Part shown: positions 1 to 64,000 of the stretch, piece after piece
Position numbering within the stretch: position 1 is the first letter of the stretch
Layout: every line of letters starts with the position of its first letter
Assembly: GCF_003605405.2 (NCBI RefSeq)
Contig: NZ_QYTW02000001.1
Span: 124,001-188,000, forward strand
Direction: 5' to 3'
DNA from: Siminovitchia terrae
Lineage (GTDB): Bacteria; Bacillota; Bacilli; Bacillales; Bacillaceae_C
DNA length: 64,000 bases
Notes under the pieces: generated by a model
Told to the model about the DNA's origin: nothing
The model's database searches: none
What the model saw: the letters and a program-made list of their open reading frames with translations, nothing else
Translations under genes and position numbers: made by a program

Positions 1-1326
1 GATAAGATTCCAAAGCTCCTTCGCTTTGATCTTCCTGTATGTTCTCACTTTATAACCAAGCTTTTTCCATTCGCGCACATCGCCGACTTCCTGCCATTTC
101 TCATTGTATGCCTTCATTTCGTCCTCGTTATAATTTTCAACATCCGGGAAACAAAGCTCGTACTCTTCGTCATTTTCAACAGCATCCATGAATTCATTCG
201 TAATGCAGACAGAAATATTGGCTCCAGTTAAAAACTCAGGATTATGGACAGAATATGTGCCGCCTTCTTTCAGCTTCTCATCTGCGTTGCGGAAAATTTC
301 TTCACTGAAACCGCCATATCCAGGGATCTTTCTATAATTCAGTACTCCTTGATACATTGCTTCCTCTGCTGGCGTCAACGGAGTAAATTTCAATTTGTCT
401 TTAGCATGCTTTTTAATGACCGGATCGTTTGTATTCTCAATTAAAAAGCGCAATATTCTTGGATTCTGCATCTTGGAAATGATAAATTCAACAATATCAG
501 GGTGCCAGGATGCAAGCATGATCATCTGAGCTCCACGGCGGGATCCACCCTGTTCTACAAGATGAGTAAGCTTGGCAATATCATCAAGCCAGGAAACTGA
601 TCCTGATGATTTGCCGTTTACGCCCCGTGCAAGTGTATTCCGCGGCCTTAAAGTTGAACCGTTCGTGCCAACGCCTCCGCCGCGGCTCATGATTTCCATC
701 ACTTGTTTTCTGTGTTCAGAAATGCCTTCGCGGGAATCCGCCACAAAAGGCATGACATAACAGTTAAAATAAGTAACATCTGTTCCTGCACCTGCTCCAT
801 AGAGCACCCTGCCAGCCGGAACAAAATTTAAATTAACAAGCTCTTCATAGAACTTTTCAAACCATTCCTGTCTCTTCTCTTCCGTTTTTTCCACTGAAGC
901 AAGGCCTGTTGCATTTCTTTTGGCAATTTGCTCATAAAAGACTTCAAGTGGTTTTTCGATGATATCAAGCGGACGGACGATGACTCCTGTTTCTTTTTCC
1001 TTTTCATCTTCCAACGCATTGAGGAATTCTTCTTCAACGATCACTGCAGCATTTTTTTCTTCCCAATCAATTGATTGGATGAATCCAAGCCCTCTCGCGG
1101 GAAATTTAGGGTCTTCTTTTATCGTCAAAACGACGAAATCACCAACTGATAAGGTGATTTTCTCCGTATCCTTATATGCATATCGGTCAATCATGACAAG
1201 CCGTGAAACACCTTTTTGAGTCAGTTTCATTTCAGGTGAAATTGGATGTACATGTTTGAATAATTGAATGTCTTCGTTGAGCCTTTCTATGTTTAAGCTT
1301 GTTTTTTTGGTAAATGCAACAGACAT
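1..1326 (-). CDS. nrdJ: Vitamin B12-dependent (class II) ribonucleotide reductase, N-terminal part
   Basis: Reduces ribonucleotides to deoxyribonucleotides using adenosylcobalamin and needs no oxygen-dependent radical subunit. The frame is open from an ATG at 1326 (MSVAFTKKTSLNIERL) to the window edge, giving 442 residues; the family is roughly twice as long, so the C-terminal part lies outside. Visible family motifs are AGRVLYGAGAGTDVTYFNCY (the Cys lies in the reductase substrate/disulfide region), MSRGGGVGTNGSTLRPR and QGGSRRGAQM, then NISVCITNEFM later in the barrel. AAGGAGTTGGC lies just before the ATG. Upstream lie two NrdR-like boxes. Bacillus subtilis uses class Ib nrdEF instead, so this gene marks a relative that carries a class II enzyme. 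Confidence 0.93.
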   Translation of the reverse strand, partial: MSVAFTKKTSLNIERLNEDIQLFKHVHPISPEMKLTQKGVSRLVMIDRYAYKDTEKITLSVGDFVVLTIKEDPKFPARGLGFIQSIDWEEKNAAVIVEEEFLNALEDEKEKETGVIVRPLDIIEKPLEVFYEQIAKRNATGLASVEKTEEKRQEWFEKFYEELVNLNFVPAGRVLYGAGAGTDVTYFNCYVMPFVADSREGISEHRKQVMEIMSRGGGVGTNGSTLRPRNTLARGVNGKSSGSVSWLDDIAKLTHLVEQGGSRRGAQMIMLASWHPDIVEFIISKMQNPRILRFLIENTNDPVIKKHAKDKLKFTPLTPAEEAMYQGVLNYRKIPGYGGFSEEIFRNADEKLKEGGTYSVHNPEFLTGANISVCITNEFMDAVENDEEYELCFPDVENYNEDEMKAYNEKWQEVGDVREWKKLGYKVRTYRKIKAKELWNLI

Positions 1327-1429
1327 TTTGCCAACTCCTTTATAAAAACGATTTGAAGAATGTTTATTGTGATTATGTATCTGTCATTGATAAAGTTACC
1401 ATATATATATCCTGAAAATCAATCCTTAA

Positions 1430-1477
1430 ACACAATATATTGATTTTTATTCAAAATATCTACACTACATATTGTGT
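1430..1477 (-). promoter_or_regulatory. Pair of NrdR-like boxes upstream of nrdJ
   Basis: Two 16-bp palindromes resemble the NrdR consensus ACACWATATATWGTGT: ACACAATATATTGATT at 1430–1445 and ACACTACATATTGTGT at 1462–1477. Their starts are 32 bp apart, about three helical turns, matching the paired arrangement known for NrdR. They lie 104–151 bp upstream of the nrdJ start. NrdR is the usual repressor of ribonucleotide reductase genes in bacteria, so repression of nrdJ is the likely role. No clear -35/-10 pair was assigned nearby. Confidence 0.75.
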
Positions 1478-1750
1478 TTTCAGAAATAATTGATAACTTT
1501 TTGTCAAATCTTGAATATTGAGGATTTAAAAGAAAAAACAAGCGATTGATGGAAATTTACTCTTAAACCGATTTTATTCAACAATTTTAGACTTTTTCTT
1601 TTATTGACAGATAGCCCCGTCTATATATCCCTTATCTTCTACCAGCACATTCATTTTTCATAGACGAATATTCGGAGAAAACCTTTGATTCATTGTACAG
1701 TGACGAATATAATATATCATAGGGTTATTTACTAGAAAGGGGCTTTTACA

Positions 1751-2131
1751 TTGTCATTGCTTTATTCATTACTTATTATTTTGGGAGCTATTATCGCGTT
1801 TTCTCTGTTCAATTATTTTAAACAGAAAAAAATATTAAAAACGCTCACCCAAGATGAATTCCGTATCGGATATAGAAAAGCGCAGCTGATTGATGTCCGG
1901 GAACAGAAAGAATTTGATGGCGGACATATACTGGGGGCACGCAATATCCCAATGTCTCAATTAAAAATGAGAATGAAAGAGATCAGGAAAGATAAACCTG
2001 TTTATTTATATTGCCAAAGCGGTTTACGAAGTGGAAGGGCTGCTCAACAGCTTTACAGAAAAGGTTACCGCCAGCTCTATCATTTACAGGGCGGATTTAA
2101 ACAATGGACAGGAAAAATAAAAAGTAAATAA
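1751..2131 (+). CDS. yqhL: Membrane-anchored single-domain rhodanese
   Basis: Sulfurtransferase-type domain of 126 residues. Residues 4–23 form a hydrophobic N-terminal anchor, and the rhodanese domain follows from about residue 33 (LTQDEFRIGYRKAQLIDVRE). The active-site loop is YCQSGLRSG with the catalytic Cys at 88, and the conserved LQGGFKQW closes the fold. The start is TTG, chosen because AAAGGGG lies 8 bases upstream. Position next to gcvPB is the same as B. subtilis yqhL, with convergent transcription. The physiological sulfur donor and acceptor are not known. Confidence 0.9.
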   Translation: MSLLYSLLIILGAIIAFSLFNYFKQKKILKTLTQDEFRIGYRKAQLIDVREQKEFDGGHILGARNIPMSQLKMRMKEIRKDKPVYLYCQSGLRSGRAAQQLYRKGYRQLYHLQGGFKQWTGKIKSK

Positions 2132-2132
2132 A

Positions 2133-2350
2133 AGATAAGGCGCAAGCACCTGCTCATCTACGTACAGACTGAGCCGATGCGATAGATGGCCGTCTACAGC
2201 TAGGTAAGAGTGCCTTTGTTAAGATAAAGCTTATAGGTACAAGCTAGGCGAGCGCTGAAAAAATTTGCTTTCAGTAGTGATTGGCTTATGACTTCGCCAA
2301 TGTTAACTTATCGTAAGAAAGAGCTACTGTTCAGGATAACTTCTGTGTGA
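2133..2350 (+). repeat. Degenerate copy of the long hairpin repeat (family 1)
   Basis: Begins right after the yqhL stop codon with GGCGCAAGCACCTGCTCATC, then GTACAGACTGAGCCG, as the copy after ispH at 38.58 kb does. Further in, GTTAACTTATCGTAAGAAAG matches the GTTGACTTATCGTAGGAGGA of better copies. The GC-rich hairpin core of the family is missing, so this looks like an old, decayed copy. No gene is seen here. Confidence 0.6.
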
Positions 2351-2377
2351 TACTTTATGCTTCTTTACCGATAATAT

Positions 2378-2419
2378 AAACAACCAGCCTCTTCCGTTAA
2401 CGGAGGAGGCTGGTTGTTT
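2378..2419. terminator. Bidirectional terminator between yqhL and gcvPB
   Basis: Near-perfect palindrome: AAACAACCAGCCTC pairs with GAGGCTGGTTGTTT around a TCCGTTAACGGA core. It lies between convergent yqhL and gcvPB and is A/T flanked on both sides, so it can stop both transcripts. Confidence 0.8.
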
Positions 2420-2534
2420 ATTTAAAAGATGTGCTTGTAGAAGTGAAGAGGCCGTCGAAAAAATTAGTGGAAACCGAATAAGCTGGGTATCTCTCTCCAC
2501 TATCGGTAACCGTTTTTAATGAAAGCAGCAAAGA

Positions 2535-2551
2535 ACGGGCACTAAGCCCGT
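2535..2551 (-). terminator. Weak hairpin downstream of gcvPB
   Basis: ACGGGC and GCCCGT pair around a 5-base loop; on the minus strand TTCTTTGCTGC follows. It could be the first stop for the gcv operon before the stronger palindrome further on. The T tract is poor. Confidence 0.35.
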
Positions 2552-2634
2552 CCTAACGTCCACTTATCTTCGATTTGATTAATAATGAGCTTTCTGGACA
2601 GCCCCTAACAGAATCCCCGCAAGACCATTAAGTT

Positions 2635-4095
2635 TTATTCTTTAGTATAGCGAAGGATCGGCTTTCTTGCTGCCTGTGTTTCATCCAATCTTTTTACAGT
2701 TGTATTATGAGGTGCTTCCTGGACAATTTCAGGATTCTCTTCGGCTTCCTTAGCAATCTGAATCATCGCGTCAATGAAACCATCCAGCGTCTCTTTTGAT
2801 TCTGTTTCGGTTGGTTCAAACATCATACACTCTTCTACATTAATCGGGAAGTAAATAGTTGGCGGATGATAACCAAAATCAAGGAGTCGCTTAGCGATAT
2901 CTAACGTTCTAACACCCAGTTTCTTTTGACGGGCTCCACTTAACACAAATTCATGCTTACAGTGTGTGTCATACGGTAAATCGTAATAAGGAGCAAGCTT
3001 TCTCATCATATAGTTTGCATTTAAGACGGCGTATTCCGTAACGGCCTTGAGTCCATCCGGCCCCATTGAACGAATGTAAGTATAAGCTCTCACATTGATG
3101 CCGAAGTTTCCGTAATACGGTTTTACCCTTCCAATAGAGTTTGGCCTGTCATAGTCAATGACAAATTGATCATCTTTTTTCGTGATGACCGGTTTCGGAA
3201 GAAATGGGATCAAATCTTTTTTCACGCCGACAGGGCCTGAACCGGGTCCACCTCCACCATGCGGGCCAGTAAAAGTTTTATGGAGGTTTAAATGGACAAC
3301 ATCAAATCCCATGTCGCCAGGGCGTGCTTTAGACATGACCGCATTCAAGTTTGCTCCGTCATAGTAAAGCTTTCCTCCTGCTCCATGAACAATTTCTGCC
3401 ATCTCAAGAATTTGTTCCTCAAACAATCCAAGTGTATTTGGATTTGTCAGCATCAACGCGGCTGTATCCGATCCAACAAGTGACTTGAGATGCTCCAAGT
3501 CGACGAGACCGTCTTCTCCGGAACGGACCATTATTGTTTCAAGGCCCGCAACAGTAGCTGAGGCTGGATTGGTTCCATGAGCGGAATCAGGAACAATGAC
3601 CTTTGTGCGGTCCATCTCACCGTTTGCTTCATGGAAAGCACGGATCATCATCAGACCTGTCCACTCTCCATGTGCCCCTGCAGCAGTTTGCAGAGTGACT
3701 TCATCCATCCCTGTAATTTCTTTTAAATGTTCTTGCAAATCATACATCAGTTCCAAAGCACCCTGGATAGATGACTCTGGCTGCAGAGGGTGTATGTGGG
3801 CAAAACCTGGAATACGAGCGACAGCTTCATTGATTTTTGGATTGTATTTCATTGTACATGAACCTAGCGGATAAAATCCTGAGTCGATTCCATGGTTGTG
3901 GGTTGAGAGCTCGGTATAGTGCCTCATGATATCCAATTCGGAAACCTCAGGCAAATCAGGTTCCTCTTCCCTTAGATACCCCGTTGGAATGCATTGCTCA
4001 ATATCAATTTCCGGAACGTCGATATCAGGCAAACTGTATCCTATGCGTCCGGGTGTGGATTTTTCAAATATTAACGGCATAACCACTTCACTCAT
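2635..4095 (-). CDS. gcvPB: Glycine dehydrogenase (decarboxylating) subunit 2
   Basis: C-terminal half of the P-protein of the glycine cleavage system: with GcvPA it decarboxylates glycine with PLP and hands the aminomethyl group to lipoyl-H protein. It is 486 residues, the usual length. The PLP lysine is in [20 protein letters not shown], a family hallmark. [12 protein letters not shown] and [12 protein letters not shown] are also typical of subunit 2. The ATG overlaps the gcvPA stop by 4 bases (ATGA), so the two subunits are translationally coupled. It is the last gene of the riboswitch-controlled operon. Confidence 0.97.
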
Positions 4096-5438
4096 TGATT
4101 ATCCCCCAATTCTGTAATAAATTGATCGATCTCTTCTTTTGTCCGTAGTTCTGTTACTGCAATAAGCATATGGTTTTCAAACTCCGAATAGTTGCGTCCA
4201 AGATCATAGCCACCGATTATACCTTTTTCAAGAAGACTTTCATTCACCTCATGGACAGGTTTGTTTAGCTTAACAACAAATTCATTAAAGTGATATCCGT
4301 CCAAAGGAAGTTCAAATCCTTTTTTCTTAAAAGCTTCTTTCGCATAGTGTGTTTTTTGAATATTTTGGGTGGACATTTCTTTGACACCTTTTTTTCCTAA
4401 AGCTGTCATCGCCACAGATGCAGCCAATGCGTTCAACGCCTGGTTCGAGCAAATATTGGAAGTGGCCTTGTCTCTGCGAATATGCTGTTCCCGAGCTTGC
4501 AATGTCAATACAAACCCTCTTTTGCCATCCTCATCGACCGTTTGACCCACTAGTCTTCCTGGAACTTTCCTCATTAGCTTTTTCGATACAGCAAAGAAAC
4601 CGCAATGCGGTCCGCCAAAGGAAGTCGGAATACCAAACGGCTGAGCGTCTCCTACAACAATATCAGCTCCAAGGCTTCCTGGTGAAGCAAGAACACCAAG
4701 CGCTAGAGGATTGCTGGACACAACAAACTGCGCTTTTACATCATGTACAAGAGGCTCAATGTCCTTCAAAGGCTCAACGAGTCCAAAGAAGTTCGGATAT
4801 TGGACAATAACCGCAGCAACGTCTTGGTCAAGCTCAGACTTCAAGGCTTCAATGTCAGTCAAGCCACCCTTGGATGGTACTTCAACCACGTCGATATTCT
4901 GACCCTTAGCGTATGTCTTCAATACATCACGTGATTCAGGGTGAACGGTCTGAGATACAAGTACTTTTTTGCGTTTTGTATGACCGGCACTCAGCATCGC
5001 GGCCTCGGCAAGAGCAGTACCGCCATCATACATCGACGAGTTGGCAACATCCATTCCTGTAAGCTCACAAATCATTGTTTGGAATTCAAAAATAGCTTGC
5101 AGCTCGCCCTGTGAAATTTCCGGCTGGTACGGAGTATAAGCTGTGTAAAACTCCGACCTTGATATCACATGGTCTACAATTACCGGAATGTAGTGATCAT
5201 ACACCCCTGCGCCAAGAAAACTTGTATTGCTTTTCAAGTCGGCATTTTGGGCTGCAAGGCTGGCAAGCTCTTTCATTAATGCCGTTTCAGATTTCGCTTG
5301 CTTTATATTGTACTCGCCTTTGAACCGGACTTTTTCCGGGATATCGAAAAATAGCTCCTCAATCGAATCAGCTCCGATTGTCTCCAGCATCTCTTTTTTA
5401 TCTTGCTCTGTCATAGGGAGATAACGATGTTTGATCAT
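4092..5438 (-). CDS. gcvPA: Glycine dehydrogenase (decarboxylating) subunit 1
   Basis: N-terminal half of the split P-protein, partner of GcvPB. The start is placed at the internal ATG ([14 protein letters not shown]), giving 448 residues; GGAGGATGAAGG precedes this ATG, and homologues begin with [10 protein letters not shown]. An in-frame ATG 18 bases upstream (5456) sits inside that ribosome-binding region and is less likely. The family motifs [31 protein letters not shown] and [10 protein letters not shown] are present. The gene follows gcvT after 19 bases and overlaps gcvPB. Confidence 0.95.
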
Positions 5439-5457
5439 ATTTCCTTCATCCTCCATC

Positions 5458-6564
5458 CTACTTTTTTGGGCGCTTATAAAACGGCGTTTGAATGACTTTT
5501 GCTTTTAGGCGTTTTTTACGCACTTCTATTTCAACTTCATTTCCCTCTTCAGTATAGTTAGAGCTGATTAAGACAAGCCCGATATTTTTCTTCAATGTAG
5601 GGGATTGCGTACCTGAAGTGACATAGCCGATTTCGTTGTCGCCTGAAAAAACCCTGTATCCGGTTCTTGGTATCCCTCTGTCAATCATTTCAACACCGAC
5701 AAGTTTTCTTTCCACACCTTGTTCCTTTTGCTTTTTCAAGGCTTCTTTTCCAATAAAATCAGCCTCTTTGTTCAACTTGACGGCAAATCCCAATCCCGCC
5801 TCTAATGGTGTGATTTCAGGTGAAAGCTCTTGTCCATACAATGGGAGTCCCGCCTCAAACCGCAGTGTATCCCTTGCTCCCAAACCGCACGGTACAATTC
5901 CCTCATCCTTGCCTATTTCCAGCAGAGTGCTCCATAATTTTTCCGCGTCATCCGCATGACAATATATCTCAAATCCATCTTCACCTGTATACCCTGTACG
6001 AGAAACAAGTGCTCCGACTCCATCCAGATCTACATCCTGCTTAAACTTGAAAAAACTGATGTCATTCAAATCTGTATCTTTTGAAAGCTTCTGCAGGATC
6101 GACTGAGCTTTTGGTCCTTGAATGGCAATCAACGCATATTGGTCCGAAACATTTTCAACACTGACATCACCAACTATATGTTTCTTTAGCCAGTCAAAAT
6201 CTTTTTCCGTATTTGCAGCATTTACGACAAGGAAATATTCTTCTTCTCCCAGCTTATAGACAAGCAGATCATCAACCACACCGCCATTTTCATAGCATAA
6301 AGCTGTATAAAGTGCGCCGCCGACTTTCAGTTTGGAGAAATCATTAGTCATCATTTTTTGCAGGAAGTCAAGACTGTCTTTCCCTTTGACGATAACCTCA
6401 CCCATGTGGGATACATCAAAAATACCGGCATTCTCTCGTACTGCCTCATGCTCATCTTTGATGCCGGAAAATTGGACCGGCATATCCCAACCGCCAAAAT
6501 CGATTGTCTTGGCCCCAAATGCTTTGTATAAAGGATACAATGGGGTCTTCTTTAAATCGGTCAT
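5458..6564 (-). CDS. gcvT: Aminomethyltransferase (glycine cleavage T-protein)
   Basis: Transfers the methylene carbon from aminomethyl-lipoyl H-protein to tetrahydrofolate and releases ammonia. The protein has 368 residues with [20 protein letters not shown] near the N-terminus, the folate-site motif FDVSHMGE, and [14 protein letters not shown] plus [18 protein letters not shown] in the middle. The gene is first in the operon behind the glycine riboswitch. GAGGAGG lies about 13 bases before the ATG, slightly long spacing; a 4-codon ATGAAGAAACGATGA overlaps the start. Confidence 0.96.
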
Positions 6565-6613
6565 CGTTTCTTCATTCCTCCTCGGATTTTGGTTTGTTAC
6601 TGTTATGAGGGCA

Positions 6614-6656
6614 TAAAAAAAGACAGAAAAGCCCCATTAAAAGGTCTCTCTGTCTT
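6614..6656 (-). terminator. Riboswitch expression-platform hairpin
   Basis: Between the second glycine aptamer and gcvT. On the minus strand AAGACAGAGAGACC pairs with the later GGGGCTTTTCTGTC, followed by a run of seven T. This is an intrinsic terminator, expected to form when glycine is low. Confidence 0.75.
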
Positions 6657-6826
6657 GGTACCTGAAAGTTTGACCGGGTAGTTCCGGCTTTCCCCTTTGG
6701 TGGCTCCACATCGCGGAACACTCTCCAGAGCTGCGTCGGACAAGAGTCTTTTTGCCTGAGAGATTCACAGAATTTCTGCTTGCTCCTTCGGCGCTGTATA
6801 TACAGTCTCTCCTCTTGTCTTCATTC
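6657..6826 (-). ncRNA. Tandem glycine riboswitch (gcvT element)
   Basis: Two aptamers in series on the minus strand. The first has GGAGAGACTG, GCGCCGAAGGAGCAA and GAATCTCTCAGGCAAAA. The second has CTCTGGAGAGTG, CCACCAAAGGGGAAAG and CTTTCAGGTACC. These are the conserved blocks of the gcvT RNA family, which binds glycine in two linked pockets and turns on glycine cleavage genes when glycine is plentiful. It lies immediately upstream of gcvT. Confidence 0.95.
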
Positions 6827-6947
6827 GCCTATATTCTTTTAAAAACTGGTTATACTTATATGTATATGGGTTTCTGTCCATTGTATCGTATCATTCTTTA
6901 ACTTACTTTTCAAACTTTTTTCTTACAAATCCTTCAGGAGGTCTATC

Positions 6948-8639
6948 ATGTCTATTACAGTCAACTTCAACCGGAATTGGATGCCCGGATTTTTGGACCG
7001 GTTTGAAAAAGACGGGCCATGGGCAGACCAAAAGCTGTTCAATCTATCATTAATAGCAGAAAAACACCTTCTTGTTCCCGATTTCGAAGGTCTCGTTGCT
7101 CCAAAACGTCTGCCAGAATTAACACCGCTACCTCATCAGGTAGACACTGCATCTAGAGTAATAGAGGACATGAACGGCAAAGCGATTTTGGCGGATGAAG
7201 TAGGACTAGGAAAAACCATTGAAGCCGGACTGGTTTTAAAAGAATACATGATACGAGGCTTGGTAAAAAGAGCTCTAATTCTAGTACCTGCATCCCTCGT
7301 ATCTCAATGGACCTTTGAACTCAATTCAAAATTTTATATACAAGCCGTGGCTGCCACCAAAAGCTATGTCTGGGAACAGTATGACTGCGTAGTGTCGTCC
7401 ATCGATACAGCAAAACGGAGCCCTCATAAGGAAATCATCGCCGAGCAGGAATTTGATCTGATCATCATTGATGAAGCGCATAAACTTAAAAACCATAAAA
7501 CCAAGAATTATGAGTTTGTACAGTCTCTTAAAAAGAAGTTTTGTCTTTTACTAACAGCAACACCTATTCAGAATAAAATCGAAGAAATCTTTTACCTTGT
7601 CTCTTTGTTGAAGCCAGGGCATTTGGGGAACCAATCAAGCTTTTTGGAAAAATATAAAAATAAAAGGCTGTCAGTCAAAGAAAACGAACACTTAAAAAGC
7701 CTAGTAAACAAAGTAATGATTAGGAACAGAAGGACTGATACCGGAATTGAATGGACCAAGCGCCATGTAGAGACGATTCCAATCGATTTTAATGAGCAAG
7801 AAAAAGAGCTTTATCAGGCCTTTGATTTCCTGCGTCCATCTAATGTCCCCATGCCTGCATTTTCGATCATGACGCTTCAGCGGGAAGCATGTAGCAGCAG
7901 GGAGGCCGTATTTTTCACTCTAAAAAACATGCTGCAAAAAGAAAACCCATCAGCACAATACATTCAATACATCCAATTAATTCAACAAAAAATCAATGCA
8001 GTCACTCGAAATTCTAAAGCAGAAAAAGCCTTGGAATTGATCAAAAAAATTGATGACAAGGTGATTATTTTTACCGAATATAGAGCAACACAATTATATT
8101 TGCAGTGGTTCTTGCAGCAGCAAGGGATAAAGTCTGTCCCATTCAGGGGCGGTTTCAAACGAAGTAAAAAAGATTGGATGAGGGACCTATTCATGAACCA
8201 AGTTCAAGTTCTTATAGCGACAGAGGCTGGCGGCGAAGGGATCAACCTTCAATTTTGCAGCCATGTCATTAACTATGATCTGCCTTGGAATCCCATGAGG
8301 TTGGAACAGCGGATAGGCCGCGTCCATCGTCTTGGGCAAAAAGAGGATGTCCATATTTATAACTTCGCAGTAAAAAATACAATCGAAGAACATATTGTCA
8401 ATTTACTTACGAATAAGATTAAGCTATTTGAACGGGTTGTAGGAGAACTTGATGATATTTTAGCCAAACTGGATGGTGGAAGCATCGAAGAACATATGAT
8501 GGATATTTTCAAAACGTCCAGAACAGAGGGAGAAATGAAGGTAAAAATGTCCAACCTTGCAGCAATGATCGAATTCTCCGATATGATAAGAAAGGAAGAT
8601 GCTGCTGATGCTTCAACAGGAAATCCATCAATATCTTGA
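6948..8639 (+). CDS. yqhH: SNF2-family DNA/RNA helicase-like ATPase
   Basis: 563 residues, close to B. subtilis YqhH. The N-terminal ATPase lobe has the Walker A variant DEVGLGKTIEAGL (about residues 83–95) and the Walker B box IIIDEAHKLKN. Motif III is LLLTATPIQN. The C-terminal lobe has EAGGEGINLQ and NPMRLEQRIGRVHRLGQ, the arginine-finger motif VI of Swi2/Snf2 proteins. It belongs to the short RapA-like group. AGGAGG lies 8 bases before the ATG. It is divergent from gcvT and its end overlaps yqhG. Its substrate is unknown. Confidence 0.92.
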   Translation: MSITVNFNRNWMPGFLDRFEKDGPWADQKLFNLSLIAEKHLLVPDFEGLVAPKRLPELTPLPHQVDTASRVIEDMNGKAILADEVGLGKTIEAGLVLKEYMIRGLVKRALILVPASLVSQWTFELNSKFYIQAVAATKSYVWEQYDCVVSSIDTAKRSPHKEIIAEQEFDLIIIDEAHKLKNHKTKNYEFVQSLKKKFCLLLTATPIQNKIEEIFYLVSLLKPGHLGNQSSFLEKYKNKRLSVKENEHLKSLVNKVMIRNRRTDTGIEWTKRHVETIPIDFNEQEKELYQAFDFLRPSNVPMPAFSIMTLQREACSSREAVFFTLKNMLQKENPSAQYIQYIQLIQQKINAVTRNSKAEKALELIKKIDDKVIIFTEYRATQLYLQWFLQQQGIKSVPFRGGFKRSKKDWMRDLFMNQVQVLIATEAGGEGINLQFCSHVINYDLPWNPMRLEQRIGRVHRLGQKEDVHIYNFAVKNTIEEHIVNLLTNKIKLFERVVGELDDILAKLDGGSIEEHMMDIFKTSRTEGEMKVKMSNLAAMIEFSDMIRKEDAADASTGNPSIS

Positions 8640-9402
8640 ACAGTTTTTTATAGCGACAGGCTGTACAATTGAGGAAAGTGGTGCAGGGGCATTGACAGTC
8701 CAACTGACAATTGAAATGGATAAAGAACTGATGAACCGCCCATTTTATTGGACGTATCTCGAAAAAACAGGCGGTATCCCGAACCCGATGAAGGTTACTT
8801 TCATTACAGACCAGGAAAAAGCACCGCCTGATATAAAGGGAGAGTTCATCCATTTCGGGGCGCCGCGGCTCCATCAAATCTTTGAAACCGCCAGAAAACT
8901 TTCGGCATATATACGACTTTACGAAAAGCCTGTAATGAATGCAGGACAGAACGTCCCCCTTCACCCTTGGCTTAACGTAAATATGAAAATCTCCTACCGC
9001 TCGGACAGAAAAAAGGATGTTTTCAGATCTTTTGGCCTGAACTTAATCAATGGAAGCCTAATAGAGTCATTCCATGAAAAAATCACAAACATCGATCTAT
9101 CGCCTAAAATACCGGACTACTGCTTTACTATTTCACCTATCATCATGCCGGCAAGCGGCTTAAAAAGGATTGAATCCTTTTTAACAAGTGAAGTCCAAAG
9201 CCAAGAACACCCATGGGCAGAGGCTGCAATGAAAAGATGGGAGGAAGACACAAAGCTGTTGAATCATTTTTATGAATATGCGGAAGAAAAGCCGGAAACT
9301 TTTTTTGTTGAAAAAAATGCTTTGGAAGATCAGTATAGTCCTTCCATTTACGTAGATATTCTGAACGGAGGTATCATCTATCTGAATACCTTGCCTGCTT
9401 AA
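8608..9402 (+). CDS. yqhG: YqhG family protein of unknown function
   Basis: Protein of 264 residues starting MLQQEIHQYLEQFF; it matches YqhG in size and place. No known catalytic motif is visible. The start is put at the ATG with AAAGGAAG 9–10 bases upstream; an ATG 9 bases earlier (8599) is too close to that site. The start lies inside the end of yqhH, so the pair is probably co-translated and acts together. The 3' end overlaps convergent yqzE by 29 bases. Confidence 0.85.
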   Translation: MLQQEIHQYLEQFFIATGCTIEESGAGALTVQLTIEMDKELMNRPFYWTYLEKTGGIPNPMKVTFITDQEKAPPDIKGEFIHFGAPRLHQIFETARKLSAYIRLYEKPVMNAGQNVPLHPWLNVNMKISYRSDRKKDVFRSFGLNLINGSLIESFHEKITNIDLSPKIPDYCFTISPIIMPASGLKRIESFLTSEVQSQEHPWAEAAMKRWEEDTKLLNHFYEYAEEKPETFFVEKNALEDQYSPSIYVDILNGGIIYLNTLPA

Positions 9403-9598
9403 TCATCCTCCAAATTTTCCGCCGGTCTTTTTTAAGCCACATGGTAAGCGAGAAGGGCACCATTCCAAGCCAATTGACCAGGAATGGTGTTTTCATTTGT
9501 TTGCGTTCATCCCTTTGCTTCTTTCTTTCCGACCTCGGTGTTTCCATACGCTGAATCAATGTTTTTGCCATATATTTCACATAATCATTTGTTGACAT
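9374..9598 (-). CDS. yqzE: YqzE family protein, last gene of the comG region
   Basis: 74 residues, starting MSTNDYVKYMAKTLIQRMET. A basic middle (RSERKKQRDERKQMK) is followed by a short hydrophobic stretch (FLVNWLGMVPFSLTMW) that is probably membrane-associated. It follows comGG by 63 bases on the same strand, as in B. subtilis, where yqzE lies at the end of the competence operon. AAGGG lies about 11 bases upstream of the chosen ATG. Function unknown. The tail is antisense to the last codons of yqhG. Confidence 0.8.
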   Translation of the reverse strand: MSTNDYVKYMAKTLIQRMETPRSERKKQRDERKQMKTPFLVNWLGMVPFSLTMWLKKDRRKIWRMIKQARYSDR

Positions 9599-9661
9599 GG
9601 TCGCACATCCCTTCATTAACTGAAGTATGTCCAAAACAGCGGAAATTGAACCTCTGTGAAC

Positions 9662-9988
9662 TTAGGGATCGGAAAGCTGCCGTTCCTTCTTCCTTTCACT
9701 TTCAATAAGCAGCTTACTCCCACCATGTTGATGATTCAGTCCACTAATCTCATCCTCAGACTCTGGAGCCAAATGGCTATTCTCAAACATCCCACTTTCC
9801 AAAGGTTCGTTTGCCGGCCTTTTTTCTGCAATAAGCTGTTGATGAATTTCTTTTTTGTAAAACTGCCTGATCTCGCTTATATAATGATATTGCGATACAT
9901 AGGAAAATGCTGCCTGACCCACAGCAAATATTGCAATCAGTATAATAATCAAAGTAATGGGTAAAACAGATCCCCGTTCATTGATCAT
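9662..9988 (-). CDS. comGG: Competence pseudopilin-like protein ComGG
   Basis: 108 residues beginning MINERGSVLPITLIIILIAI: a pilin-like hydrophobic helix follows the short leader, without the strict G-F cleavage motif of the other pseudopilins, as is usual for ComGG. The start is fixed by AGGAGGGGCTAC directly before the ATG; earlier in-frame codons lie inside comGF. The comGF stop overlaps this start. It is thought to be a minor component of the transformation pseudopilus in the membrane/cell wall. Confidence 0.85.
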   Translation of the reverse strand: MINERGSVLPITLIIILIAIFAVGQAAFSYVSQYHYISEIRQFYKKEIHQQLIAEKRPANEPLESGMFENSHLAPESEDEISGLNHQHGGSKLLIESERKKERQLSDP

Positions 9989-10451
9989 GTAGCCCCTCCT
10001 CTCTTGGTGGCATAAGAAACCTGGCTTCTTCTTTTGTTCCATTTAAAAATTCAACATAAATCGTAAGCATTGGGTCCTCTTCCCTCACTTCAAACCGTCT
10101 GACATTTTGCAGCACAACCTCATGCCCTTTGTCCTCTACCTGCCTTCTGATGTTCAAGCTGTATCGTTCATATTTGATAGAAACCCTGTTTTTCAGCAGA
10201 TAGATCCTTTCATGTGAACCACTTCTGAAACTGTCGGCTACGGAAAGTTCATCACGCAGTTGAATGAGAAAGATATTCCATTCAAAATTTTCTTCCGGAG
10301 ATAACGAACGGTCAACTGCGGAAAACCAATGATACATGAGAGGCAAAAGGGACATAATTACCGTTATGATGAGTATCGAAAAAATGGATTCCAAAAGGGT
10401 GAACCCTGATTGATTACTCAACGCAAAGCCTTTTTTCTTCATAATTGACAC
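9978..10451 (-). CDS. comGF: Competence minor pseudopilin ComGF
   Basis: 157 residues from a GTG, or 154 from the ATG three codons later. The prepilin leader SNQSGFTLLESIFSILIITV gives cleavage between G and F by ComC peptidase. After the helix comes a pilin-like globular domain ending in REEDPMLTIYVEFLNGTKEE. It overlaps the end of comGE and the start of comGG, so translation is tightly coupled. Minor pseudopilin of the DNA-uptake apparatus. Confidence 0.85.
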   Translation of the reverse strand: MSIMKKKGFALSNQSGFTLLESIFSILIITVIMSLLPLMYHWFSAVDRSLSPEENFEWNIFLIQLRDELSVADSFRSGSHERIYLLKNRVSIKYERYSLNIRRQVEDKGHEVVLQNVRRFEVREEDPMLTIYVEFLNGTKEEARFLMPPREEGLHDQ

Positions 10452-10722
10452 ACACTTTCCAATCCCCTTTTTCAGTCTCTTCCATGTTCAAATCGAACAC
10501 TGTATCGTGTAAGATAATCCGGGCATCTCCAATTACACCAACAGCCGTATGCTTCTCCACGTGTTCGTACATGAGCCTGTAGGCTGTCATTTCAATTTTT
10601 CCATCCTTCAATCGGGCAAGCATATTTGACATGAGTGGAAAAAATGAGGAGGTGACCAACAGTATAAGGCTGAGCGAAACAATGCCCTCTAAAAAAGTGA
10701 AACCACCCTCATTCTTTAACAA
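10414..10722 (-). CDS. comGE: Competence minor pseudopilin ComGE
   Basis: About 102 residues starting at a TTG (LLKNEGGFTFLEGIVSLSLI) with GGGGGAGG a few bases upstream; an ATG-started frame reaching 10770 would run deep into comGD and lacks a ribosome site. The GGFTFLEG prepilin motif is followed by one hydrophobic helix. Conserved cysteines VCVNYEEKRLCVE are at the C-terminus. It overlaps comGD by 14 bases and comGF by 38. Minor subunit of the pseudopilus. Confidence 0.78.
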   Translation of the reverse strand: MLKNEGGFTFLEGIVSLSLILLVTSSFFPLMSNMLARLKDGKIEMTAYRLMYEHVEKHTAVGVIGDARIILHDTVFDLNMEETEKGDWKVCVNYEEKRLCVE

Positions 10723-11158
10723 CAAACCTCCCCCTTCCAATATGAAAAATGAGTTCAATCGGCTGATCATTCAGAGCGAAATTTACAATACCAAAATTGT
10801 TGATCGTTCCATCCGGGGTAATGTGGAATCGAAGCTGTTTCAGGGAGCCTCCAGTAATTTTGACAGGAGGCGGAAGATCCCTGATGAACAATACTCCGGT
10901 GGAATCACCAGTGGCAGAATATTGGCTGCTCCCCCGCGAAAAGCTGACGGAAACCCGTTCTTTTCTATTGATTGCATGGGAATGAGCATGGTAAAGGTCA
11001 GATCTTAGTTGGGAAACGAACATCTTTTTTTGCATCCATTCCATCATCGGATTCACCGTAATCATGCCAAAAAGGAGAACAACCGATACGACCAAAAGGA
11101 CAACTAAAGATTCCAATAAAGTAAACCCTTTGTTTGAACGAAGTTTTTCATACGCCAT
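10709..11158 (-). CDS. comGD: Competence minor pseudopilin ComGD
   Basis: 149 residues. Residues 1–11 are the basic leader (MAYEKLRSNKG) and cleavage before FTLLESLVVLLVVSVVLLFG leaves the N-methylated pilin helix. The rest is a GspH-like globular domain. It starts one base after the comGC stop. It is a minor subunit of the DNA-uptake pseudopilus, needing the prepilin peptidase ComC, which lies outside the window. Confidence 0.9.
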   Translation of the reverse strand: MAYEKLRSNKGFTLLESLVVLLVVSVVLLFGMITVNPMMEWMQKKMFVSQLRSDLYHAHSHAINRKERVSVSFSRGSSQYSATGDSTGVLFIRDLPPPVKITGGSLKQLRFHITPDGTINNFGIVNFALNDQPIELIFHIGRGRFVVKE

Positions 11159-11159
11159 T

Positions 11160-11483
11160 CTAGTTCGACCCTACCACTACTTCACCGTTTTCGGAATTTA
11201 TGGTAAGAGCTTTGCCATTCGGGCACTTCAAATCTTCATTTTTTAAATAGCCCTCTGCTTTTAATTGCTGAACAGTTGGAATTTCTTTGTTGTCCATCCG
11301 ATAAGCCTCTACCTGTCCCTGTACCATCTGTCTAAGTCCGTCGCACCCTTTTTCATTGATATTGGAGCTGTGTTTCGTAATATTTGGCAGCGCAATCAGA
11401 AGCAATACCGTTATGACAAGCAAAACGACCATCATTTCCACTAATGTAAAAGCTTTCTCATTTTTAATGATTAAATGCTTCAT
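11160..11483 (-). CDS. comGC: Major competence pseudopilin ComGC
   Basis: 107 residues. The prepilin peptidase site is NEKA|FTLVEMMVVLLVITV, here with Ala before the cleavage instead of the more common Gly. Two cysteines (CDGLRQM and CPNGKAL) could form the intramolecular disulfide that BdbDC makes in B. subtilis. ComGC is the main building block of the pseudopilus that reaches the cell surface and brings DNA to ComEA. It follows comGB after 17 bases. Confidence 0.95.
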   Translation of the reverse strand: MKHLIIKNEKAFTLVEMMVVLLVITVLLLIALPNITKHSSNINEKGCDGLRQMVQGQVEAYRMDNKEIPTVQQLKAEGYLKNEDLKCPNGKALTINSENGEVVVGSN

Positions 11484-11500
11484 TTAAACCTTCTCCTTTT

Positions 11501-12571
11501 TCAGATTGAGTCAATGACTTCAAACATCGGCAAGAATATCGATAAGTAAATGGCAATGACCATCAAACCAATCAAAGCGAAAACCAAGGGCTGAATAAAT
11601 AAAAATACCTTTAGAAATTTTTCTTCCAATCTTTGTAGACAAAACTGGCTGTAGAACATCAATTCTCCTTCAAGCTTCCCGCTTTTCTCTCCATGTGCAA
11701 CAATGACCATCAGCTCTTCCTCCACAAACCCAAGATTGGATACAGCCTCAGAGAAGGAATATCCGAACGTGAGCATGTCCCTAATTTCAATCGCAGACTC
11801 TTTTAATAACGGATGAAATTCTTGTTTCTGCATGATTTGGATAATCTCGTTGATGGAAAAACCGCTTTTTAATAAAAAGCTCCATTCTCTTGCCAAAAAT
11901 ACGGTTTGGTAGAGCTTATAGTATGTTTGGATGCCCGGAATTCGAGAAAAGAACACCGCTCTTTCCAAAGCAGATTTTTTGGACAAAAATTTAAAGAAAT
12001 AAGTGCCCCCGGTTAGGGCTACAATCATAGTGAATAAAAAGTAAATGGGAAAAGTCTGCATGATGTGGAGGAATATGCTTAGTGTAAAATTGGGCTTATA
12101 TCCCATGGAGTCATAAAACATTTGAAATCGTGGTAAGAGAAGTGTTTGAAGTAGTAAACTTACGATGATTAAAGCCGCTGCAAGTATAACCGGGTATTGC
12201 AATAGGCGGACGAGTTTTTTTCGTTGATCATCCTTGCGCCGAAGATACTCTCCGGATTCCTTCAATGCTGCGACAAGATATCCATGTCTTTCCGCAAAAT
12301 AAAGCTGCGTGCATGCCTGGTGGTCGAACCCCTCCATATAAAACACTTCAAAAATAGGCTGCCCTGACTGTAAGGCATGAGTCATTGACTGAAACATGCC
12401 CATTCTCCCTTCATTTGTGCGCCCTAGAAAATCGAGAGATTCTCTCAATGTGAAACCTTTCTCAAGCATTTCACTGATTTTGGTTAGAAAAAAGCTTTGA
12501 TCTTTCAGATGCAGCTTCTTCATGTTTTTGAATAATCCACCGACTATATTCTTCATGAGAGATATATCCAA
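11501..12571 (-). CDS. comGB: ComGB, polytopic membrane platform protein of the competence pseudopilus
   Basis: GspF/PilC-type protein of about 356 residues with two repeated GspF domains. Three membrane helices are visible: YPVILAAALIIVSLLLQTLL, FPIYFLFTMIVALTGGTYFF and the C-terminal FALIGLMVIAIYLSIFLPMF. It anchors the ATPase ComGA and is needed to assemble ComGC. The start is uncertain: the TTG used here has AAAGGGG 7 bases upstream; ATG codons at 12556 and 12523 are alternatives. All choices overlap the comGA end, by 53–101 bases, more than usual in this operon. Confidence 0.88.
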   Translation of the reverse strand: MDISLMKNIVGGLFKNMKKLHLKDQSFFLTKISEMLEKGFTLRESLDFLGRTNEGRMGMFQSMTHALQSGQPIFEVFYMEGFDHQACTQLYFAERHGYLVAALKESGEYLRRKDDQRKKLVRLLQYPVILAAALIIVSLLLQTLLLPRFQMFYDSMGYKPNFTLSIFLHIMQTFPIYFLFTMIVALTGGTYFFKFLSKKSALERAVFFSRIPGIQTYYKLYQTVFLAREWSFLLKSGFSINEIIQIMQKQEFHPLLKESAIEIRDMLTFGYSFSEAVSNLGFVEEELMVIVAHGEKSGKLEGELMFYSQFCLQRLEEKFLKVFLFIQPLVFALIGLMVIAIYLSIFLPMFEVIDSI

Positions 12572-13580
12572 GCGCAATCCCCTTTCTAATCAATCTCTTT
12601 AATGACTGTGCATGCTCAACAACACTTTTGCCTGCGCCCTGAATAATCGTTTCAAGCCTCTCCCCTTCTAACATCTCAAAAACGGCTGCTCGTTTGATTC
12701 GATCGCTGCTCGCACAATATTTAGAACATTTAGCTCCGCAAAAAGGGCATAGCAGTGAAACAAGTCGCTGTGCAATTACGCTGATCAAGGTTTGCTCAAT
12801 TTCCAAAGGTTTTATCCCGAACTCCAGCAAACGGTACACGGCCCCCTCCGCATTCCGCGTATGCATGCTTGTCAAGACGAGATGCCCTGTCATCGCTGCC
12901 CGTACAGCAATTTCAGCCGTTTCAGCATCTCTAATCTCCCCGACAAATATCATATCAGGGTCATGCCGCAGTACCGCCTTCAATCCTGTTTGGTAGGAGA
13001 TGCCAGCTTTTTCATTCACCTGCATCTGCAGAAACTGATCACTCTGCCTTTCAACAGGATCCTCCAATGTTATAATATTGCGATTTAATTCGGATGCACA
13101 ATGCTCTGCAAGCGAATAGATTGTAGAGGTTTTTCCGGATCCAGTCGGGCCAGTGAAAATAAGCATGCCGTGTGAATGGGACATCAATGAAATAAGCTTG
13201 ATGATACTATTGGGAAACAGAGACATTTTTTCAAGGAAAAGAGAGTGTTTTTGCGGGAAGATTCTAATGACCAGGCTTTCTTTATAAAGCGTGGATGGTA
13301 ATGTGGAGATTCTAAGGGCTACCGAAGTATTGCTGATATGTGTTTGCCAAGAACCGCTCTGGGGCTTTCTTTTTTCACCTATATCCATGGAGGCCATGAA
13401 TTTCAGATGGGATATAAGCCTTTCTCCTGCGATGGGGGGAAGATTTCCATGGTTAGCCAATTCGCCATGGATTCGGAGCTTGATAAGGTAATCCTGACGC
13501 CGCGGAATGATGTGGATATCAGATGCGTTTAGCCGTACAGCCTGGGAGATGAGCAAGTCGGCTGTTCTTTCAATTGTCAT
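12471..13580 (-). CDS. comGA: ComGA, traffic ATPase of the competence pseudopilus
   Basis: PulE/GspE-type secretion ATPase, 369 residues, on the cytosolic face of the membrane. Walker A is FTGPTGSGKTSTIYSLA, the Asp box is NIITLEDPVE, Walker B is DPDMIFVGEIRDAETAEIAV, and the His box is TGHLVLTSMHT. A CPFCGAKCSKYC segment near residue 280 is a four-Cys zinc site typical of these ATPases. It is the first gene of the comG operon. The C-terminal tail (EEAASERSKLFSNQNQ) extends past the usual end and overlaps comGB. Confidence 0.96.
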   Translation of the reverse strand: MTIERTADLLISQAVRLNASDIHIIPRRQDYLIKLRIHGELANHGNLPPIAGERLISHLKFMASMDIGEKRKPQSGSWQTHISNTSVALRISTLPSTLYKESLVIRIFPQKHSLFLEKMSLFPNSIIKLISLMSHSHGMLIFTGPTGSGKTSTIYSLAEHCASELNRNIITLEDPVERQSDQFLQMQVNEKAGISYQTGLKAVLRHDPDMIFVGEIRDAETAEIAVRAAMTGHLVLTSMHTRNAEGAVYRLLEFGIKPLEIEQTLISVIAQRLVSLLCPFCGAKCSKYCASSDRIKRAAVFEMLEGERLETIIQGAGKSVVEHAQSLKRLIRKGIALGYISHEEYSRWIIQKHEEAASERSKLFSNQNQ

Positions 13581-13652
13581 GTATCATGAAACACCACCTT
13601 TTTAATTTCTCACATATACCTATTCGACACAGTCGGTCATATTCCTGCTAAA

Positions 13653-13665
13653 AAAACAAACTTTT
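13653..13665 (-). promoter_or_regulatory. ComK-box-like AT box upstream of comGA
   Basis: AAAA-CAAAC-TTTT fits the ComK AT-box consensus AAAAN5TTTT and lies about 75 bases upstream of the comGA start, where ComK boxes lie in competence operons. ComK sites are usually two AT boxes; a second clear one was not found, so this is a candidate only. The same bases sit in an inverted repeat CTAAAAAA/TTTTTTAG. Confidence 0.5.
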
Positions 13666-13754
13666 TTAGTTTTTAGAATGAGGGAAAAGGGGTATCATAT
13701 GAAATGATCCTTTCGTTTTATCACGCATTGGACACAAACATAGCCACGAATATA

Positions 13755-13784
13755 TTTACATTTTTGCTGTTTTTCCTTTATAAT
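13755..13784 (+). promoter_or_regulatory. SigA-type promoter of yqgY
   Basis: TTTACA at 13755–13760 and a perfect TATAAT at 13779–13784 with 18 bases between. It lies 41 bases upstream of the yqgY start. Confidence 0.65.
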
Positions 13785-13825
13785 AAGAACTTGATGGAAT
13801 ACATGCTGCAAAGGAGGGATTCTTT

Positions 13826-14071
13826 ATGGATCGCATGTACAGAGTAATGGGTTTTTGGACTGCAATATTTACTGTTATGTTTTTCCTTGGAGGAATGGAT
13901 AAGACTGCTTTACTCTTTCTCGGTCAAACAGGATTCTTTGTGTTGCTTGGCTATTTGAATCTGACAGAACGTATGTATATGTATGTGTTTGGTGCATACC
14001 TGACTGTATTCTTTGCTGGTTTTACATACTATACCCTGTTCATCATGCCGCCTGGCGGCGGGCTATCGTAA
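13826..14071 (+). CDS. yqgY: Small membrane protein, DUF2626/YqgY family
   Basis: 81 residues, almost all hydrophobic: three predicted helices (about 8–22, 26–42 and 47–72) and a Gly-rich end MPPGGGLS. It matches YqgY in length and locus. AAAGGAGGG precedes the ATG by 8 bases. It is a single-gene unit with its own promoter and terminator. Function unknown; nothing catalytic is visible. Confidence 0.85.
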   Translation: MDRMYRVMGFWTAIFTVMFFLGGMDKTALLFLGQTGFFVLLGYLNLTERMYMYVFGAYLTVFFAGFTYYTLFIMPPGGGLS

Positions 14072-14076
14072 CAACA

Positions 14077-14112
14077 AAAGAAAGCTTCCGGACATTTCCG
14101 GGAGCTTTCTTT
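14077..14112 (+). terminator. Terminator of yqgY
   Basis: AAAGAAAGCTTCCGG and CCGGGAGCTTTCTTT pair around a short loop, followed by GTTTTTG. It is palindromic enough to act in both directions. Confidence 0.85.
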
Positions 14113-14127
14113 GTTTTTGTTTAGTAA

Positions 14128-14712
14128 ATTATTGAATGCCTAAGGAGTGAATAACTTATTAATCGCTTAATAATGCCACGTCCAGCTCCAGCGCCTATCG
14201 ACTAGCAGACTTCGCTCCTCCTCCTACGATAAGTCAACATCGGCTCCGACGTACAGGATGTACTAGTGCATGCGAAGCGACAGGACGTCGCGCTTTGAGC
14301 CTGCCGACGGAAAGGATGTCCTAGTGCTTGCGAAGCGACAGGATGTCGCGTTTTGAGCCTGCCGAGTGCCATCGGCGTAAGAATTAAGTCAATCGCTGCT
14401 GAAGGCAAACTACACCTTCTTCAGCGCTTGTCTAGCTTTTCGCCGATAAGTAGGTATTCTCGCACTTCATTTTTCCTTTATCTCGTTGTAAGAGCTATTA
14501 TCTAGTTGCAGACGGCAGGGTCTCGAGGTCGCTTCGGTCAATCCAATGAAGAGACTTCGCTGGATTGACCTCCGTCGGACAGGATGTCCTAGTGCCGCCG
14601 GCACCACAGGACGTGGCGACATTCGGTGGCCAGCGCTTGTCGCCCCTAAACGCCGTCTTCCACATTTCAGCTCAGTCTATACGTCGATAAACAGGCGCTT
14701 GCGCTTTTTGTT
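14128..14712 (-). repeat. Long hairpin repeat (family 1), full-size copy
   Basis: About 580 bp without a gene. On the minus strand it begins just after the yqgX stop with GCGCAAGCGCCTGTTTATCG, then GACGTATAGACTGAGCTGAA, and ends in CTGGAGCTGGACG plus an A/T-rich tail. Short hairpins lie in it: GTAC-AGGAT-GTAC (14251–14263), GCGAC-AGGAC-GTCGC (14277–14291), GCGAC-AGGAT-GTCGC (14335–14349), GGAC-AGGAT-GTCC (14577–14589) and CCAC-AGGAC-GTGG (14604–14616). Stems differ but stay paired; loops are near constant. Open frames inside it are shadows of repeat sequence. Confidence 0.85.
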
Positions 14713-14713
14713 C

Positions 14714-15337
14714 TTACAAATAAGGATTGCTTGTTTTTTCGTTCTCCACAGTAGTTGAAAATCCATGGCCCGGAAGAACAACAGTTTGATCCGGCAAACT
14801 CAGTAGTTTATGATAGATACTGTCAATCAGGGTAGCGTGGTCCCCACCAAGCAAATCTGTTCTTCCAATGCCTCCATTAAAAAGCGCATCGCCAGAAAAG
14901 ACAGTTTCTATTTCTTTTAAATAGTAGGAAACGCTTCCTGGCGAATGCCCAGGGGTTTCTAATATTTGCATTGTAAATGGTCCGATAGTTAAAGTACCTT
15001 CCTCCTGAAAGAAATGATCTGCAGGTTTTCCTGCAATGGGCTCCATCGGATGACGGGCAGAACCATTCAGTGAGGGATTCAACAACCATTCTTGCTCATT
15101 TTCATGTATGTATACAGGAATATTCCAGTGGTTCCGTACATCTTCTACTGCCCCTATATGGTCAAAATGTGCATGGGTCAGGCAAATAGCCAAAGGTTTA
15201 AGTCTTTCCTGCTCAATGTATTCGATTAAAGCTTCACCATTTGCCCCCGGGTCAATGACGATACATTGTTTTGCTTCATCATAAAGCAAATAACAATTTG
15301 TCTGTAGCGGTCCTAGGGGAATTTGTTTCCATTCCAT
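14714..15337 (-). CDS. yqgX: Metallo-beta-lactamase-fold hydrolase YqgX (glyoxalase II-like)
   Basis: 207 residues starting MEWKQIPLGPLQTNCYLLYD, the usual N-terminus. The metal-binding motif is CLTHAHFDHIGA, further ligands lie in TPGHSPGSVSYYL, FSGDALFNGGIGRTDL and the C-terminal VLPGHG. The family binds two metals and hydrolyses thioester-type substrates; the substrate is not certain. The start was chosen because AAAGGAG lies 8 bases upstream; an ATG 6 bases earlier overlaps that site. Its stop codon is followed at once by the family 1 repeat. Confidence 0.92.
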   Translation of the reverse strand: MEWKQIPLGPLQTNCYLLYDEAKQCIVIDPGANGEALIEYIEQERLKPLAICLTHAHFDHIGAVEDVRNHWNIPVYIHENEQEWLLNPSLNGSARHPMEPIAGKPADHFFQEEGTLTIGPFTMQILETPGHSPGSVSYYLKEIETVFSGDALFNGGIGRTDLLGGDHATLIDSIYHKLLSLPDQTVVLPGHGFSTTVENEKTSNPYL

Positions 15338-15577
15338 TTGCATGCTCCTTTCACTCTTTACGTACATTCAGTTTACCATTAACATAGGAAAACGCGCTAA
15401 GGAAACACATGTGGTTAAATAAGCCGATTAAGGATAACCTATAACATAAGTCAAAGAAGTGTCACTTTTGAAACTCGACAAACGGACGAAAAAACTATAA
15501 AATATGGAAGAGCCGTATATTTTCATACATAGTCTTTTTATTCCTTATAATATCGTATCGGAAGGGAGATTTTATAC

Positions 15578-15745
15578 ATGGGAACAGCTATCATTTTTGG
15601 CTTAGTTGCTATTCTTGCTATTTTCGCTTTGATCGGCACATTGAAAAACAGAAGTGTTTTAGGTTTCATTTTTTCGTTCGGAACTGTAGCAGTTTTTGGC
15701 TTCTTCGCCGTCATGACACTTATCAAATCAGGGTTTCCAGAATAA
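15578..15745 (+). CDS. yqgW: Small two-helix membrane protein, DUF2759/YqgW family
   Basis: 55 residues, MGTAIIFGLVAILAIFALIG as first helix, a basic turn (TLKNRSV) and a second helix (FIFSFGTVAVFGFFAVMTLI). GAAGGGAG precedes the ATG. It has the size and location of YqgW. Function unknown. It stands alone between two minus-strand genes and has its own terminator. Confidence 0.85.
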   Translation: MGTAIIFGLVAILAIFALIGTLKNRSVLGFIFSFGTVAVFGFFAVMTLIKSGFPE

Positions 15746-15752
15746 CTTACTC

Positions 15753-15786
15753 AAAAAAGCAGAGATCATACGATTTCTGCTTTTTT
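15753..15786 (+). terminator. Terminator of yqgW
   Basis: AAAAAAGCAGA pairs with TCTGCTTTTTT around a loop of about ten bases, with a T run. Likely active in both directions. Confidence 0.8.
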
Positions 15787-15858
15787 CTTGATTTATATAC
15801 AATTAACTTCTTGCTTCCTAAGGCTCTAGGCATCTTGTGGTGTTCTAATTACACAAAT

Positions 15859-15883
15859 AAAGCTCCCACAAAATGGGAGCTTT
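15859..15883 (-). terminator. Terminator of yqgS
   Basis: AAAGCTCCCA/TGGGAGCTTT stem with a 5-base loop; on the minus strand ATTTGTG follows. It ends a few bases before the yqgS stop codon. Confidence 0.8.
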
Positions 15884-15885
15884 CC

Positions 15886-17775
15886 TTATTCCATATTATC
15901 GTTTCTGTAATCGGATGATTCATAAAATCTCAGCAAATCACCGTAAATGATTTTATCTGAATATCCCAGCTCTAACCTCGCCTTTTCTTTATCCTTGTCA
16001 CAGTAAGAGGATTCAACCGGTTCTTCCGTCTCTTTTGAATAACAAGTATTGTCGGCATATACATAATCTTTTGTCACAAAACGCCCGTCACGGAAAACCG
16101 TAAAATCGTGATGTTGATCAGAGAACAGGTCTTCACCGAATTGAATAGCTTTTTTTGTATCCACTCCAAGTAAATGTGATATCGTCGGCTTGAGGTCGAT
16201 TTGACCGCCTACCTTTGAAATTACTTTCCCTTTGCCTTGATCAGTCACACCCGGAATATGGATGATTAATGGAACCTGCTGAAGCTGAGCACTGACGAAA
16301 GGAGTCACCTCTTTACCCAAATACTGCGCCATTGCTTCATTATGATTCTCCGAAATACCATAATGATCTCCATACATGACAATGATGGAATTATCATACA
16401 GGCCTTCGTCTTTCAGCTTTTGGATGAATTCTTTGACTGCTTCATCCATATATCTGACAGTCTGAAAGTACCGATTCAATGTGCCACTTTTTGAATCAAA
16501 TTCGTCAATGAACTTGTCTTCCTCATCCAATCTGAATGGATGATGATTTGTTAAAGTGATCATTTTCGTGTAAAAGGGTTTTGGCATTTCCTTCATCAGA
16601 TCCACTGACTGCTGAAAGAATGGGATATCCTTCATTCCCCACCCGACTGAAATATCAGGGGTAATATCATAATCCGAGGCGGAATAAAAATAATCGTACC
16701 CAATGGATTTGTACATGATATCCCTATTCCAGAAGCTTTTATTATTAGCATGCATGGCAGATGTATAATACCCTTTATCACCCAAATTCTGTGCCAGAGA
16801 GTCCAGTTCGTTGCCAGAGTGTGTAAAGAAAACTGCCCCGCGACTTAACGGATATAGAGAGTTTTCAATCAAAAACTCTGAATCTGACGTTTTCCCCTGG
16901 CCGGTCTGATGATAAAAATTATCGAAGTAATAACTGTCGTTTATGAAATCATTCAAAAACGGAGTTATTTCCTCGCCGTACACATCATTATTGATGACAA
17001 AATTCTGAAGCGATTCAAGCGTGACAACAATCAAGTTTCTGTCTTCCGCAATCCCAAACATATCTTTGTTCGGCTTAACATAATTTGCTCTGACATAGTT
17101 ATCGATGTCGACCAATTCGCTGCCATCAGCCATCGCCCGCTGTGCGGATGATTTCGATTGAAGAAAAATATCATATAAATGATAATTGTATGTCCCAAGG
17201 TTTTTCACTAGCATTTCTCTGTCAAATGTCCTTGTTAAAAGCTGGGGACGTTCAGTTTCTGCCAATCCGATATTCAGAAAAAGCAAGGCCGCTGCCACAA
17301 GGAAATAGGCTCGACGTTTCACTTTCCTTACAGGTACAAATTCCTTGTACTTCCGTTTATATTTCATAAATAAAAACAGAAGGATGATATCTATGAAATA
17401 AACGATATCATACCAATGTATTTCCGTTAATGCGCTGTCCCCAAGGTCGGCAAAGTTGCTTGTTTGGAATAGCACCGGCAATGTGATGAAGTCGGTAAAA
17501 AACCGGTAAAACGCCACATTTGCGTATAGGATAAACCCTAAAATGAAGCTTGTTATGATCACATACCGATTTCTATTTTTCTCCGAATTAAAGAAGTATG
17601 CAATCCCGAAAGCAAACAGCAAAAAACTCAAGGGATTAATGAACAGAATTAATTCCTGCATAACATTTTCGATTTTAATATTGAAGCTTGTTTTATACAC
17701 TACATATGTTTTGATCCAGAGCATGACAGCTGCTAAAACCGGTAGAGAAATTCTTTCGATCTTAAACCTGTTCAA
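15886..17775 (-). CDS. yqgS: Lipoteichoic acid synthase-family membrane enzyme YqgS
   Basis: 629 residues with five N-terminal membrane helices (within residues 10–175) and an extracellular sulfatase-like domain. LtaS-type active-site residues are visible: Glu254 in [10 protein letters not shown], the nucleophile Thr296 in [10 protein letters not shown], and the metal site [12 protein letters not shown]. LtaS enzymes polymerise glycerol phosphate from phosphatidylglycerol on the outer face; YqgS is one of the accessory paralogues in Bacillus. Start is TTG with GGGAGG 8 bases upstream. The usual neighbour glcK is missing upstream. Confidence 0.93.
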
Positions 17776-18010
17776 TAGCCCTACCTCCCGCTTGCTATAT
17801 GGTGCTTGATTTTGCCAAATTATTGAAATACCATGATAGCGCTATGCATTATCATAATATGTTTCTTTTAAAAAATCAACTTACTCTCGATTGGACGAAG
17901 CCCTTGTACATAGAGACAGCGTATGTTGTATCCCCTTACTTTAGACGTTCCAAACGGCAAAAAAGTTTCCCTCTTTTTCAAATTTGAGTGACATTTTTGT
18001 GAAAAGCAAT

Positions 18011-18047
18011 AAAAAATGAAGGAAGTCTTAGGTCCCCTTCATTTTTT
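18011..18047. terminator. Terminator at the end of yqgQ
   Basis: AAAAAATGAAGG pairs with CCTTCATTTTTT; the right arm overlaps the yqgQ stop region. It has T runs on both sides, so it is bidirectional. Confidence 0.75.
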
Positions 18048-18248
18048 ATTTTGTTCTTCCTGTATTTGGTTCCTTTCCCTTCTAAGCAGCAAAATGGAGT
18101 GTTGGAAATCTTCCTTTGAAATCAAGTGTTCAGCGTATAATTCTCTGATTTCGACTTCCATCATCTCCAAATCAGCCTGCCTATCCCCGATATAAATAAA
18201 AATACCGAATTTTTTTAGCAACTGCAGTACATCATAGACGGAGTTCAT
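18039..18248 (-). CDS. yqgQ: YqgQ family protein
   Basis: 69 residues, helical, starting MNSVYDVLQLLKKFGIFIYI and ending RRERNQIQEEQNKK. It matches YqgQ (about 71 residues), a small helical-bundle protein of unknown function. It follows gluP by 18 bases and is probably its operon partner. In B. subtilis the next gene is glucokinase glcK; here a terminator follows at once. Confidence 0.88.
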   Translation of the reverse strand: MNSVYDVLQLLKKFGIFIYIGDRQADLEMMEVEIRELYAEHLISKEDFQHSILLLRRERNQIQEEQNKK

Positions 18249-18266
18249 CTCATCACCTTGATACTA

Positions 18267-19778
18267 TTATTCTATTTTCTTAAAAAAGTCCCGATATTTT
18301 TCTTGATCCGATATTTCTTCTGCCCTAGAAGCATGTTTTTTCGCTTCTTCAATATCGCCCTGTTCATAATAAATTAACGCCAAATTGAAATGCGCTTCAT
18401 GAAAATCAGGCTCCAATTCAATTGCCCTGTTAAAATGCTTCTTAGCATCTTCATATTTTTGAAGCTGCGCTTCAGTGTATGCCAGTTTAAAATAACTGTC
18501 GGCATCCCCCTTTCCTTCCGAAACCAATCCCAAAAGGGTTTCATATGCCGCTCCATACTCACCATTCTCAATCTGTCCCTGCGCCCTTGCATTCTCTGTA
18601 TCAGGGCGGTCATTATGATAGCCCCAATTCAGCATGAAATAAACTGCGGACGCCGCCGCAAGTAAAGAGACGAATTGCAGCCCCCATTTTCTTTTTCCAG
18701 GGAAATGGACAATACCAGTAGCAAGAAAGCCTCCGATCAATCCACCGATATGGCCCGCATTGTCGATTCCGGGAACAGTAAAACCAAAGATGAGGTTAAT
18801 GATAATAACTGCAATGACGTTCACTCCAATTGTCCGGAAGAAAAGTCTTGGATTGACCACTCCCATATATAAAAGGGCTCCAAAGCAGCCGAAAATAGCG
18901 CCGCTTGCCCCCGCAGACAAATTATTCGTAAAGACAAAGCTCGCCACTGAACCTGTAAAACCAGAAAATAAGTATATCCATAAAAATCGAAAGCGCCCAA
19001 AAATCTTCTCAACAGCCATTCCCAGGTAATATAACGCCAGTGTATTCATCAGTAGATGCAGCAGTCCGATATGTAGAAAAATAGGTGTAAAAAACCTCCA
19101 CCACTCTCCCGCCAATATCAATGGATTATATTTTGCTCCATATTTAATGAGAGTCTCTATATTAGTGCTGCCTCCGCTGCTTTCCACAATAAGAAACATC
19201 AAAACCTGTGCAGCTATGAATAGATAGGTAAAAAAAGGCTTTCCATATTCAAAAAGCTCCCTTTCTTCCCTTTGTCTTCTTTTTGTTTTCTGAATGGCCG
19301 ATTGCCTCAACTCATATGTAATAGCCGGATCATAAATATCAACCGTTTGGATTTGAAAATGACTGTTAAGCATTTCGTTCATTCGGCAAATGGTATCATC
19401 TAATGTTTCTTTCGCTATCAGCACTGTCTGGATATGGGCTCTTCCGTTTTCAGCGTCATAGGGGTGCTGAATAACAAACTCATAATCATCCACCGGAGTA
19501 TGTTCAGTCACATAAATATTCAGCACATTTAATTCCCTTTTCATCAGGTGTTTTCGAATCCCCTCTGCCCTCACACCCGTTTGTATGATATCCCTCTTCA
19601 ACCAATTCGCCCAGTCAATGTCCTCTACAAGAATGCGGATGACATCAACCTTTTTATGTCCGACGGTCTCAAGCCATACTTCTTTTTCCTCTCTATCGAT
19701 GTGTACAAGTCTGTAATCCAGTTCTATTACAAAATAGTTGGTCAGCTTCCAGAATAAATAATGCTCACGTTCCGCCAA
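18267..19778 (-). CDS. gluP: Rhomboid intramembrane serine protease GluP (YqgP)
   Basis: 503 residues. A cytosolic N-terminal domain (1–175) precedes the rhomboid core with six or more membrane helices (about 180–375). The catalytic Ser292 is in the GASGAIFG motif and His343 in AGHIGGLIGG; the HLLMNTLALYYLG helix supplies the oxyanion region. The C-terminal tail has TPR repeats (FKLAYTEAQLQKYEDAKKHF and the following repeat ending EEAKKH). In B. subtilis YqgP works with FtsH in magnesium-transporter quality control. It is followed by yqgQ. Confidence 0.95.
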   Translation of the reverse strand: MAEREHYLFWKLTNYFVIELDYRLVHIDREEKEVWLETVGHKKVDVIRILVEDIDWANWLKRDIIQTGVRAEGIRKHLMKRELNVLNIYVTEHTPVDDYEFVIQHPYDAENGRAHIQTVLIAKETLDDTICRMNEMLNSHFQIQTVDIYDPAITYELRQSAIQKTKRRQREERELFEYGKPFFTYLFIAAQVLMFLIVESSGGSTNIETLIKYGAKYNPLILAGEWWRFFTPIFLHIGLLHLLMNTLALYYLGMAVEKIFGRFRFLWIYLFSGFTGSVASFVFTNNLSAGASGAIFGCFGALLYMGVVNPRLFFRTIGVNVIAVIIINLIFGFTVPGIDNAGHIGGLIGGFLATGIVHFPGKRKWGLQFVSLLAAASAVYFMLNWGYHNDRPDTENARAQGQIENGEYGAAYETLLGLVSEGKGDADSYFKLAYTEAQLQKYEDAKKHFNRAIELEPDFHEAHFNLALIYYEQGDIEEAKKHASRAEEISDQEKYRDFFKKIE

Positions 19779-19879
19779 AATTTATCTCCTTCCTAGCTTT
19801 ATGTTCGTTTCACAATGTTGCTGTTATTTTACTATAGCGAAACGGTAAAAGAAATGTAAAGGATTGGAGAATTATAAGA

Positions 19880-20180
19880 ACAGCGAAAGGCGCCCGCCTT
19901 ATCGGCGACAAGCACAAGGCGATTTGATGAGGGAGTTCTTCATCCACCACAGCAAAGCCCTCATTTCAATTACATCGTGAAAAGCTTCCTTGAATAAGCT
20001 GTGCTACAGGAGCACATTCTTCCTGAATAACCATCCACTCGAGCCGATGGCGCCTGGCCGCCTCAAGGCGCCACATCCTGTGGCTTCGGTGGCACTAGTA
20101 CTTCCTGTACGTCGGCAGGCTCAAAGCGCGACGTCCTGTCGCTTCGCTTGCACTAGTACTTCCTGTACGTCGTAACTAGA
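19880..20180 (+). repeat. Long hairpin repeat (family 1), partial copy
   Basis: About 300 bp between the gluP start and yqgO, without a gene. It opens with GCCTTATCGGCGACAAGCAC and ends with the hairpin core: GCCAC-ATCCT-GTGGC (20070–20084), GTAC-TTCCT-GTAC (20098–20110), GCGAC-GTCCT-GTCGC (20128–20142) and a second GTAC-TTCCT-GTAC (20156–20168). On the minus strand, downstream of yqgO, the loops read AGGAA or AGGAC. The middle resembles the 36.7-kb region (AAAGCTTCCTTGAATAAGCT). Confidence 0.8.
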
Positions 20181-20224
20181 CATATAAAATCAAAATTTGA
20201 ACGAAAAAGACCATTGAGGTCTTT

Positions 20225-20407
20225 TCAGCTCCTGAATGCCCGGCTAAGCAGACGGGAGCGTACACCCGGGATACCCATAGCCGCTCTTACGCTCACCCTT
20301 CTAATTGAATCATTGTCCAAAATAATGTTCAAAAGCCTATACCGCCATTTATAAATCATAGTCATCGCCGCAATCGGCAACACAACAGTTGTGATGAATT
20401 TTTTCAT
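20225..20407 (-). CDS. yqgO: Small protein YqgO
   Basis: 60 residues: one N-terminal hydrophobic stretch (FITTVVLPIAAMTMIYKW) then a basic tail. It corresponds to YqgO in length and position. Start set at the ATG with AGGAGG 8 bases upstream; a TTG two codons earlier is too close to that site. Function unknown. It follows yqgN by 33 bases. Confidence 0.75.
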   Translation of the reverse strand: MKKFITTVVLPIAAMTMIYKWRYRLLNIILDNDSIRRVSVRAAMGIPGVRSRLLSRAFRS

Positions 20408-20440
20408 AAGCAACTCCTCCTTCTTTTTAGTGTTCGAAAG

Positions 20441-21031
20441 TTAGGAGTCTTTATTCATCAATTGGTTGCTTTTGCATTCAATCACTTCTTTTTCAGTAAT
20501 GATTTTGTCTACAGGTAAATCGTGTTCCTCGAAAGGAAATTCTTCGGTCAATTGCTTGGAGAACGCAAGTGAAACCTTCTGGCCTGAAAAACCTTCTAGG
20601 AAACGGTCATAATATCCCCCGCCAAAACCGATCCGATAACCTTTTCTGTTATAAATCAGTCCTGGAACGACCAATAAATCAATATCACTTTTTAGAACTT
20701 CATCTGTCTGAGACTCAATCGGTTCAAATAAGCCAAAAAACGAATCTTCTAATTCTGTAAAAGCAGATATGCTGCGAAAGGACATCTCTTTTGTTGAAGG
20801 AATACATTTTGGCACTACAATCTTTTTCCCTTGCTTCCAGCCTTGGCGGATCAACTGCCACGTATCTACCTCCGGAAAGCGGGAAACTGTTAAACCAATT
20901 GTTGAGCTGCTTTTCCATACATCTGTTTCAATTAATGAAGACCCTATCATATAAGAGAGCTGCTCATATGTCATCCTGTCCATCGACTTCAGTTGAGTGC
21001 TCATATTGTTTCTTAAGGATTTCTTGTCCAA
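20441..21031 (-). CDS. yqgN: 5-formyltetrahydrofolate cyclo-ligase
   Basis: Converts 5-formyl-THF to 5,10-methenyl-THF using ATP and so returns stored folate to the one-carbon pool. About 196 residues. The hallmark ATP/folate motif YRIGFGGGYYDRFL is near the C-terminus, preceded by LLVVPGLIYNRKG. Start is taken as TTG (LDKKSLRNNM) with GAGGAG 9 bases upstream; an ATG 75 bases earlier would add MPPWKSCNDQDV, which does not look like the family. Confidence 0.93.
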   Translation of the reverse strand: MDKKSLRNNMSTQLKSMDRMTYEQLSYMIGSSLIETDVWKSSSTIGLTVSRFPEVDTWQLIRQGWKQGKKIVVPKCIPSTKEMSFRSISAFTELEDSFFGLFEPIESQTDEVLKSDIDLLVVPGLIYNRKGYRIGFGGGYYDRFLEGFSGQKVSLAFSKQLTEEFPFEEHDLPVDKIITEKEVIECKSNQLMNKDS

Positions 21032-21197
21032 GACACACCACTCCTCATCAAATAGTGTAAATCGTGTAAAAACGTCTTGATCATTGCAGCTTTTCCAGGG
21101 AGGCAATGCTTTAATCCACCGGAAACTGGCGATAGCATTTCAATTTCTTTGAACAAAACTTCCAGAATTAAAACTCCCCCAAACGAGCTGATATCAA

Positions 21198-21338
21198 ATA
21201 CGCCTTGGCGTATTTGCGCCCAGATTTTATCGAGCTCCGCTCGATAAATTCCCTCTGAGAACCCCCACTGAATGGAATACTAATATGCATTCATCTCACC
21301 ACTTATAGAAGTGGGAGATTTCTGCTGAATGAAGTTAA
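21198..21338 (+). mobile_element. Multi-hairpin element (family 2), internally deleted copy A
   Basis: Shares both ends with three longer copies: ATACGCCTTGGCGTATTTGC at the left and GTGGGAGATTTCTGCTGAAT plus GAAGTTAA at the right. TCAA lies just before the left end. It has lost about 50 bases between TTCCCTCTGAG and AACCCCCACTGAATGG. The right-end hairpin resembles IS200/IS605 right ends; no transposase gene is present. A decayed family 1 end (GTCTGTTAGTGGATAGTCGC) follows at 21344–21380. Confidence 0.6.
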
Positions 21339-21421
21339 ACGCGAAGTCTGTTAGTGGATAGTCGCTGAAACTGGCTTTTCGATTACAGTTTAAGCAATTC
21401 TTATATTTATCTTAAATACAG

Positions 21422-21460
21422 AAAAAGCCAGTTCCACTGTATGTTCAGTGTCCTGGCTTC
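21422..21460 (-). terminator. Terminator of rpmG
   Basis: On the minus strand AAGCCAGGACACTG pairs with CAGTGGAACTGGCTT, followed by TTTC. It begins 8 bases after the rpmG stop. Confidence 0.75.
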
Positions 21461-21467
21461 TTTGTCA

Positions 21468-21617
21468 TTATTTTGTTTCACGATGCAATGTAACCCTTTT
21501 TTCTCTTGGGCAATATTTTTTAAGCTCAAGGCGGTCAGCATTATTACGTTTGTTTTTTGTTGAAATATAATTGCGATCATTGCACTCAGTGCAAGCCAAT
21601 GTAATGTTTACACGCAT
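21468..21617 (-). CDS. rpmG: 50S ribosomal protein L33
   Basis: 49 residues starting [26 protein letters not shown] lies 6 bases before the ATG. The zinc-ribbon first pair CTEC is present but the second site keeps only one Cys ([13 protein letters not shown]), as in the RpmGB type of B. subtilis, not the four-Cys RpmGA type. Component of the large ribosomal subunit near the E site. Confidence 0.95.
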
Positions 21618-21831
21618 GTCTATCCCTCCAAACTTCATGGCATTCTTCACTATACTTAGGACTTTTATATAATATCATTATTTTAAATGAAATGCCAGTC
21701 TGTATTTGTCAAAAAAGAATTGATAAACTTGAAATTTGTTACAGTAAATACACGAAAATACGACCAAAGGCATGGCTGAAAAATCCTATTTATGTTATAA
21801 AGGAAATGTATTACTTTATCCGAGGTGAACC

Positions 21832-22212
21832 ATGAATATAGCCATTATTATTTTATTGTCGGCATCTTTGCTACTTTTCATCATTTCTTTTTTTCAAAAA
21901 GATAAAACTCGCGAGCTTGAAGCGGAGTTTGAGGAATTATCGATGAGCCTTTTACAGGACTACCATAATCTGAAAAAAAGGATTGGGATTCTTGAAGAAG
22001 AACTGCTCCTCGAAAAACAGGTTGTCCACCCGTTACATAACAAATTGGCAGAGGAAAGGCCAGTCGTTCACGAAGTCTTAAAAAATCAAGTACTGGCGCT
22101 GCATCAGCAAGGAATCGATTTGCAGCAGATTTCCAAGCAGTCTTCCCTGTCTCCGCAGATGGTTAAAAAAATCATTGAATCTGAGACAGTTGCTGCCAGG
22201 AGGATGAGTTGA
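21832..22212 (+). CDS. Membrane-anchored coiled-coil protein with C-terminal HTH-like segment
   Basis: 126 residues, not firmly recognised. Residues 3–21 are one membrane helix, 25–70 a likely coiled coil (ELEAEFEELSMSLLQDYHNL), and 88–117 look like a helix-turn-helix (LHQQGIDLQQISKQSSLSPQ). This layout recalls SwrB/YlxL-type proteins of the flagellar region, but the locus is different and the resemblance is only architectural. CGAGGTG lies upstream of the ATG. Its stop overlaps the next start, so the two genes form a unit on the opposite strand to rpmG and pbpA. Confidence 0.7.
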   Translation: MNIAIIILLSASLLLFIISFFQKDKTRELEAEFEELSMSLLQDYHNLKKRIGILEEELLLEKQVVHPLHNKLAEERPVVHEVLKNQVLALHQQGIDLQQISKQSSLSPQMVKKIIESETVAARRMS

Positions 22213-22670
22213 TGGACAGACGGACAACCAGGCTTCTCGCTTCCTTATTGCTTGTAATTGCCGTCATTATTATCGGCATCAAAAACTTCCAGACAAAAAG
22301 TGAGGCGGCTGCGACTCCTCCAAAGAAAGGATATATCGAGGTAAAGGAGACAGCATATGCTGATCTTGAGCAAGAAGTCGAGCATTGGAAACAAAAATAC
22401 GAAGATCTTAAAAAGAAAAAAACAGCACCCCCAGACAAACCAGCTGTAAAGATGATGCATTTGAATATTAATGACGGCATGACTTCAAAAGAAGTGAGCA
22501 AACAAATGGAAAAGGCTGAAATCATCAAAGATGCAAATGAATTCAATGATTATTTATCAGCAAAGAAATGGCAGCAATCCATCCAAATTGGCGATTATGA
22601 ACTGACAAGCGAAATGGGCATGCAGGAAATTGCCGAAACAATCACTGGAAATATTCCTGAGAAAGAGTAA
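22212..22670 (+). CDS. Membrane protein with MltG/YceG-type LysM-like domain
   Basis: 152 residues. An N-terminal anchor (RLLASLLLVIAVIIIGIKNF), a coiled-coil stretch around 45–75, and a C-terminal domain (GMTSKEVSKQMEKAEIIKDA through YELTSEMGMQEIAETITGNI). That last part looks like the small LysM-like module at the front of endolytic transglycosylase MltG; the catalytic lyase domain is absent. The start is ATG with AGGAGG 7–8 bases upstream. Being next to a class B PBP hints at an envelope role, which is inference. Confidence 0.75.
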   Translation: MDRRTTRLLASLLLVIAVIIIGIKNFQTKSEAAATPPKKGYIEVKETAYADLEQEVEHWKQKYEDLKKKKTAPPDKPAVKMMHLNINDGMTSKEVSKQMEKAEIIKDANEFNDYLSAKKWQQSIQIGDYELTSEMGMQEIAETITGNIPEKE

Positions 22671-22695
22671 AGCAGGCTCACAAGGAGCCTGCTTT
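22670..22695. terminator. Bidirectional terminator between the small membrane pair and pbpA
   Basis: AAGCAGGCTC/GAGCCTGCTT stem with a 5-base loop (ACAAG), T-rich on both sides, placed between convergent genes. Confidence 0.85.
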
Positions 22696-22734
22696 ATTGC
22701 TGTTAAAATTCGATGTTTGAGGACACTTGCGCCC

Positions 22735-24831
22735 TTATTCTTGTTCTTCTACATCCTCATTTGTTTCTTCAGAAGCTGTATCATCTTTCTTGTTTTTCAA
22801 ATCAAAGTAAGCTTTGAGTACCCGTTTGCCAATATCAGAGTTGATATTGTTTGGAGACCCGCCTTTGACATATGCAGACGGTACAACGATCGACATTGCG
22901 ACTTCAGGATTTTCATATGGCGCATAGGCTACAAGAGACAAGTTCCAAACGCCCGTCCCTCTATCCACCGTTTCCGCTGTTCCTGTTTTTCCAGCAGGAC
23001 TATATGGTTCACTTGCAAAGGCTTTTCCTGTTCCGTTCGCTTCATGGAAAACACCCCAGAAGCCTCCCTGCACCCTTTTGATCCAAGCATCTTCTGCATT
23101 AATTCGATTCAACACCTTTGGCTGGACTTCCTGAGCGAGCGAACCCATTTCTTCTTTGTCCTCTCCTGGATCCCTAATCTCCTTCACAATATGCGGCTGC
23201 ATCCGATAGCCGCCATTAGCGATAGTCGAGACATATTGGGCAAGCTGAAGCGGCGTATATGAATCATACTGACCGATTGCAAAGTCAAGAACATTACCTC
23301 CATGAGCCTCTTCAACAGATCCTCTAAATCCAATCTGTTCTCCAGGCAGGTCGATTCCGGTACGGATTCCAAGGCCAAACTGGCTGAAGTGTTCACGCAT
23401 TTCCCGGAATGCTTTTTCTTTATCGATGATCAAAGATTGGTTTCTCCTGTATTGACCGTCGCCAATAGCAATAGCCAGTTTAAACATGTATACATTCGAA
23501 GAGCGTACTAGTGCTGTGTGATCATTGAGATAAACATATCCGCCTCTGTTAAAATGAGAACTCTTAGATGGAGATCCTTTAATTAGAAGAGGTTCATCCA
23601 ATAATGTATTGTTTCCAAGTGTAATTACTCCAGTCATATATCCGGTAAGTACGGACGCCCCTTTTACTGACGACCCTACAACGTATGATGTTGTGAAGTT
23701 TCCGGCAGCAAAATCGCTGAATTTATACCTTCCTTCATCTTCATCATAAGCATATTGCTTTCCGGACATCGCAAGTATTTCCCCAGTATGCGGGTCCATC
23801 AACGTGACAAATGCCCGATCAAGGAGACCCGTACCGCCTCTCATTTTCGTTTTACGCAATTCTTCCTCAACAATTTTGTCTACCTCATGCTGAAGCTCCA
23901 TATCAACGGTCAAAACAAGGTCTTTCCCACGCTGCCCCTCATGGAGCACTTTTGATTCTATGACAGTACCGGATCGGGTAATGTTTTTGACTTTTTCCTT
24001 TTGCCCGCGAAGCACATCTTCATATTGAAGCTCGATGTAGCTTTTTCCTACCCGGTCATTCCTGCTGTAGCCCCGTGACATGTAATAATCCGTTTTTTCA
24101 CTCGGCAACCCATTGCTTACATTTCCTAAAATCGACCTCAATGTATCCTCATAAGCATATTTTCGTTCCCAGTCAGTCGTTGTATCAACCCCCGGAAGTT
24201 CTGCGAGCCTTTCGCTTACCTTCGCATATTCTTCAGTTGATACATCTTCATTTTTGACAATTTGCTGGGTAAGGGCGTATCCACCCGTAAACTCGCGGTA
24301 TATTGCCAATACTTCCAAGTCTTCCTGTGTAAGGCTAGCAATTTCTTCCTTCGTTACACGCTCCAGCTGAAGCTTATATAATTCATTCGTTTTGTCTTTA
24401 TATTTCTCAAGCTCAGCTTTGCTGACTTTTTTAGCAGCTTCATCTGGGTGAGTCATTAGCCAGTAATCAATTTTATCCCTTTCCGTAATTTTATCTGTAT
24501 CTTTATTAATTAGTTTGGCCAATGCCTTGGCTGTTTTCAGCGTCTCTTTTTGGTCAAATTGGTTTGGGATCGTATACGTTATGGCCTTTCGTGGCTCATT
24601 ATCCACAATCAGCCTGTGTTTTCGATCATAAATTTTTCCCCTGGGAACTGATTTATTGACGGTGATGTCCTCCGTCCGCTCAACTTCCCGCTTCGCATCT
24701 TCACCGTATACAATCTGAATTACTCCAAGACGGAGAATCAACAGCGAAAATAACAAAAAGACAATAAAAAACAGCATGTTCATTCTGAAAGGAACATGGG
24801 TTTTCTTCTTTTTTTCCTTATTGTTATTCAA
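22735..24831 (-). CDS. pbpA: Class B penicillin-binding protein (transpeptidase), PbpA-like
   Basis: 698 residues with one N-terminal anchor (MLFFIVFLLFSLLILRLGVI), a dimerisation domain containing GKIYDRKHRLIVDN, and a C-terminal transpeptidase. Active-site motifs: SSVKG (SxxK), RSSNVYMFKLA (SxN) and AGKTGTAETVDRG (KTG). It cross-links peptidoglycan outside the membrane. The locus matches B. subtilis pbpA (yqgF), whose product PBP2A helps rod-shape elongation. The C-terminus is acidic (EETNEDVEEQE). It lies downstream of the MFS gene on the same strand. Confidence 0.95.
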   Translation of the reverse strand: MNNNKEKKKKTHVPFRMNMLFFIVFLLFSLLILRLGVIQIVYGEDAKREVERTEDITVNKSVPRGKIYDRKHRLIVDNEPRKAITYTIPNQFDQKETLKTAKALAKLINKDTDKITERDKIDYWLMTHPDEAAKKVSKAELEKYKDKTNELYKLQLERVTKEEIASLTQEDLEVLAIYREFTGGYALTQQIVKNEDVSTEEYAKVSERLAELPGVDTTTDWERKYAYEDTLRSILGNVSNGLPSEKTDYYMSRGYSRNDRVGKSYIELQYEDVLRGQKEKVKNITRSGTVIESKVLHEGQRGKDLVLTVDMELQHEVDKIVEEELRKTKMRGGTGLLDRAFVTLMDPHTGEILAMSGKQYAYDEDEGRYKFSDFAAGNFTTSYVVGSSVKGASVLTGYMTGVITLGNNTLLDEPLLIKGSPSKSSHFNRGGYVYLNDHTALVRSSNVYMFKLAIAIGDGQYRRNQSLIIDKEKAFREMREHFSQFGLGIRTGIDLPGEQIGFRGSVEEAHGGNVLDFAIGQYDSYTPLQLAQYVSTIANGGYRMQPHIVKEIRDPGEDKEEMGSLAQEVQPKVLNRINAEDAWIKRVQGGFWGVFHEANGTGKAFASEPYSPAGKTGTAETVDRGTGVWNLSLVAYAPYENPEVAMSIVVPSAYVKGGSPNNINSDIGKRVLKAYFDLKNKKDDTASEETNEDVEEQE

Positions 24832-24924
24832 TATCTTTACAGCCCTTTCTCCTCATCCGTATCTCTTATTGTAAAAGAAAAATCACTATTTTTCTACACA
24901 GTTAGAAAAAAAGATGACAAAAGT

Positions 24925-26139
24925 TTATGGAGAAAGGGTCACTTTTACTTTTTGAAGTAGCAAAGCTGCCAGTCCGTGCCCAGTACCAATAATTAATAAT
25001 AAGATGGGAATACTTTTTTGTTCATCAAAAAACAAGATGGCCGCTATGAAAGATGATACTGAAACGACTCTTCCCGAATTTAAAAACAGTTCTTTAACAA
25101 CGATATACTCAATCCTCATTTCAGCTGCTTTCCAACTTTTCCCAATAACATCATACGTCATAGAAAAATATGGAACAAGCATAATCGGATATGCGATAGC
25201 TATAGCAGCGGCATAAATAAGCAAACGCGGATAAGTCATTTTAAAAACGATCAAAAAAACCGACAAATACAGAAGAAGCCCCCCTAAGAGCATGGCTTTT
25301 TTTCTTTTGTCATTTTTAATCAACCGTCCCGCAAGCCAATAAGCGATAAACGAAATTCCCGAATTGATTAAACCAAAAGTTCCCAAAGCAAGCTCGCTTC
25401 CCGTGGAAATAAAAACAAAAACGGATATGACAAAAATGAAAGTTCCATCCCTGAATCCTTGCAGAAAGTGTGCATTTGTTATAAGCTTCCAGTTTTCATT
25501 ATTTTTTCTTTCCTTCAACACCCGTACAAAGCAGTAAACCCCCTTCGCGGGCCTTCTTTTAATAAAGAAGCTGATAACAACAGCCAATGCAAACAAAGCC
25601 AAAGAGATAGCAAAGATGATTGTATAGCCAATGTTAGACGCAAACCTGGTAATAAGAAAGCCTGCAGAAATTGGCCCGATCACCCCGCCGGCTGAAGTAA
25701 GTGTTCCAAGGAAACCATTGAAAAAATCACGTGTTTCAGGCTCCGTAATTTCAAATGTAAGCACATTAAATGCAAGCCAATAAAATCCATAGCCTATACC
25801 GAGCAGGCTCCCCAACATAATTAAATGGGCTTGCGCTTTTTCTCCCAAAATTAAAACAACCAAAAAAAAGAGTGCCAAAAACACTACGCCAATCCGCAGC
25901 ACAATCACTCTGTCAATTTTTTTCGCCCATCTTCCGGCCAATATGAAAGTCAATGGCTGAAAAAAAACAATCGCTAAATTGTAAAGGGCCAAGTCCATGA
26001 ATTTCCCCGACTGTTTCCATAAATAAATATTTACAAACGTATTGGACAGAGCGATGCTTAGCGAATAAAGACCGCCAATCAGAAGGAGCAGCGCCAGGTC
26101 CTTTTCCACTTCCACTTTTCCCAATAATGTTTTCACCAT
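24925..26139 (-). CDS. yqgE: Major facilitator superfamily transporter YqgE
   Basis: 404 residues, about twelve membrane helices in two halves separated by a basic loop near residue 195 (FFIKRRPAKG). LAGRWAKKIDRVIVLR is the loop 2–3 motif A region of MFS proteins. It matches YqgE in the gene order pbpA–yqgE–sodA. Substrate unknown. GGAGTTC before the ATG. Confidence 0.85.
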   Translation of the reverse strand: MVKTLLGKVEVEKDLALLLLIGGLYSLSIALSNTFVNIYLWKQSGKFMDLALYNLAIVFFQPLTFILAGRWAKKIDRVIVLRIGVVFLALFFLVVLILGEKAQAHLIMLGSLLGIGYGFYWLAFNVLTFEITEPETRDFFNGFLGTLTSAGGVIGPISAGFLITRFASNIGYTIIFAISLALFALAVVISFFIKRRPAKGVYCFVRVLKERKNNENWKLITNAHFLQGFRDGTFIFVISVFVFISTGSELALGTFGLINSGISFIAYWLAGRLIKNDKRKKAMLLGGLLLYLSVFLIVFKMTYPRLLIYAAAIAIAYPIMLVPYFSMTYDVIGKSWKAAEMRIEYIVVKELFLNSGRVVSVSSFIAAILFFDEQKSIPILLLIIGTGHGLAALLLQKVKVTLSP

Positions 26140-26204
26140 GACAGAACTCCTTTACACAAACTATTTTTTGTGAAAGGAAATGTTTTATACTAGGAAAAGC
26201 AAAA

Positions 26205-26455
26205 TCGTCTGTTTATCGACGTACAGACTGAGCTGAAATACGGGAGACGGCGTTTAGGGGAGACAAGCGCTGACCGCCGAATGTCGTGACGTCCTGTGGC
26301 GCCGCGCGGCACTATGACATCCTATACGTCGGCAGGCTCAGAGCGCGACGTCCTGTCGCTTCGCTTGCACTAGTACATCCTTGTACGTCGGAGTTGGACA
26401 TAGCATGTAGTAAAAAATAAGCTATTCACAACTTAGGGATTTTATCATTTCCCTA
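26205..26455 (+). repeat. Long hairpin repeat (family 1), shortened copy
   Basis: Between the yqgE start and the sodA terminator. It begins GTCTGTTTATCGACGTACAG, then ACTGAGCTGAAAT, and has hairpins GCGAC-GTCCT-GTCGC (26345–26359) and GTAC-ATCCTT-GTAC (26373–26386). The A/T-rich tail (GCTATTCACAACTTAGG) matches the other copies. The middle section is deleted. The AGGA loops lie on the minus strand, downstream of sodA. Confidence 0.8.
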
Positions 26456-26465
26456 TAACAAAAAA

Positions 26466-26493
26466 CGGATCACCTGCTATTGCAGGTGATCCG
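26466..26493 (-). terminator. Terminator of sodA
   Basis: CGGATCACCTGC/GCAGGTGATCCG, a perfect 12-bp stem with a 4-base loop (TATT), followed on the minus strand by TTTTTTG. Confidence 0.92.
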
Positions 26494-26511
26494 ACTCGCG
26501 ATAATATCCGA

Positions 26512-27117
26512 TTATTTTGCTTCGTTAAACAGTTTTTGAACTTCGTTCCAGTTAACTACATTCCAGAATGCTTTCATGTAGTCAGGACGACGGTTTTGGT
26601 AGTTCAGATAGTATGCATGCTCCCAAACGTCAAGGCCCAAAATCGGCTTTTTACCTTCCATAATCGGGTTGTCTTGGTTAGGTGTGCTTGTGATTTCCAA
26701 TTCACCGTTATTAACGATCAACCAAGCCCACCCAGAACCGAAACGGGCAGCACCAGCAGCTTCAAATTGTTCTTTGAATTTTTCAACGCTGCCGAACTTG
26801 CTTTCAATTGCATCTTTCAAATCGCCGCTTGGCTCTCCACCGCCTTGTGGAGAAAGCAATTTCCAGAATAAAGAGTGGTTAGCATGGCCGCCGCCATTGT
26901 TGCGTACTGCAGTTCTGATTGATTCTGGAACAGCATCCAAGTTAGCAATCAATTCTTCTACAGGCTTGTCTGCCAAATCGCTGCCTTCTACAGCTTTATT
27001 CAGGTTTGTAACGTATGTGTTATGATGCTTTGTGTGGTGAATATTCATTGTTTCCTTATCGATGTGAGGCTCCAATGCATCATAAGCGTATGGTAATTGT
27101 GGTAATTCGTATGCCAT
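26512..27117 (-). CDS. sodA: Superoxide dismutase, Mn type
   Basis: 201 residues, disproportionates superoxide in the cytoplasm. Metal ligands: His27 (MNIHHTKHH), His in [10 protein letters not shown], Asp and His in [19 protein letters not shown] and the Gln in STPNQDNP point to the manganese form. AGGAGGAG lies before the ATG. It has its own promoter region and terminator. The promoter candidate on the minus strand is TTGAAT-17-TACTCT; an inverted repeat lies between it and the gene. Confidence 0.97.
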
Positions 27118-27144
27118 GATTAAAATCTCCTCCTATGTAATTTT

Positions 27145-27165
27145 TTGAATCATTAAACGATTCAA
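27145..27165. promoter_or_regulatory. Inverted repeat in the sodA leader
   Basis: TTGAATC-ATTAAAC-GATTCAA, a 7-7-7 perfect inverted repeat, 28 bases before the sodA start and just before its ribosome site. It may be an operator or an mRNA hairpin. It does not fit the PerR consensus. Confidence 0.5.
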
Positions 27166-27222
27166 TCGTATTTCATCATAAGAGTATCAAATATTAATTT
27201 AGCATTCAAATTTTATGCTTGA

Positions 27223-27708
27223 TTATTTTAACACCAAGAACAAGAAATAACCGACCATAAAAAGCTGGATGAAAGCTTTCGTTATGACACTTCCGATAAA
27301 TCCAAGAACAGAACCTACTCCAATCTTGATAGCGGATTTGTATTCTGTACGATTAACCAGCATTTCTCCTCCAACAGCTCCGATGAACGGACCAATCAAA
27401 ATACCAGCAACCGGAATAACAAACGGTCCGAGGAGAAGTCCGATCGTACTCCCCCATATCCCCGCCTTGGAACCGCCAAACTTTTTTACTCCTAAAAGAT
27501 TTGCCAAATAATCGGCGATGAAAATCAGGATGACAAGCAATATTTGAATCACCCAGAAAAGAAGATTCAGCGACGAGAAAGAGTAAAAGACTCCGTACAA
27601 AACAAAAGCGCTCACTAACAGCAGAACGCTGGGTATGACTGGATAGACAAGTCCAACAAATGCCAAAACAATCATGATCGCGATAATCGTCCAATAAAGA
27701 ATGTCCAT
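27223..27708 (-). CDS. yqgC: DUF456 membrane protein YqgC
   Basis: 161 residues with four or five membrane helices and the Gly-rich DUF456 segments [19 protein letters not shown] and [15 protein letters not shown], which resemble glycine-zipper motifs. Start at [23 protein letters not shown] lies about 10 bases upstream and the size matches YqgC; the longer frame would run into the divergent yqgB promoter. Function unknown. Confidence 0.88.
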
Positions 27709-27878
27709 CTTCCATATCCCCCTCTTGTTAACAATCATGTCTACATAATGTTTATATGCAAAAAGAATATTATGTAAACCTATTTTCGACTTTTTTGTCA
27801 AACTTTCTACAAAAGCTTGAATCCATCCTGTCGAAGAACGACAATAATTAGTATACGTAACCGAAGGACGTGAAGATT

Positions 27879-28388
27879 TTGAGAAATGTTTCACTCATGT
27901 CTATTTTTTTCAAAAGCTTGTATTCACCAAAAGAAATTGCTAAATACAGGTTTTTGACAATCGGCAAGTCGATTCAGCTTGTATTTATTCTAGCTCTCTT
28001 CTTATCTTTGGGCGGTTTCTACGATATGATCTTCAAAGATTTTATGAATGGTTATGGAGTAACTGGATCAGATGCTGGATCAAAAACTCTTATGACTATT
28101 ATTGTTGCTGTAATTGCGTACATTTTCAATGCCGGACTTCTTTTTTTGGTCATTACCATTTTGGCAAGCATTGGAGAGCCCATTGCAAAACGATTGGAAA
28201 GAAAGCTTCCCTATAGACAGAGCTGGAGACTGACAGCTTGTAGTGCTACACTGCCAGTGGTCATTTTTAGTTTGCTTCATCTGTTTAAATTTGAAGAGAC
28301 TTACTTTTTCCTATTAGCCCTAATCATCGTGGTCGGAGTAATGCTGGCTGCCATCCGAGCTATTCCTAAGCCGAAAAAAAGAAACTAA
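27879..28388 (+). CDS. yqgB: DUF1189 membrane protein YqgB
   Basis: About 169 residues with a conserved N-terminus ([19 protein letters not shown]) and four membrane helices, the last ending [16 protein letters not shown]. Typical DUF1189 proteins begin close to the ATG at 27897; the TTG at 27879 is chosen because AAGGA lies 10 bases before it, and a GTG at 27870 is also possible. Divergent from yqgC. Function unknown. Confidence 0.82.
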
Positions 28389-28452
28389 TTAACGAATAAA
28401 CCCGTCTCAGTCGCATATATATGGGACATCTTAATAAAGAGGCGGGATTTAG

Positions 28453-28797
28453 TTGAAAAAAGTCGCAGTAATCATCACAGTCGCTGTTTTTATGTACAGC
28501 ATTTATTACGATTTAAAAATAGGGACATTGCCCATTGACCAAGCTGCCACTGCATCATCCGAAATGAACGGTTCCACTGCCCCTGCACAGATTCATACCA
28601 TGCCGTACGAAGAAAAAAAAGCTAAATCTGGGGATACCGTCATTTCAATAGCTGAATCAATTTACCATGGCTCCCTTCCTGTTCCAATCGATCAGTTGAT
28701 TAAGGACTTCCAGGAATTAAATAATGGTGTGAAGCCGAATGAAATACAAACTAACAAAGAATATAAATTTCCTGTCTATAGCCGGCAAGATGACTAA
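28453..28797 (+). CDS. yqfZ: YqfZ, anchored LysM-like protein
   Basis: 114 residues from a TTG. An N-terminal signal/anchor (KKVAVIITVAVFMYSIYYDL), a linker rich in Ala/Ser/Thr, and a LysM-like C-terminal part (AKSGDTVISIAESIYHGSLP then KPNEIQTNKEYKFPV). The LysM form suggests binding to peptidoglycan or spore cortex. Position before ispG matches B. subtilis yqfZ. Confidence 0.82.
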   Translation: MKKVAVIITVAVFMYSIYYDLKIGTLPIDQAATASSEMNGSTAPAQIHTMPYEEKKAKSGDTVISIAESIYHGSLPVPIDQLIKDFQELNNGVKPNEIQTNKEYKFPVYSRQDD

Positions 28798-28811
28798 ATA
28801 CAGTCAATCTG

Positions 28812-28841
28812 TTGTCAAGCATAAGCAAAGCTTGATACAAT
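28812..28841 (+). promoter_or_regulatory. SigA-type promoter of ispG
   Basis: TTGTCA at 28812–28817 and TACAAT at 28836–28841, 18 bases apart, 76 bases before the ispG start. Confidence 0.65.
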
Positions 28842-28916
28842 AAACAGGGTACGATACCTGTATCGATTTGAAATAGGGGCAAGTGTCTCTATACTTAATA
28901 AAGGAGAGAATAACCT

Positions 28917-30038
28917 TTGGGTACTATCATACATCGTTCCAAAACACGCCCCGTGAAAGTGGGAAACTTAACGATTGGCGGCAGTAATGAAGTCATCATT
29001 CAAAGCATGACGACTTCCAAAACACATGATGTGGATGCCACAGTGAAAGAAATTGCGCGCCTTGAAGAAGCAGGATGCCAAATCGTAAGGGTTGCCTGCC
29101 CTGACGAAAGAGCGGCAAATGCTATTTCTGAAATCAAAAAAAGAATCAACCTTCCATTGGTTGTCGATATTCACTTTGATTATCGTCTTGCATTGATAGC
29201 AATCGAAGGCGGTGCGGATAAAATCCGGATCAACCCGGGTAACATCGGAAAAAGGGAAAAAGTTGAAGCAGTTGTAAAAGCAGCAAAAGAAAAAGGCATC
29301 CCGATCCGGATCGGTGTCAATGCTGGAAGCTTGGAAAGACATATTTTAAATAAATATGGCTATCCAACAGCTGACGGTATGGTAGAAAGTGCATTACATC
29401 ATATTAAAATACTCGAAGACCTCGATTTTCACGATATCATCGTTTCGTTAAAGGCTTCTGATGTGAACTTGGCTATCGAAGCATATGAAAAAGCGGCCGC
29501 GGCTTTTGACTATCCTCTGCATCTGGGGATTACAGAAAGCGGAACATTATTCGCAGGGACGGTTAAAAGTTCTGCTGGTCTTGGTGCTATTCTAAGCCGA
29601 GGCATTGGCAATACAATGAGAATTTCTTTAAGCGCCGACCCTGTTGAAGAAGTCAAAGTAGCAAGGGAACTGCTGAAGGATTTTGGACTCATTTCCAATG
29701 CTGCGACACTCGTCTCCTGCCCAACATGCGGGCGGATTGAGATTGACTTGATCAGTATCGCGAACGAAGTTGAAGAGTATATCCAAAAAATTAAAGCACC
29801 GCTGAAAATATCAGTACTTGGCTGTGCGGTAAACGGACCTGGGGAAGCGCGAGAAGCGGATATCGGAATTGCAGGTGCACGCGGTGAGGGGCTCCTCTTC
29901 AAAAAAGGAAAAACCGTCCGAAAAGTTCCTGAAGAAACAATGGTTGAAGAACTGAAAAAAGAAATCGATATTATGGCGGAAGAATACTTTAAAAAGCAAG
30001 AGGCAGAGAAAAAAGAAGCCGAAAAGCAAAATATATAA
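28917..30038 (+). CDS. ispG: 4-hydroxy-3-methylbut-2-en-1-yl diphosphate synthase IspG
   Basis: Iron-sulfur enzyme of the MEP isoprenoid pathway: reduces methylerythritol cyclodiphosphate to HMBPP, which IspH (37.6 kb) uses. 373 residues. N-terminal TIM barrel ([30 protein letters not shown]) and C-terminal [4Fe-4S] domain with SCPTCGR and [11 protein letters not shown] cysteines. Start is TTG with GGAGAG 7–8 bases upstream. The C-terminus has a Lys/Glu-rich tail ([15 protein letters not shown]). Confidence 0.96.
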
Positions 30039-30043
30039 AGTGA

Positions 30044-30066
30044 AAGCACGGTCAAACGACCGTGTT
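30044..30066 (+). terminator. Terminator of ispG
   Basis: AGCACGGTC/GACCGTGTT stem with a 4-base loop (AAAC), followed by TTCATTTG. Confidence 0.8.
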
Positions 30067-30076
30067 TTCATTTGTG

Positions 30077-30573
30077 GCATAGGAAATTATTAAAATCTAT
30101 GCTTGTGTATAACTTGTTTATCAGGTTATGCTGCGTCCAGCTCAAGCGCCTATCGACTAGCAGACTTCGTGCCCAGTCAACATCGGCTTCGACGGACAGG
30201 ACGTCCTAGTACAGGCGAAGCGACAGGATGTCGCTGCTTGAGCCTGCCGAGTGCCCTCGGCGTAAGGATTAACCCAATCGCTGCTTAAGGCAAACTACGC
30301 CTTCTTCACCATTCGTCTAGCTTTGCGCCGATAAGCAGGCACTCTCGCACTTCATTTCTCCTTTATCTCGTTGTAGTCACTGTCCAGCTATAACGCTCAG
30401 CGACTAGCAGACTTCCTCTTCCTTCCTACGATAAGTCAACATCGATTCGCCTTCGGCTCACCGTGTTTCCTTTATCTCGTCAGGAGTCGTCCATTCTGTA
30501 CGTCACAAAACGAGTGTTTTCGCAATTCGCCTTAGTTTGTGCGTCGATAAACAGGCGCTTGCGCTTTTCTTCC
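30077..30573 (-). repeat. Long hairpin repeat (family 1), near-full copy
   Basis: About 500 bp between ispG and yqfX, no gene. On the minus strand it starts three bases or so after the yqfX stop (GAAAAGCGCAAGCGCCTGTT) and ends in the A/T-rich tail ATAACCTGATAAACAAGTTA, close to the tail of the copy after ispH. Hairpins on the plus strand: GGAC-AGGAC-GTCC (30194–30206) and GCGAC-AGGAT-GTCGC (30220–30234). Confidence 0.85.
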
Positions 30574-30897
30574 TTACATGAATGGAACGAATAGAAACCA
30601 CCATCCAAGGGAGTGCAAAGCCACAGCCATGGCCCATCCCCCTACCATATACTTGCCTTGGCCAAGGGCAACAGCTGAAAGAACTACAGCAATCAATCCC
30701 ATCAGCCCTGGCATGAAAAAAAAGGAAAGCACACCTATGAGCAGGGCAGCGTAACCTGCTAAATCAGAAACTGAAAACCCAATATCCCTTATATCCTCCC
30801 AAGCAAAATCAGGCGTTATTTCTGCTGCAGTCTCTTCTTCAAATTCATGGACATCAGGCTTCTTAGAACTTTCTTTTTCGCCTGGTTGCTGTTTCAC
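30574..30897 (-). CDS. yqfX: YqfX-like membrane protein
   Basis: 107 residues from a GTG with AGGAGG 8 bases upstream. An acidic/basic cytosolic N-terminus (KKPDVHEFEEETAAE) and two or three helices (YAALLIGVLSFFFMPGLMGL and the following segment, then AVALHSLGWWFLFVPFM). It matches YqfX in place and topology. The frame continues upstream without a good start and those residues are not credible. Divergent from yqfW. Function unknown. Confidence 0.8.
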   Translation of the reverse strand: MKQQPGEKESSKKPDVHEFEEETAAEITPDFAWEDIRDIGFSVSDLAGYAALLIGVLSFFFMPGLMGLIAVVLSAVALGQGKYMVGGWAMAVALHSLGWWFLFVPFM

Positions 30898-31046
30898 CAG
30901 ATTAACCTCCTTCTCACTATTTCTGACTTTATTAGTGTGCTCCCTTTCGTGCTTTTCATCCGCTATCTGACAAGAAGGAATGTATGTTACAATATAAATA
31001 TAATATTGCAGTTTTGGACAACAACATTTTAAAGGAGTTATTTTGT

Positions 31047-31631
31047 ATGCAAAGAAGGTTTGGCATTGATATTGATGGAACAGTAACATCCCCTACGTCC
31101 TTAATACCTTTCATAAATGAATCGTTTAACTTAAATATCACGTTGGATGACTTAACAGAATACGAACTCACTAAATGCCTGGACATTCCTGAAGAAGCAT
31201 TATATCAATGGTTCATTAATACCGAGCCTAAAATATATGCGGAATCTCCGATTGCAGCCGGTGCGAAGCAGGTTCTTCAAAAATGGGGGAATAAGCATGA
31301 GCTATATTTTATCAGCGCAAGAGGAAATGCATTGTTTGAAGTAACTGAATCCTGGTTCCGACAACACGAACTAACATTTCACCATATTGAATTGATAGGA
31401 TCACACGACAAGGTCTCCACTGCAAAAAAGCACGACGTAGAACTATTTTTTGAAGATAAGCATGATAATGCTGTTGCTATTTCAGAAGAACTCAGCATCC
31501 CCGTCATTTTATTTGATACTCCGTACAATCGGAAACCCTCCCCCAAAAATGTCATCAGGGTCCATAATTGGCATGAAGCTGAAAATTGGGTTGAAAATAT
31601 ATTTGGTAATAAAATCAAAAAAGAAGCTTAA
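31047..31631 (+). CDS. yqfW: HAD-family nucleotidase-like protein YqfW
   Basis: 194 residues. The nucleophile motif is FGIDIDGTVTSP; motif II is FISARGN, and the C-terminal acidic motif is LFFEDKHDNAVAIS. This is the 5'(3')-deoxyribonucleotidase-like group of HAD phosphatases; the substrate of YqfW is not established. Start ATG with AAAGGAG 9 bases upstream. Its stop overlaps convergent zur by 4 bases and a shared terminator. Confidence 0.88.
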   Translation: MQRRFGIDIDGTVTSPTSLIPFINESFNLNITLDDLTEYELTKCLDIPEEALYQWFINTEPKIYAESPIAAGAKQVLQKWGNKHELYFISARGNALFEVTESWFRQHELTFHHIELIGSHDKVSTAKKHDVELFFEDKHDNAVAISEELSIPVILFDTPYNRKPSPKNVIRVHNWHEAENWVENIFGNKIKKEA

Positions 31632-31648
31632 CTTACAGCTTCTTTTTT
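31617..31648. terminator. Bidirectional terminator between yqfW and zur
   Basis: AAAAAAGAAGCT/AGCTTCTTTTTT stem; the loop holds both stop codons region. Serves both convergent genes. Confidence 0.85.
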
Positions 31649-32056
31649 GCATTTTGGACATTTCCCGTATATTTCAAATTTATGATCCGCTACATCATAC
31701 CCCTGCAAATCCTCTGTGACATAAGCCATCGGGCACGCATCGATTGTTTTGGAACGCCCGCATTTCAAACAAATGAAATGATGGTGATGCCCCTCTCCTT
31801 TTCCGCATGTATAACGGAAGTGCTTCTCTCCTGCAAGCTCCGTTGCTTCAAGGATTCCAAGCTCCAGGAACAAAGATAGATTCCGGTAGATCGTATCAAA
31901 GCTCACTCTTGGATAATCCCCCTGCATGAATTCCAAAATTTCTTTTGCGGTTAAATATTTATTATTGGCAGCAAAAATGCCAAGCATCTGCTCCCTTTTA
32001 TCCGTCAATTTATACCCACTGTCTTTTACCATTTGTATGGCTTCAGCAATATGCAT
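31628..32056 (-). CDS. zur: Zinc uptake regulator Zur (Fur family)
   Basis: 142 residues. N-terminal winged helix (KLTDKREQMLGIFAANNKYL, PRVSFDTIYRNLSLFLELGI), then the metal-sensing hinge HHHHFICLKCGRS, with the structural zinc site CLKC…CPKC. Represses zinc import genes when zinc is enough. It is the last gene of the znuC-znuB-zur operon, 9 bases after znuB, so it is likely under its own control through the operator before znuC. Confidence 0.93.
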   Translation of the reverse strand: MHIAEAIQMVKDSGYKLTDKREQMLGIFAANNKYLTAKEILEFMQGDYPRVSFDTIYRNLSLFLELGILEATELAGEKHFRYTCGKGEGHHHHFICLKCGRSKTIDACPMAYVTEDLQGYDVADHKFEIYGKCPKCKKEAVS

Positions 32057-32065
32057 GATATCACC

Positions 32066-32926
32066 TCAATGAAATTTCAGCTGTACCTTATGATAGATGC
32101 GTTTATAAAGAATGGCTCCAAGTAATATAGCAATGGAAATGACAACAATCGTTCCTCCCGGCGCAAGATCAAGGTAATAAGCGCTGACCAGTCCGCCGAT
32201 CACGGCTGTTTCACCAAAAATAATCGATATAAAGATCGTCTTTTTAAAACCGCTCGCAACCCTCATTCCGGCAGCAACCGGCAAAGTCATCAATGCAGAG
32301 ACAAGTAAAATCCCGACAACCCGCATAGAAGCAGCAATCACAAGTGCAATCATAATGATAAAAATGAAATGAATCACTTTGGATGGTATACCGGAAGCTT
32401 TCGCATGCTCTTCATCAAAGGATAGTAGAAATAATTCCTTGTAAAGAAAAATCACTATGCCAATCACAAAAATGCTTATAGCTGCAATAACCCATAAATC
32501 CGTTCTGGACACCGCACTGACGCTTCCGAATAAATAGTTCAGCAATTCAGTGTTGAACCCGTCAGCAAGGGATATAAAAATGACACCTACTCCAATACCG
32601 CCGGATAGAATGATTGGAATGGCCAGCTCCTGGTAATGCGAATAAACGGTACGGAGGCGTTCAATCAATATGGAGCCGATCACGGAAAAACCCATGCCGA
32701 AAAAAAGTGGATTCAATCCCGCGAATAAAGCAGTCGTTTTACTGAGATAAAGGCTTGCTGCAATTCCTGACAAAGTGACATGGCTCAAAGCGTCGGCAAT
32801 GAGTGACAGCCTTCGTACGACCAAAAATGTACCGAGCAATGGAGCAATCAATCCGATCAAAAGCCCGGTAATAAAAGTATTTTGTAAAAATTCGTATTGA
32901 TATATTGCTGTAATCAAAATCAACAT
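32066..32926 (-). CDS. znuB: Zinc ABC transporter permease
   Basis: 286 residues with eight or nine membrane helices and the family segment RLSLIADALSHVTLSGIAAS that contacts the ATPase. GFKKTIFISIIFGETAVIGG is typical of ZnuB/AdcB. Zinc substrate is inferred from linkage to zur and the palindromic operator. Start codons ATG 32926, or TTG at 32923 or 32917, are all close to AAGGTGG; ATG is kept. A 188-bp repeat element separates it from znuC. Confidence 0.92.
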   Translation of the reverse strand: MLILITAIYQYEFLQNTFITGLLIGLIAPLLGTFLVVRRLSLIADALSHVTLSGIAASLYLSKTTALFAGLNPLFFGMGFSVIGSILIERLRTVYSHYQELAIPIILSGGIGVGVIFISLADGFNTELLNYLFGSVSAVSRTDLWVIAAISIFVIGIVIFLYKELFLLSFDEEHAKASGIPSKVIHFIFIIMIALVIAASMRVVGILLVSALMTLPVAAGMRVASGFKKTIFISIIFGETAVIGGLVSAYYLDLAPGGTIVVISIAILLGAILYKRIYHKVQLKFH

Positions 32927-32940
32927 CCACCTTCATTCAA

Positions 32941-33128
32941 ATGCGCCTTGGCGTATTTGCGCCCAGATTTTGTCGAGCTCAGCTCGATAAATTTCCTCTG
33001 AAAATCTGTGGCATCCGCCGGAGGCTTTAACTTTATTCAGCCGGGGTTTGAACCCCCACTGAATGGAATAACAATATGCATTCATTTCATTACTTACAGA
33101 AGTGGGAGACTTCTGCTGAATGAAGTTA
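32941..33128 (+). mobile_element. Multi-hairpin element (family 2), copy B, inside the znu operon
   Basis: 188 bp between TCAA and the znuC end. Hairpins in order: GCGCCTTGGCGTATTTGCGC, TCGAGCTCAGCTCGA, CCGCCGGAGG, TTCAGCCGGGG/CCCCCACTGAA, and a terminal AGAAGTGGGAGACTTCT. It stops three bases before the znuC stop codon region. It lies reversed to operon transcription. It resembles an IS200/IS605 right end but has no transposase gene. Confidence 0.7.
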
Positions 33129-33130
33129 AT

Positions 33131-33868
33131 CTAAGAACCGTGCTGGTCAACCATGGAAAACCTTTCGCCTCTTATACTTTTATATTCGTCTACATCACCA
33201 TAAAACTGTACACGCTTATTTAAGTAGACTACATGATCGGCTTCGCTTAACAATGCATCTATATCATGAGAAACCATCAATAGTGTAATCCCAAGCTGCT
33301 CCTTCAAAGATTTTAGGACCTTATAGAAGGAGTGAACATTTTCAGCATCTACTCCAACGGTCGGTTCATCAAGGATAAGCACTTCAGGACGGGAAACAAT
33401 AGCCCTTGCGATAAAGACCCGTTGCTGCTGTCCCCCGGAAAGCTCACCAATTTTCCTGTTCATAAATTCTTGCATGCCGACTTGTTCTATTGCTTGAATG
33501 ATTTCCATTTTGTGTTTGGGACGAAGGAAACGGAATAACCCGATTTTGCCTGTTAATCCGCTTGCCACAACTTCAAACACTGTTGCCGGAAAGCCGGTAT
33601 TGAAGGAATTCGCTTTTTGGGAAACAAAACCGATACGTTCCCAATGCTTAAATCGTGATTGTTTTTCATCAAATAATAGTATTTCACCGTCGTCAGGCTT
33701 CAGTAACCCGAGAATGAGCTTCAGGAGAGTTGATTTTCCAGAGCCATTAGGGCCGACAATACCCAAAAAGGAGCCTTTTGGGACAGTTAAATGAATATGA
33801 TCCAATACGATTTCACGACCGTACTGAAAACTCACATTTTTAATTTCTATGACTTTTTCATTACTCAT
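33131..33868 (-). CDS. znuC: Zinc ABC transporter ATP-binding protein
   Basis: 245 residues. Walker A GPNGSGKSTLLKLILG, Q-loop FVSQKANSF, signature LSGGQQQRVFIARA, Walker B EVLILDEPTVGVD, and switch MVSHDID. Energises ZnuB; the binding protein ZnuA is not in this window. First gene of the operon with a SigA promoter and a Fur-family palindrome. AAAGGA before the ATG. Confidence 0.94.
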   Translation of the reverse strand: MSNEKVIEIKNVSFQYGREIVLDHIHLTVPKGSFLGIVGPNGSGKSTLLKLILGLLKPDDGEILLFDEKQSRFKHWERIGFVSQKANSFNTGFPATVFEVVASGLTGKIGLFRFLRPKHKMEIIQAIEQVGMQEFMNRKIGELSGGQQQRVFIARAIVSRPEVLILDEPTVGVDAENVHSFYKVLKSLKEQLGITLLMVSHDIDALLSEADHVVYLNKRVQFYGDVDEYKSIRGERFSMVDQHGS

Positions 33869-33888
33869 TGAATATCCATTCCTTTACT

Positions 33889-33947
33889 AATAGGAATCAT
33901 TCCTATTTACAATTAAAAAGTATACAGGAACTCTCCGCATTTGTAAA
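33889..33947 (-). promoter_or_regulatory. Promoter and Zur-type operator of znuC-znuB-zur
   Basis: On the minus strand: -35 TTTACA (33942–33947), 17 bases, -10 TATACT (33919–33924). Just downstream is a perfect 9-1-9 inverted repeat AATAGGAAT-C-ATTCCTATT (33889–33907), the form of Fur-family operators. It would overlap the start of the transcript. Zur as the regulator is inferred from the operon content. Confidence 0.75.
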
Positions 33948-34018
33948 TGATTGAGCCGTTTTTACATGTCACAGCAGACTAGCCTTTCACATAAGTATTG
34001 GTAAAGGAGGTTTTTAAA

Positions 34019-34273
34019 GTGAAGTTGATCAAAAATATGGTGAATTATAAGCTGAATATGATTACGGGCGAGGATTTGATGAAATACGGCAACGAGTTCA
34101 ACATTCAACTGACTGCACAACAGGCAGAAAAAATCGCTGCGTACTTACGTGGAAAAAATTTCGACTTGTTTGATGACAATGTCCGGTCAAAAATTATTCG
34201 GGAAATCGCAAAAATAACAGGGCCGAAGACAGCAAAAGAAGTTAATCAGTTATTCATCCAATTCACCAAATAG
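34019..34273 (+). CDS. yqfT: DUF2624 protein YqfT
   Basis: 84 residues from a GTG with AAAGGAGG 8 bases upstream. An all-helical small protein (LTAQQAEKIAAYLRGKNFDL, AKITGPKTAKEVNQLFIQF). It has the size and place of YqfT, known as a DUF2624 family with no assigned function. Divergent from the znu operon. Confidence 0.85.
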   Translation: MKLIKNMVNYKLNMITGEDLMKYGNEFNIQLTAQQAEKIAAYLRGKNFDLFDDNVRSKIIREIAKITGPKTAKEVNQLFIQFTK

Positions 34274-34290
34274 CGGACGCCAAAAAGAAA

Positions 34291-34310
34291 AAGCCCGCTT
34301 TTGCAGGCTT
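34291..34310 (-). terminator. Terminator of nfo
   Basis: On the minus strand AAGCCTGC-AAAA-GCGGGCTT then TTTCTTTTTGG. It lies right after the nfo stop. Confidence 0.8.
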
Positions 34311-34315
34311 ACTCG

Positions 34316-35221
34316 TTACTTTACAGTCAATTCCTCAGTAATTTTTTCCAAAAGACCTGTATCAAACTGCCGCCCTCTAATCATCTCGATTTCATGCTTA
34401 TACGGCGCCTTTTTATTTTTCTTATCTGCTCCTACATAAGGAGTTTCCAATATTTTTGGTACTTCTGAAAGTTGCGGGTGATGAATGATGTAATCAAGAG
34501 CATCAAAACCGATATGCCCAAAACCGATATTTTCGTGGCGGTCTTTGCGGGCACCACGTTCATTCTTACTGTCATTGACGTGAACTACCTTGATTCTGTC
34601 AATTCCAACCAGGCGGTCAAACTCTTCTAAAACACCATCAAAGTCATTCACAATATCATAGCCAGCATCATGGGTGTGACATGTATCAAAACATACGGTC
34701 AGCTTTTCGTTATGTGTCACACCGTCGATGATCTGGGCCAATTCCTCAAATGAACGACCGCACTCAGAACCTTTACCAGCCATTGTTTCCAAGGCAATTT
34801 GGACATCCTGGTCTGTTGTCAGTACTTCATTTAATCCCTCAATGATTTTGCTGATTCCCTTTTCAGCTCCCTCGCCCACATGAGCTCCTGGATGAAGAAC
34901 AATTTGCTTAGCTCCCAGTGCGGTCGTCCTCTCAATTTCCGACCCCAAGAAATTAACGCCAAGTTCAAAGGTGGCTGGGTTGACTGTATTACCAATATTA
35001 ATAATGTAAGGAGCATGTACAATCAGGTCATTGATGCCATTTTCCTTCATGTGAAGTGTACCAGCATCAATATTCAACTCCTCAATTTTCTTTCTTCTCG
35101 TATTTTGTGGTGCACCAGTATAGATCATCATAGCATTAGCACCATAAGAAATTGCTTCCTCACTCGATCCAAGAAGCATTTTCTTTCCACTCATCGATAC
35201 GTGAGATCCTATTTTTAACAA
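34316..35221 (-). CDS. nfo: Endonuclease IV (AP endonuclease)
   Basis: 301 residues. Cuts DNA 5' of abasic sites in base excision repair. Trinuclear zinc ligands are visible in [53 protein letters not shown] and ETPYVG. Start is TTG with AGAGGA 9–10 bases before. It follows cshB by 29 bases, probably in one operon. Confidence 0.96.
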
Positions 35222-35250
35222 CCTAGCTCATCCTCTCCATTGATTAGCTA

Positions 35251-36567
35251 TTATTTCTTTTTATTTCTTTGAAGACGGCGTTCTCTTCTTTTTAATCTTT
35301 CAATTTCAGAGGCCATTTTCTTTTTATAGCCTGGTTTTATTTTTTTTGGCTTGCGCACATAAACTTTGGATGTGCCGCTTTCTTTTTCTTTAAGCTGCAT
35401 TCTGTTTTTTCGCCGGTTTCGATCTGGCAGGTCAACCCACTCTTCACCACGCACATCCTGATGGCCAAATTGAATTCCCATTTTCTCTAGCCGAACAATC
35501 GCATCTTCATCAGACGGATCATATATTGTATAGGAGACACCTTGATTACCGGCTCTCGCAGTTCGGCCGGAACGGTGAATATAAAAATCCAAATCTTTCG
35601 GAAGTTCATAGTTAATAATATGACTTACTCCTGGAATATCAATGCCTCTTGCCGCCAAATCGGTCGCGATGATGTATTGAAATTCCAAGTCACGGACCTG
35701 TTTCATCATTCTCTTTCGTTCACGCGGAGTCAGGCCTCCATGGATTCTTCCGACTTTGAATCCATGACCGGTTAATTGATCAGCTACTTGGTCCGCCATC
35801 TGCTTCGTATTTATAAAAACGATAGCCAGATAAGGATTGATAACATGAAATAGTTGACCTAGAAGATCTATTTTAGTCCGGCTGCCCAAAGGAACTAAAA
35901 CGTGCTCAATCTGTTCGGCTACCAATCGGCTTGGTGTTACGTTCTCAAATACGGGATTTTCCATGTATTTTTTTAGAAATGGTTTCAGCTTCTCAGGTAT
36001 TGTCGCAGAAAAGACATACATCTCCAGATCTTCAGGCATTCTTCCTGCAACCTGGTCTACGTCATGAATGAAGCCCATGTCAAACATAAGATCAGCCTCA
36101 TCAATCACAAGCATGGCAGCGTTATGGACGAATAACGCCTGCTCCCTGACGAGATCATAAACCCGACCGGGAGTACCGATCACGATATGCGGCTGTTGTT
36201 TCAGCTTTTCAATTGTTCGCTGCTTATCCGTTCCGCCTGTAAAGTTTCGAACTGAAATTTCTTCACCTTCATTAACTTCAGTGATTTTTAAGGCTTCCTG
36301 GTAAATCTGACTCGCTAGCTCTCTTGTAGGGGCCAAAATCACTGCTTGAACCTGACGTTTCAAAGGGTCAATCCTTTGAATAATAGGTAGCAGAAAAGCA
36401 TGCGTTTTTCCTGATCCGGTCTGCGATTGGCCGATGGCACTTTGCTCTTTTAGTATTAGAGGGATCATTTTTCTTTGAATCAATGTAGGCTGCCGGAATC
36501 CCAGCTTGCCTATAGCTTTATGAATAAATGGTTTGAATCTATATTCTTCAAAACTGTTAACAGCCAT
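35251..36567 (-). CDS. cshB: DEAD-box RNA helicase CshB
   Basis: 438 residues from the ATG of MAVNSFEEYRFKPFIHKAIG, preceded by AAAGGAG at 7 bases. Motifs: AIGQSQTGSGKTHAFLLP (I), PTRELASQ (Ia), VIDEADLMFDMG (II), FSATIP (III), TDLAARGIDIPG (V), HRSGRTARAG (VI). The C-terminus is strongly basic (KKIKPGYKKKMASEIERLKR). Known role of CshB is RNA remodelling linked to cold response in B. subtilis. Confidence 0.95.
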   Translation of the reverse strand: MAVNSFEEYRFKPFIHKAIGKLGFRQPTLIQRKMIPLILKEQSAIGQSQTGSGKTHAFLLPIIQRIDPLKRQVQAVILAPTRELASQIYQEALKITEVNEGEEISVRNFTGGTDKQRTIEKLKQQPHIVIGTPGRVYDLVREQALFVHNAAMLVIDEADLMFDMGFIHDVDQVAGRMPEDLEMYVFSATIPEKLKPFLKKYMENPVFENVTPSRLVAEQIEHVLVPLGSRTKIDLLGQLFHVINPYLAIVFINTKQMADQVADQLTGHGFKVGRIHGGLTPRERKRMMKQVRDLEFQYIIATDLAARGIDIPGVSHIINYELPKDLDFYIHRSGRTARAGNQGVSYTIYDPSDEDAIVRLEKMGIQFGHQDVRGEEWVDLPDRNRRKNRMQLKEKESGTSKVYVRKPKKIKPGYKKKMASEIERLKRRERRLQRNKKK

Positions 36568-36945
36568 TGGCTCACTCCTTTTATGAAAAGCACAAACGCT
36601 TTGCAAGCTTAAGACGTTTCCGAGGATAAGAGTTTCAGCCAAGCAGCTGATTTCATTCTCCTCGAAGAGCCTCCTTTAGTTTGCTTCATGCGGTTTGCAT
36701 TTGATATTTCCAAAGCTTCCTTGATTAAGCTCAGCCGCAGGAAAACATCCATCCTCGCTGGCTAGTGAATTCAATCGGTTAAGTATTTAAAACTTATAGG
36801 GCCCTCCCCTGCTAAGTTTTTATTATAAATGATTCATACGGCAACTACAACAATGTGACAGTTCTAGAGAACCCGACTCATAGGACATAATTTTTGTATT
36901 GTGCATATCCTATCAGAAAAGATGAAAAAGAAAGGAGGAAATAGC
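36568..36945. other. Intergenic region between cshB and yqfQ with decayed repeats
   Basis: About 380 bp without a credible gene. AAAGCTTCCTTGATTAAGCT at 36710 resembles AAAGCTTCCTTGAATAAGCT in the 20-kb repeat, and CCGAGGATAAGAGTTTCAGC resembles pieces at 47.96 and 62.83 kb. The yqfQ promoter must lie in the A/T-rich last 100 bases but no strong -35/-10 was assigned. Confidence 0.5.
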
Positions 36946-37506
36946 ATGCAGCCAAGAAATTTCGGCGGACCGCCTATGGGAATGTTTGGACCTCCAGGTC
37001 CGCAAAGTGGCGGGGGGTTATTCGGACAGTCAGGCATGCCACCCGGCCAGGGCATCGACCGAGGCGGCTTATTATCCCGCTTGTTTCAGCGTCAAGCTCC
37101 TGCACAGGCAGGAAGATCTGCAGCAGGAATGTTTGCAAGGGCTCCCCAAGCACAAGCTGGCGGAGGTTCCTTATTGCAAGGGCTGACCAACCCGGGAGGC
37201 ATCCAATCATTTTTAAACAACACTCAGCAAGTATTAAAGACAGCTCAGCAAATCGGTCCGATGGTACAGCAATACGGCCCCCTAGTCAGAAACCTTCCAG
37301 CCATGTGGAAATTGTATAAAGGCTTTAAAGACAGTTCAGATGATAGCAAAAATGAAGAGGGAAAAGTTTCTGAAAGTTCCAGCAAACTTTTGTCTGAAAG
37401 CTCCAGCAAACCTTTGATCGAATCCAGTGAACATGATCAGGAATCTTCTAATCGGAATTTGAGCACAACTCAACGAGGTGAATCAGTACCAAAATTATAT
37501 ATATGA
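36946..37506 (+). CDS. yqfQ: YqfQ/VrrA-family protein, Gly/Pro-rich N-terminus
   Basis: 186 residues. Start MQPRNFGGPPMGMFGPPGPQ with AAAGGAGG 7 bases upstream. Residues 1–35 are Gly/Pro-rich and 60–95 Ala/Gln-rich; a helical core (QQVLKTAQQIGPMVQQYGPL) and a Ser-rich repeat tail (SESSSKLLSESSSKPLIESS) follow. VrrA, the Bacillus anthracis relative, contains a variable tandem repeat. Linked to spores in Bacillus by family; that is not shown here. Confidence 0.83.
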   Translation: MQPRNFGGPPMGMFGPPGPQSGGGLFGQSGMPPGQGIDRGGLLSRLFQRQAPAQAGRSAAGMFARAPQAQAGGGSLLQGLTNPGGIQSFLNNTQQVLKTAQQIGPMVQQYGPLVRNLPAMWKLYKGFKDSSDDSKNEEGKVSESSSKLLSESSSKPLIESSEHDQESSNRNLSTTQRGESVPKLYI

Positions 37507-37511
37507 TGCTG

Positions 37512-37541
37512 AACAGCCGTTCACAAATTGGAACGGCTGTT
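37512..37541 (+). terminator. Terminator of yqfQ
   Basis: AACAGCCGTTC/GAACGGCTGTT stem, loop of eight bases, then GGCTTTTCG. Starts a few bases after the stop. Confidence 0.75.
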
Positions 37542-37624
37542 GGCTTTTCGACAGTTGTTCTATATAATATGGTTAGTGTCATCATGATTCAGGCTTTTGC
37601 CTGGCAATAGTCAGGAGGATATAC

Positions 37625-38581
37625 ATGCAAATCATTAAAATCTCACCCCGCGGATATTGTTACGGTGTAGTTGATGCGATGGTTATAGCGCGAAACGCCG
37701 CTTTGGACAAGACGTTACCGCGCCCAATCTATATTTTGGGTATGATCGTACACAACAAACATGTAACAGACGCATTTGCCGAGGACGGAATCATTACCCT
37801 CGACGGCCCCAATAGAATGTCGATATTGGAGCAAGTAGAAACAGGAACTGTTATTTTTACTGCTCACGGTGTTTCTCCGGAAGTACGGGAACTTGCAAAG
37901 AGAAAAGGGCTGACTACTATAGATGCAACTTGTCCGGATGTCACCAAAACTCATAACTTGATCAGGCAAAAAGAAGACGAGGGTTATGACGTCATTTATA
38001 TCGGAAAAAAAGGGCATCCTGAGCCAGAGGGTGCTGTAGGTGTCGCACCTCAAATTGTACATCTGGTTGAAGCTTTGGAGGATGTGGAAGAACTCGATAT
38101 CAACAATGATAAAATAATTGTGACAAACCAGACAACCATGAGTCAGTGGGATGTAGCACAACTAATGGAAAGAGTGCAGGAAAAATACCCGCACGCCGAA
38201 AAACACAAAGAAATTTGCCTTGCTACACAAGTTCGTCAGGAAGCCGTAGCAGATCAAGCCGGTGAAGCGGATGTATTGATTGTTGTTGGAGATCCAATGA
38301 GCAACAACTCCAATCGCCTTGCCCAAGTTTCAGAGGAAGTTGCCGGAACAAAAGCATACAGGGTTGGAGACGTTTCAGAAATCAATATTGAATGGCTGAA
38401 AGATGCTGAAACAGTAGCAGTAACAGCCGGAGCATCCACTCCAACGCCAATCGTCAAGGAAGTCACCACTTTTCTCGAACAGTTCGATCCAACTAATCCC
38501 GATACTTGGACTCGTGAAAATAAAGTACCATTAACCAAAATCTTGCCTAAGGTAAGAAAACCGAAAATGAATACGCAGTAA
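37625..38581 (+). CDS. ispH: 4-hydroxy-3-methylbut-2-enyl diphosphate reductase IspH
   Basis: 318 residues; last step of the MEP pathway, giving IPP and DMAPP. The three [4Fe-4S] cysteines are in PRGYCYGV (Cys12), [12 protein letters not shown] and [11 protein letters not shown]. The conserved proton-transfer segment [10 protein letters not shown] is present. AGGAGG lies 7 bases before the ATG. ispG at 28.9 kb supplies its substrate. The family 1 repeat begins right after its stop codon. Confidence 0.96.
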
Positions 38582-39155
38582 AGAACAAGAGCGCAAGCGC
38601 CTGCTCATCGACTTACAGACTGAGCTGAAATGTGGAAGACGACGTTTAGGGGCGACAAGCACTGGAGGTCAATCCAGTGAAGTCGTTCTTTGACTTCATT
38701 GGATTGACCGAAGCGACCTCGAGCCCCTGTCGTTTGCAACTAAACAACAGTGACTCCAACGAGATAAAGGAGAAGGAAAAGCAGAGAGTGCCTGTTTATC
38801 GGCGACAAGCATAAGACGAACGCTGAAGAAGGTGTATTTTACCTTCAACAGCGTTTGGCTTATGACCTCGAGCCGATGGCACTCGCAGCTGGACAACACG
38901 GCGACGAAGGCAGGTTCAAAACGCGACATCCTCTCGCTTCGCTTGCACTAGGACGTCCTGTCCTTCGGCAGGCTCAAGCAGCGACGTCCTGTCGCTTCGC
39001 CTGCACTAGGACGTCCTGTCCTTCGGAGCCGATGTTGACTTATCGTAGGAGGAGACGCGAAGTCTGCTAGTCGATAGGCGCTGGAGCTGGAGCTGGACGC
39101 AGCATAATCTGATAAACAAATTATACACAAGCATAGAATTTTATAATTTCCTATA
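38582..39155 (+). repeat. Long hairpin repeat (family 1), full-size copy
   Basis: About 570 bp between convergent ispH and yqfO, without a gene. Left end GCGCAAGCGCCTGCTCATCG; right part GTTGACTTATCGTAGGAGGA, GATAGGCGCTGGAGCTGG and an A/T-rich tail. Hairpins: GGAC-GTCCT-GTCC (38951–38963), GCGAC-GTCCT-GTCGC (38981–38995) and GGAC-GTCCT-GTCC (39009–39021). Inner inverted repeats such as CACTGGAGGTCAATCCAGTG also occur. Frames inside are shadows. Confidence 0.87.
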
Positions 39156-39160
39156 AAAGT

Positions 39161-39200
39161 AAAAGGCCAGGAACCTCCGATCAGGTATCCTGGCCTTTTT
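39161..39200. terminator. Bidirectional terminator after yqfO and the repeats
   Basis: AAAAGGCCAGG/CCTGGCCTTTTT stem with a long loop, T runs both ways. For yqfO the 194-bp element C lies between stop codon and this terminator. Confidence 0.85.
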
Positions 39201-39224
39201 GATAGTAAAGAAAGTTACAATCAA

Positions 39225-39418
39225 ACGCACCTTGGCGTATTTGCGCCCAGATTTTATCGAGCTTAAGCTCGATAAATTTCCTCTGAAAATCTGTGGCATC
39301 CGCCGGAGGCTTTAACTTTATTAATTCAGCCGGGGTTTGAATCCCCGCTGAATGGAATACCAACATGCATTCATCTCACCACTTACAGAAGTGGGGGACT
39401 TCTGCTGAATGAAGTTAA
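39225..39418 (+). mobile_element. Multi-hairpin element (family 2), copy C
   Basis: 194 bp with TCAA just before it. Contains the perfect palindrome TTTATCGAGCTTAAGCTCGA, the ATTCAGCCGGGG/CCCCGCTGAAT hairpin and the terminal AGAAGTGGGGGACTTCT. Its last bases GAAGTTAA supply the yqfO stop codon (TTA read on the minus strand). Confidence 0.7.
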
Positions 39419-40533
39419 ACAAACGTAAACGGATCAGTACCCGGTTCAGAGGGAATAAAATTGACATCATAGCCAAGTTCCCTTGCTCGCTGTCCAAGTA
39501 CATCTGCCAGCCCTTTTTTCATTACTTTTTCTACATGGTGCCCTGGATCCACGATGTTTAATCCGATATTCATAGCGTCGTGTCCAGTATGATAATAAAA
39601 ATCGCCTGTCACGTAAACATCAGCACCTTTTCTTTTAGCGTGGTGAAAATACTTATTCCCATCCCCTCCGAGCACAGCGACTTTTCTGACTGTATCCGCA
39701 GGATCACCGATTACCCGGACACCATCTACATCCAGTGCTTCCTTTACATGATCAGCAAACTCCCGAAGCGTCATTTCTTTAGCAACTTCGCCGATTCGTC
39801 CAAGTCCAAGCTCTTCTCCTTTGAGACTGAGCGGGTAAAGATCGTATGCCGGCTCTTCGTATGGATGGGCATTCAGCATTGCAGAGACAACCCTTCTCTC
39901 TACGGACTCCGGATAAATCGTTTCAATCTTAATCTCCGGAACTTCCTCCATTTTGCCCTTTTCACCGATAAAAGGTGTTGCTTCATTACCAGGTAAAAAT
40001 CTGCCGGTGCCCTTCGTCGAAAAGGAACAATGGCTATATTCCCCGATGAAACCCGCTCCGGCTTCTCCGAGCGCCTTCAGAACTTGATCTGCCTGATCTA
40101 CCGGGACAAAAACGGCTAACTTCTTTATTTTCTCTTCATATGTAGGTACAAGCACAGAAGTGTTTTTCAATTTTAGTGCTTCCGCAAGCATATCATTTAC
40201 CCCGCCTTTGGCGACATCTAGATTGGTATGGGCTGCATAGACAGCAATATCATGCTTGATCAGCTTTTCAATCAACTTTCCCCCAGGTTCGTCCAAAACG
40301 ATTCTTTTTAATGGACGGAAAATGATGGGGTGATGAGCAATGATCAGATCGGCCTTTTTTTCAATCGCTTCGTCTACAACGTTCTCCAATACGTCAAGGG
40401 CTGTCAAAACGGTAGAAACCTTTTTGTTTAATGTGCCAATCAACAGACCAATGGGATCCCCTTCCATTGCATACTTTTTAGGAGCAAACTGTTCCAACAT
40501 TTCAATCACTTGAAAACCGTTCACGACTTTCAT
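39415..40533 (-). CDS. yqfO: NIF3-like dinuclear metal protein YqfO
   Basis: 372 residues. N-terminal and C-terminal NIF3 halves (LIIAHHPIIFRPLKR; VYVTGDFYYHTGHDAMNIGL, VDPGHHVEKVMKKG) with His ligands for two metals, and an inserted PII-like/CutA-like domain in the middle (about 130–235). Often annotated as a GTP cyclohydrolase I type 2 homologue; the real activity is not settled. The start overlaps the trmK end by 4 bases. The stop is contributed by element C, but the C-terminus GTDPFTFV looks normal. Confidence 0.92.
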   Translation of the reverse strand: MKVVNGFQVIEMLEQFAPKKYAMEGDPIGLLIGTLNKKVSTVLTALDVLENVVDEAIEKKADLIIAHHPIIFRPLKRIVLDEPGGKLIEKLIKHDIAVYAAHTNLDVAKGGVNDMLAEALKLKNTSVLVPTYEEKIKKLAVFVPVDQADQVLKALGEAGAGFIGEYSHCSFSTKGTGRFLPGNEATPFIGEKGKMEEVPEIKIETIYPESVERRVVSAMLNAHPYEEPAYDLYPLSLKGEELGLGRIGEVAKEMTLREFADHVKEALDVDGVRVIGDPADTVRKVAVLGGDGNKYFHHAKRKGADVYVTGDFYYHTGHDAMNIGLNIVDPGHHVEKVMKKGLADVLGQRARELGYDVNFIPSEPGTDPFTFV

Positions 40534-41228
40534 TTCAACGCCTCCTTCACAATGGCCATTTTCTTTAATAACTCCTGCTTCTTCTTCTCCGTCTCCGGGC
40601 GACCCTTTGATTTATCCATGCTATTTAATATATTCTGCCACACCTTAAGCTCGGAGAGCCATTTTTTCTCGAAGACCTCGTTTTTCTTTTTTAACAAAAA
40701 AGGGCCTAGCAGCAACTCACCTGGATTGTATGGCTTAGATGGAAATCCCCTCTCGGCAGCAAGAACTTCATAAATTTTTCCGTCTTCCTCTAAAATTTGT
40801 TCGTCTATCAGTTTCCACCCATTTTCCAATAACCAGTGCCTAATATGCTCCGCTCCAATATTTGGCTGCAGAACAAGTCTTGACACGCCGTCCAGCTTTT
40901 CTTTGCCACTATCTAAAATCTGGGCTATCAACGGACCTCCCATACCAGCTATGACAATGCAATCGACTTCTTTCGGCTCCACTACTTCTAAGCCGTCGCC
41001 CTTCCTCACATCAATCAGGTGACCGAGCTGGACCTTTTCAACCTGCTCTTTGGCTGATCGAAATGGGCCTTCCGCAATTTCACCAGCCACGGCGAAAGAA
41101 GCTGTTCCCTGTTTAATAGCATAGCAGGGTAAATAGGCATGATCAGAACCGATATCTGCTATTTTCATTCCTTTTTTTATATAAGAGGCAACATAATGAA
41201 GCCTTTTTGACAATTGATTCTCGTTCAT
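40530..41228 (-). CDS. trmK: tRNA (adenine22-N1)-methyltransferase TrmK (YqfN)
   Basis: 232 residues. SAM-binding motif MKIADIGSDHAYLPCYAIKQ, catalytic-region VIAGMGGPLIAQIL and LQPNIGAEHIRHWL. Methylates A22 in tRNA-Leu/Ser type tRNAs in Bacillus. A C-terminal coiled coil (residues about 180–232) is typical. Start MNENQLSKRL with GAAGGTG upstream. Coupled to yqfO by ATGA overlap. Confidence 0.93.
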   Translation of the reverse strand: MNENQLSKRLHYVASYIKKGMKIADIGSDHAYLPCYAIKQGTASFAVAGEIAEGPFRSAKEQVEKVQLGHLIDVRKGDGLEVVEPKEVDCIVIAGMGGPLIAQILDSGKEKLDGVSRLVLQPNIGAEHIRHWLLENGWKLIDEQILEEDGKIYEVLAAERGFPSKPYNPGELLLGPFLLKKKNEVFEKKWLSELKVWQNILNSMDKSKGRPETEKKKQELLKKMAIVKEALK

Positions 41229-41251
41229 ACAAAACTGCACCTTCTTTATAA

Positions 41252-41285
41252 AAAAAGTTCTTTGCCTTTTAGCAAAGAACTTTTT
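41252..41285 (-). terminator. Terminator of cccA
   Basis: AAAAAGTTCTTTGC/GCAAAGAACTTTTT, 14-bp perfect stem with a 6-base loop. Lies between cccA and the trmK start. Confidence 0.88.
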
Positions 41286-41292
41286 AAGTGTG

Positions 41293-41649
41293 TTATTTCA
41301 AGTCTGCCAACCATTCTGCCATCTGATCGATATTGTCAGCAGGTACCAATCCGGCAGGCATGTTGCCTTTACCGTTAGTAAGAATGTCAGCTATTTCATC
41401 CTTGGATAGTCCTGTACCATGAAGGCTTGGAATGGAACCAGATCCCTCTAGATTTTCCCCGTGACATGAAATACATGTTCCTTGGGCATATTGTTCCGGA
41501 TCGAATTCTTCGGCTTGCTCTTGATCGCCACCTTCTTTTTCTTTTGCGATTTCTTTTGCATCTCCAATTCCTTTAATACCAAGGAAAAATACGAGTACAA
41601 GGCCTAAAACCATAATTAAATAATATGGAACAAGCGGATTGCGTTTCAT
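41293..41649 (-). CDS. cccA: Membrane-bound cytochrome c-550
   Basis: 118 residues. One N-terminal membrane helix (YYLIMVLGLVLVFFLGIKGI), an acidic linker (KEKEGGDQEQAEEFD), and a cytochrome c domain outside the membrane. Haem is attached at Cys59/Cys62 with His63 (GTCISCHGENL) and Met97 (GNMPAG) is the likely second ligand. Carries electrons towards the caa3-type oxidase. Locus next to sigA matches B. subtilis cccA. Confidence 0.93.
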   Translation of the reverse strand: MKRNPLVPYYLIMVLGLVLVFFLGIKGIGDAKEIAKEKEGGDQEQAEEFDPEQYAQGTCISCHGENLEGSGSIPSLHGTGLSKDEIADILTNGKGNMPAGLVPADNIDQMAEWLADLK

Positions 41650-41783
41650 AACTTACCCTCCTTATGTAATGAACAGTTGATAAATATAAATTATGCAAAC
41701 ATCTACATTCTACTCGAAATTGAGCGGAAGGGAAAGTCTTTCTGTCGATGTTTCATCTTTTTTCGATATTTGGACAAATTAGA

Positions 41784-41808
41784 GGGTGCTTTTCATCTAA
41801 TAGCACCC
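41784..41808 (-). terminator. Hairpin at the end of the acyl-CoA dehydrogenase gene
   Basis: GGGTGC/GCACCC with a 13-base loop that includes the stop codon; only a weak T tract (TCTAATTTG) follows on the minus strand. Confidence 0.5.
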
Positions 41809-42939
41809 GACTTCTCTTGCAATAACCATACGTTGCACTTCAGAAGTGCCTTCCCCGATTTCCAATAATTTTGCATCCCTCATCATCCGCTCCACTTCAT
41901 ATTCACGCATATAACCATAACCTCCGTGAAGCTGGACAGCTTGATTTGTGATCTCCATGCATACTTCCGAAGCGAATAATTTGCACATCGATGCGTTTTG
42001 GGCAAAATGCCTTCCCTGATCCTTCAGCCATGCGGCCTTATAAACCATGTTCCGTGCCGCTTCAATTTTCATTGCCATATCAGCTATTTTAAATTGTGTA
42101 GCTTGAAACTGAGAAAGTGTCTTCCCAAACTGCTTGCGCTCTTTTACGTACTGCAAGGCCTTATCATAGGCTCCCTGAGCTATTCCGACAGCCATTGCCC
42201 CAATTCCGATTCTTCCTCCATCAAGCGTCCTAAGGAACTGTTTAAAGCCTTCCCCTTCTTTTCCCAGCAAATGATCTTTTCCGACTTTCACATTTTCCAG
42301 TATCAATTCAGTCGTGTCTGATGCATGCAATCCCATTTTCTCATATTGATTAATAATAGTGAACCCTTCCGCATCAGTAGGAATAATTATTGCACTTATT
42401 TGTTTTTCTCCGTTCTTTCTTCCAGTTATGGCCGTCAGCGCCACATGCCTTGCATAAGAAGCATTTGTTATGAAACATTTGCTTCCGTTAATGATATAGT
42501 TATCTCCTTCGAGGACTGCTGTCGTCTGTGTCCCTCCTGCGTCCGATCCAGCGTTTGGCTCTGTCAAACCGAATGCGCCCAAAGACTCCCCTCTACAGAT
42601 CGGAACCAAATATTTTTTCTTTTGTTCCTCTGTTCCAAACATATGAATAGGAGCGCCTCCAAGCGATATATGGGCAGAGTAGGTGATCCCGGTCGATGCA
42701 CATACACGGCTTAATTCCTCCGTCACAATGGCAAAACTTACGGTATCAGCACCTGCTCCCTCGTATTCTTCCGGAAACGGTAATCCCATCATCCCCAGAC
42801 TGGCAAGTTTTTTAAAAACTTCATTTGGAAACTCGCACTTCCTGTCCCGATCAACGGCACCAGGCGCAACTTCCTCTCGGGCAAATTCCCTGATGGTTCG
42901 CCTGATCATACTTTGTTCAGAAGTTAAGTCGAAATTCAT
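41797..42939 (-). CDS. Acyl-CoA dehydrogenase (short-chain type)
   Basis: 380 residues. Introduces the first double bond in fatty acyl-CoA using FAD. Family signatures: AFGLTEPNAGSDAGGTQTTA, CFITNASYA, QLHGGYGYMREYEVERMMRD and GEGTSEVQRMVIARE with the catalytic Glu. The start MNFDLTSEQSMI has AGGAGGAGGG upstream; the longer frame to 42981 runs into the -10 box. Absent from this place in B. subtilis but found here in some relatives. A candidate FadR operator lies upstream. Confidence 0.92.
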   Translation of the reverse strand: MNFDLTSEQSMIRRTIREFAREEVAPGAVDRDRKCEFPNEVFKKLASLGMMGLPFPEEYEGAGADTVSFAIVTEELSRVCASTGITYSAHISLGGAPIHMFGTEEQKKKYLVPICRGESLGAFGLTEPNAGSDAGGTQTTAVLEGDNYIINGSKCFITNASYARHVALTAITGRKNGEKQISAIIIPTDAEGFTIINQYEKMGLHASDTTELILENVKVGKDHLLGKEGEGFKQFLRTLDGGRIGIGAMAVGIAQGAYDKALQYVKERKQFGKTLSQFQATQFKIADMAMKIEAARNMVYKAAWLKDQGRHFAQNASMCKLFASEVCMEITNQAVQLHGGYGYMREYEVERMMRDAKLLEIGEGTSEVQRMVIAREVGCY

Positions 42940-42979
42940 TTTACCCTCCTCCTGCCTTTTGTATCCGCTTTCAACATTC

Positions 42980-43040
42980 ATTATATCTCTTTTTCCTTTT
43001 CCTTCTCAAGACAAATGATATTTTGAAATGAAAATTCATT
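42980..43040 (-). promoter_or_regulatory. Promoter and FadR-like operator of the acyl-CoA dehydrogenase gene
   Basis: On the minus strand: TTGAGA (43004–43009), 18 bases, perfect TATAAT (42980–42985). Upstream lies AATGA-AAAT-TCATT (43027–43040), matching both half-sites of the Bacillus FadR operator TGAATGAMTANTCATTCA. It sits about 17 bases before the -35. Regulation by FadR is an inference; no FadR gene is in the window. Confidence 0.55.
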
Positions 43041-43186
43041 TTATTGATATATTATTTTCATTATTAAAACCCCAAAAATACTCATTTTAAATTATTTTAG
43101 AATAACATTTTAGCGCTCTTTAAAATCTATCGACAAAAGGAGCCAAAATCTCGGTTTGCAAAAGCAGAATGGATTCAGTAAAATAA

Positions 43187-44157
43187 GTGTCAAATTTAAA
43201 TAATAAAGCGTTTGCGCCTAGATGTACCAAAACAGGAAGCAGCTGTACAGTACCGGACACCTCTGATAGCCAGACATATCCCTCTGTCTATCGGCAGGCT
43301 CAAGAAGCGACGTCCTGTCGCTTTCGCTTGACTAGTACATCCCTGCGCGTCGCAGGCTCAGTACGCGACGTCCTGTCGCCTCGCTTGCACTAGCACGTCC
43401 CTGTGCGTCGCAGGCTTAGTACACGACGTCCTGTCGCCTCGCTTGCACTAGCACGTCCCTGTGCGTCGCAGGCTTAGTACACGACGTCCTGTCGCCTCGC
43501 TTGCACTAGCACGTCCCTGTGCGTCGCAGGCTTAGTACACGACGTCCTGTCGCCTCGCTTGCACTAGCACGTCCCTGTGCGTCGCAGGCTTAGTACACGA
43601 CGTCCTGTCGCCTCGCTTGCACTAGCACGTCCCTGTGCGTCGCAGGCTTAGTACACGACGTCCTGTCGCCTCGCTTGCACTAGCACGTCCCTGTGCGTCG
43701 CAGGCTTAGTACACGACGTCCTGTCGCCTCGCTTGCACTAGCACGTCCCTGTGCGTCGCAGGCTTAGTACACGACGTCCTGTCGCCTCGCTTGCACTAGC
43801 ACGTCCCTGTGCGTCGCAGGCTTAGTACACGACGTCCTGTCGCCTCGCTTGCACTAGCACGTCCCTGTGCGTCGCAGGCTTAGTACACGACGTCCTGTCG
43901 CCTCGCTTGCACTAGCACGTCCCTGTGCGTCGCAGGCTTAGTACACGACGTCCTGTCGCCTCGCTTGCACTAGCACGTCCCTGTGCGTCGCAGGCTTAGT
44001 ACACGACGTCCTGTCGCCTCGCTTGCACTAGCACGTCCCTGTGCGTCGCAGGCTTAGTACACGACGTCCTGTCGCTTCGCTTGCACTAGTACATCCCTGC
44101 ACATCGCAGGCTCAGTACACGACATCCGGTAGCACTATTAATTTCTGTGCGCCGCAC
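43187..44157 (-). repeat. Tandem array of 58-bp units from family 1 repeats
   Basis: Twelve identical 58-bp units at 43367–44062 (start GACGTCCTGTCGCCTCGCTT, end GTCGCAGGCTTAGTACAC), flanked by degenerate units at 43309, 44063 and 44121. On the minus strand each unit holds two hairpins, GCAC-AGGGAC-GTGC and CGAC-AGGAC-GTCG. No gene is seen: frames across it are repeats. It lies between the sigA terminator and the acyl-CoA dehydrogenase promoter. There are no variable spacers, so it is not CRISPR. Assembly could have changed the copy number. Confidence 0.95.
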
Positions 44158-44197
44158 TTGGATGAAACTAGACCTTACACTTACTGGTTTGAATAGC

Positions 44198-44227
44198 AAA
44201 AAAAAAGCCCCCGGGATTACGGGAGGC
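44198..44227 (-). terminator. Terminator of sigA
   Basis: On the minus strand GCCTCCCG…CGGGGGC stem, one bulge, then nine T. Read-through would enter the 58-bp array. Confidence 0.8.
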
Positions 44228-44238
44228 GCATTGATCTA

Positions 44239-45372
44239 TTATTCAAGAAAATCTTTCAAACGTTTGCTTCTGCTCGGATGTCTCAGCTTTCTTAGAGCTT
44301 TTGCTTCGATTTGTCTGATACGCTCGCGAGTTACACCAAAGACTTTACCGACTTCTTCCAATGTCCGAGTACGGCCATCATCAAGTCCAAAACGGAGACG
44401 AAGTACATTTTCTTCCCTGTCGGTCAATGTGTCAAGGACATCTTCGAGTTGTTCTTTAAGCAGTTCATACGCGGCATGATCAGATGGAGAAGTGGCTTCC
44501 TGGTCTTCAATGAAGTCTCCAAGATGAGAGTCATCTTCTTCACCAATTGGTGTTTCAAGTGAAACAGGCTCTTGAGCGATCTTTAAGATTTCTCTGACTT
44601 TATCAGGCGTCAGATCCATTTCTTCTGCAATTTCTTCCGGAGTTGGTTCCCGGCCAAGGTCCTGGAGCAACTGACGCTGAACTCTGATTAATTTATTGAT
44701 GGTTTCAACCATATGAACAGGAATACGTATCGTCCTTGCCTGGTCCGCAATAGCGCGTGTAATGGCCTGCCTGATCCACCACGTGGCGTACGTACTGAAC
44801 TTAAAACCTTTCCTATGGTCAAATTTTTCTACGGCTTTAATCAGGCCCATGTTGCCTTCCTGTATCAAATCAAGAAACAGCATACCGCGGCCTACATACC
44901 GTTTGGCAATACTGACTACAAGCCGCAAGTTTGCTTCAGCAAGCCTTTTCTTCGCTTCTTCGTCCCCTTGTTCAATCCTCTCAGCCAGCTCCACTTCTTC
45001 TTCCGCTGATAGAAGGTCCACCCTACCGATTTCTTTCAGATACATACGAACAGGGTCGTTTATTTTAACTCCGGGAGGGACGCTTAAATCATTTAAATCA
45101 AATTCTTCTTCGTCTTCTTTTTGAATATCGTTAACATCAGGGTCTGCATCCTCATCATCAGTATCTTCTTCAAGAACTTCAACCCCATGATGACTCAGCA
45201 TTTCGTAAAATTCATCCATCTGATCGGAATCCAGATCAAAATGGGCGAGATTACTTGCAATGCGTTCATATGTTAAAGTCCCCCGCTTCTTGCCTTGTTC
45301 AAGCAATTGTTCTTTTGCCTGCTCGAGGGTTAGTTCATTTTCTGATACACTGGAACGTGCTTTTTCAGCCAT
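44239..45372 (-). CDS. sigA: Main vegetative sigma factor SigA (RpoD)
   Basis: 377 residues from [14 protein letters not shown], with GGAGGGGG 4 bases before the ATG. Region 1.1 is acidic, then region 1.2 ([20 protein letters not shown]), 2.3–2.4 ([20 protein letters not shown]), region 3 and region 4.2 ([20 protein letters not shown]). Recognises TTGACA/TATAAT promoters as core polymerase subunit. It follows dnaG by 34 bases, the standard yqxD-dnaG-sigA arrangement. Confidence 0.98.
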
Positions 45373-45406
45373 ACGTCCCCCTCCTTCCAAACATTTGCGC
45401 ACCCGG

Positions 45407-47215
45407 TTACATACTTAATGATTTGCGAAGATCTATGATTTCCTGTGCAATTTCCAATGCCTTTTTGACATTATTGCTTCGCTCCGCTTCTCTTTGCTCC
45501 AATTGTTTTTCTTTTATCATTAACATCTTTGAATGATTCAACACATAATTGACACAATCTTTTAATTCCTGCTCGGTGTCTTCGCTGTCCACTGCTATCA
45601 TTTCAATCTCAGTGACAATGGCCCGGAGCTGTTTATCTGGAAGATGATCCAGAAAGAGCAATGGGTCGGGATGATTTCCCGCAGCATAATAACCTAACAA
45701 ATATGTGATAATTGCCTGATGTTCGTCATAGTGAAATGGCTGATTTTCAAGCATGGCCATAATTCGATAGGCAGCTTCTTCATCACGGATCATCCTGGCT
45801 AACAGCAGCCTTTCCGCTGTTAGATGGGCCGCCACCACTTTTTTTTTCTTTGGTGGAGCCTGAATAAATCCGCCTGTTTGTTTTGGTTGCTTTTTCCCTT
45901 CAGCCTGGACCAGCTTCTTTTGCTGACTCTCAAGTACTTCTAAAGAAAGTGAGAATTCCTCAGCTATCTGCCTTGTGTACAAATCCCTTTCAATGGGATT
46001 AGTCAGCTTGCTCAACTCATTCATGACTTCTTCTATATACTTCAGCTTATCTCCTTCATTTTGCAAGTTTTTTCCGAACCTGTAATAATGGAGTTTAAAA
46101 GCTGTCCATACCAGTGCATTCCCTACTACATCCGTCCGGAATTTTTCAGGTCCGTATTTTCGGATATAATCATCGGGATCCAGCCCCTTAGGGAGCATAG
46201 CCGCTTTAACTTCCAATCCTTGATCAACAAGTAATGATCCGGCACGGTTAGAGGCTTCAATCCCCGCCTGATCCGAGTCAAAGCAGAGTATAATAGTATC
46301 TGTCAGCCTTCTAAGCATCTGAATATGTTCTTTCGTGAAGGATGTCCCCATTACAGCAACGCCATTTTTCACATTGGCCTGATCAGCGGATGTAACATCG
46401 GCAAATCCTTCGAATAAAACAGCATATCCCTGTCTCCGGATTTCGCTCCGTGCCCCATTGTAATTATAAAGAAGCGAGCTTTTATTAAAAATAGGCGTTT
46501 CCGGGGTATTCAAATATTTCGGAGAATCCTCGCTGTCAAGAGAACGCGCTGAAAAAGCAATGACCCTGCCTTTTGAATCAAGCAAGGGAAACATAATTCT
46601 GTTTCGAAACCGATCAAAAAATCCGTCGTTACTTTCCCTTTTAATGATCAGTCCAGCATTTTCCAGCTCTTCTTCCATGAATCCCCGTTTTGTCAAGTAC
46701 TTCACGGCCATATCCCATTCAGGCAAAGAATAGCCAATTTTGAACTTTCTAATACCCTCGGTTGTAAATCCGCGGGAAAGAAGATAATCCAACGCACCTG
46801 CGCCTTCTTTTGTATTCAGCAATAGGTGATGGTATAGTTTACCCAAAAGTTCATGAGCGTCAATCATTCTTTGGTGCTCTAAAGGATAATCGTCATTGCG
46901 ATTTCGATCAGACTGCTCAATTTGAATAGGGATACCGCCTTTATCTGCTACAATGGAAGCAGCTTCTTGGAAAGAGATGCCTTCCACATCCATAAGAAAA
47001 TTAAATACATTTCCACCCGCACCGCATCCAAAACAATGAAATATCTGCTTTTCTGGTGCTACGGAAAAAGAAGGAGTATTTTCACCGTGGAACGGACATA
47101 ATCCAAAATAATTTCGTCCTTGTTTTTTCAACTGGACATATTCGCTTATTACATCAACAATGTCCACAGACTGCCTGAGTTCACTGATCTTTTCCTCTGG
47201 GATTCTTGCAGCCAC
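45407..47215 (-). CDS. dnaG: DNA primase DnaG
   Basis: 602 residues from GTG ([20 protein letters not shown]). N-terminal zinc ribbon [20 protein letters not shown] followed by CFGCG, a TOPRIM core with VLFEGFADV and [11 protein letters not shown], and the C-terminal helicase-binding domain (from about 450). Makes RNA primers at the replication fork and binds DnaC helicase. It follows yqxD by 29 bases. GGTGGGG lies 11 bases before the GTG. Confidence 0.97.
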
Positions 47216-47244
47216 CGTCTAAACATCCCCACCTATTCTTTATT

Positions 47245-47697
47245 TCAGCTTCCATTCATTACCATATTTCGACAAAAATTATCGAAAACGGCTAGAAATA
47301 GATTACGATCTTTGTCCGTAAATGGTTTCGGTCCTTTCCAGAACTTTCCTCGCTCACGGTCTTTTGCAGCCAAGTAACGGAAATCAAGCGCCGCATCTAT
47401 CATTTCTTTCTTGTATTCCGTTCCCCTGGGTGAAAAGACAAAACCACCTTTCTGAAGAGCAAGGCTTGCGAGCCCTATATCTTGCGTAACTAAGATATCT
47501 CCCCGTTTAATATGGTTTAGGATATACAGATCACACGCTTCTCTGTCCGGATCGACAAAAGTCCAGTTTTCACCTTCATTCATGATCGAAGGCTTATGAT
47601 AATACGAGGCAATAAAAAACACCTCAAACTTCAGGTCTTTCGCAATGACAGAAATTTCATCTTTTACGGGACAGGCATCCGCATCGACAAATATCAC
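47245..47697 (-). CDS. yqxD: YaiI/YqxD family (DUF188) protein
   Basis: 150 residues, motif FVDADACPVKDEI at the N-terminus and VTQDIGLASLALQKGG and FSPRGTEY inside; PIN-like fold by family. No ribosome site fits the GTG at 47697; upstream GGAGGG and an ATG (MPIKKR) are in another frame, across a run of seven A. Either the GTG is used or the A run hides an indel. First gene of the yqxD-dnaG-sigA set. Confidence 0.82.
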   Translation of the reverse strand: MIFVDADACPVKDEISVIAKDLKFEVFFIASYYHKPSIMNEGENWTFVDPDREACDLYILNHIKRGDILVTQDIGLASLALQKGGFVFSPRGTEYKKEMIDAALDFRYLAAKDRERGKFWKGPKPFTDKDRNLFLAVFDNFCRNMVMNGS

Positions 47698-48116
47698 CCT
47701 TTTTTTATGGGCATAATTATTTATTCTGCATCCCTCCGCAGATTCCTTCTTATTTTTAAACCCTTTTTAAAAAAATGATGTGGCACGGTTAAATATAATC
47801 ACAATAAATAGTGTATTCCTTCTACCGGGACTCTAACCCTTTTATTTTCTATAAACACAATTTTTTATTATATCGTATTTGACCAAGTTTGCCTAGTCAT
47901 ATAACTTGATATTTTTTTCATAATAAAAGCGCCTCGGTCAGCGTGGGCAAACAAGACGATTCCCGAGGAGACAGTTCTTCAGCCACCACAGGGAAGCAGC
48001 TTGATCCTTGCGGGGCTAGGCGCTGCAGCTAGACTTTGATAAAGCTTCCTTTGAATAAAATTTCCCATAACAAGTTATACTTTCTTTACTCACGAAAAAA
48101 AGCGCTGCTTAAGCGC
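47698..48116. other. Intergenic region between yqxD and yqfL with repeat fragment
   Basis: 419 bp without a gene. Its A/T-rich first half should hold the promoter of the yqxD-dnaG-sigA operon on the minus strand, not clearly resolved. At 47936–48070 lies a repeat-like piece: AAACAAGACGATTCCCGAGG is identical to one at 62.8 kb, and GGGCTAGGCGCTGCAGCTAG resembles a family 1 end. Confidence 0.6.
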
Positions 48117-48923
48117 TCAATTGCTATTTAATTTAAAGTTGATAATGATATTAGCCGTTTCTTCAACTGCTTTATTAGTTACATCAATTATTTTACAGTC
48201 GATTTTTTTAGCAATCCTGTCAAAATACTCAATTTCACGGCGGATCCTTTCAATATTTGCATAGATGGCATTATCATCCAACCCTAGTGTCAGTAATCTT
48301 TCCCTTCGGATTTCATAGAGCTTTTCCGCACTGATTCTTAACCCTATACATTTTTTCGGATCAATTTTGAATAATTCCTCCGGCGGATCCACTTCAGGAA
48401 CTACAGGCACATTTGCCACCTTATATCTTTTATGAGCAAGGTATTGCGAAAGTGGCGTTTTCGATGTCCTAGAAACCCCTATCAAAATAATGTCCGCCCT
48501 AAGGAGACCCCTTGGGTCGCGCCCGTCGTCGTACTTAACAGCAAATTCAATGGCTTCGACTCTTTTGAAATAGTCTGCATCCAACTTGCGCACGAGGCCA
48601 GGCTCATTCAGCGGCTTCTTGTGAAACATTGTCTCAAAGGTTGTCATTAATGGCCCTAAAATATCAATAGCATGTACGTTGGATGCCCTCGCCCTTTCAA
48701 CCAAATAATTTCTTATTTCCGGCTTGACCAATGTAAAGATGATGATTCCGTTATTCATTTTTGCCAACGAAATGACTTCATCGATATTCTCCGTCTCCTC
48801 AACATAAGGAATGCGTTTAATGGCGGCATTTGGCCCAGAAAATTGGCTCAATGCCGCTTTGGTTACAAGTTCGGCAGTCTCGCCCACGGAGTCTGATACA
48901 ACATATATCACCGGTTCCGTCAT
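48117..48923 (-). CDS. yqfL: PPDK regulatory protein (kinase/pyrophosphorylase) YqfL
   Basis: 268 residues starting [25 protein letters not shown] precedes this ATG by about 12 bases, and the upstream MMGDDKI is probably not translated. The P-loop is [16 protein letters not shown]. The family phosphorylates or dephosphorylates pyruvate phosphate dikinase or PEP synthase; in B. subtilis YqfL is linked to CcpN function in gluconeogenesis. It follows ccpN by 26 bases. Confidence 0.93.
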
Positions 48924-48949
48924 GATTTTATCATCTCCCATCATGTCAA

Positions 48950-49585
48950 CTAACCTTCTTGCTCAGCAAGCGCGACAAACGCTTTTGTTATATTTGTTTT
49001 CGTAAGTCTGCCTATGACTTCGTAACCAGAATCTGTCTTTTTTACTACTGGAACTGCGTCAATCTGTGTGTCAATCAGCTTTTTGGCAACATCAATCAAC
49101 AAATCATCCTTCTCACACATCGTAATGTTGGGCATCCTTGTCATAATGATGTTAACCGGTAATGTTGATAACTCCTGTTTGCCCAAGCTTGCCCTTAATA
49201 AGTCTTTGCGGGAAAGGACCCCAGCCAGATGATGCTCATCATCTGTTACAAAAACAGTCCCAACGTCCTCAAGAAAAATTGTGACGATTGCATCATAAAC
49301 AGAAACATTTTCATGGATGACAACAGGAATCGACTGAAACTCTTTAACTGTCAGCTTTTTCAAGCTTTCAGTTAGCAATTGTGTCCCTGTTTTTCCTGTA
49401 TAAAAATACCCTACCCTTGGCCTCGCATCCAAATATCCGGCCATTGTTAAAATGGCCAGATCCGGACGCAGAGTGGCGCGTGTCAAATTCAGTTTTTCTG
49501 CAATATGTTCACCCGTGATCGGGCCGTTTTCCTTGACGATTTCTAATATTCGATCTTGCCTTTTGCTAAGTTCGATCGTGCTCAC
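48950..49585 (-). CDS. ccpN: Transcription repressor CcpN of gluconeogenic genes
   Basis: 211 residues. N-terminal winged helix ([35 protein letters not shown]) and two CBS domains (from about 80 to 205), the domain plan of CcpN. In B. subtilis it represses gapB and pckA. Starts at GTG; two successive GTGs (49588, 49585) occur and AGGTG overlaps them, so the exact start is uncertain. Operon with yqfL. Confidence 0.92.
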
Positions 49586-49847
49586 CACCTATGGACATGA
49601 AATGAGACATACTTATTAGAATTAGTATATACTATTTAACCATTAAAGAAAATCTCATCCATAAAAGGTACACAAATAAAGATTGTATTTTACATTAATA
49701 AAGACAATTTATTTTTAGAACAACACGATTGAGACCGCCAAATAAATCCCTTCCAGGTAACAGGAAAGCTGGCGCCAGTATAAACAACACTCGAAGGAAA
49801 ACATAAGTTTTTTCGAGGGCATAACTTTTAAAGGTAACTATCCTTAT

Positions 49848-51914
49848 TTATTTCACCTGAATTTTGTTCACCATGGCATAACTTGCAAGCACATCAGAGA
49901 GTTTTTTCATTTGGGCAAGCCGGTTTTTTCTAATGTTTTCGTCTTCTGACATCACCATTGTATGATCGAAGTATGCGGTAATCGCAGGTGATAAATTTCT
50001 TAGCACTGAAAAGCGACTCTCAGAATCATTTTCCGAAGCAAAAATATCGAGCACATTTTTGTATTCCTTGTAGAGCTGTTCTTCTTCGTTATTCTCAAAT
50101 AGCGCTGAATTTACTTCATCCTCGCCTTCCGCTTTCTGGGCGATGTTCATAACACGAGCCAATGATTCAATCGTTTCCTTGAAGCCCTCTTCATCTTTAT
50201 GCTCATTCAAGGTACCGGCTCGACTGATGATATCAGGAACGCTGCCAAGTTCTCCGCCGAGTACTGCTTCAACAATATCATAGCGGACATTTTGTTCTTG
50301 AAGAAGATACTTAATCCGAAGTTTGAAGAATTGAACAAGATTTTCCACCAATTCTTCATTCTCGATGCTTAGATCTTCTTTGGTAATTTTAATCACCCGG
50401 CGGAGGAGATTCTCAAGTGAGATATTCCAATTCATCCCCTTTAATATATTGACAATGCCAGTTGCATTTCGACGCAGGGCATATGGATCATGCGAACCCG
50501 TCGGTATCAGGCCAATGGCAAAGGCTGTTACAATCGTGTCCAATTTATCGGCGACTCCGACAATTGCTCCGGTAAGGGAGCCTGGAATATCGTCTTGAGC
50601 ATGGCGCGGTTGATAATGTTCGTTGACAGCCTTAGCGACTTCTTCATTTTCTCCTTTTTGAAGAGCGTATTTTTCCCCCATTATCCCTTGTAGCTCAGGA
50701 AATTCATCCACCATATTTGTCACAAGGTCAAATTTGCAGATTTCGGCAGCTCTATTAGCCAATAGTGTTTCATTTTCTGACAACCCAAGGAGGGTGCTTA
50801 ATTCTCGAGTAATTTTTTGAATCCGATTGACTTTTTGAGCCAATGTACCGATTTTCTCTTGATAGATAATAGATTCAAGCTTTTTCAAAGCATCTGCGAT
50901 TTCAAGCTTTTGATCTTCTTCATAAAAGAATTCCCCATCAGCCAACCTCGCACGTAATACCTTCTCGTTTCCTTTTGCCACAGTATCAATATGGCTGTTT
51001 CCGCCATTCCTGACTGAAATGAAGTATGGGAGCAAGCTGCCCTGTGCATCCTTCACAGGAAAATAGCGTTGATGGGTTTTCATCGAAGTAATAAGTACTT
51101 CTTCCGGAAGCCCTAGAAATTTATCATCAAATTTCCCAGAAAAAGCAGTTGGATATTCCACAAGATTTGTGACTTCCTCCAGCAAATCTTCTTCAATAGG
51201 AACACTCCAGCCGTTTTCTTTTTCCAACTCCGTTATTTGTTCTACTATTATCCGCTTTCTGTTTGGTTCATTCGCGATTACAAATTGAGAATGAAGAGCT
51301 TCTTCATAATCTTCAGGACGATCGATCGATATATCTTCTCCCAAGAAGCGATGTCCTTTCGTAACCGTTCCAGTGGATACTCCGGCAATTGTGAATGGGA
51401 TAACCTCATTGCCAAATAAAGCAACTAGCCATCTAATAGGCCGGACATAACGAAGCTGATGGCTTCCCCATTTCATGTTATTTGGAAAATGCATGTCTTC
51501 CACCAATTTTTGGAGCTGCGGAAGCAGTTCAAAGGTCTCTTTCCCTTTTATAAAGCGTTTAATATGGGCATATTCAACTCCCTTGATCTCTTTAAAGTAA
51601 ATGTCCTCTGGAGACATTCCCTGAGATCGGCTAAAGCCTAATGCCGCTTTTGACCAATTGCCGTTTTCATCCTGAGCAATTTTCTTTGCAGGCCCCTTCG
51701 CTTCTTCTTCTGTATCCTGCTGTGATTCCGCCACATTGTTTACAAGGACAGCCAATCTCCTTGGCGTTGAAAAAGCTGACACGTCGCCGTGCTCAATTCC
51801 GTTTCCATCCAGCCAGCTACGGACTTTTTCTTCAAGCTGTTGAATGGAACCGCGTATAAACCTTGCTGGCATTTCTTCCAAACCGATTTCAAGCAATAAA
51901 TCGCGTTTATTCAT
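49848..51914 (-). CDS. glyS: Glycyl-tRNA synthetase beta subunit
   Basis: 688 residues, the usual length. N-terminus [20 protein letters not shown] is diagnostic; [10 protein letters not shown] and an HD-like segment ([18 protein letters not shown]) follow, with the C-terminal anticodon-binding region. With GlyQ forms the alpha2beta2 enzyme that charges tRNA-Gly. Start overlaps the glyQ end by 8 bases. A weak hairpin (CTCGAA/TTCGAG, 49790–49816) may end the transcript. Confidence 0.97.
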
Positions 51915-52800
51915 GGCTGTATTCTCCCTTCGTGTGCTGCAAAATCGGAAAACCTAGCTTTTCCCTTTCTTCATAAAAAGTTTTTGCCACATGACGAGCC
52001 ATATTTCTCATTCTGGCAATATATGCAGTTCTTTCCGTTACAGAAATAGCACCTTTTGCATCCAAAAGATTAAATACGTGAGAGCATTTTAAAATATAGT
52101 CATATGCCGGATGTACGAGGCCAAGTTCCATTTGTCTTTTTGATTCCTTTTCATACATGCCGAATAAAGTAAAAAGTAAATCCTGATCGGAAGTCTCAAA
52201 AGCATATTTTGAATGCTCATATTCAGGTTGATAAAAAATATCCCTGATTGTAAATCCGTCCGTCCATTCCAAATCAAAAACATTGTCTTTTTCTTGGATG
52301 TAAGAGGCAAGACGTTCAATTCCATATGTTAATTCAACCGATACTGGCTTGCATTCCAGACCTCCGACCTGTTGGAAATAAGTAAACTGAGTTATCTCCA
52401 TACCGTCTAGCCAAACTTCCCATCCGAGACCTGCACATCCCAGTGACGGATTTTCCCAATTGTCTTCAACAAAACGGATATCATGTTCAAGCGGATCGAT
52501 TCCCAGTTTCCTTAAGGAATCCAGATACATTTCCTGAATGTTTTCAGGTGAAGGCTTCATAATCACCTGAAATTGATGATGTTGGTAAAGCCTGTTCGGA
52601 TTTTCACCATACCGGCCGTCTGCTGGTCGTCTTGATGGTTCTACATAAGCCACATTCCATGGTTCAGGACCTATCGCCCTTAAAAACGTATAAGGGCTCA
52701 TCGTCCCTGCTCCTTTTTCCACATCATATGCCTGCATTAAAATACATCCGTAATCTGACCAATGCTTTTGCAAAGTCAAAATCATTTCTTGGATATTCAT
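51907..52800 (-). CDS. glyQ: Glycyl-tRNA synthetase alpha subunit
   Basis: 297 residues from [19 protein letters not shown], with AAAGGA about 10 bases upstream. The class II catalytic core shows [54 protein letters not shown] and [20 protein letters not shown]. Makes glycyl-adenylate; GlyS is needed for tRNA binding. Controlled by the T-box just upstream. Confidence 0.97.
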
Positions 52801-52824
52801 GTCATCCATCCTTTCCATCAAATA

Positions 52825-53035
52825 AAAAAACTCCCATCCCTATGCTCAATTAGCATAGGGACGAGAGTTAACCCGCGGTTCCACCCTATTTGCCGCAATA
52901 ATCGGCCACTTTCATTTTCCCGCTCAGGACTGCCTTCACTGCCATTACCATGCCCGGCTTGCACCTTCCCGGGTTCGCTGAAATGGATTAGAACAGCTAC
53001 TACTTTCCGTCTTAGCAGGATATATAGTTACTAAA
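52825..53035 (-). ncRNA. tRNA-Gly-sensing T-box leader of glyQS
   Basis: On the minus strand the T-box sequence AGGGTGGAACCGCGGG is followed by the terminator AACTCTCGTCCCTATGC… GCATAGGGATGGGAGTT and seven T (52830–52870). Upstream is the stem I with GGAAAGTAGTAGC (AGTA bulge). The specifier is most likely GGC (52932–52934) in GAAGGCAGTCCTGAGC, aligned with the B. subtilis glyQS leader. Uncharged tRNA-Gly would stabilise the antiterminator and turn on the operon. Confidence 0.95.
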
Positions 53036-53044
53036 GATTGAACC

Positions 53045-53425
53045 ACCCTCACTTAGTTAACACTTGAAGTTCGGGATTCCTACGAACACCAGCGTAACCG
53101 CTAGTTATTTAGAAGGCTACCCCCCGTAGTCCCTACGGGTTGATACGAGTTTCGTATGGTATTGCAGTCTTGTTTACTATGTGGCACTTGGTTTTCGTGC
53201 CACAGGTTTGTGGTTTATCCTTTTTGCGACTTTTGAAAGGTATAGGCGAACGACAGCCACTCGACAAGTTCTATTTACGCAACAAGCAACCACGCTTGAA
53301 TTTGTTCTACATCCAGTATACAACACATTTTGGCTATCGCCAACCAACATTCATCTCCCATTTACCCATTGGACTACGCCCTTCACATTTCTTGAAGTGG
53401 GAGTCTTCTGTCGGGAAATGATAAA
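53045..53425 (+). mobile_element. IS200/IS605-like relic between recO and the glyQS leader
   Basis: About 380 bp without a gene. It holds several hairpins (CCCCGTAGTCCCTACGGG; TGTGGCAC…GTGCCACA) and ends with CATTCATCTCCCA… TTGAAGTGGGAGTCTTCTGT, the same terminal block as the family 2 elements. The T-box leader begins right beside its left side, so the glyQS promoter must be in or next to it. No transposase or TnpB fragment is recognisable in any frame. Confidence 0.5.
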
Positions 53426-53460
53426 AATAATCGAAACGAAGCTACATGTCAACCTCTTGT

Positions 53461-54213
53461 TCACATCTTATCCTTCAATGAATCCATTTGATCCAAAAAG
53501 CGCTTGGATTTGAAATGAAGGCCGGAATATTCCTCGTAATACAAATCAATTGCTTTTTTTAGCTCATTTTTTGTCTCCTGCTTGACTGAAATAGTACCAA
53601 GACGATTCAAGTCAAAATAATAAAATAACCGCAGAAGTTTAACCGCATTTTGGCTAATTGGTAAAAAATGCGGATCTCTCTCCTGGCAGCGATGACAAAT
53701 AAGTCCATTTTCTTTAATAGAAAAGCCAAAGCTGCCTTCAGTTGCACCACATAAAGAGCATCTTTTCATTTCCGGATAAAGCCCAAGAACTTGAAGCATT
53801 TTCATTTCAAAAATATGGGTGATGATATCAGGATCATACCCCTCGCTTATATAGTTCAGCGATTGATGCAGCAATTCAAATAAATATGGGTTTGGTTCGT
53901 TATCCTGGGTGCTTCTGTCAACCATCTCTACAATATAGGAAGCATAGGCGGTTTTAAAAATATCCTCTTTCAAGCCCCTTAATGGCGAAATGATCTCTCC
54001 CTGCTGTAAAGTTCCAAGACCGTGTCCAGTCTGAACTAAAAAATAACCGTATGTAAACAGCTGGGAAACTGCAGCAAGACGGCTGTTTGTTTTTTTGGCG
54101 CCTCTTGCCATCGCGGGAACCTTCCCTGCTTCCCTGCTGTATATGGCTGTTATTTTATGTGATTCACCAAAATCTGTTGTTCTGATTACAATGCCTTCAA
54201 ATTTTTTCAACAT
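53461..54213 (-). CDS. recO: DNA repair protein RecO
   Basis: 250 residues from MLKKFEGIVIRTTDFGESHK; AAAGGGG lies 8 bases before this ATG. N-terminal OB fold, helical middle and a four-Cys zinc site CSLCGATEGSFGFSIKENGL…CHRC. Mediates RecA loading with RecF/RecR. Last gene of the era-yqzL-recO group; the mobile relic follows its stop. Confidence 0.95.
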   Translation of the reverse strand: MLKKFEGIVIRTTDFGESHKITAIYSREAGKVPAMARGAKKTNSRLAAVSQLFTYGYFLVQTGHGLGTLQQGEIISPLRGLKEDIFKTAYASYIVEMVDRSTQDNEPNPYLFELLHQSLNYISEGYDPDIITHIFEMKMLQVLGLYPEMKRCSLCGATEGSFGFSIKENGLICHRCQERDPHFLPISQNAVKLLRLFYYFDLNRLGTISVKQETKNELKKAIDLYYEEYSGLHFKSKRFLDQMDSLKDKM

Positions 54214-54275
54214 GTCGCTAACCCCTTTTACAGTATCATACTGCATCGGGTGCTCAAAAAAAAGTAAAGTAACGG

Positions 54276-54422
54276 TCAGGAAACAGGATAATTGATCACA
54301 TCGGGCTTGTCGGCAATCGGCAGTGTATTCATCATGTGTTCTTCTTTCTCCAGTTCCTTTAGAAGCAGGTAAATATCGATATTCCCCGTCTTCTTAAAAA
54401 CCTTCCAAGTAAACTCATACAT
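54276..54422 (-). CDS. yqzL: YqzL family small protein
   Basis: 48 residues: MYEFTWKVFKKTGNIDIYLL then KELEKEEHMMNTL. It is the YqzL protein normally found between era and recO, about 47 residues. GGCGGG lies 6 bases before the ATG. Function unknown. Confidence 0.88.
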   Translation of the reverse strand: MYEFTWKVFKKTGNIDIYLLLKELEKEEHMMNTLPIADKPDVINYPVS

Positions 54423-54515
54423 TTGAATCCCGCCTTTCTTTTTGATGGTTATATGAATATGTTTGTCCATGCACCCAAAGAAGATTCAACATAAAATTTG
54501 CTAAAACAAACCAAT

Positions 54516-55442
54516 TTAATATTCGTCGTCTCTAAAACCAAAATCCCTTAAGTGAGTGGCTTTATTCCTCCAGTCTTTTTGGACCTTGACCCACAGTTCA
54601 AGAAAAACCTTCGAACCCAAAAGGTTCTCGATATCCTTACGGGCACGCTGTCCGATTTCCTTCAGCATTTTCCCTTGTTTTCCAATAACAATTCCTTTTT
54701 GTGAATCCCGTTCAACAACGATTGTCGCCATGACATGAATAAGCTCCTTATTGTCTTCCTTTTTCATTTGATCAATGACAACAGCGATGGAATGCGGCAC
54801 TTCCTCCCGTGTAAGATGGAGTGCTTTTTCACGGATCAATTCCGATACAATGAATCGTTCAGGATGGTCAGTCACTTGATCAGAAGGGTAATATTGAGGG
54901 CCTTCAGGCAAATATTCTTGGATTTGCTGGATGAGCCGCTCGACATTATTTCCTTCCAATGCTGATATTGGAATAACTTCTTTGAATGGATACATTTCTT
55001 TATACTGCTCAATTAAGACAAGCAACTGGTCAGGATGCACCTGATCGATCTTGTTAATGACGAGAAAAACCGGAGTCTGAACATTTTTCAATTGTTCAAT
55101 GATGAACTCATCTCCGCGTCCATAACCTTCTTCTGCATTAATCATGAACAAAATGAGATCGACTTCTCTGAATGTATTAATTGCAAGCTTGATCATAAAA
55201 TCGCCAAGCTTATGCTTCGGTTTATGAATACCCGGCGTATCAATGAAAACCATCTGAGCTTCATCAGTCGTTAATACACCTTGAACCTTATTTCTGGTCG
55301 TTTGCGGCTTATCACTCATAATCGCTATCTTTTGGCCAATCACCCTGTTTAAAAAGGTTGATTTCCCTACATTAGGCCGTCCAATGATTGAAATGAAGCC
55401 CGATTTAAATTCCCTATCGTCTCTCACCATTTTATTATTCAT
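54516..55442 (-). CDS. era: GTPase Era
   Basis: 308 residues. G1 [19 protein letters not shown]2 region [12 protein letters not shown]3 DTPGIHKP, G4 NKIDQ, G5 ISALEG, and the C-terminal KH domain ([20 protein letters not shown]). Binds 16S rRNA 3' end in 30S maturation. The start overlaps the cdd stop by 8 bases. The N-terminal [10 protein letters not shown] is a few residues longer than in B. subtilis; the ATG at 55430 is an alternative. Confidence 0.96.
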
Positions 55443-55830
55443 TCATATCACCTGCCGAAAAAGCAAATGGCAGTAGATCCCCGACTGTAAACTCCTGCAC
55501 ATCCCCTTTACTATTGGTCAAGATGACTTTCATATCTTGTGAACAATGCTCAGCTATTACTTGCCTGCATGCTCCGCATGGAGGCACCGGGCGATCAGTA
55601 TTAGCCGTAACCACGAGCATTTCAAAAGCTTTATCGCCTTCTGAAAGCGCTTTAAATATTACAGTTCTTTCCGCACAATTTGTCAGCCCGTAAGAAGCAT
55701 TCTCAATATTGCATCCGTGGTAAATAGTTCCATCCTTCGTTAACAGTGCTGCCCCAACTGGAAAGTTTGAGTATGGAGCATACGCTTTTTCCTTGGCACG
55801 TACTGCTTCTTTCATTAATTGTTCCTTCAT
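55435..55830 (-). CDS. cdd: Cytidine deaminase
   Basis: 131 residues. Converts cytidine/deoxycytidine to uridine/deoxyuridine. Zinc-binding and catalytic motifs: [19 protein letters not shown] (Cys and Glu) and [17 protein letters not shown] lies 9 bases before the ATG. It is coupled to era downstream; a 400-bp gap separates it from dgkA. Confidence 0.97.
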
Positions 55831-56227
55831 GTAATGATTCTCCTCGTAGCTTACTTCTAATTTTACTACAATTTCATAAAAAAAGTTATCTTTTTTCGAA
55901 TAAATTTTTGGATAATTTCCGCAAATTCATTCCATCCTTTGGATGTGAGATTATTTTATCCGAATGGGGTTTGACTTTCAAATAAAAACAAACTCATCGG
56001 CGTACAGATTGAACGGAAATATGCAAATGCCTTGTCAGCACTGGAAATAAGGTGATGCTTTACAATCAGTTCTTCAGCCTCTTTATTTCATATCACTTTG
56101 CTATGATGTTCGCCAAACACCTACGACGCTTGAGCATATAGCGAAGTGTCATTGAAATTGCTTCACGATACTCTTCTTTCAGGGTTATCTTTCGATTATA
56201 AAACAAAAACTGCCCAATGATTCAGCT
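55831..56227. other. Intergenic region between cdd and dgkA with decayed repeat
   Basis: About 400 bp without a credible gene. ACTCATCGGCGTACAGATTG at about 55990 resembles the left part of family 1 elements. An inverted repeat near 56034–56110 (GCACTGGAAATAAGGTGAT…ATCACTTTGCTA) may be a relic too. The cdd promoter is not resolved. Confidence 0.5.
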
Positions 56228-56617
56228 TCATTGGAACAGCTCAAAAACTTTCGGTATGAAAATAATAAGCCCAATCACCACCGTCATGATGGCATAAACC
56301 ATAACAGCGCCTGCCGCCATATCCTTCGCCTGCTTAGCCAAAGGCTTTATTTCATCTGTAACAAGATCAACGGTTTTTTCAATCGCCGAATTTAGTAATT
56401 CTAGAGCGATCATCCCAAAAATGCAGATAAGGATAAAAACCCATTCCATTCTGTTCAATCGAAAAGCAAAACCACACATACTAACAATCAGGGCGGCGGT
56501 TAAATGGATTTGAAAATTTCTTTCCGTTCTAACAGCGTGCCGCAAGCCCTGAATAGCATAGGAGAAAGAATCTAGAAGGCGTCCGAAACTGAATGCGTTT
56601 CTATCTTTCCAAGCCAT
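56228..56617 (-). CDS. dgkA: Undecaprenol kinase (DgkA family)
   Basis: 129 residues with three membrane helices. Conserved motif MIALELLNSAIEKTVDLVTD, and E/R/N residues near the N-terminus (YAIQGLRHAVRTERNFQIHL). In Gram-positives it phosphorylates undecaprenol, feeding the carrier lipid pool. It overlaps ybeY by 17 bases, so the two are coupled. Confidence 0.95.
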   Translation of the reverse strand: MAWKDRNAFSFGRLLDSFSYAIQGLRHAVRTERNFQIHLTAALIVSMCGFAFRLNRMEWVFILICIFGMIALELLNSAIEKTVDLVTDEIKPLAKQAKDMAAGAVMVYAIMTVVIGLIIFIPKVFELFQ

Positions 56618-57074
56618 AGCTCTTCAAAATATCCTCTTGTTTTTTGAACATACGTTTTTCGTCTTCGTCATTCATATGATCATATCCAAGAAGGTGAAGG
56701 AAACCATGCACCGTCAAAAAACCAAACTCCCGCAGATAGGAATGGCCATATTCTTCCGCCTGCTTTTCCGCCGTTTCGATTGAAATGACAATATCCCCCA
56801 ATATCCTTGGTAGGTTTTCAACACCGGCTATTTCCGTTTCCCCTTCACCCATATCTTCCATCGCAAAGGAAATAACGTCCGTGGGGGAATCCTTCCCCCT
56901 ATAGGCTCTGTTCAATTCCTGAATGGAATCATCATTAACGAAAGTAATGGAAAGCTCACTTCCATCTTCCACGTTTTCCATTTCCGCTGCATGGTTCAAC
57001 AATTCTTCCAATAAATGATAATGTTCTTCTTTTACATCGCCTGTTTCATCAATGAAGTCAACTTCGAGACTCAT
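56601..57074 (-). CDS. ybeY: Endoribonuclease YbeY (rRNA maturation factor)
   Basis: 157 residues. Zinc site HGFLHLLGYDHMND (HxxxHxxxxxH) near the C-terminus, and the conserved NRAYRGKDSPTDVISFAM. Acts in 16S rRNA 3' end processing and 30S quality control, with Era close by. It follows pgpH by 21 bases. Confidence 0.95.
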   Translation of the reverse strand: MSLEVDFIDETGDVKEEHYHLLEELLNHAAEMENVEDGSELSITFVNDDSIQELNRAYRGKDSPTDVISFAMEDMGEGETEIAGVENLPRILGDIVISIETAEKQAEEYGHSYLREFGFLTVHGFLHLLGYDHMNDEDEKRMFKKQEDILKSYGLER

Positions 57075-57095
57075 TTTCGCATCACCTTCTGCTCC

Positions 57096-59246
57096 TTATT
57101 TCGGATATTCAATCCTTGAATGAAAAATACCACCCAGCGTTTCGCAAAACGTTGTTTTAATGATTTCCAGTTGTTTCATAGTAATATCGCACTCATTTAA
57201 CTGGCCATCCAAAAGCCGGTCTTGAACAATGGAGTCAACGAGCGACTTGATTGCCTCGGGTGTCGGCTGGTTCAAAGAACGAACCGCTGCTTCTACACAA
57301 TCCGCCAGACTGATAACAGCCGCTTCTATAAATTGCGGTTTCGGGCCAGGATATCTATAATCAGACTCTTCCACATCACCTTGAATCTCAACAGCTTTAT
57401 AATAAAAGAATTTTAACAATGTTGTCCCATGGTGCTGCTCCGCAATATCTACGATTTCCTTTGGCATTTTATGTTTTTTCAATTCCGCCACGCCATCCGT
57501 AACATGGGCAATAATAATATCTTTACTTGTTGCGGGCTCCAGCTTATTATGAGGATTTTCCATGTTCATTTGATTTTCAATAAAAAAATGCGGTCTTGTT
57601 GTCTTGCCAATATCATGATAATAGGCCCCAACCCTTGCAAGCAAGCCGTTTGCACCGATGGCTTCACATGCCAACTCCGCCAAATTGGCCACCATTACAC
57701 TATGATGGTAGGTGCCTGGCGCCTCTATCAAGATCTTCTTTAGCAAAGGATGATTCGGATTGGATAATTCAATCAGCCTCATTGTTGATAATATACCGAA
57801 TCCCGCTTCAAGGAAAGGCAAAATCCCCATTGTCAATACGGCAGACAAAATACCTGAAACAGCACCATTAATTATAAAATATACATATTCCATATTGGTC
57901 ATTTGACCGCTGCCAATAAATTGCAGGAAGAAAATAAGCAGTACATTAACAACGGAAACAAGCATACCAGCACGCAATAGATTAAAGCGTTCGTTTTTAT
58001 CAGATAGGAAAATGATGCCTGCAAGACCGCTGAATAAAATGTATAGTGCAATTTCCACATCTATTGTTCCCGAAATGCCGTCATGAAAAACGATACTTCC
58101 GCAAGCAGCCAAAATAATTGCCATCAGCAGGCCAAAACGCTCATTGACCATAACTCTGATCAGCATGGGAGCCATCGCAGCGGGAAAGACATAGGAAATA
58201 TCGTATTGATCCAGGCCTGCCACCAGACTGATGAGCTTCATTACTAGAATAGCCCCTACAAAGACGATTCCGAAAATCAGCAAATAGCTCTGTTTCTTTT
58301 CTTCTGGCTCTTTCAATTTTGTAAAAGGTATATATATAGCGCCTATTGAAAGCAGAACAAAAATAGCAAGACCGATGAACGGCTTGACTGATGGCTTACC
58401 TTTCAATAGCCCCAACGTATCAAGCTGGCGGTAAATATCCCTGTCAATGAGGTGTCCTTCTTGAACCACTATCTGCCCCTGCAATATTTTTACGGGCTCC
58501 ACTTCATCCATGGCTTGCTGCTTTCTTTCTTCAGTAAGCCCTGAATCAAAGACTTCATTTGCGATAATAGCGTATTTTCCAAGCTCAATAGAGGCATTTT
58601 CCACATTTTTATCCAAGTTTGCTGACTTGATTCTATCAATTAAAACAGATCTTATTTTGTTCGCTTGATCTTCACGGATCTTGTCGTTCATGATGGCTTC
58701 GACATTATTGATTAGGATACTCCTGGCCTTTTCCAATTCATCTGGGCCAGCCGCCAATAGCTGAGTAAGAGTCTGATCCGATATCGTTTCGGTAACATCC
58801 TCAGTAACGTCAGCTGTAAGCTTTGATTTCAATAAGGCTAGCTTGGACGCAGTAAGTTGAGTACTTTCTTTTTCCGTTTTACCTTCTTCCTCTTCTTTCT
58901 TTTTTTTATCTGACCCCTCTTGATTTACTTCGTTTACAAAATCGAAAATGGAAGTAAGCAGAAGCACTCTGTTTTGAGCGACCTCTTTTTTATACACATA
59001 TACGTCTTCGACCTCTCCGGCAGCTTTTTTCCGTTCTTCCGCTGTTTTTTCTTCATCTTCAATGGTTTTTGGTGAACGGATCGTTTTATCGGCGACAGAA
59101 AATAGCTCCATGTCATAGGTCTCAGGCTTAACGTTCGTGTAAAGGATTGCAAATAATAAAAGGCCCAACACCAAAAAGACTAGAGCCGTAAACAGCTTAT
59201 AACTAAGAATCTTTCGTATATTTTTTATATACTTTTGAAAGTACAT
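57096..59246 (-). CDS. pgpH: 7TM-HD cyclic-di-AMP phosphodiesterase PgpH (YqfF)
   Basis: 716 residues. One N-terminal helix (LFTALVFLVLGLLLFAILYT), a large extracellular domain (about 45–290), seven membrane helices (about 295–480) and a cytosolic HD domain: APGTYHHSVMVANL, AYYHDIGKTTRP and IIAHVTDGVAELKKHKM. The family degrades c-di-AMP to pApA. It belongs to the ybeY-dgkA group, separated from phoH by the terminator. Confidence 0.95.
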   Translation of the reverse strand: MYFQKYIKNIRKILSYKLFTALVFLVLGLLLFAILYTNVKPETYDMELFSVADKTIRSPKTIEDEEKTAEERKKAAGEVEDVYVYKKEVAQNRVLLLTSIFDFVNEVNQEGSDKKKKEEEEGKTEKESTQLTASKLALLKSKLTADVTEDVTETISDQTLTQLLAAGPDELEKARSILINNVEAIMNDKIREDQANKIRSVLIDRIKSANLDKNVENASIELGKYAIIANEVFDSGLTEERKQQAMDEVEPVKILQGQIVVQEGHLIDRDIYRQLDTLGLLKGKPSVKPFIGLAIFVLLSIGAIYIPFTKLKEPEEKKQSYLLIFGIVFVGAILVMKLISLVAGLDQYDISYVFPAAMAPMLIRVMVNERFGLLMAIILAACGSIVFHDGISGTIDVEIALYILFSGLAGIIFLSDKNERFNLLRAGMLVSVVNVLLIFFLQFIGSGQMTNMEYVYFIINGAVSGILSAVLTMGILPFLEAGFGILSTMRLIELSNPNHPLLKKILIEAPGTYHHSVMVANLAELACEAIGANGLLARVGAYYHDIGKTTRPHFFIENQMNMENPHNKLEPATSKDIIIAHVTDGVAELKKHKMPKEIVDIAEQHHGTTLLKFFYYKAVEIQGDVEESDYRYPGPKPQFIEAAVISLADCVEAAVRSLNQPTPEAIKSLVDSIVQDRLLDGQLNECDITMKQLEIIKTTFCETLGGIFHSRIEYPK

Positions 59247-59340
59247 TGTTCTCCCCCACCGCCTTTTTTTAGAAAAAAAGGATTCCTATGTCAAATATAG
59301 CAGTTTCGGAGAGTAAAGACACTACCTAAATTTCGAAAAA

Positions 59341-59374
59341 GAAACCCGCGGACTTAACGTCCGGGGGTGGTTTC
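59341..59374 (-). terminator. Terminator of phoH
   Basis: On the minus strand GAAACCACCCCCGGAC pairs with GTCCGCGGGTTTC around GTTAA, which is the phoH stop codon; TTTTTC follows. Thus the stop codon is in the loop. Confidence 0.82.
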
Positions 59375-60328
59375 ATTCTGTGCATACGCTTTGATAACGC
59401 TCGCGACAAGAGGATGGCGCACAACGTCTCCCTCTTCAAAGTGAATAAAGGCAATGCCCTTTACTCCCTGCAATATAACCTCTGCAGTCGCAAGACCGGA
59501 TTTAACTCCTTGCGGAAGATCCACTTGAGTTGAATCTCCCGTTATGACCATCTTTGATCCAAAGCCAAGCCTCGTTAAAAACATTTTCATTTGTGCATGG
59601 GTTGTATTTTGAGCTTCATCCAATATGACAAAGGCATCATCAAGCGTACGCCCTCTCATATAGGCTAGAGGCGCTATTTCGATTGTTTCCCTTTCAATGA
59701 GCCTTTGAGTATGTTCAGCCCCCAATACATCATGTAGGGCATCATAAAGCGGCCTCAAATAAGGATCTACTTTTTCTTTTAAATCTCCTGGCAAAAAGCC
59801 AAGACTTTCCCCTGCCTCTACTGCTGGACGAGTTAATATGATCTTATTGATCTTCCCGCTTTTCAATGCAGCCACAGCCATCACAACTGCCAGATATGTT
59901 TTTCCAGTACCCGCAGGACCTATACCAAATACCAAGTCATTTTTCCGGACTGCTTCGATGTAATGGCGCTGGCCAAGTGTTTTTACGCGGATGGCTTTGC
60001 CTTTTGCATTGCGCGTAATTTCTTCATCATATAATTCCGAAAAATACTCTATTTTTCCTTGCTTCGCCATTTGAGCCGCATAAGCAGTGTCCCTAGGCCC
60101 AATCCGGATACCGCTCCTTATTACAACGAGCAGCTGCTTTATCGTTTCCTCTGCAAGGACTGCTGCTTCAGGTGTTCCCGTGACATTAAGCGTTTCTCCG
60201 CGAGTCACGATTTTAACGCCAAATGCATCTTCAAGCATCTTTAGATTGCTGTCACCATTTCCAAATAAGACAGGTGCTTCATCATCGCTGTCCAATTGTA
60301 TTTGATTTGTTATGAATTCTTTTGTCAT
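59354..60328 (-). CDS. phoH: PhoH family ATPase
   Basis: 324 residues. Walker A FGIGPAGTGKTYLAVVMAV, Walker B DAFVILDEAQNTTHAQMKMF, and sensor TGDSTQVDLPQG. An N-terminal KH-like part precedes. Cytosolic ATPase possibly in RNA processing, consistent with linkage to ybeY. It follows yqfD by 11 bases. Confidence 0.94.
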   Translation of the reverse strand: MTKEFITNQIQLDSDDEAPVLFGNGDSNLKMLEDAFGVKIVTRGETLNVTGTPEAAVLAEETIKQLLVVIRSGIRIGPRDTAYAAQMAKQGKIEYFSELYDEEITRNAKGKAIRVKTLGQRHYIEAVRKNDLVFGIGPAGTGKTYLAVVMAVAALKSGKINKIILTRPAVEAGESLGFLPGDLKEKVDPYLRPLYDALHDVLGAEHTQRLIERETIEIAPLAYMRGRTLDDAFVILDEAQNTTHAQMKMFLTRLGFGSKMVITGDSTQVDLPQGVKSGLATAEVILQGVKGIAFIHFEEGDVVRHPLVASVIKAYAQNETTPGR

Positions 60329-60339
60329 TTGTAATCTCC

Positions 60340-61518
60340 TTAAGTGATCGGTTTTTCTTTTGCTATATTTTCTATCACTTGGAAATAGATTGTCAGCTTA
60401 ACTTTACCATTCTCTACTTCTTCATGCAAAATAATCTCGTCGTCTATACGGGCGTCTTCAGAAATATTTTTTATCAGGTCCCTTCTTGCTAGTTCTCTTG
60501 CTGCCTCCTGTGCTTGCTTTTTTGTAAGTGATCGTTCGTATTCCTCTGTCGCTCTTACCGTTTTCTCAACATAGGCAATAGGAAGCTGCCAGCCAAGAAA
60601 GCGAACTGGGTACACTTCGGTCTCTACTTCGAAACTTTTAAAGCCTGTCTTGCCAAATCCCCAAACTGGCATTGAAAAAGAACCGAATTTTAAGGCATGT
60701 GTTCTTTTTTCTTCTCCGCTAAAGACTTGAAAAGTTGATCGGAGTGGGAATTCGGCATGCGTTTGATACCATGTTTTCCCCAAAATCTCTCCCTGAGCTG
60801 AAACTTTTTTCGTTGTTTCTCCCTCTCCTATCGTTCCCGAAACAAGAATCTGCCCCTTTTCAACAAACTGGTTCACTTTAACCAGCGGCTTGCCTTTTTC
60901 CACAAACAGCTTTTCTATAACAGCCTTTTTTGTTGCAATAAGATGGGACGGGGAGCGAGCTTCCTGTTCTTTAGGCTCCGTTTTCTCCACAACTTGAAAA
61001 TGAAAGGTTGTCCCTTTCAACTCAACACCAATCCAGGTGATATTATCAACGCGTTCAGTTAAATTACGTTGTATTTTTTCCAGATCTTGATTTAAAAAAT
61101 GGGAGTTACCGATACTGATTCCCATTTTTGTAAGTTCCTTCCTGATTTTGTGTTCCGTTTCGGGGTTGGCCCCTTTAATTTCTATCCCCCATGTGATGTT
61201 GGAAAGCACAGTGATCAAAATAAAAAATATGATCATTCCACCCAAAAAACCACTGTTCTTGAATAATCTTTTCAATAAAAAAGGAGCCCCTTCGCCGCGG
61301 ACGAAGGAAATTCGGCACTTAAAACGACGTGCTGCTTTCCTTAATTTATGTATGTCTTGAAGTGAAATATAAAAAAGCATGGCACCCGTTTTAAACCGTT
61401 TCACTCTCCATATTGCAATCCCGTCCCTCGTCATTTTGTTCAGCAGAAGCTCCAATCCTTGTCCATCTGCTTTAACCAGTACCCGGCCTGACAGAAATGT
61501 GATCCAACGGTTCTTCAT
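60340..61518 (-). CDS. yqfD: Sporulation protein YqfD
   Basis: 392 residues. A cytosolic N-terminus, one membrane helix (GGMIIFFILITVLSNITWGI), then an extracytoplasmic domain related to SpoIV-type sporulation proteins. The family is controlled by SigE in the mother cell in Bacillus. It is 12 bases after yqfC. Exact role is not known. Confidence 0.92.
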   Translation of the reverse strand: MKNRWITFLSGRVLVKADGQGLELLLNKMTRDGIAIWRVKRFKTGAMLFYISLQDIHKLRKAARRFKCRISFVRGEGAPFLLKRLFKNSGFLGGMIIFFILITVLSNITWGIEIKGANPETEHKIRKELTKMGISIGNSHFLNQDLEKIQRNLTERVDNITWIGVELKGTTFHFQVVEKTEPKEQEARSPSHLIATKKAVIEKLFVEKGKPLVKVNQFVEKGQILVSGTIGEGETTKKVSAQGEILGKTWYQTHAEFPLRSTFQVFSGEEKRTHALKFGSFSMPVWGFGKTGFKSFEVETEVYPVRFLGWQLPIAYVEKTVRATEEYERSLTKKQAQEAARELARRDLIKNISEDARIDDEIILHEEVENGKVKLTIYFQVIENIAKEKPIT

Positions 61519-61530
61519 TTTGTGCCACTC

Positions 61531-61815
61531 CTATTCTTTCAAATACAAGACTTCACTTATTTTTCCTTCCAGCAGTATTTCTTCTGGTAGGATTGTTTTG
61601 ATGATAAAAGAGTTACCTTTTATCAGAATCTGCCCCTGCTTAAGAAGTAGCCGAACCTCTTTATCGGAAAAAGCGAGAAGCCCCTGATGATTCTCGATAT
61701 ATATGTGCAATTGACCGATGATCGTGACACGTGGGAGGTCCATCATTACATCGGGCGGCAATTCCATCTTTTCTAACGCCCACTTGCGAAATCGGTGTGT
61801 CCATTTTTTCGCCAT
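61531..61815 (-). CDS. yqfC: Sporulation protein YqfC
   Basis: 94 residues starting MAKKWTHRFRKWALEKMELP, then a beta-rich domain (DLPRVTIIGQLHIYIENHQG, LLLKQGQILIKGNSFIIKTI) related to YabP. The start has GAAAGGGGG 9 bases upstream, and this site is buried in a long hairpin. First gene of yqfC-yqfD-phoH. Confidence 0.92.
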   Translation of the reverse strand: MAKKWTHRFRKWALEKMELPPDVMMDLPRVTIIGQLHIYIENHQGLLAFSDKEVRLLLKQGQILIKGNSFIIKTILPEEILLEGKISEVLYLKE

Positions 61816-61822
61816 GAAAAAG

Positions 61823-61862
61823 AACCCCCTTTCATCTCATATGTATGAGTTGAAAGGGGGTT
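61823..61862 (-). promoter_or_regulatory. Hairpin covering the yqfC ribosome binding site
   Basis: Minus strand: AACCCCCTTTCA, mismatch, CTCAT, loop ACAT, ATGAG, mismatch, TGAAAGGGGGTT. The 3' arm holds GAAAGGGGG, the yqfC ribosome site, 9 bases from the ATG. TTCTTTTTC follows, so it could also act as a terminator for an upstream transcript. Confidence 0.8.
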
Positions 61863-61920
61863 TCATCACTTTAACGTTCAAGAAAGTATAAAAAATTAGA
61901 CGAAACTTTTTTGATATCAA

Positions 61921-62111
61921 ATGCGCCTTTGCGTATTTGAGCCCAGATTTTATCGAGCTTAAGCTCGATAAATTTCCTCTGAAAATCTGTGGCACCCGCC
62001 GGAGGCTTTAATTTTATTCAGCCGGGGGTTTGAACCCCCACTGAATGGAATACCAATAGGCATTCATCTCAACACTTACAGAAGTGAGAGACTTCTGCTG
62101 AATGAAGTTAA
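61921..62111 (+). mobile_element. Multi-hairpin element (family 2), copy D
   Basis: 191 bp with ATCAA before the left end. It has the perfect palindrome TTTATCGAGCTTAAGCTCGA, the ATTCAGCCGGGGG/CCCCCACTGAAT hairpin, and the terminal GAAGTGAGAGACTTCTGCTG plus AATGAAGTTAA. Between yqfC and the yqfB-like gene. Confidence 0.7.
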
Positions 62112-62128
62112 ACGGTTATGAGATCTTT

Positions 62129-62203
62129 CTAGGTAAAGCGACAGCCCTGCAAGCATGAAGGCAATTCCCCGTGTGGTTGAAATATTGCCTGGTTGTTTGC
62201 CAC
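62129..62203 (-). CDS. Possible 24-residue open frame
   Basis: GTG-started frame MANNQAIFQPHGELPSCLQG then CRFT, with AAAGGAG 4–5 bases upstream. It would be the gene after the yqfB-like one. No family recognised; it may be chance. Two cysteines (CLQGC). Confidence 0.25.
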   Translation of the reverse strand: MANNQAIFQPHGELPSCLQGCRFT

Positions 62204-62262
62204 GTCTCTCCTTTTCTGATCAGTCTGACGCGGATGAACAGCACGCTTACACTTGTATTGTT

Positions 62263-62757
62263 TTAATGCCGCCCATATCTTTTTTTGGCTCTTGGAGGCC
62301 CCAGAACCTCTGACATGATGATCCCTTTTACAATATCATTCTGTTGAAAAAAAGGTTCGATCTGCGGGCCTGCCGGCTTTGTCTCTTTGACGGCTTCCGC
62401 TTTTCTTTGCATCTCAATTGCCTTTTCCTTATAAGCTGCGGCCTCTTTTCTGAGCTCTTCCATTTTATCTTCTGCTTCAGCTTTTTTTTCCTCAATCTGA
62501 GGCTGCATTTGAGACAGCAGTATTTCTGCAGCCTCTTTCAAGCTGCGCGGTCTCTCAACACGTACAGGCTGTGGCTTTTCATGGATAGGCTTCTGATTAG
62601 CAGGAGATACCGGCCTCTCCTGTTGTCTAGGCTGAACCGGCCTGCTGTTTGGACCCTTGGGCTTTTCTTGATTGGTAGCTCGCTTTTTTTGCTCACTTGC
62701 CTTGTTTACAAAGAAACTAATCAGTGCAATGATAATTATCGGCAAAAATTGTTCCAA
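62263..62757 (-). CDS. YqfB-position membrane-anchored coiled-coil protein
   Basis: 164 residues from TTG. Residues 3–17 (QFLPIIIIALISFFV) form one anchor; 30–70 is Pro/Gln/Arg-rich; 70–130 a charged coiled coil (QIEEKKAEAEDKMEELRKEA); the C-terminus is IVKGIIMSEVLGPPRAKKRY. Stands where yqfB is in B. subtilis, after floA, but homology is not certain. AAAGGAGG lies 8 bases before the start inside a small hairpin. Co-transcription with floA suggests a membrane-domain role (inference). Confidence 0.72.
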   Translation of the reverse strand: MEQFLPIIIIALISFFVNKASEQKKRATNQEKPKGPNSRPVQPRQQERPVSPANQKPIHEKPQPVRVERPRSLKEAAEILLSQMQPQIEEKKAEAEDKMEELRKEAAAYKEKAIEMQRKAEAVKETKPAGPQIEPFFQQNDIVKGIIMSEVLGPPRAKKRYGRH

Positions 62758-62773
62758 AGGAGTTACCTCCTTT
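62756..62773 (-). promoter_or_regulatory. Hairpin sequestering ribosome site and start of the yqfB-like gene
   Basis: Minus strand AAAGGAG-GTAA-CTCCTTT: a perfect 7-bp stem with a GNRA-type loop. It buries the Shine-Dalgarno and the first two bases of the UUG start. Confidence 0.7.
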
Positions 62774-62903
62774 CAATTGAATAGAAAACTGTAAGCGACC
62801 GTTTAATGCTGGCAAACAAGACGATTCCCGAGGATTTGGTTCTCAGTCACCAAAGGGATTCGTCTTTGCTTCGCCTAATCTTTCCTATCCTAATAATAAG
62901 AAC
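62774..62903. repeat. Short repeat fragment between floA and the yqfB-like gene
   Basis: 24 bases from 62811 (AAACAAGACGATTCCCGAGG is the core) are identical to 47946–47969. TTCTCAGTCACCA after it parallels TTCTTCAGCCACCA there. Minor repeat family, no function seen. Confidence 0.55.
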
Positions 62904-63899
62904 TTACTCCGGCTTGTTGCTATCCTTCGGCTTTGTCATTCTTCCGATGGAATCCCGCATATCTGTATCTGCATCAATATTCCGCAGTGATAAATAATCC
63001 ATTACTCCTAAATTTCCTGACTTGAGCGCTTCGGACATAGCAAGCGGCACTTCGGCTTCGGCCTCCACCACTTTCGCTCTCATCTCTTCTACGCGGGCCT
63101 TCATTTCCTGTTCGTTTGCAACAGCCATTGCCCTTCTTTCTTCGGCTTTCGCTTGGGCAATCTTCTTGTCCGCTTCGGCCTGGTCTGTCTGTAGCTGGGC
63201 ACCGATGTTTTTGCCGATATCCACATCAGCGATGTCAATCGAAAGAATCTCAAATGCAGTACCTGCGTCGAGTCCTTTGGCCAAAACTGTCCGGGAAATC
63301 ATATCAGGATTTTCAAGGACTTTCTTATGGTTGTCACTGGATCCGATGGTGGAAACAACCCCTTCACCAACACGGGCGATGACAGTTTCTTCCCCTGCTC
63401 CCCCGACCAACCTATCAATATTGGCGCGTACAGTAATCCTTGCCTTTGCCTTCACTTCAATACCGTCCATGGCGACACCAGCAATAAATGGTGTTTCAAT
63501 AACTTTAGGGTTAACACTCATCTGAACCGCTTCTAATACATCACGACCAGCAAGGTCAATAGCCGCGGCACGTTCGAATGTTAATTCAATATTTGCCCGC
63601 TGAGCTGCAATCAGCGCATTGACAACCCGATCCACATTACCTCCCGCCAAATAATGACTTTCCAATTGGTTTGTTGCGACCGGAAGGCCTGCTTTATGTG
63701 CCTTGATTAACGGTTCAACGACACGTCTTGGAATAACTCTTCTCAGTCTCATACCGATTAAAGTGAAAATACCAACCTTTACTCCTGCGGCAAGGGCAGA
63801 AATCCAGAGCCCGATCGGAACAAAGGTGATTAAAACAGAAACTACAATAATCGCTATTACGATTACAACTAATAAAAACAGTGTGTCAGCACCAAGCAT
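62904..63899 (-). CDS. floA: Flotillin-like protein FloA (YqfA)
   Basis: 331 residues. N-terminal hairpin membrane segment ([20 protein letters not shown] and [20 protein letters not shown]), then a PHB/SPFH-like domain (about 60–230, [40 protein letters not shown]) and a coiled coil with Glu-Ala repeats ([20 protein letters not shown]). Organises membrane microdomains together with FloT. AGGAGG precedes the ATG by 7 bases. Confidence 0.96.
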
Positions 63900-63939
63900 T
63901 CATTTTCCTCCTCATATTTGCATTAGTGTGCGTGTTCAA

Positions 63940-64000
63940 AGGTTGCCAAATTAGAAGGTCGACTAAAGACGCCACGTCCTGTGGCAACGTCGACACTAGC
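63940..64000 (+). repeat. Family 1 repeat cut by the window edge
   Basis: The hairpin GCCAC-GTCCT-GTGGC at 63971–63985 followed by GTCGACACTAGC matches the family core. It lies upstream of floA where another gene is expected; the rest is outside the window. Confidence 0.7.

Follow-up and report, generated by a model that had tools for sequence, protein, structure and literature searches.

The window, i.e. the whole stretch of 64,000 nucleotides of Siminovitchia terrae DNA analysed here, contains a tandem array of short repeats in the intergenic region behind sigA, with an acyl-CoA dehydrogenase gene on the other flank. The features of this region are the following:

41797..42981, minus strand, acyl-CoA dehydrogenase gene (Pfam), on the other flank of the array
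43155..43184, plus strand, promoter-like hexamers pointing into the array (only a 9/12 consensus match, in an AT-rich region)
43206..43219, minus strand, another terminator-like site, of 5 pairs and weaker than that of sigA, where the array ends on the 3' side of the minus strand
43294..44151, plus strand (Bacillaceae-1, RUCCU-loop orientation), tandem array of 15 full or partial 58-bp units (TRF, profile matches, cmscan, hairpin counts)
44208..44225, minus strand, terminator-like site of sigA, separating this gene from the array
44239..45402, minus strand, sigA, primary sigma factor (Pfam Sigma70 r1.1, r1.2, r2, r3 and r4)

TRF delimited the array at 43308-44127 (period 58, 14.1 copies, 97% matches) and a profile search recovered 15 full or partial units over 43294-44151. 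An identical 58-mer occurs exactly 12 times within 43187-44157, the edge units being different from the core units. The minus strand of this segment carries 14 CGAC-AGGAC-GTCG and 12 GCAC-AGGGAC-GTGC motifs, together 26 GGA-loop hairpin motifs, and the plus strand none; a chance origin was rejected, as 200 mononucleotide shuffles gave a mean of 0.73 and a maximum of 4. The CsrA-like AGGAY loops of the array are thus those of the minus strand and, by sequence, the many GGA motifs in hairpin loops that are typical of CsrB-type RNAs are present. These counts confirm the repeat array with GGA-loop hairpins reported in the initial annotation, with about 14 units, 12 of them identical. The loop formula CAGGA(C/U)G given there applies only in part, since all 14 loops of this type in the array read CAGGACG and the CAGGAUG form is found in other copies of the family. 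The reported match of GCACAGGGACGU to the SELEX consensus RUACARGGAUGU at 10 of 12 positions is correct, and the 12 hexaloops of the array fit ACANGGANGU. A search of phage and plasmid collections with 116 bases of the array gave no blastn match at E<=1e-3 in either, and an origin from such elements was rejected.

On the plus strand, the array units align end to end with the Rfam family Bacillaceae-1 (RF01690) at 23.5-28.3 bits (cmscan), without reaching the gathering score of 35. Their P2 loop, GTCCT, fits the RUCCU type, and their P3 loop, GTCCCT, is one base longer. Other Rfam families gave only weak sub-threshold matches over the array (P37, Ysr224). The 2010 report of Bacillaceae-1 is said to be by Weinberg, and the 2014 prediction that CsrA recognises its reverse complement reportedly comes from Gardner and Eldai. 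According to the part of the 2010 text consulted (Genome Biol., PMC2864571), the family was described without a function; it shares with the array three helices, RUCCU-type loops, repeated units and Bacillaceae hosts. The array differs from it by its score below 35, the extra C in the second loop and the 58-bp head-to-tail units, and the family units are here embedded in further modules, designated A, B, C and D. In the consulted part of the 2014 article (Nucleic Acids Res., PMC4333381), the reverse complement of Bacillaceae-1 is proposed to bind CsrA, validation being pending, and the discoverers of the family are said not to have been confident of its strand. This prediction concerns the same strand and the same loops as those put forward in the initial annotation, in which a CsrA-titrating RNA was considered undescribed in Bacillus; the CsrA idea is therefore not new for the family. 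It was made at the family level and called untested by its authors, and the array is absent from the part of the text consulted. No experimental test of the CsrA link was found in the literature on RF01690/Bacillaceae-1, as far as the accessible portions of these texts go. B. subtilis carries 8 copies of Bacillaceae-1 according to the consulted part of another report (PMC8208703).

Related units, missed by the initial annotation, occur elsewhere in the window near 14.3, 14.6, 20.1, 26.3, 30.2, 38.9 and 63.9 kb and belong to the following copies:

14180..14697, minus strand, dispersed full-type copy with modules A, B, C, three hairpin units and D
20046..20170, plus strand, dispersed copy of two units
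26206..26388, plus strand, dispersed copy with module A and two units
30135..30355, minus strand, dispersed copy with module C, one unit and D
38598..39091, plus strand, dispersed full-type copy with modules A, B, C, two units and D
63947..64000, plus strand, canonical Bacillaceae-1 copy truncated where the window stops; the whole copy (C1:187947-188012) scores 60.8 bits

In the complete genome assembly (5.30 Mb, 68 contigs), RF01690 gave at least 144 matches at E<=10, with at least 32 over the cut-off (150 of 722 candidates scored), and at least 82 matches at E<=0.01 (95 of 719 candidates scored). The weak end at E<=10 holds chance matches, since 12 of 14 control genomes also match at this loose limit; at E<=0.01, B. 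subtilis is the only control genome that matches. A total of 218 unit matches, found in 81 sources of this genome (the window and 80 regions, a few of them overlapping), fall into 103 tandem groups, of which 41 consist of one unit, 42 of two, 12 of three and three of four; the remainder are arrays with 5, 7, 7, 11 and 15 units. The order of the modules around the units is fixed, with A on the 5' side in 36 of 37 placements, C on the 5' side in 65 of 71 and D on the 3' side in 26 of 32.

Several additional observations concern the larger elements. In the large modular element (14180-14697, 26206-26388, 38598-39091), hairpin modules B and C stand around the Bacillaceae-1 units, and its two outer ends, a starting GCGCCT..TATCGAC and a closing GTCGATAGGCGC, are complementary. 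At about 2470-3000 of one region of contig 34 (G000:C34, locus L118), module A, a hairpin unit and module B are present together in three copies with a 178-bp period, indicating that tandem expansion also affects bigger portions of the mosaic. The other long array, that of 11 units, is in the same contig (L117, 2500-3133); additional groups of units flank it on both sides at distances of up to about 2 kb.

Within the set of near relatives, RF01690 was detected in 22 of 40 genomes (this genome included), and its number of matches at E<=0.01 ranges from 2 to 82 within one genus, these values being minima with 95 candidates scored per genome. The family displays many dispersed copies together with an element-free site in relatives, as expected of a dispersed mobile repeat. 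REP and MITE sequences are small dispersed stem-loop repeats of this general kind. According to the consulted part of the literature (PMC2267715), repeats such as bcr1 and Bhal-1 are, like the present ones, short, intergenic and hairpin-forming, with tens to hundreds of copies; the difference is that a search for Y1 transposases revealed no transposase attributable to the repeats studied here. A Y1 transposase is encoded in 33 of the 40 genomes (this one included) and is missing from two repeat-rich ones with 77 and 73 matches, and it was therefore rejected as the mobiliser.

As initially annotated, the array follows sigA in the direction of its transcription, but an intrinsic terminator-like site (44225-44208) lies between the two. 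A similar stem followed by a T run also stands behind sigA in five congeners (by eye). No minus-strand promoter-like site was detected between the sigA terminator and the array, nor inside the array; the production of an array RNA by read-through or from a local promoter, as was proposed, is not supported by these results. The weaker site at 43206..43219 could, by its sequence, end a minus-strand transcript; the two terminator-like sites found compare with 1.5 expected in shuffles. Two unit patterns searched over 1300 bp behind sigA revealed no unit in 4 of the 5 congeners. By eye, over 420 bp, the element is lacking in three of them (G002, G004 and G005), while a remnant is seen in G001 and two diverged units in G003. 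The array is therefore not a conserved gene of close relatives, as a CsrB-type RNA gene would be, being present in 0 of 5 congeners with two units in one. Both the presence of the element and the number of its units at this site are lineage-specific, the 14-unit state being restricted, as far as seen, to the present lineage.

The segment 43090-43200, with the acyl-CoA dehydrogenase gene on one side and the sigA terminator on the other, looks conserved in the congeners (by eye), its minus strand reading TTTTGCAAACCG..TTTTGTCGATAGA. The exact 58-bp-unit pattern has Siminovitchia fordii and Bacillus norwichensis among its named carriers, in addition to Bacillus sp. HF117_J1_D. The unit is also found in a record titled Bacillus subtilis DE0224 (L267), possibly a misnamed genome.

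The genes whose search was recommended with the initial annotation, csrA and fliW, are both present and adjacent on contig 8 (csrA at 84.8 bits), which agrees with the statement that the window itself holds no csrA. The host CsrA presumably keeps L4, R6 and R44 (sequence read by eye). The hag leader of the host contains UCAC-AAGGAU-GUGA upstream of the Shine-Dalgarno sequence (read by eye). As described in the consulted part of a review (PMC7652899), the CsrB repeat is CAGGA(U/A/C)G and the SELEX consensus RUACARGGAUGU has its AC and GU paired; the minus-strand loops fit the former and the frame of the latter, in agreement with the initial annotation. Loop conservation was assessed on 145 distinct units of this genome (from 180 near-full among 215 aligned) and 114 distinct copies from 47 other genomes (from 128 complete among 144 aligned), the aligned loci being chosen among the best-scoring ones. 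The closing C-G pair and the AGGA (block CAGGA.G) are nearly invariant in the family, and the pairs further out covary. On the minus strand, GGA is followed by G in no more than 4 of 518 loop columns, and in many by A, a pattern that fits CsrB and not the R of RUCCU. The position of the extra loop base was dropped as a test of an ANGGAN preference, since the 4 distinct hexaloop cases of this genome (AC...GU frame) and 2 unrelated ones were too few.

The relation of the family to csrA was examined at several taxonomic scales. Across the order, RF01690 is present in 195 of 375 csrA-positive and 3 of 22 csrA-negative genomes (Fisher p=6e-4; the unlisted negatives G367 and G386 were assigned by elimination), and across the class in 77 of 233 and 3 of 165, respectively (counted by eye). 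Within the eight families having csrA-negative members, 2 repeat-positive negatives were observed vs 5.56 expected (p=0.016), with strata drawn by eye and G367, G386 and G057 left out. This co-occurrence is confounded by descent, and csrA cannot sort the near relatives since it is present in 40 of 40 genomes, this one included, and the repeat in 22 of 40.

The retention of GGA gave contrasted patterns among csrA-less genomes. In G074, GGA is found in 0 of 12 scored loops of 11 copies, the hairpins remaining; one of the scored hairpins may be stray and one unscored loop (L243) still reads GGA. These copies are L224, L229, L234, L238, L241, L243, L245 and L247-L250, L246 belonging to G588. The csrA-positive congener of G074, G399, has GGA in 3 of 4 loops. 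Four other csrA-less genomes, G588, G075, G057 and G651, display GGA in 29 of 31 scored loops, a count in which two overlapping G075 loci may be included twice, and to which G484 contributed no scored loop. Among 47 csrA-positive genomes, GGA is absent from 46 of 284 scored loops, some of which are stray hairpins, and the usual change there affects the first G, giving ACGAU or AUGAC. Such a comparison of csrA-positive and csrA-less genomes makes the 2014 prediction decidable, G074 being almost devoid of GGA and G588 keeping it. Binding by CsrA would give Bacilli a type of CsrA-titrating RNA layer that the consulted part of the literature places in Gammaproteobacteria; if CsrA does not bind, a strong look-alike is removed.

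The working strand was approached through gene contexts, established with a purpose-written simple gene caller, and through wobble pairs. In this genome, the minus strand of the elements is in sense in 47 of 68 tandem-gene contexts (p=0.002), and in the relatives the bias (41 vs 32) is not significant (p=0.35). Among the cases within reach in this genome, a terminator-like site stands between the gene and the element in 10 of the 69 with the minus strand in sense and in none of the 41 with the plus strand in sense, leaving 59 of the 69 elements downstream of a minus-sense gene without such a site; the corresponding counts in the relatives are 8 of 58 and 6 of 49. With so few intervening sites, many copies may ride in transcript tails, on either strand. 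At the array at 43294-44151, such a site does intervene. On the plus strand, the units of this genome have 51 A-C vs 20 G-U pairs when pair 4-34 is excluded, which amounts to more G-U on the minus strand; the numbers are 45 vs 20 when counted once per locus (p=0.003) and 15 vs 13 as kinds of pair state. The relatives have 40 A-C vs 7 G-U on the plus strand, with 27 of the A-C in the two outer P1 pairs, and 12 vs 5 once these and the outermost P3 pair are removed. This signal is modest and partly mutational, since control modules are also skewed to G>A (170/2402) over C>T (80/1487, summed by hand). The P1 pair 4-34, G-U on the plus strand (A-C on the minus strand) in 110 of 145 units of this genome, favours the plus strand. 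In the 114 copies of the relatives, the 1929 ungapped pairs read on the plus strand comprise 1844 Watson-Crick, 7 G-U, 40 A-C and 38 other pairs, vs 16 G-U and 1 A-C among 245 pairs of tRNA acceptor stems (35 of 39 distinct tRNAs used). Compared with tRNA, few G-U pairs are therefore present on either strand, as a hairpin acting at the DNA level would show.

In folding predictions for a 290-nt piece of the array RNA, the closing-pair probability of the minus-strand hairpins is near 0, because pairing occurs between neighbouring units instead; on the plus strand, the P3 loop does better and is mostly open. Over nearly the whole minus strand of the array, GGA is predicted to be open with a probability above one half in 4 of 30 cases without span limit, in 7 at a pairing span of 150, 16 at 60 and 28 at 40, vs 19 of 22 at every span in E. 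coli CsrB. A GGA accessibility as high as in CsrB is predicted for the array at the span of 40 only; local folding during transcription could still present the GGA loops. Five other copies of the window have 5 of 29 GGA predicted open on the AGGAY strand, and the two-unit relative in G003 has 2 of 3. Compared with 200 shuffles, a single unit is unusually stable on neither strand (56 as good on plus, 17 on minus), and two units are so on the plus strand (3 as good) and not on the minus strand (51 as good). In the minimum-energy folds of the canonical elements of the relatives, 107 of 203 motif loops form on the minus strand and 98 of 203 on the plus strand; in 107 of 114 copies, the minus-strand fold has the greater stability.

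Altogether, we consider it probable that the array arose by recent tandem expansion, at this locus, of the core of a dispersed Bacillaceae-1-type repeat, rather than being a conserved small RNA gene. A modular repeat of this type would have arrived in the intergenic region beyond the terminator of sigA, and its 58-bp two-hairpin core would then have multiplied, by what we infer to be slippage or unequal recombination. Any RNA function would belong to the single element in transcript tails, which would present two paired GGA hairpins of CsrA type on its minus strand. The number of units could have been distorted by the assembly, a draft of 68 contigs facing 12 identical 58-mers, but other arrays exist in the same genome, a relative has two units at the same site and the edge units are not identical to the core, making an artefact hardly credible. 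The dedicated CsrB-like sponge of the initial annotation, in which the minus strand would be transcribed and would titrate CsrA through 24-26 GGA hairpins, retains its 26 motifs and fitting hexaloops, the presence of csrA, fliW and a CsrA-type hag leader, the weak terminator-like site at 43219-43206 and the 28 of 30 GGA open under a 40-nt pairing limit, as local co-transcriptional folding might give. The array also shares with CsrB, CsrC and RsmZ its many CAGGA(U/C/A)G loops. It is unlike them in the absence of a detected promoter or conserved gene and in its low predicted GGA accessibility (4 of 30 in the unlimited ensemble), and its host, unlike theirs, has the FliW route. With a terminator in front and an origin from a dispersed repeat in addition, we regard such a sponge as very unlikely. 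Recognition by CsrA is an appealing idea at the level of the family, and a weak one for the array as a gene.

For the family as a whole, the main competing explanation is a REP/MITE-like repeat acting at the DNA level, whose hairpins would serve its spread through single-strand or cruciform recognition and whose RNA would have no role. A selfish DNA repeat would likewise account for its distribution and covariation; the high copy number, the patchy occurrence among near relatives and within one genus, the element-free site in congeners and the rarity of G-U pairs (7 of 1929 vs 16 of 245 in tRNA acceptor stems) argue in this direction, and the failure of the Y1 search to provide a mobilising enzyme, the association with csrA and the identity of the loop letters with the CsrB repeat argue against it, so that we hold it to be quite possible while stopping short of calling it probable. 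That CsrA binds the AGGAY strand of the family in the cell is conceivable, and in our estimate rather doubtful. A broader proposal, in which a mobile repeat would have spread hundreds of paired CsrA-binding hairpins in the transcript tails of many Bacillales, seems unlikely; in it, the mRNAs would together titrate CsrA as a distributed sponge, in addition to FliW, the loops would retain GGA only as long as the genome has csrA, and arrays would be local increases in dose. Also unlikely is the plus strand as the working RNA, with its RUCCU loops complementary to, for example, the Shine-Dalgarno AGGA: the orientation drawn in Rfam, pair 4-34, the stability of the two-unit fold (3 of 200 shuffles as good or better, vs 51 of 200 on the minus strand) and the mostly open P3 loop speak for it, against the excess of A-C over G-U in the other pairs (51 to 20), the base after GGA, which leaves the R of RUCCU unfitted, and the greater stability of the minus strand in nearly all canonical copies.

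Two further regulatory RNA candidates were observed on the minus strand of the window: a T-box leader match at 52854-53022, with 77 bits for a gathering score of 93, and a tandem glycine riboswitch at 6646-6828, with RF00504 above its cut-off at 6734-6824 and the longer model just below its own.
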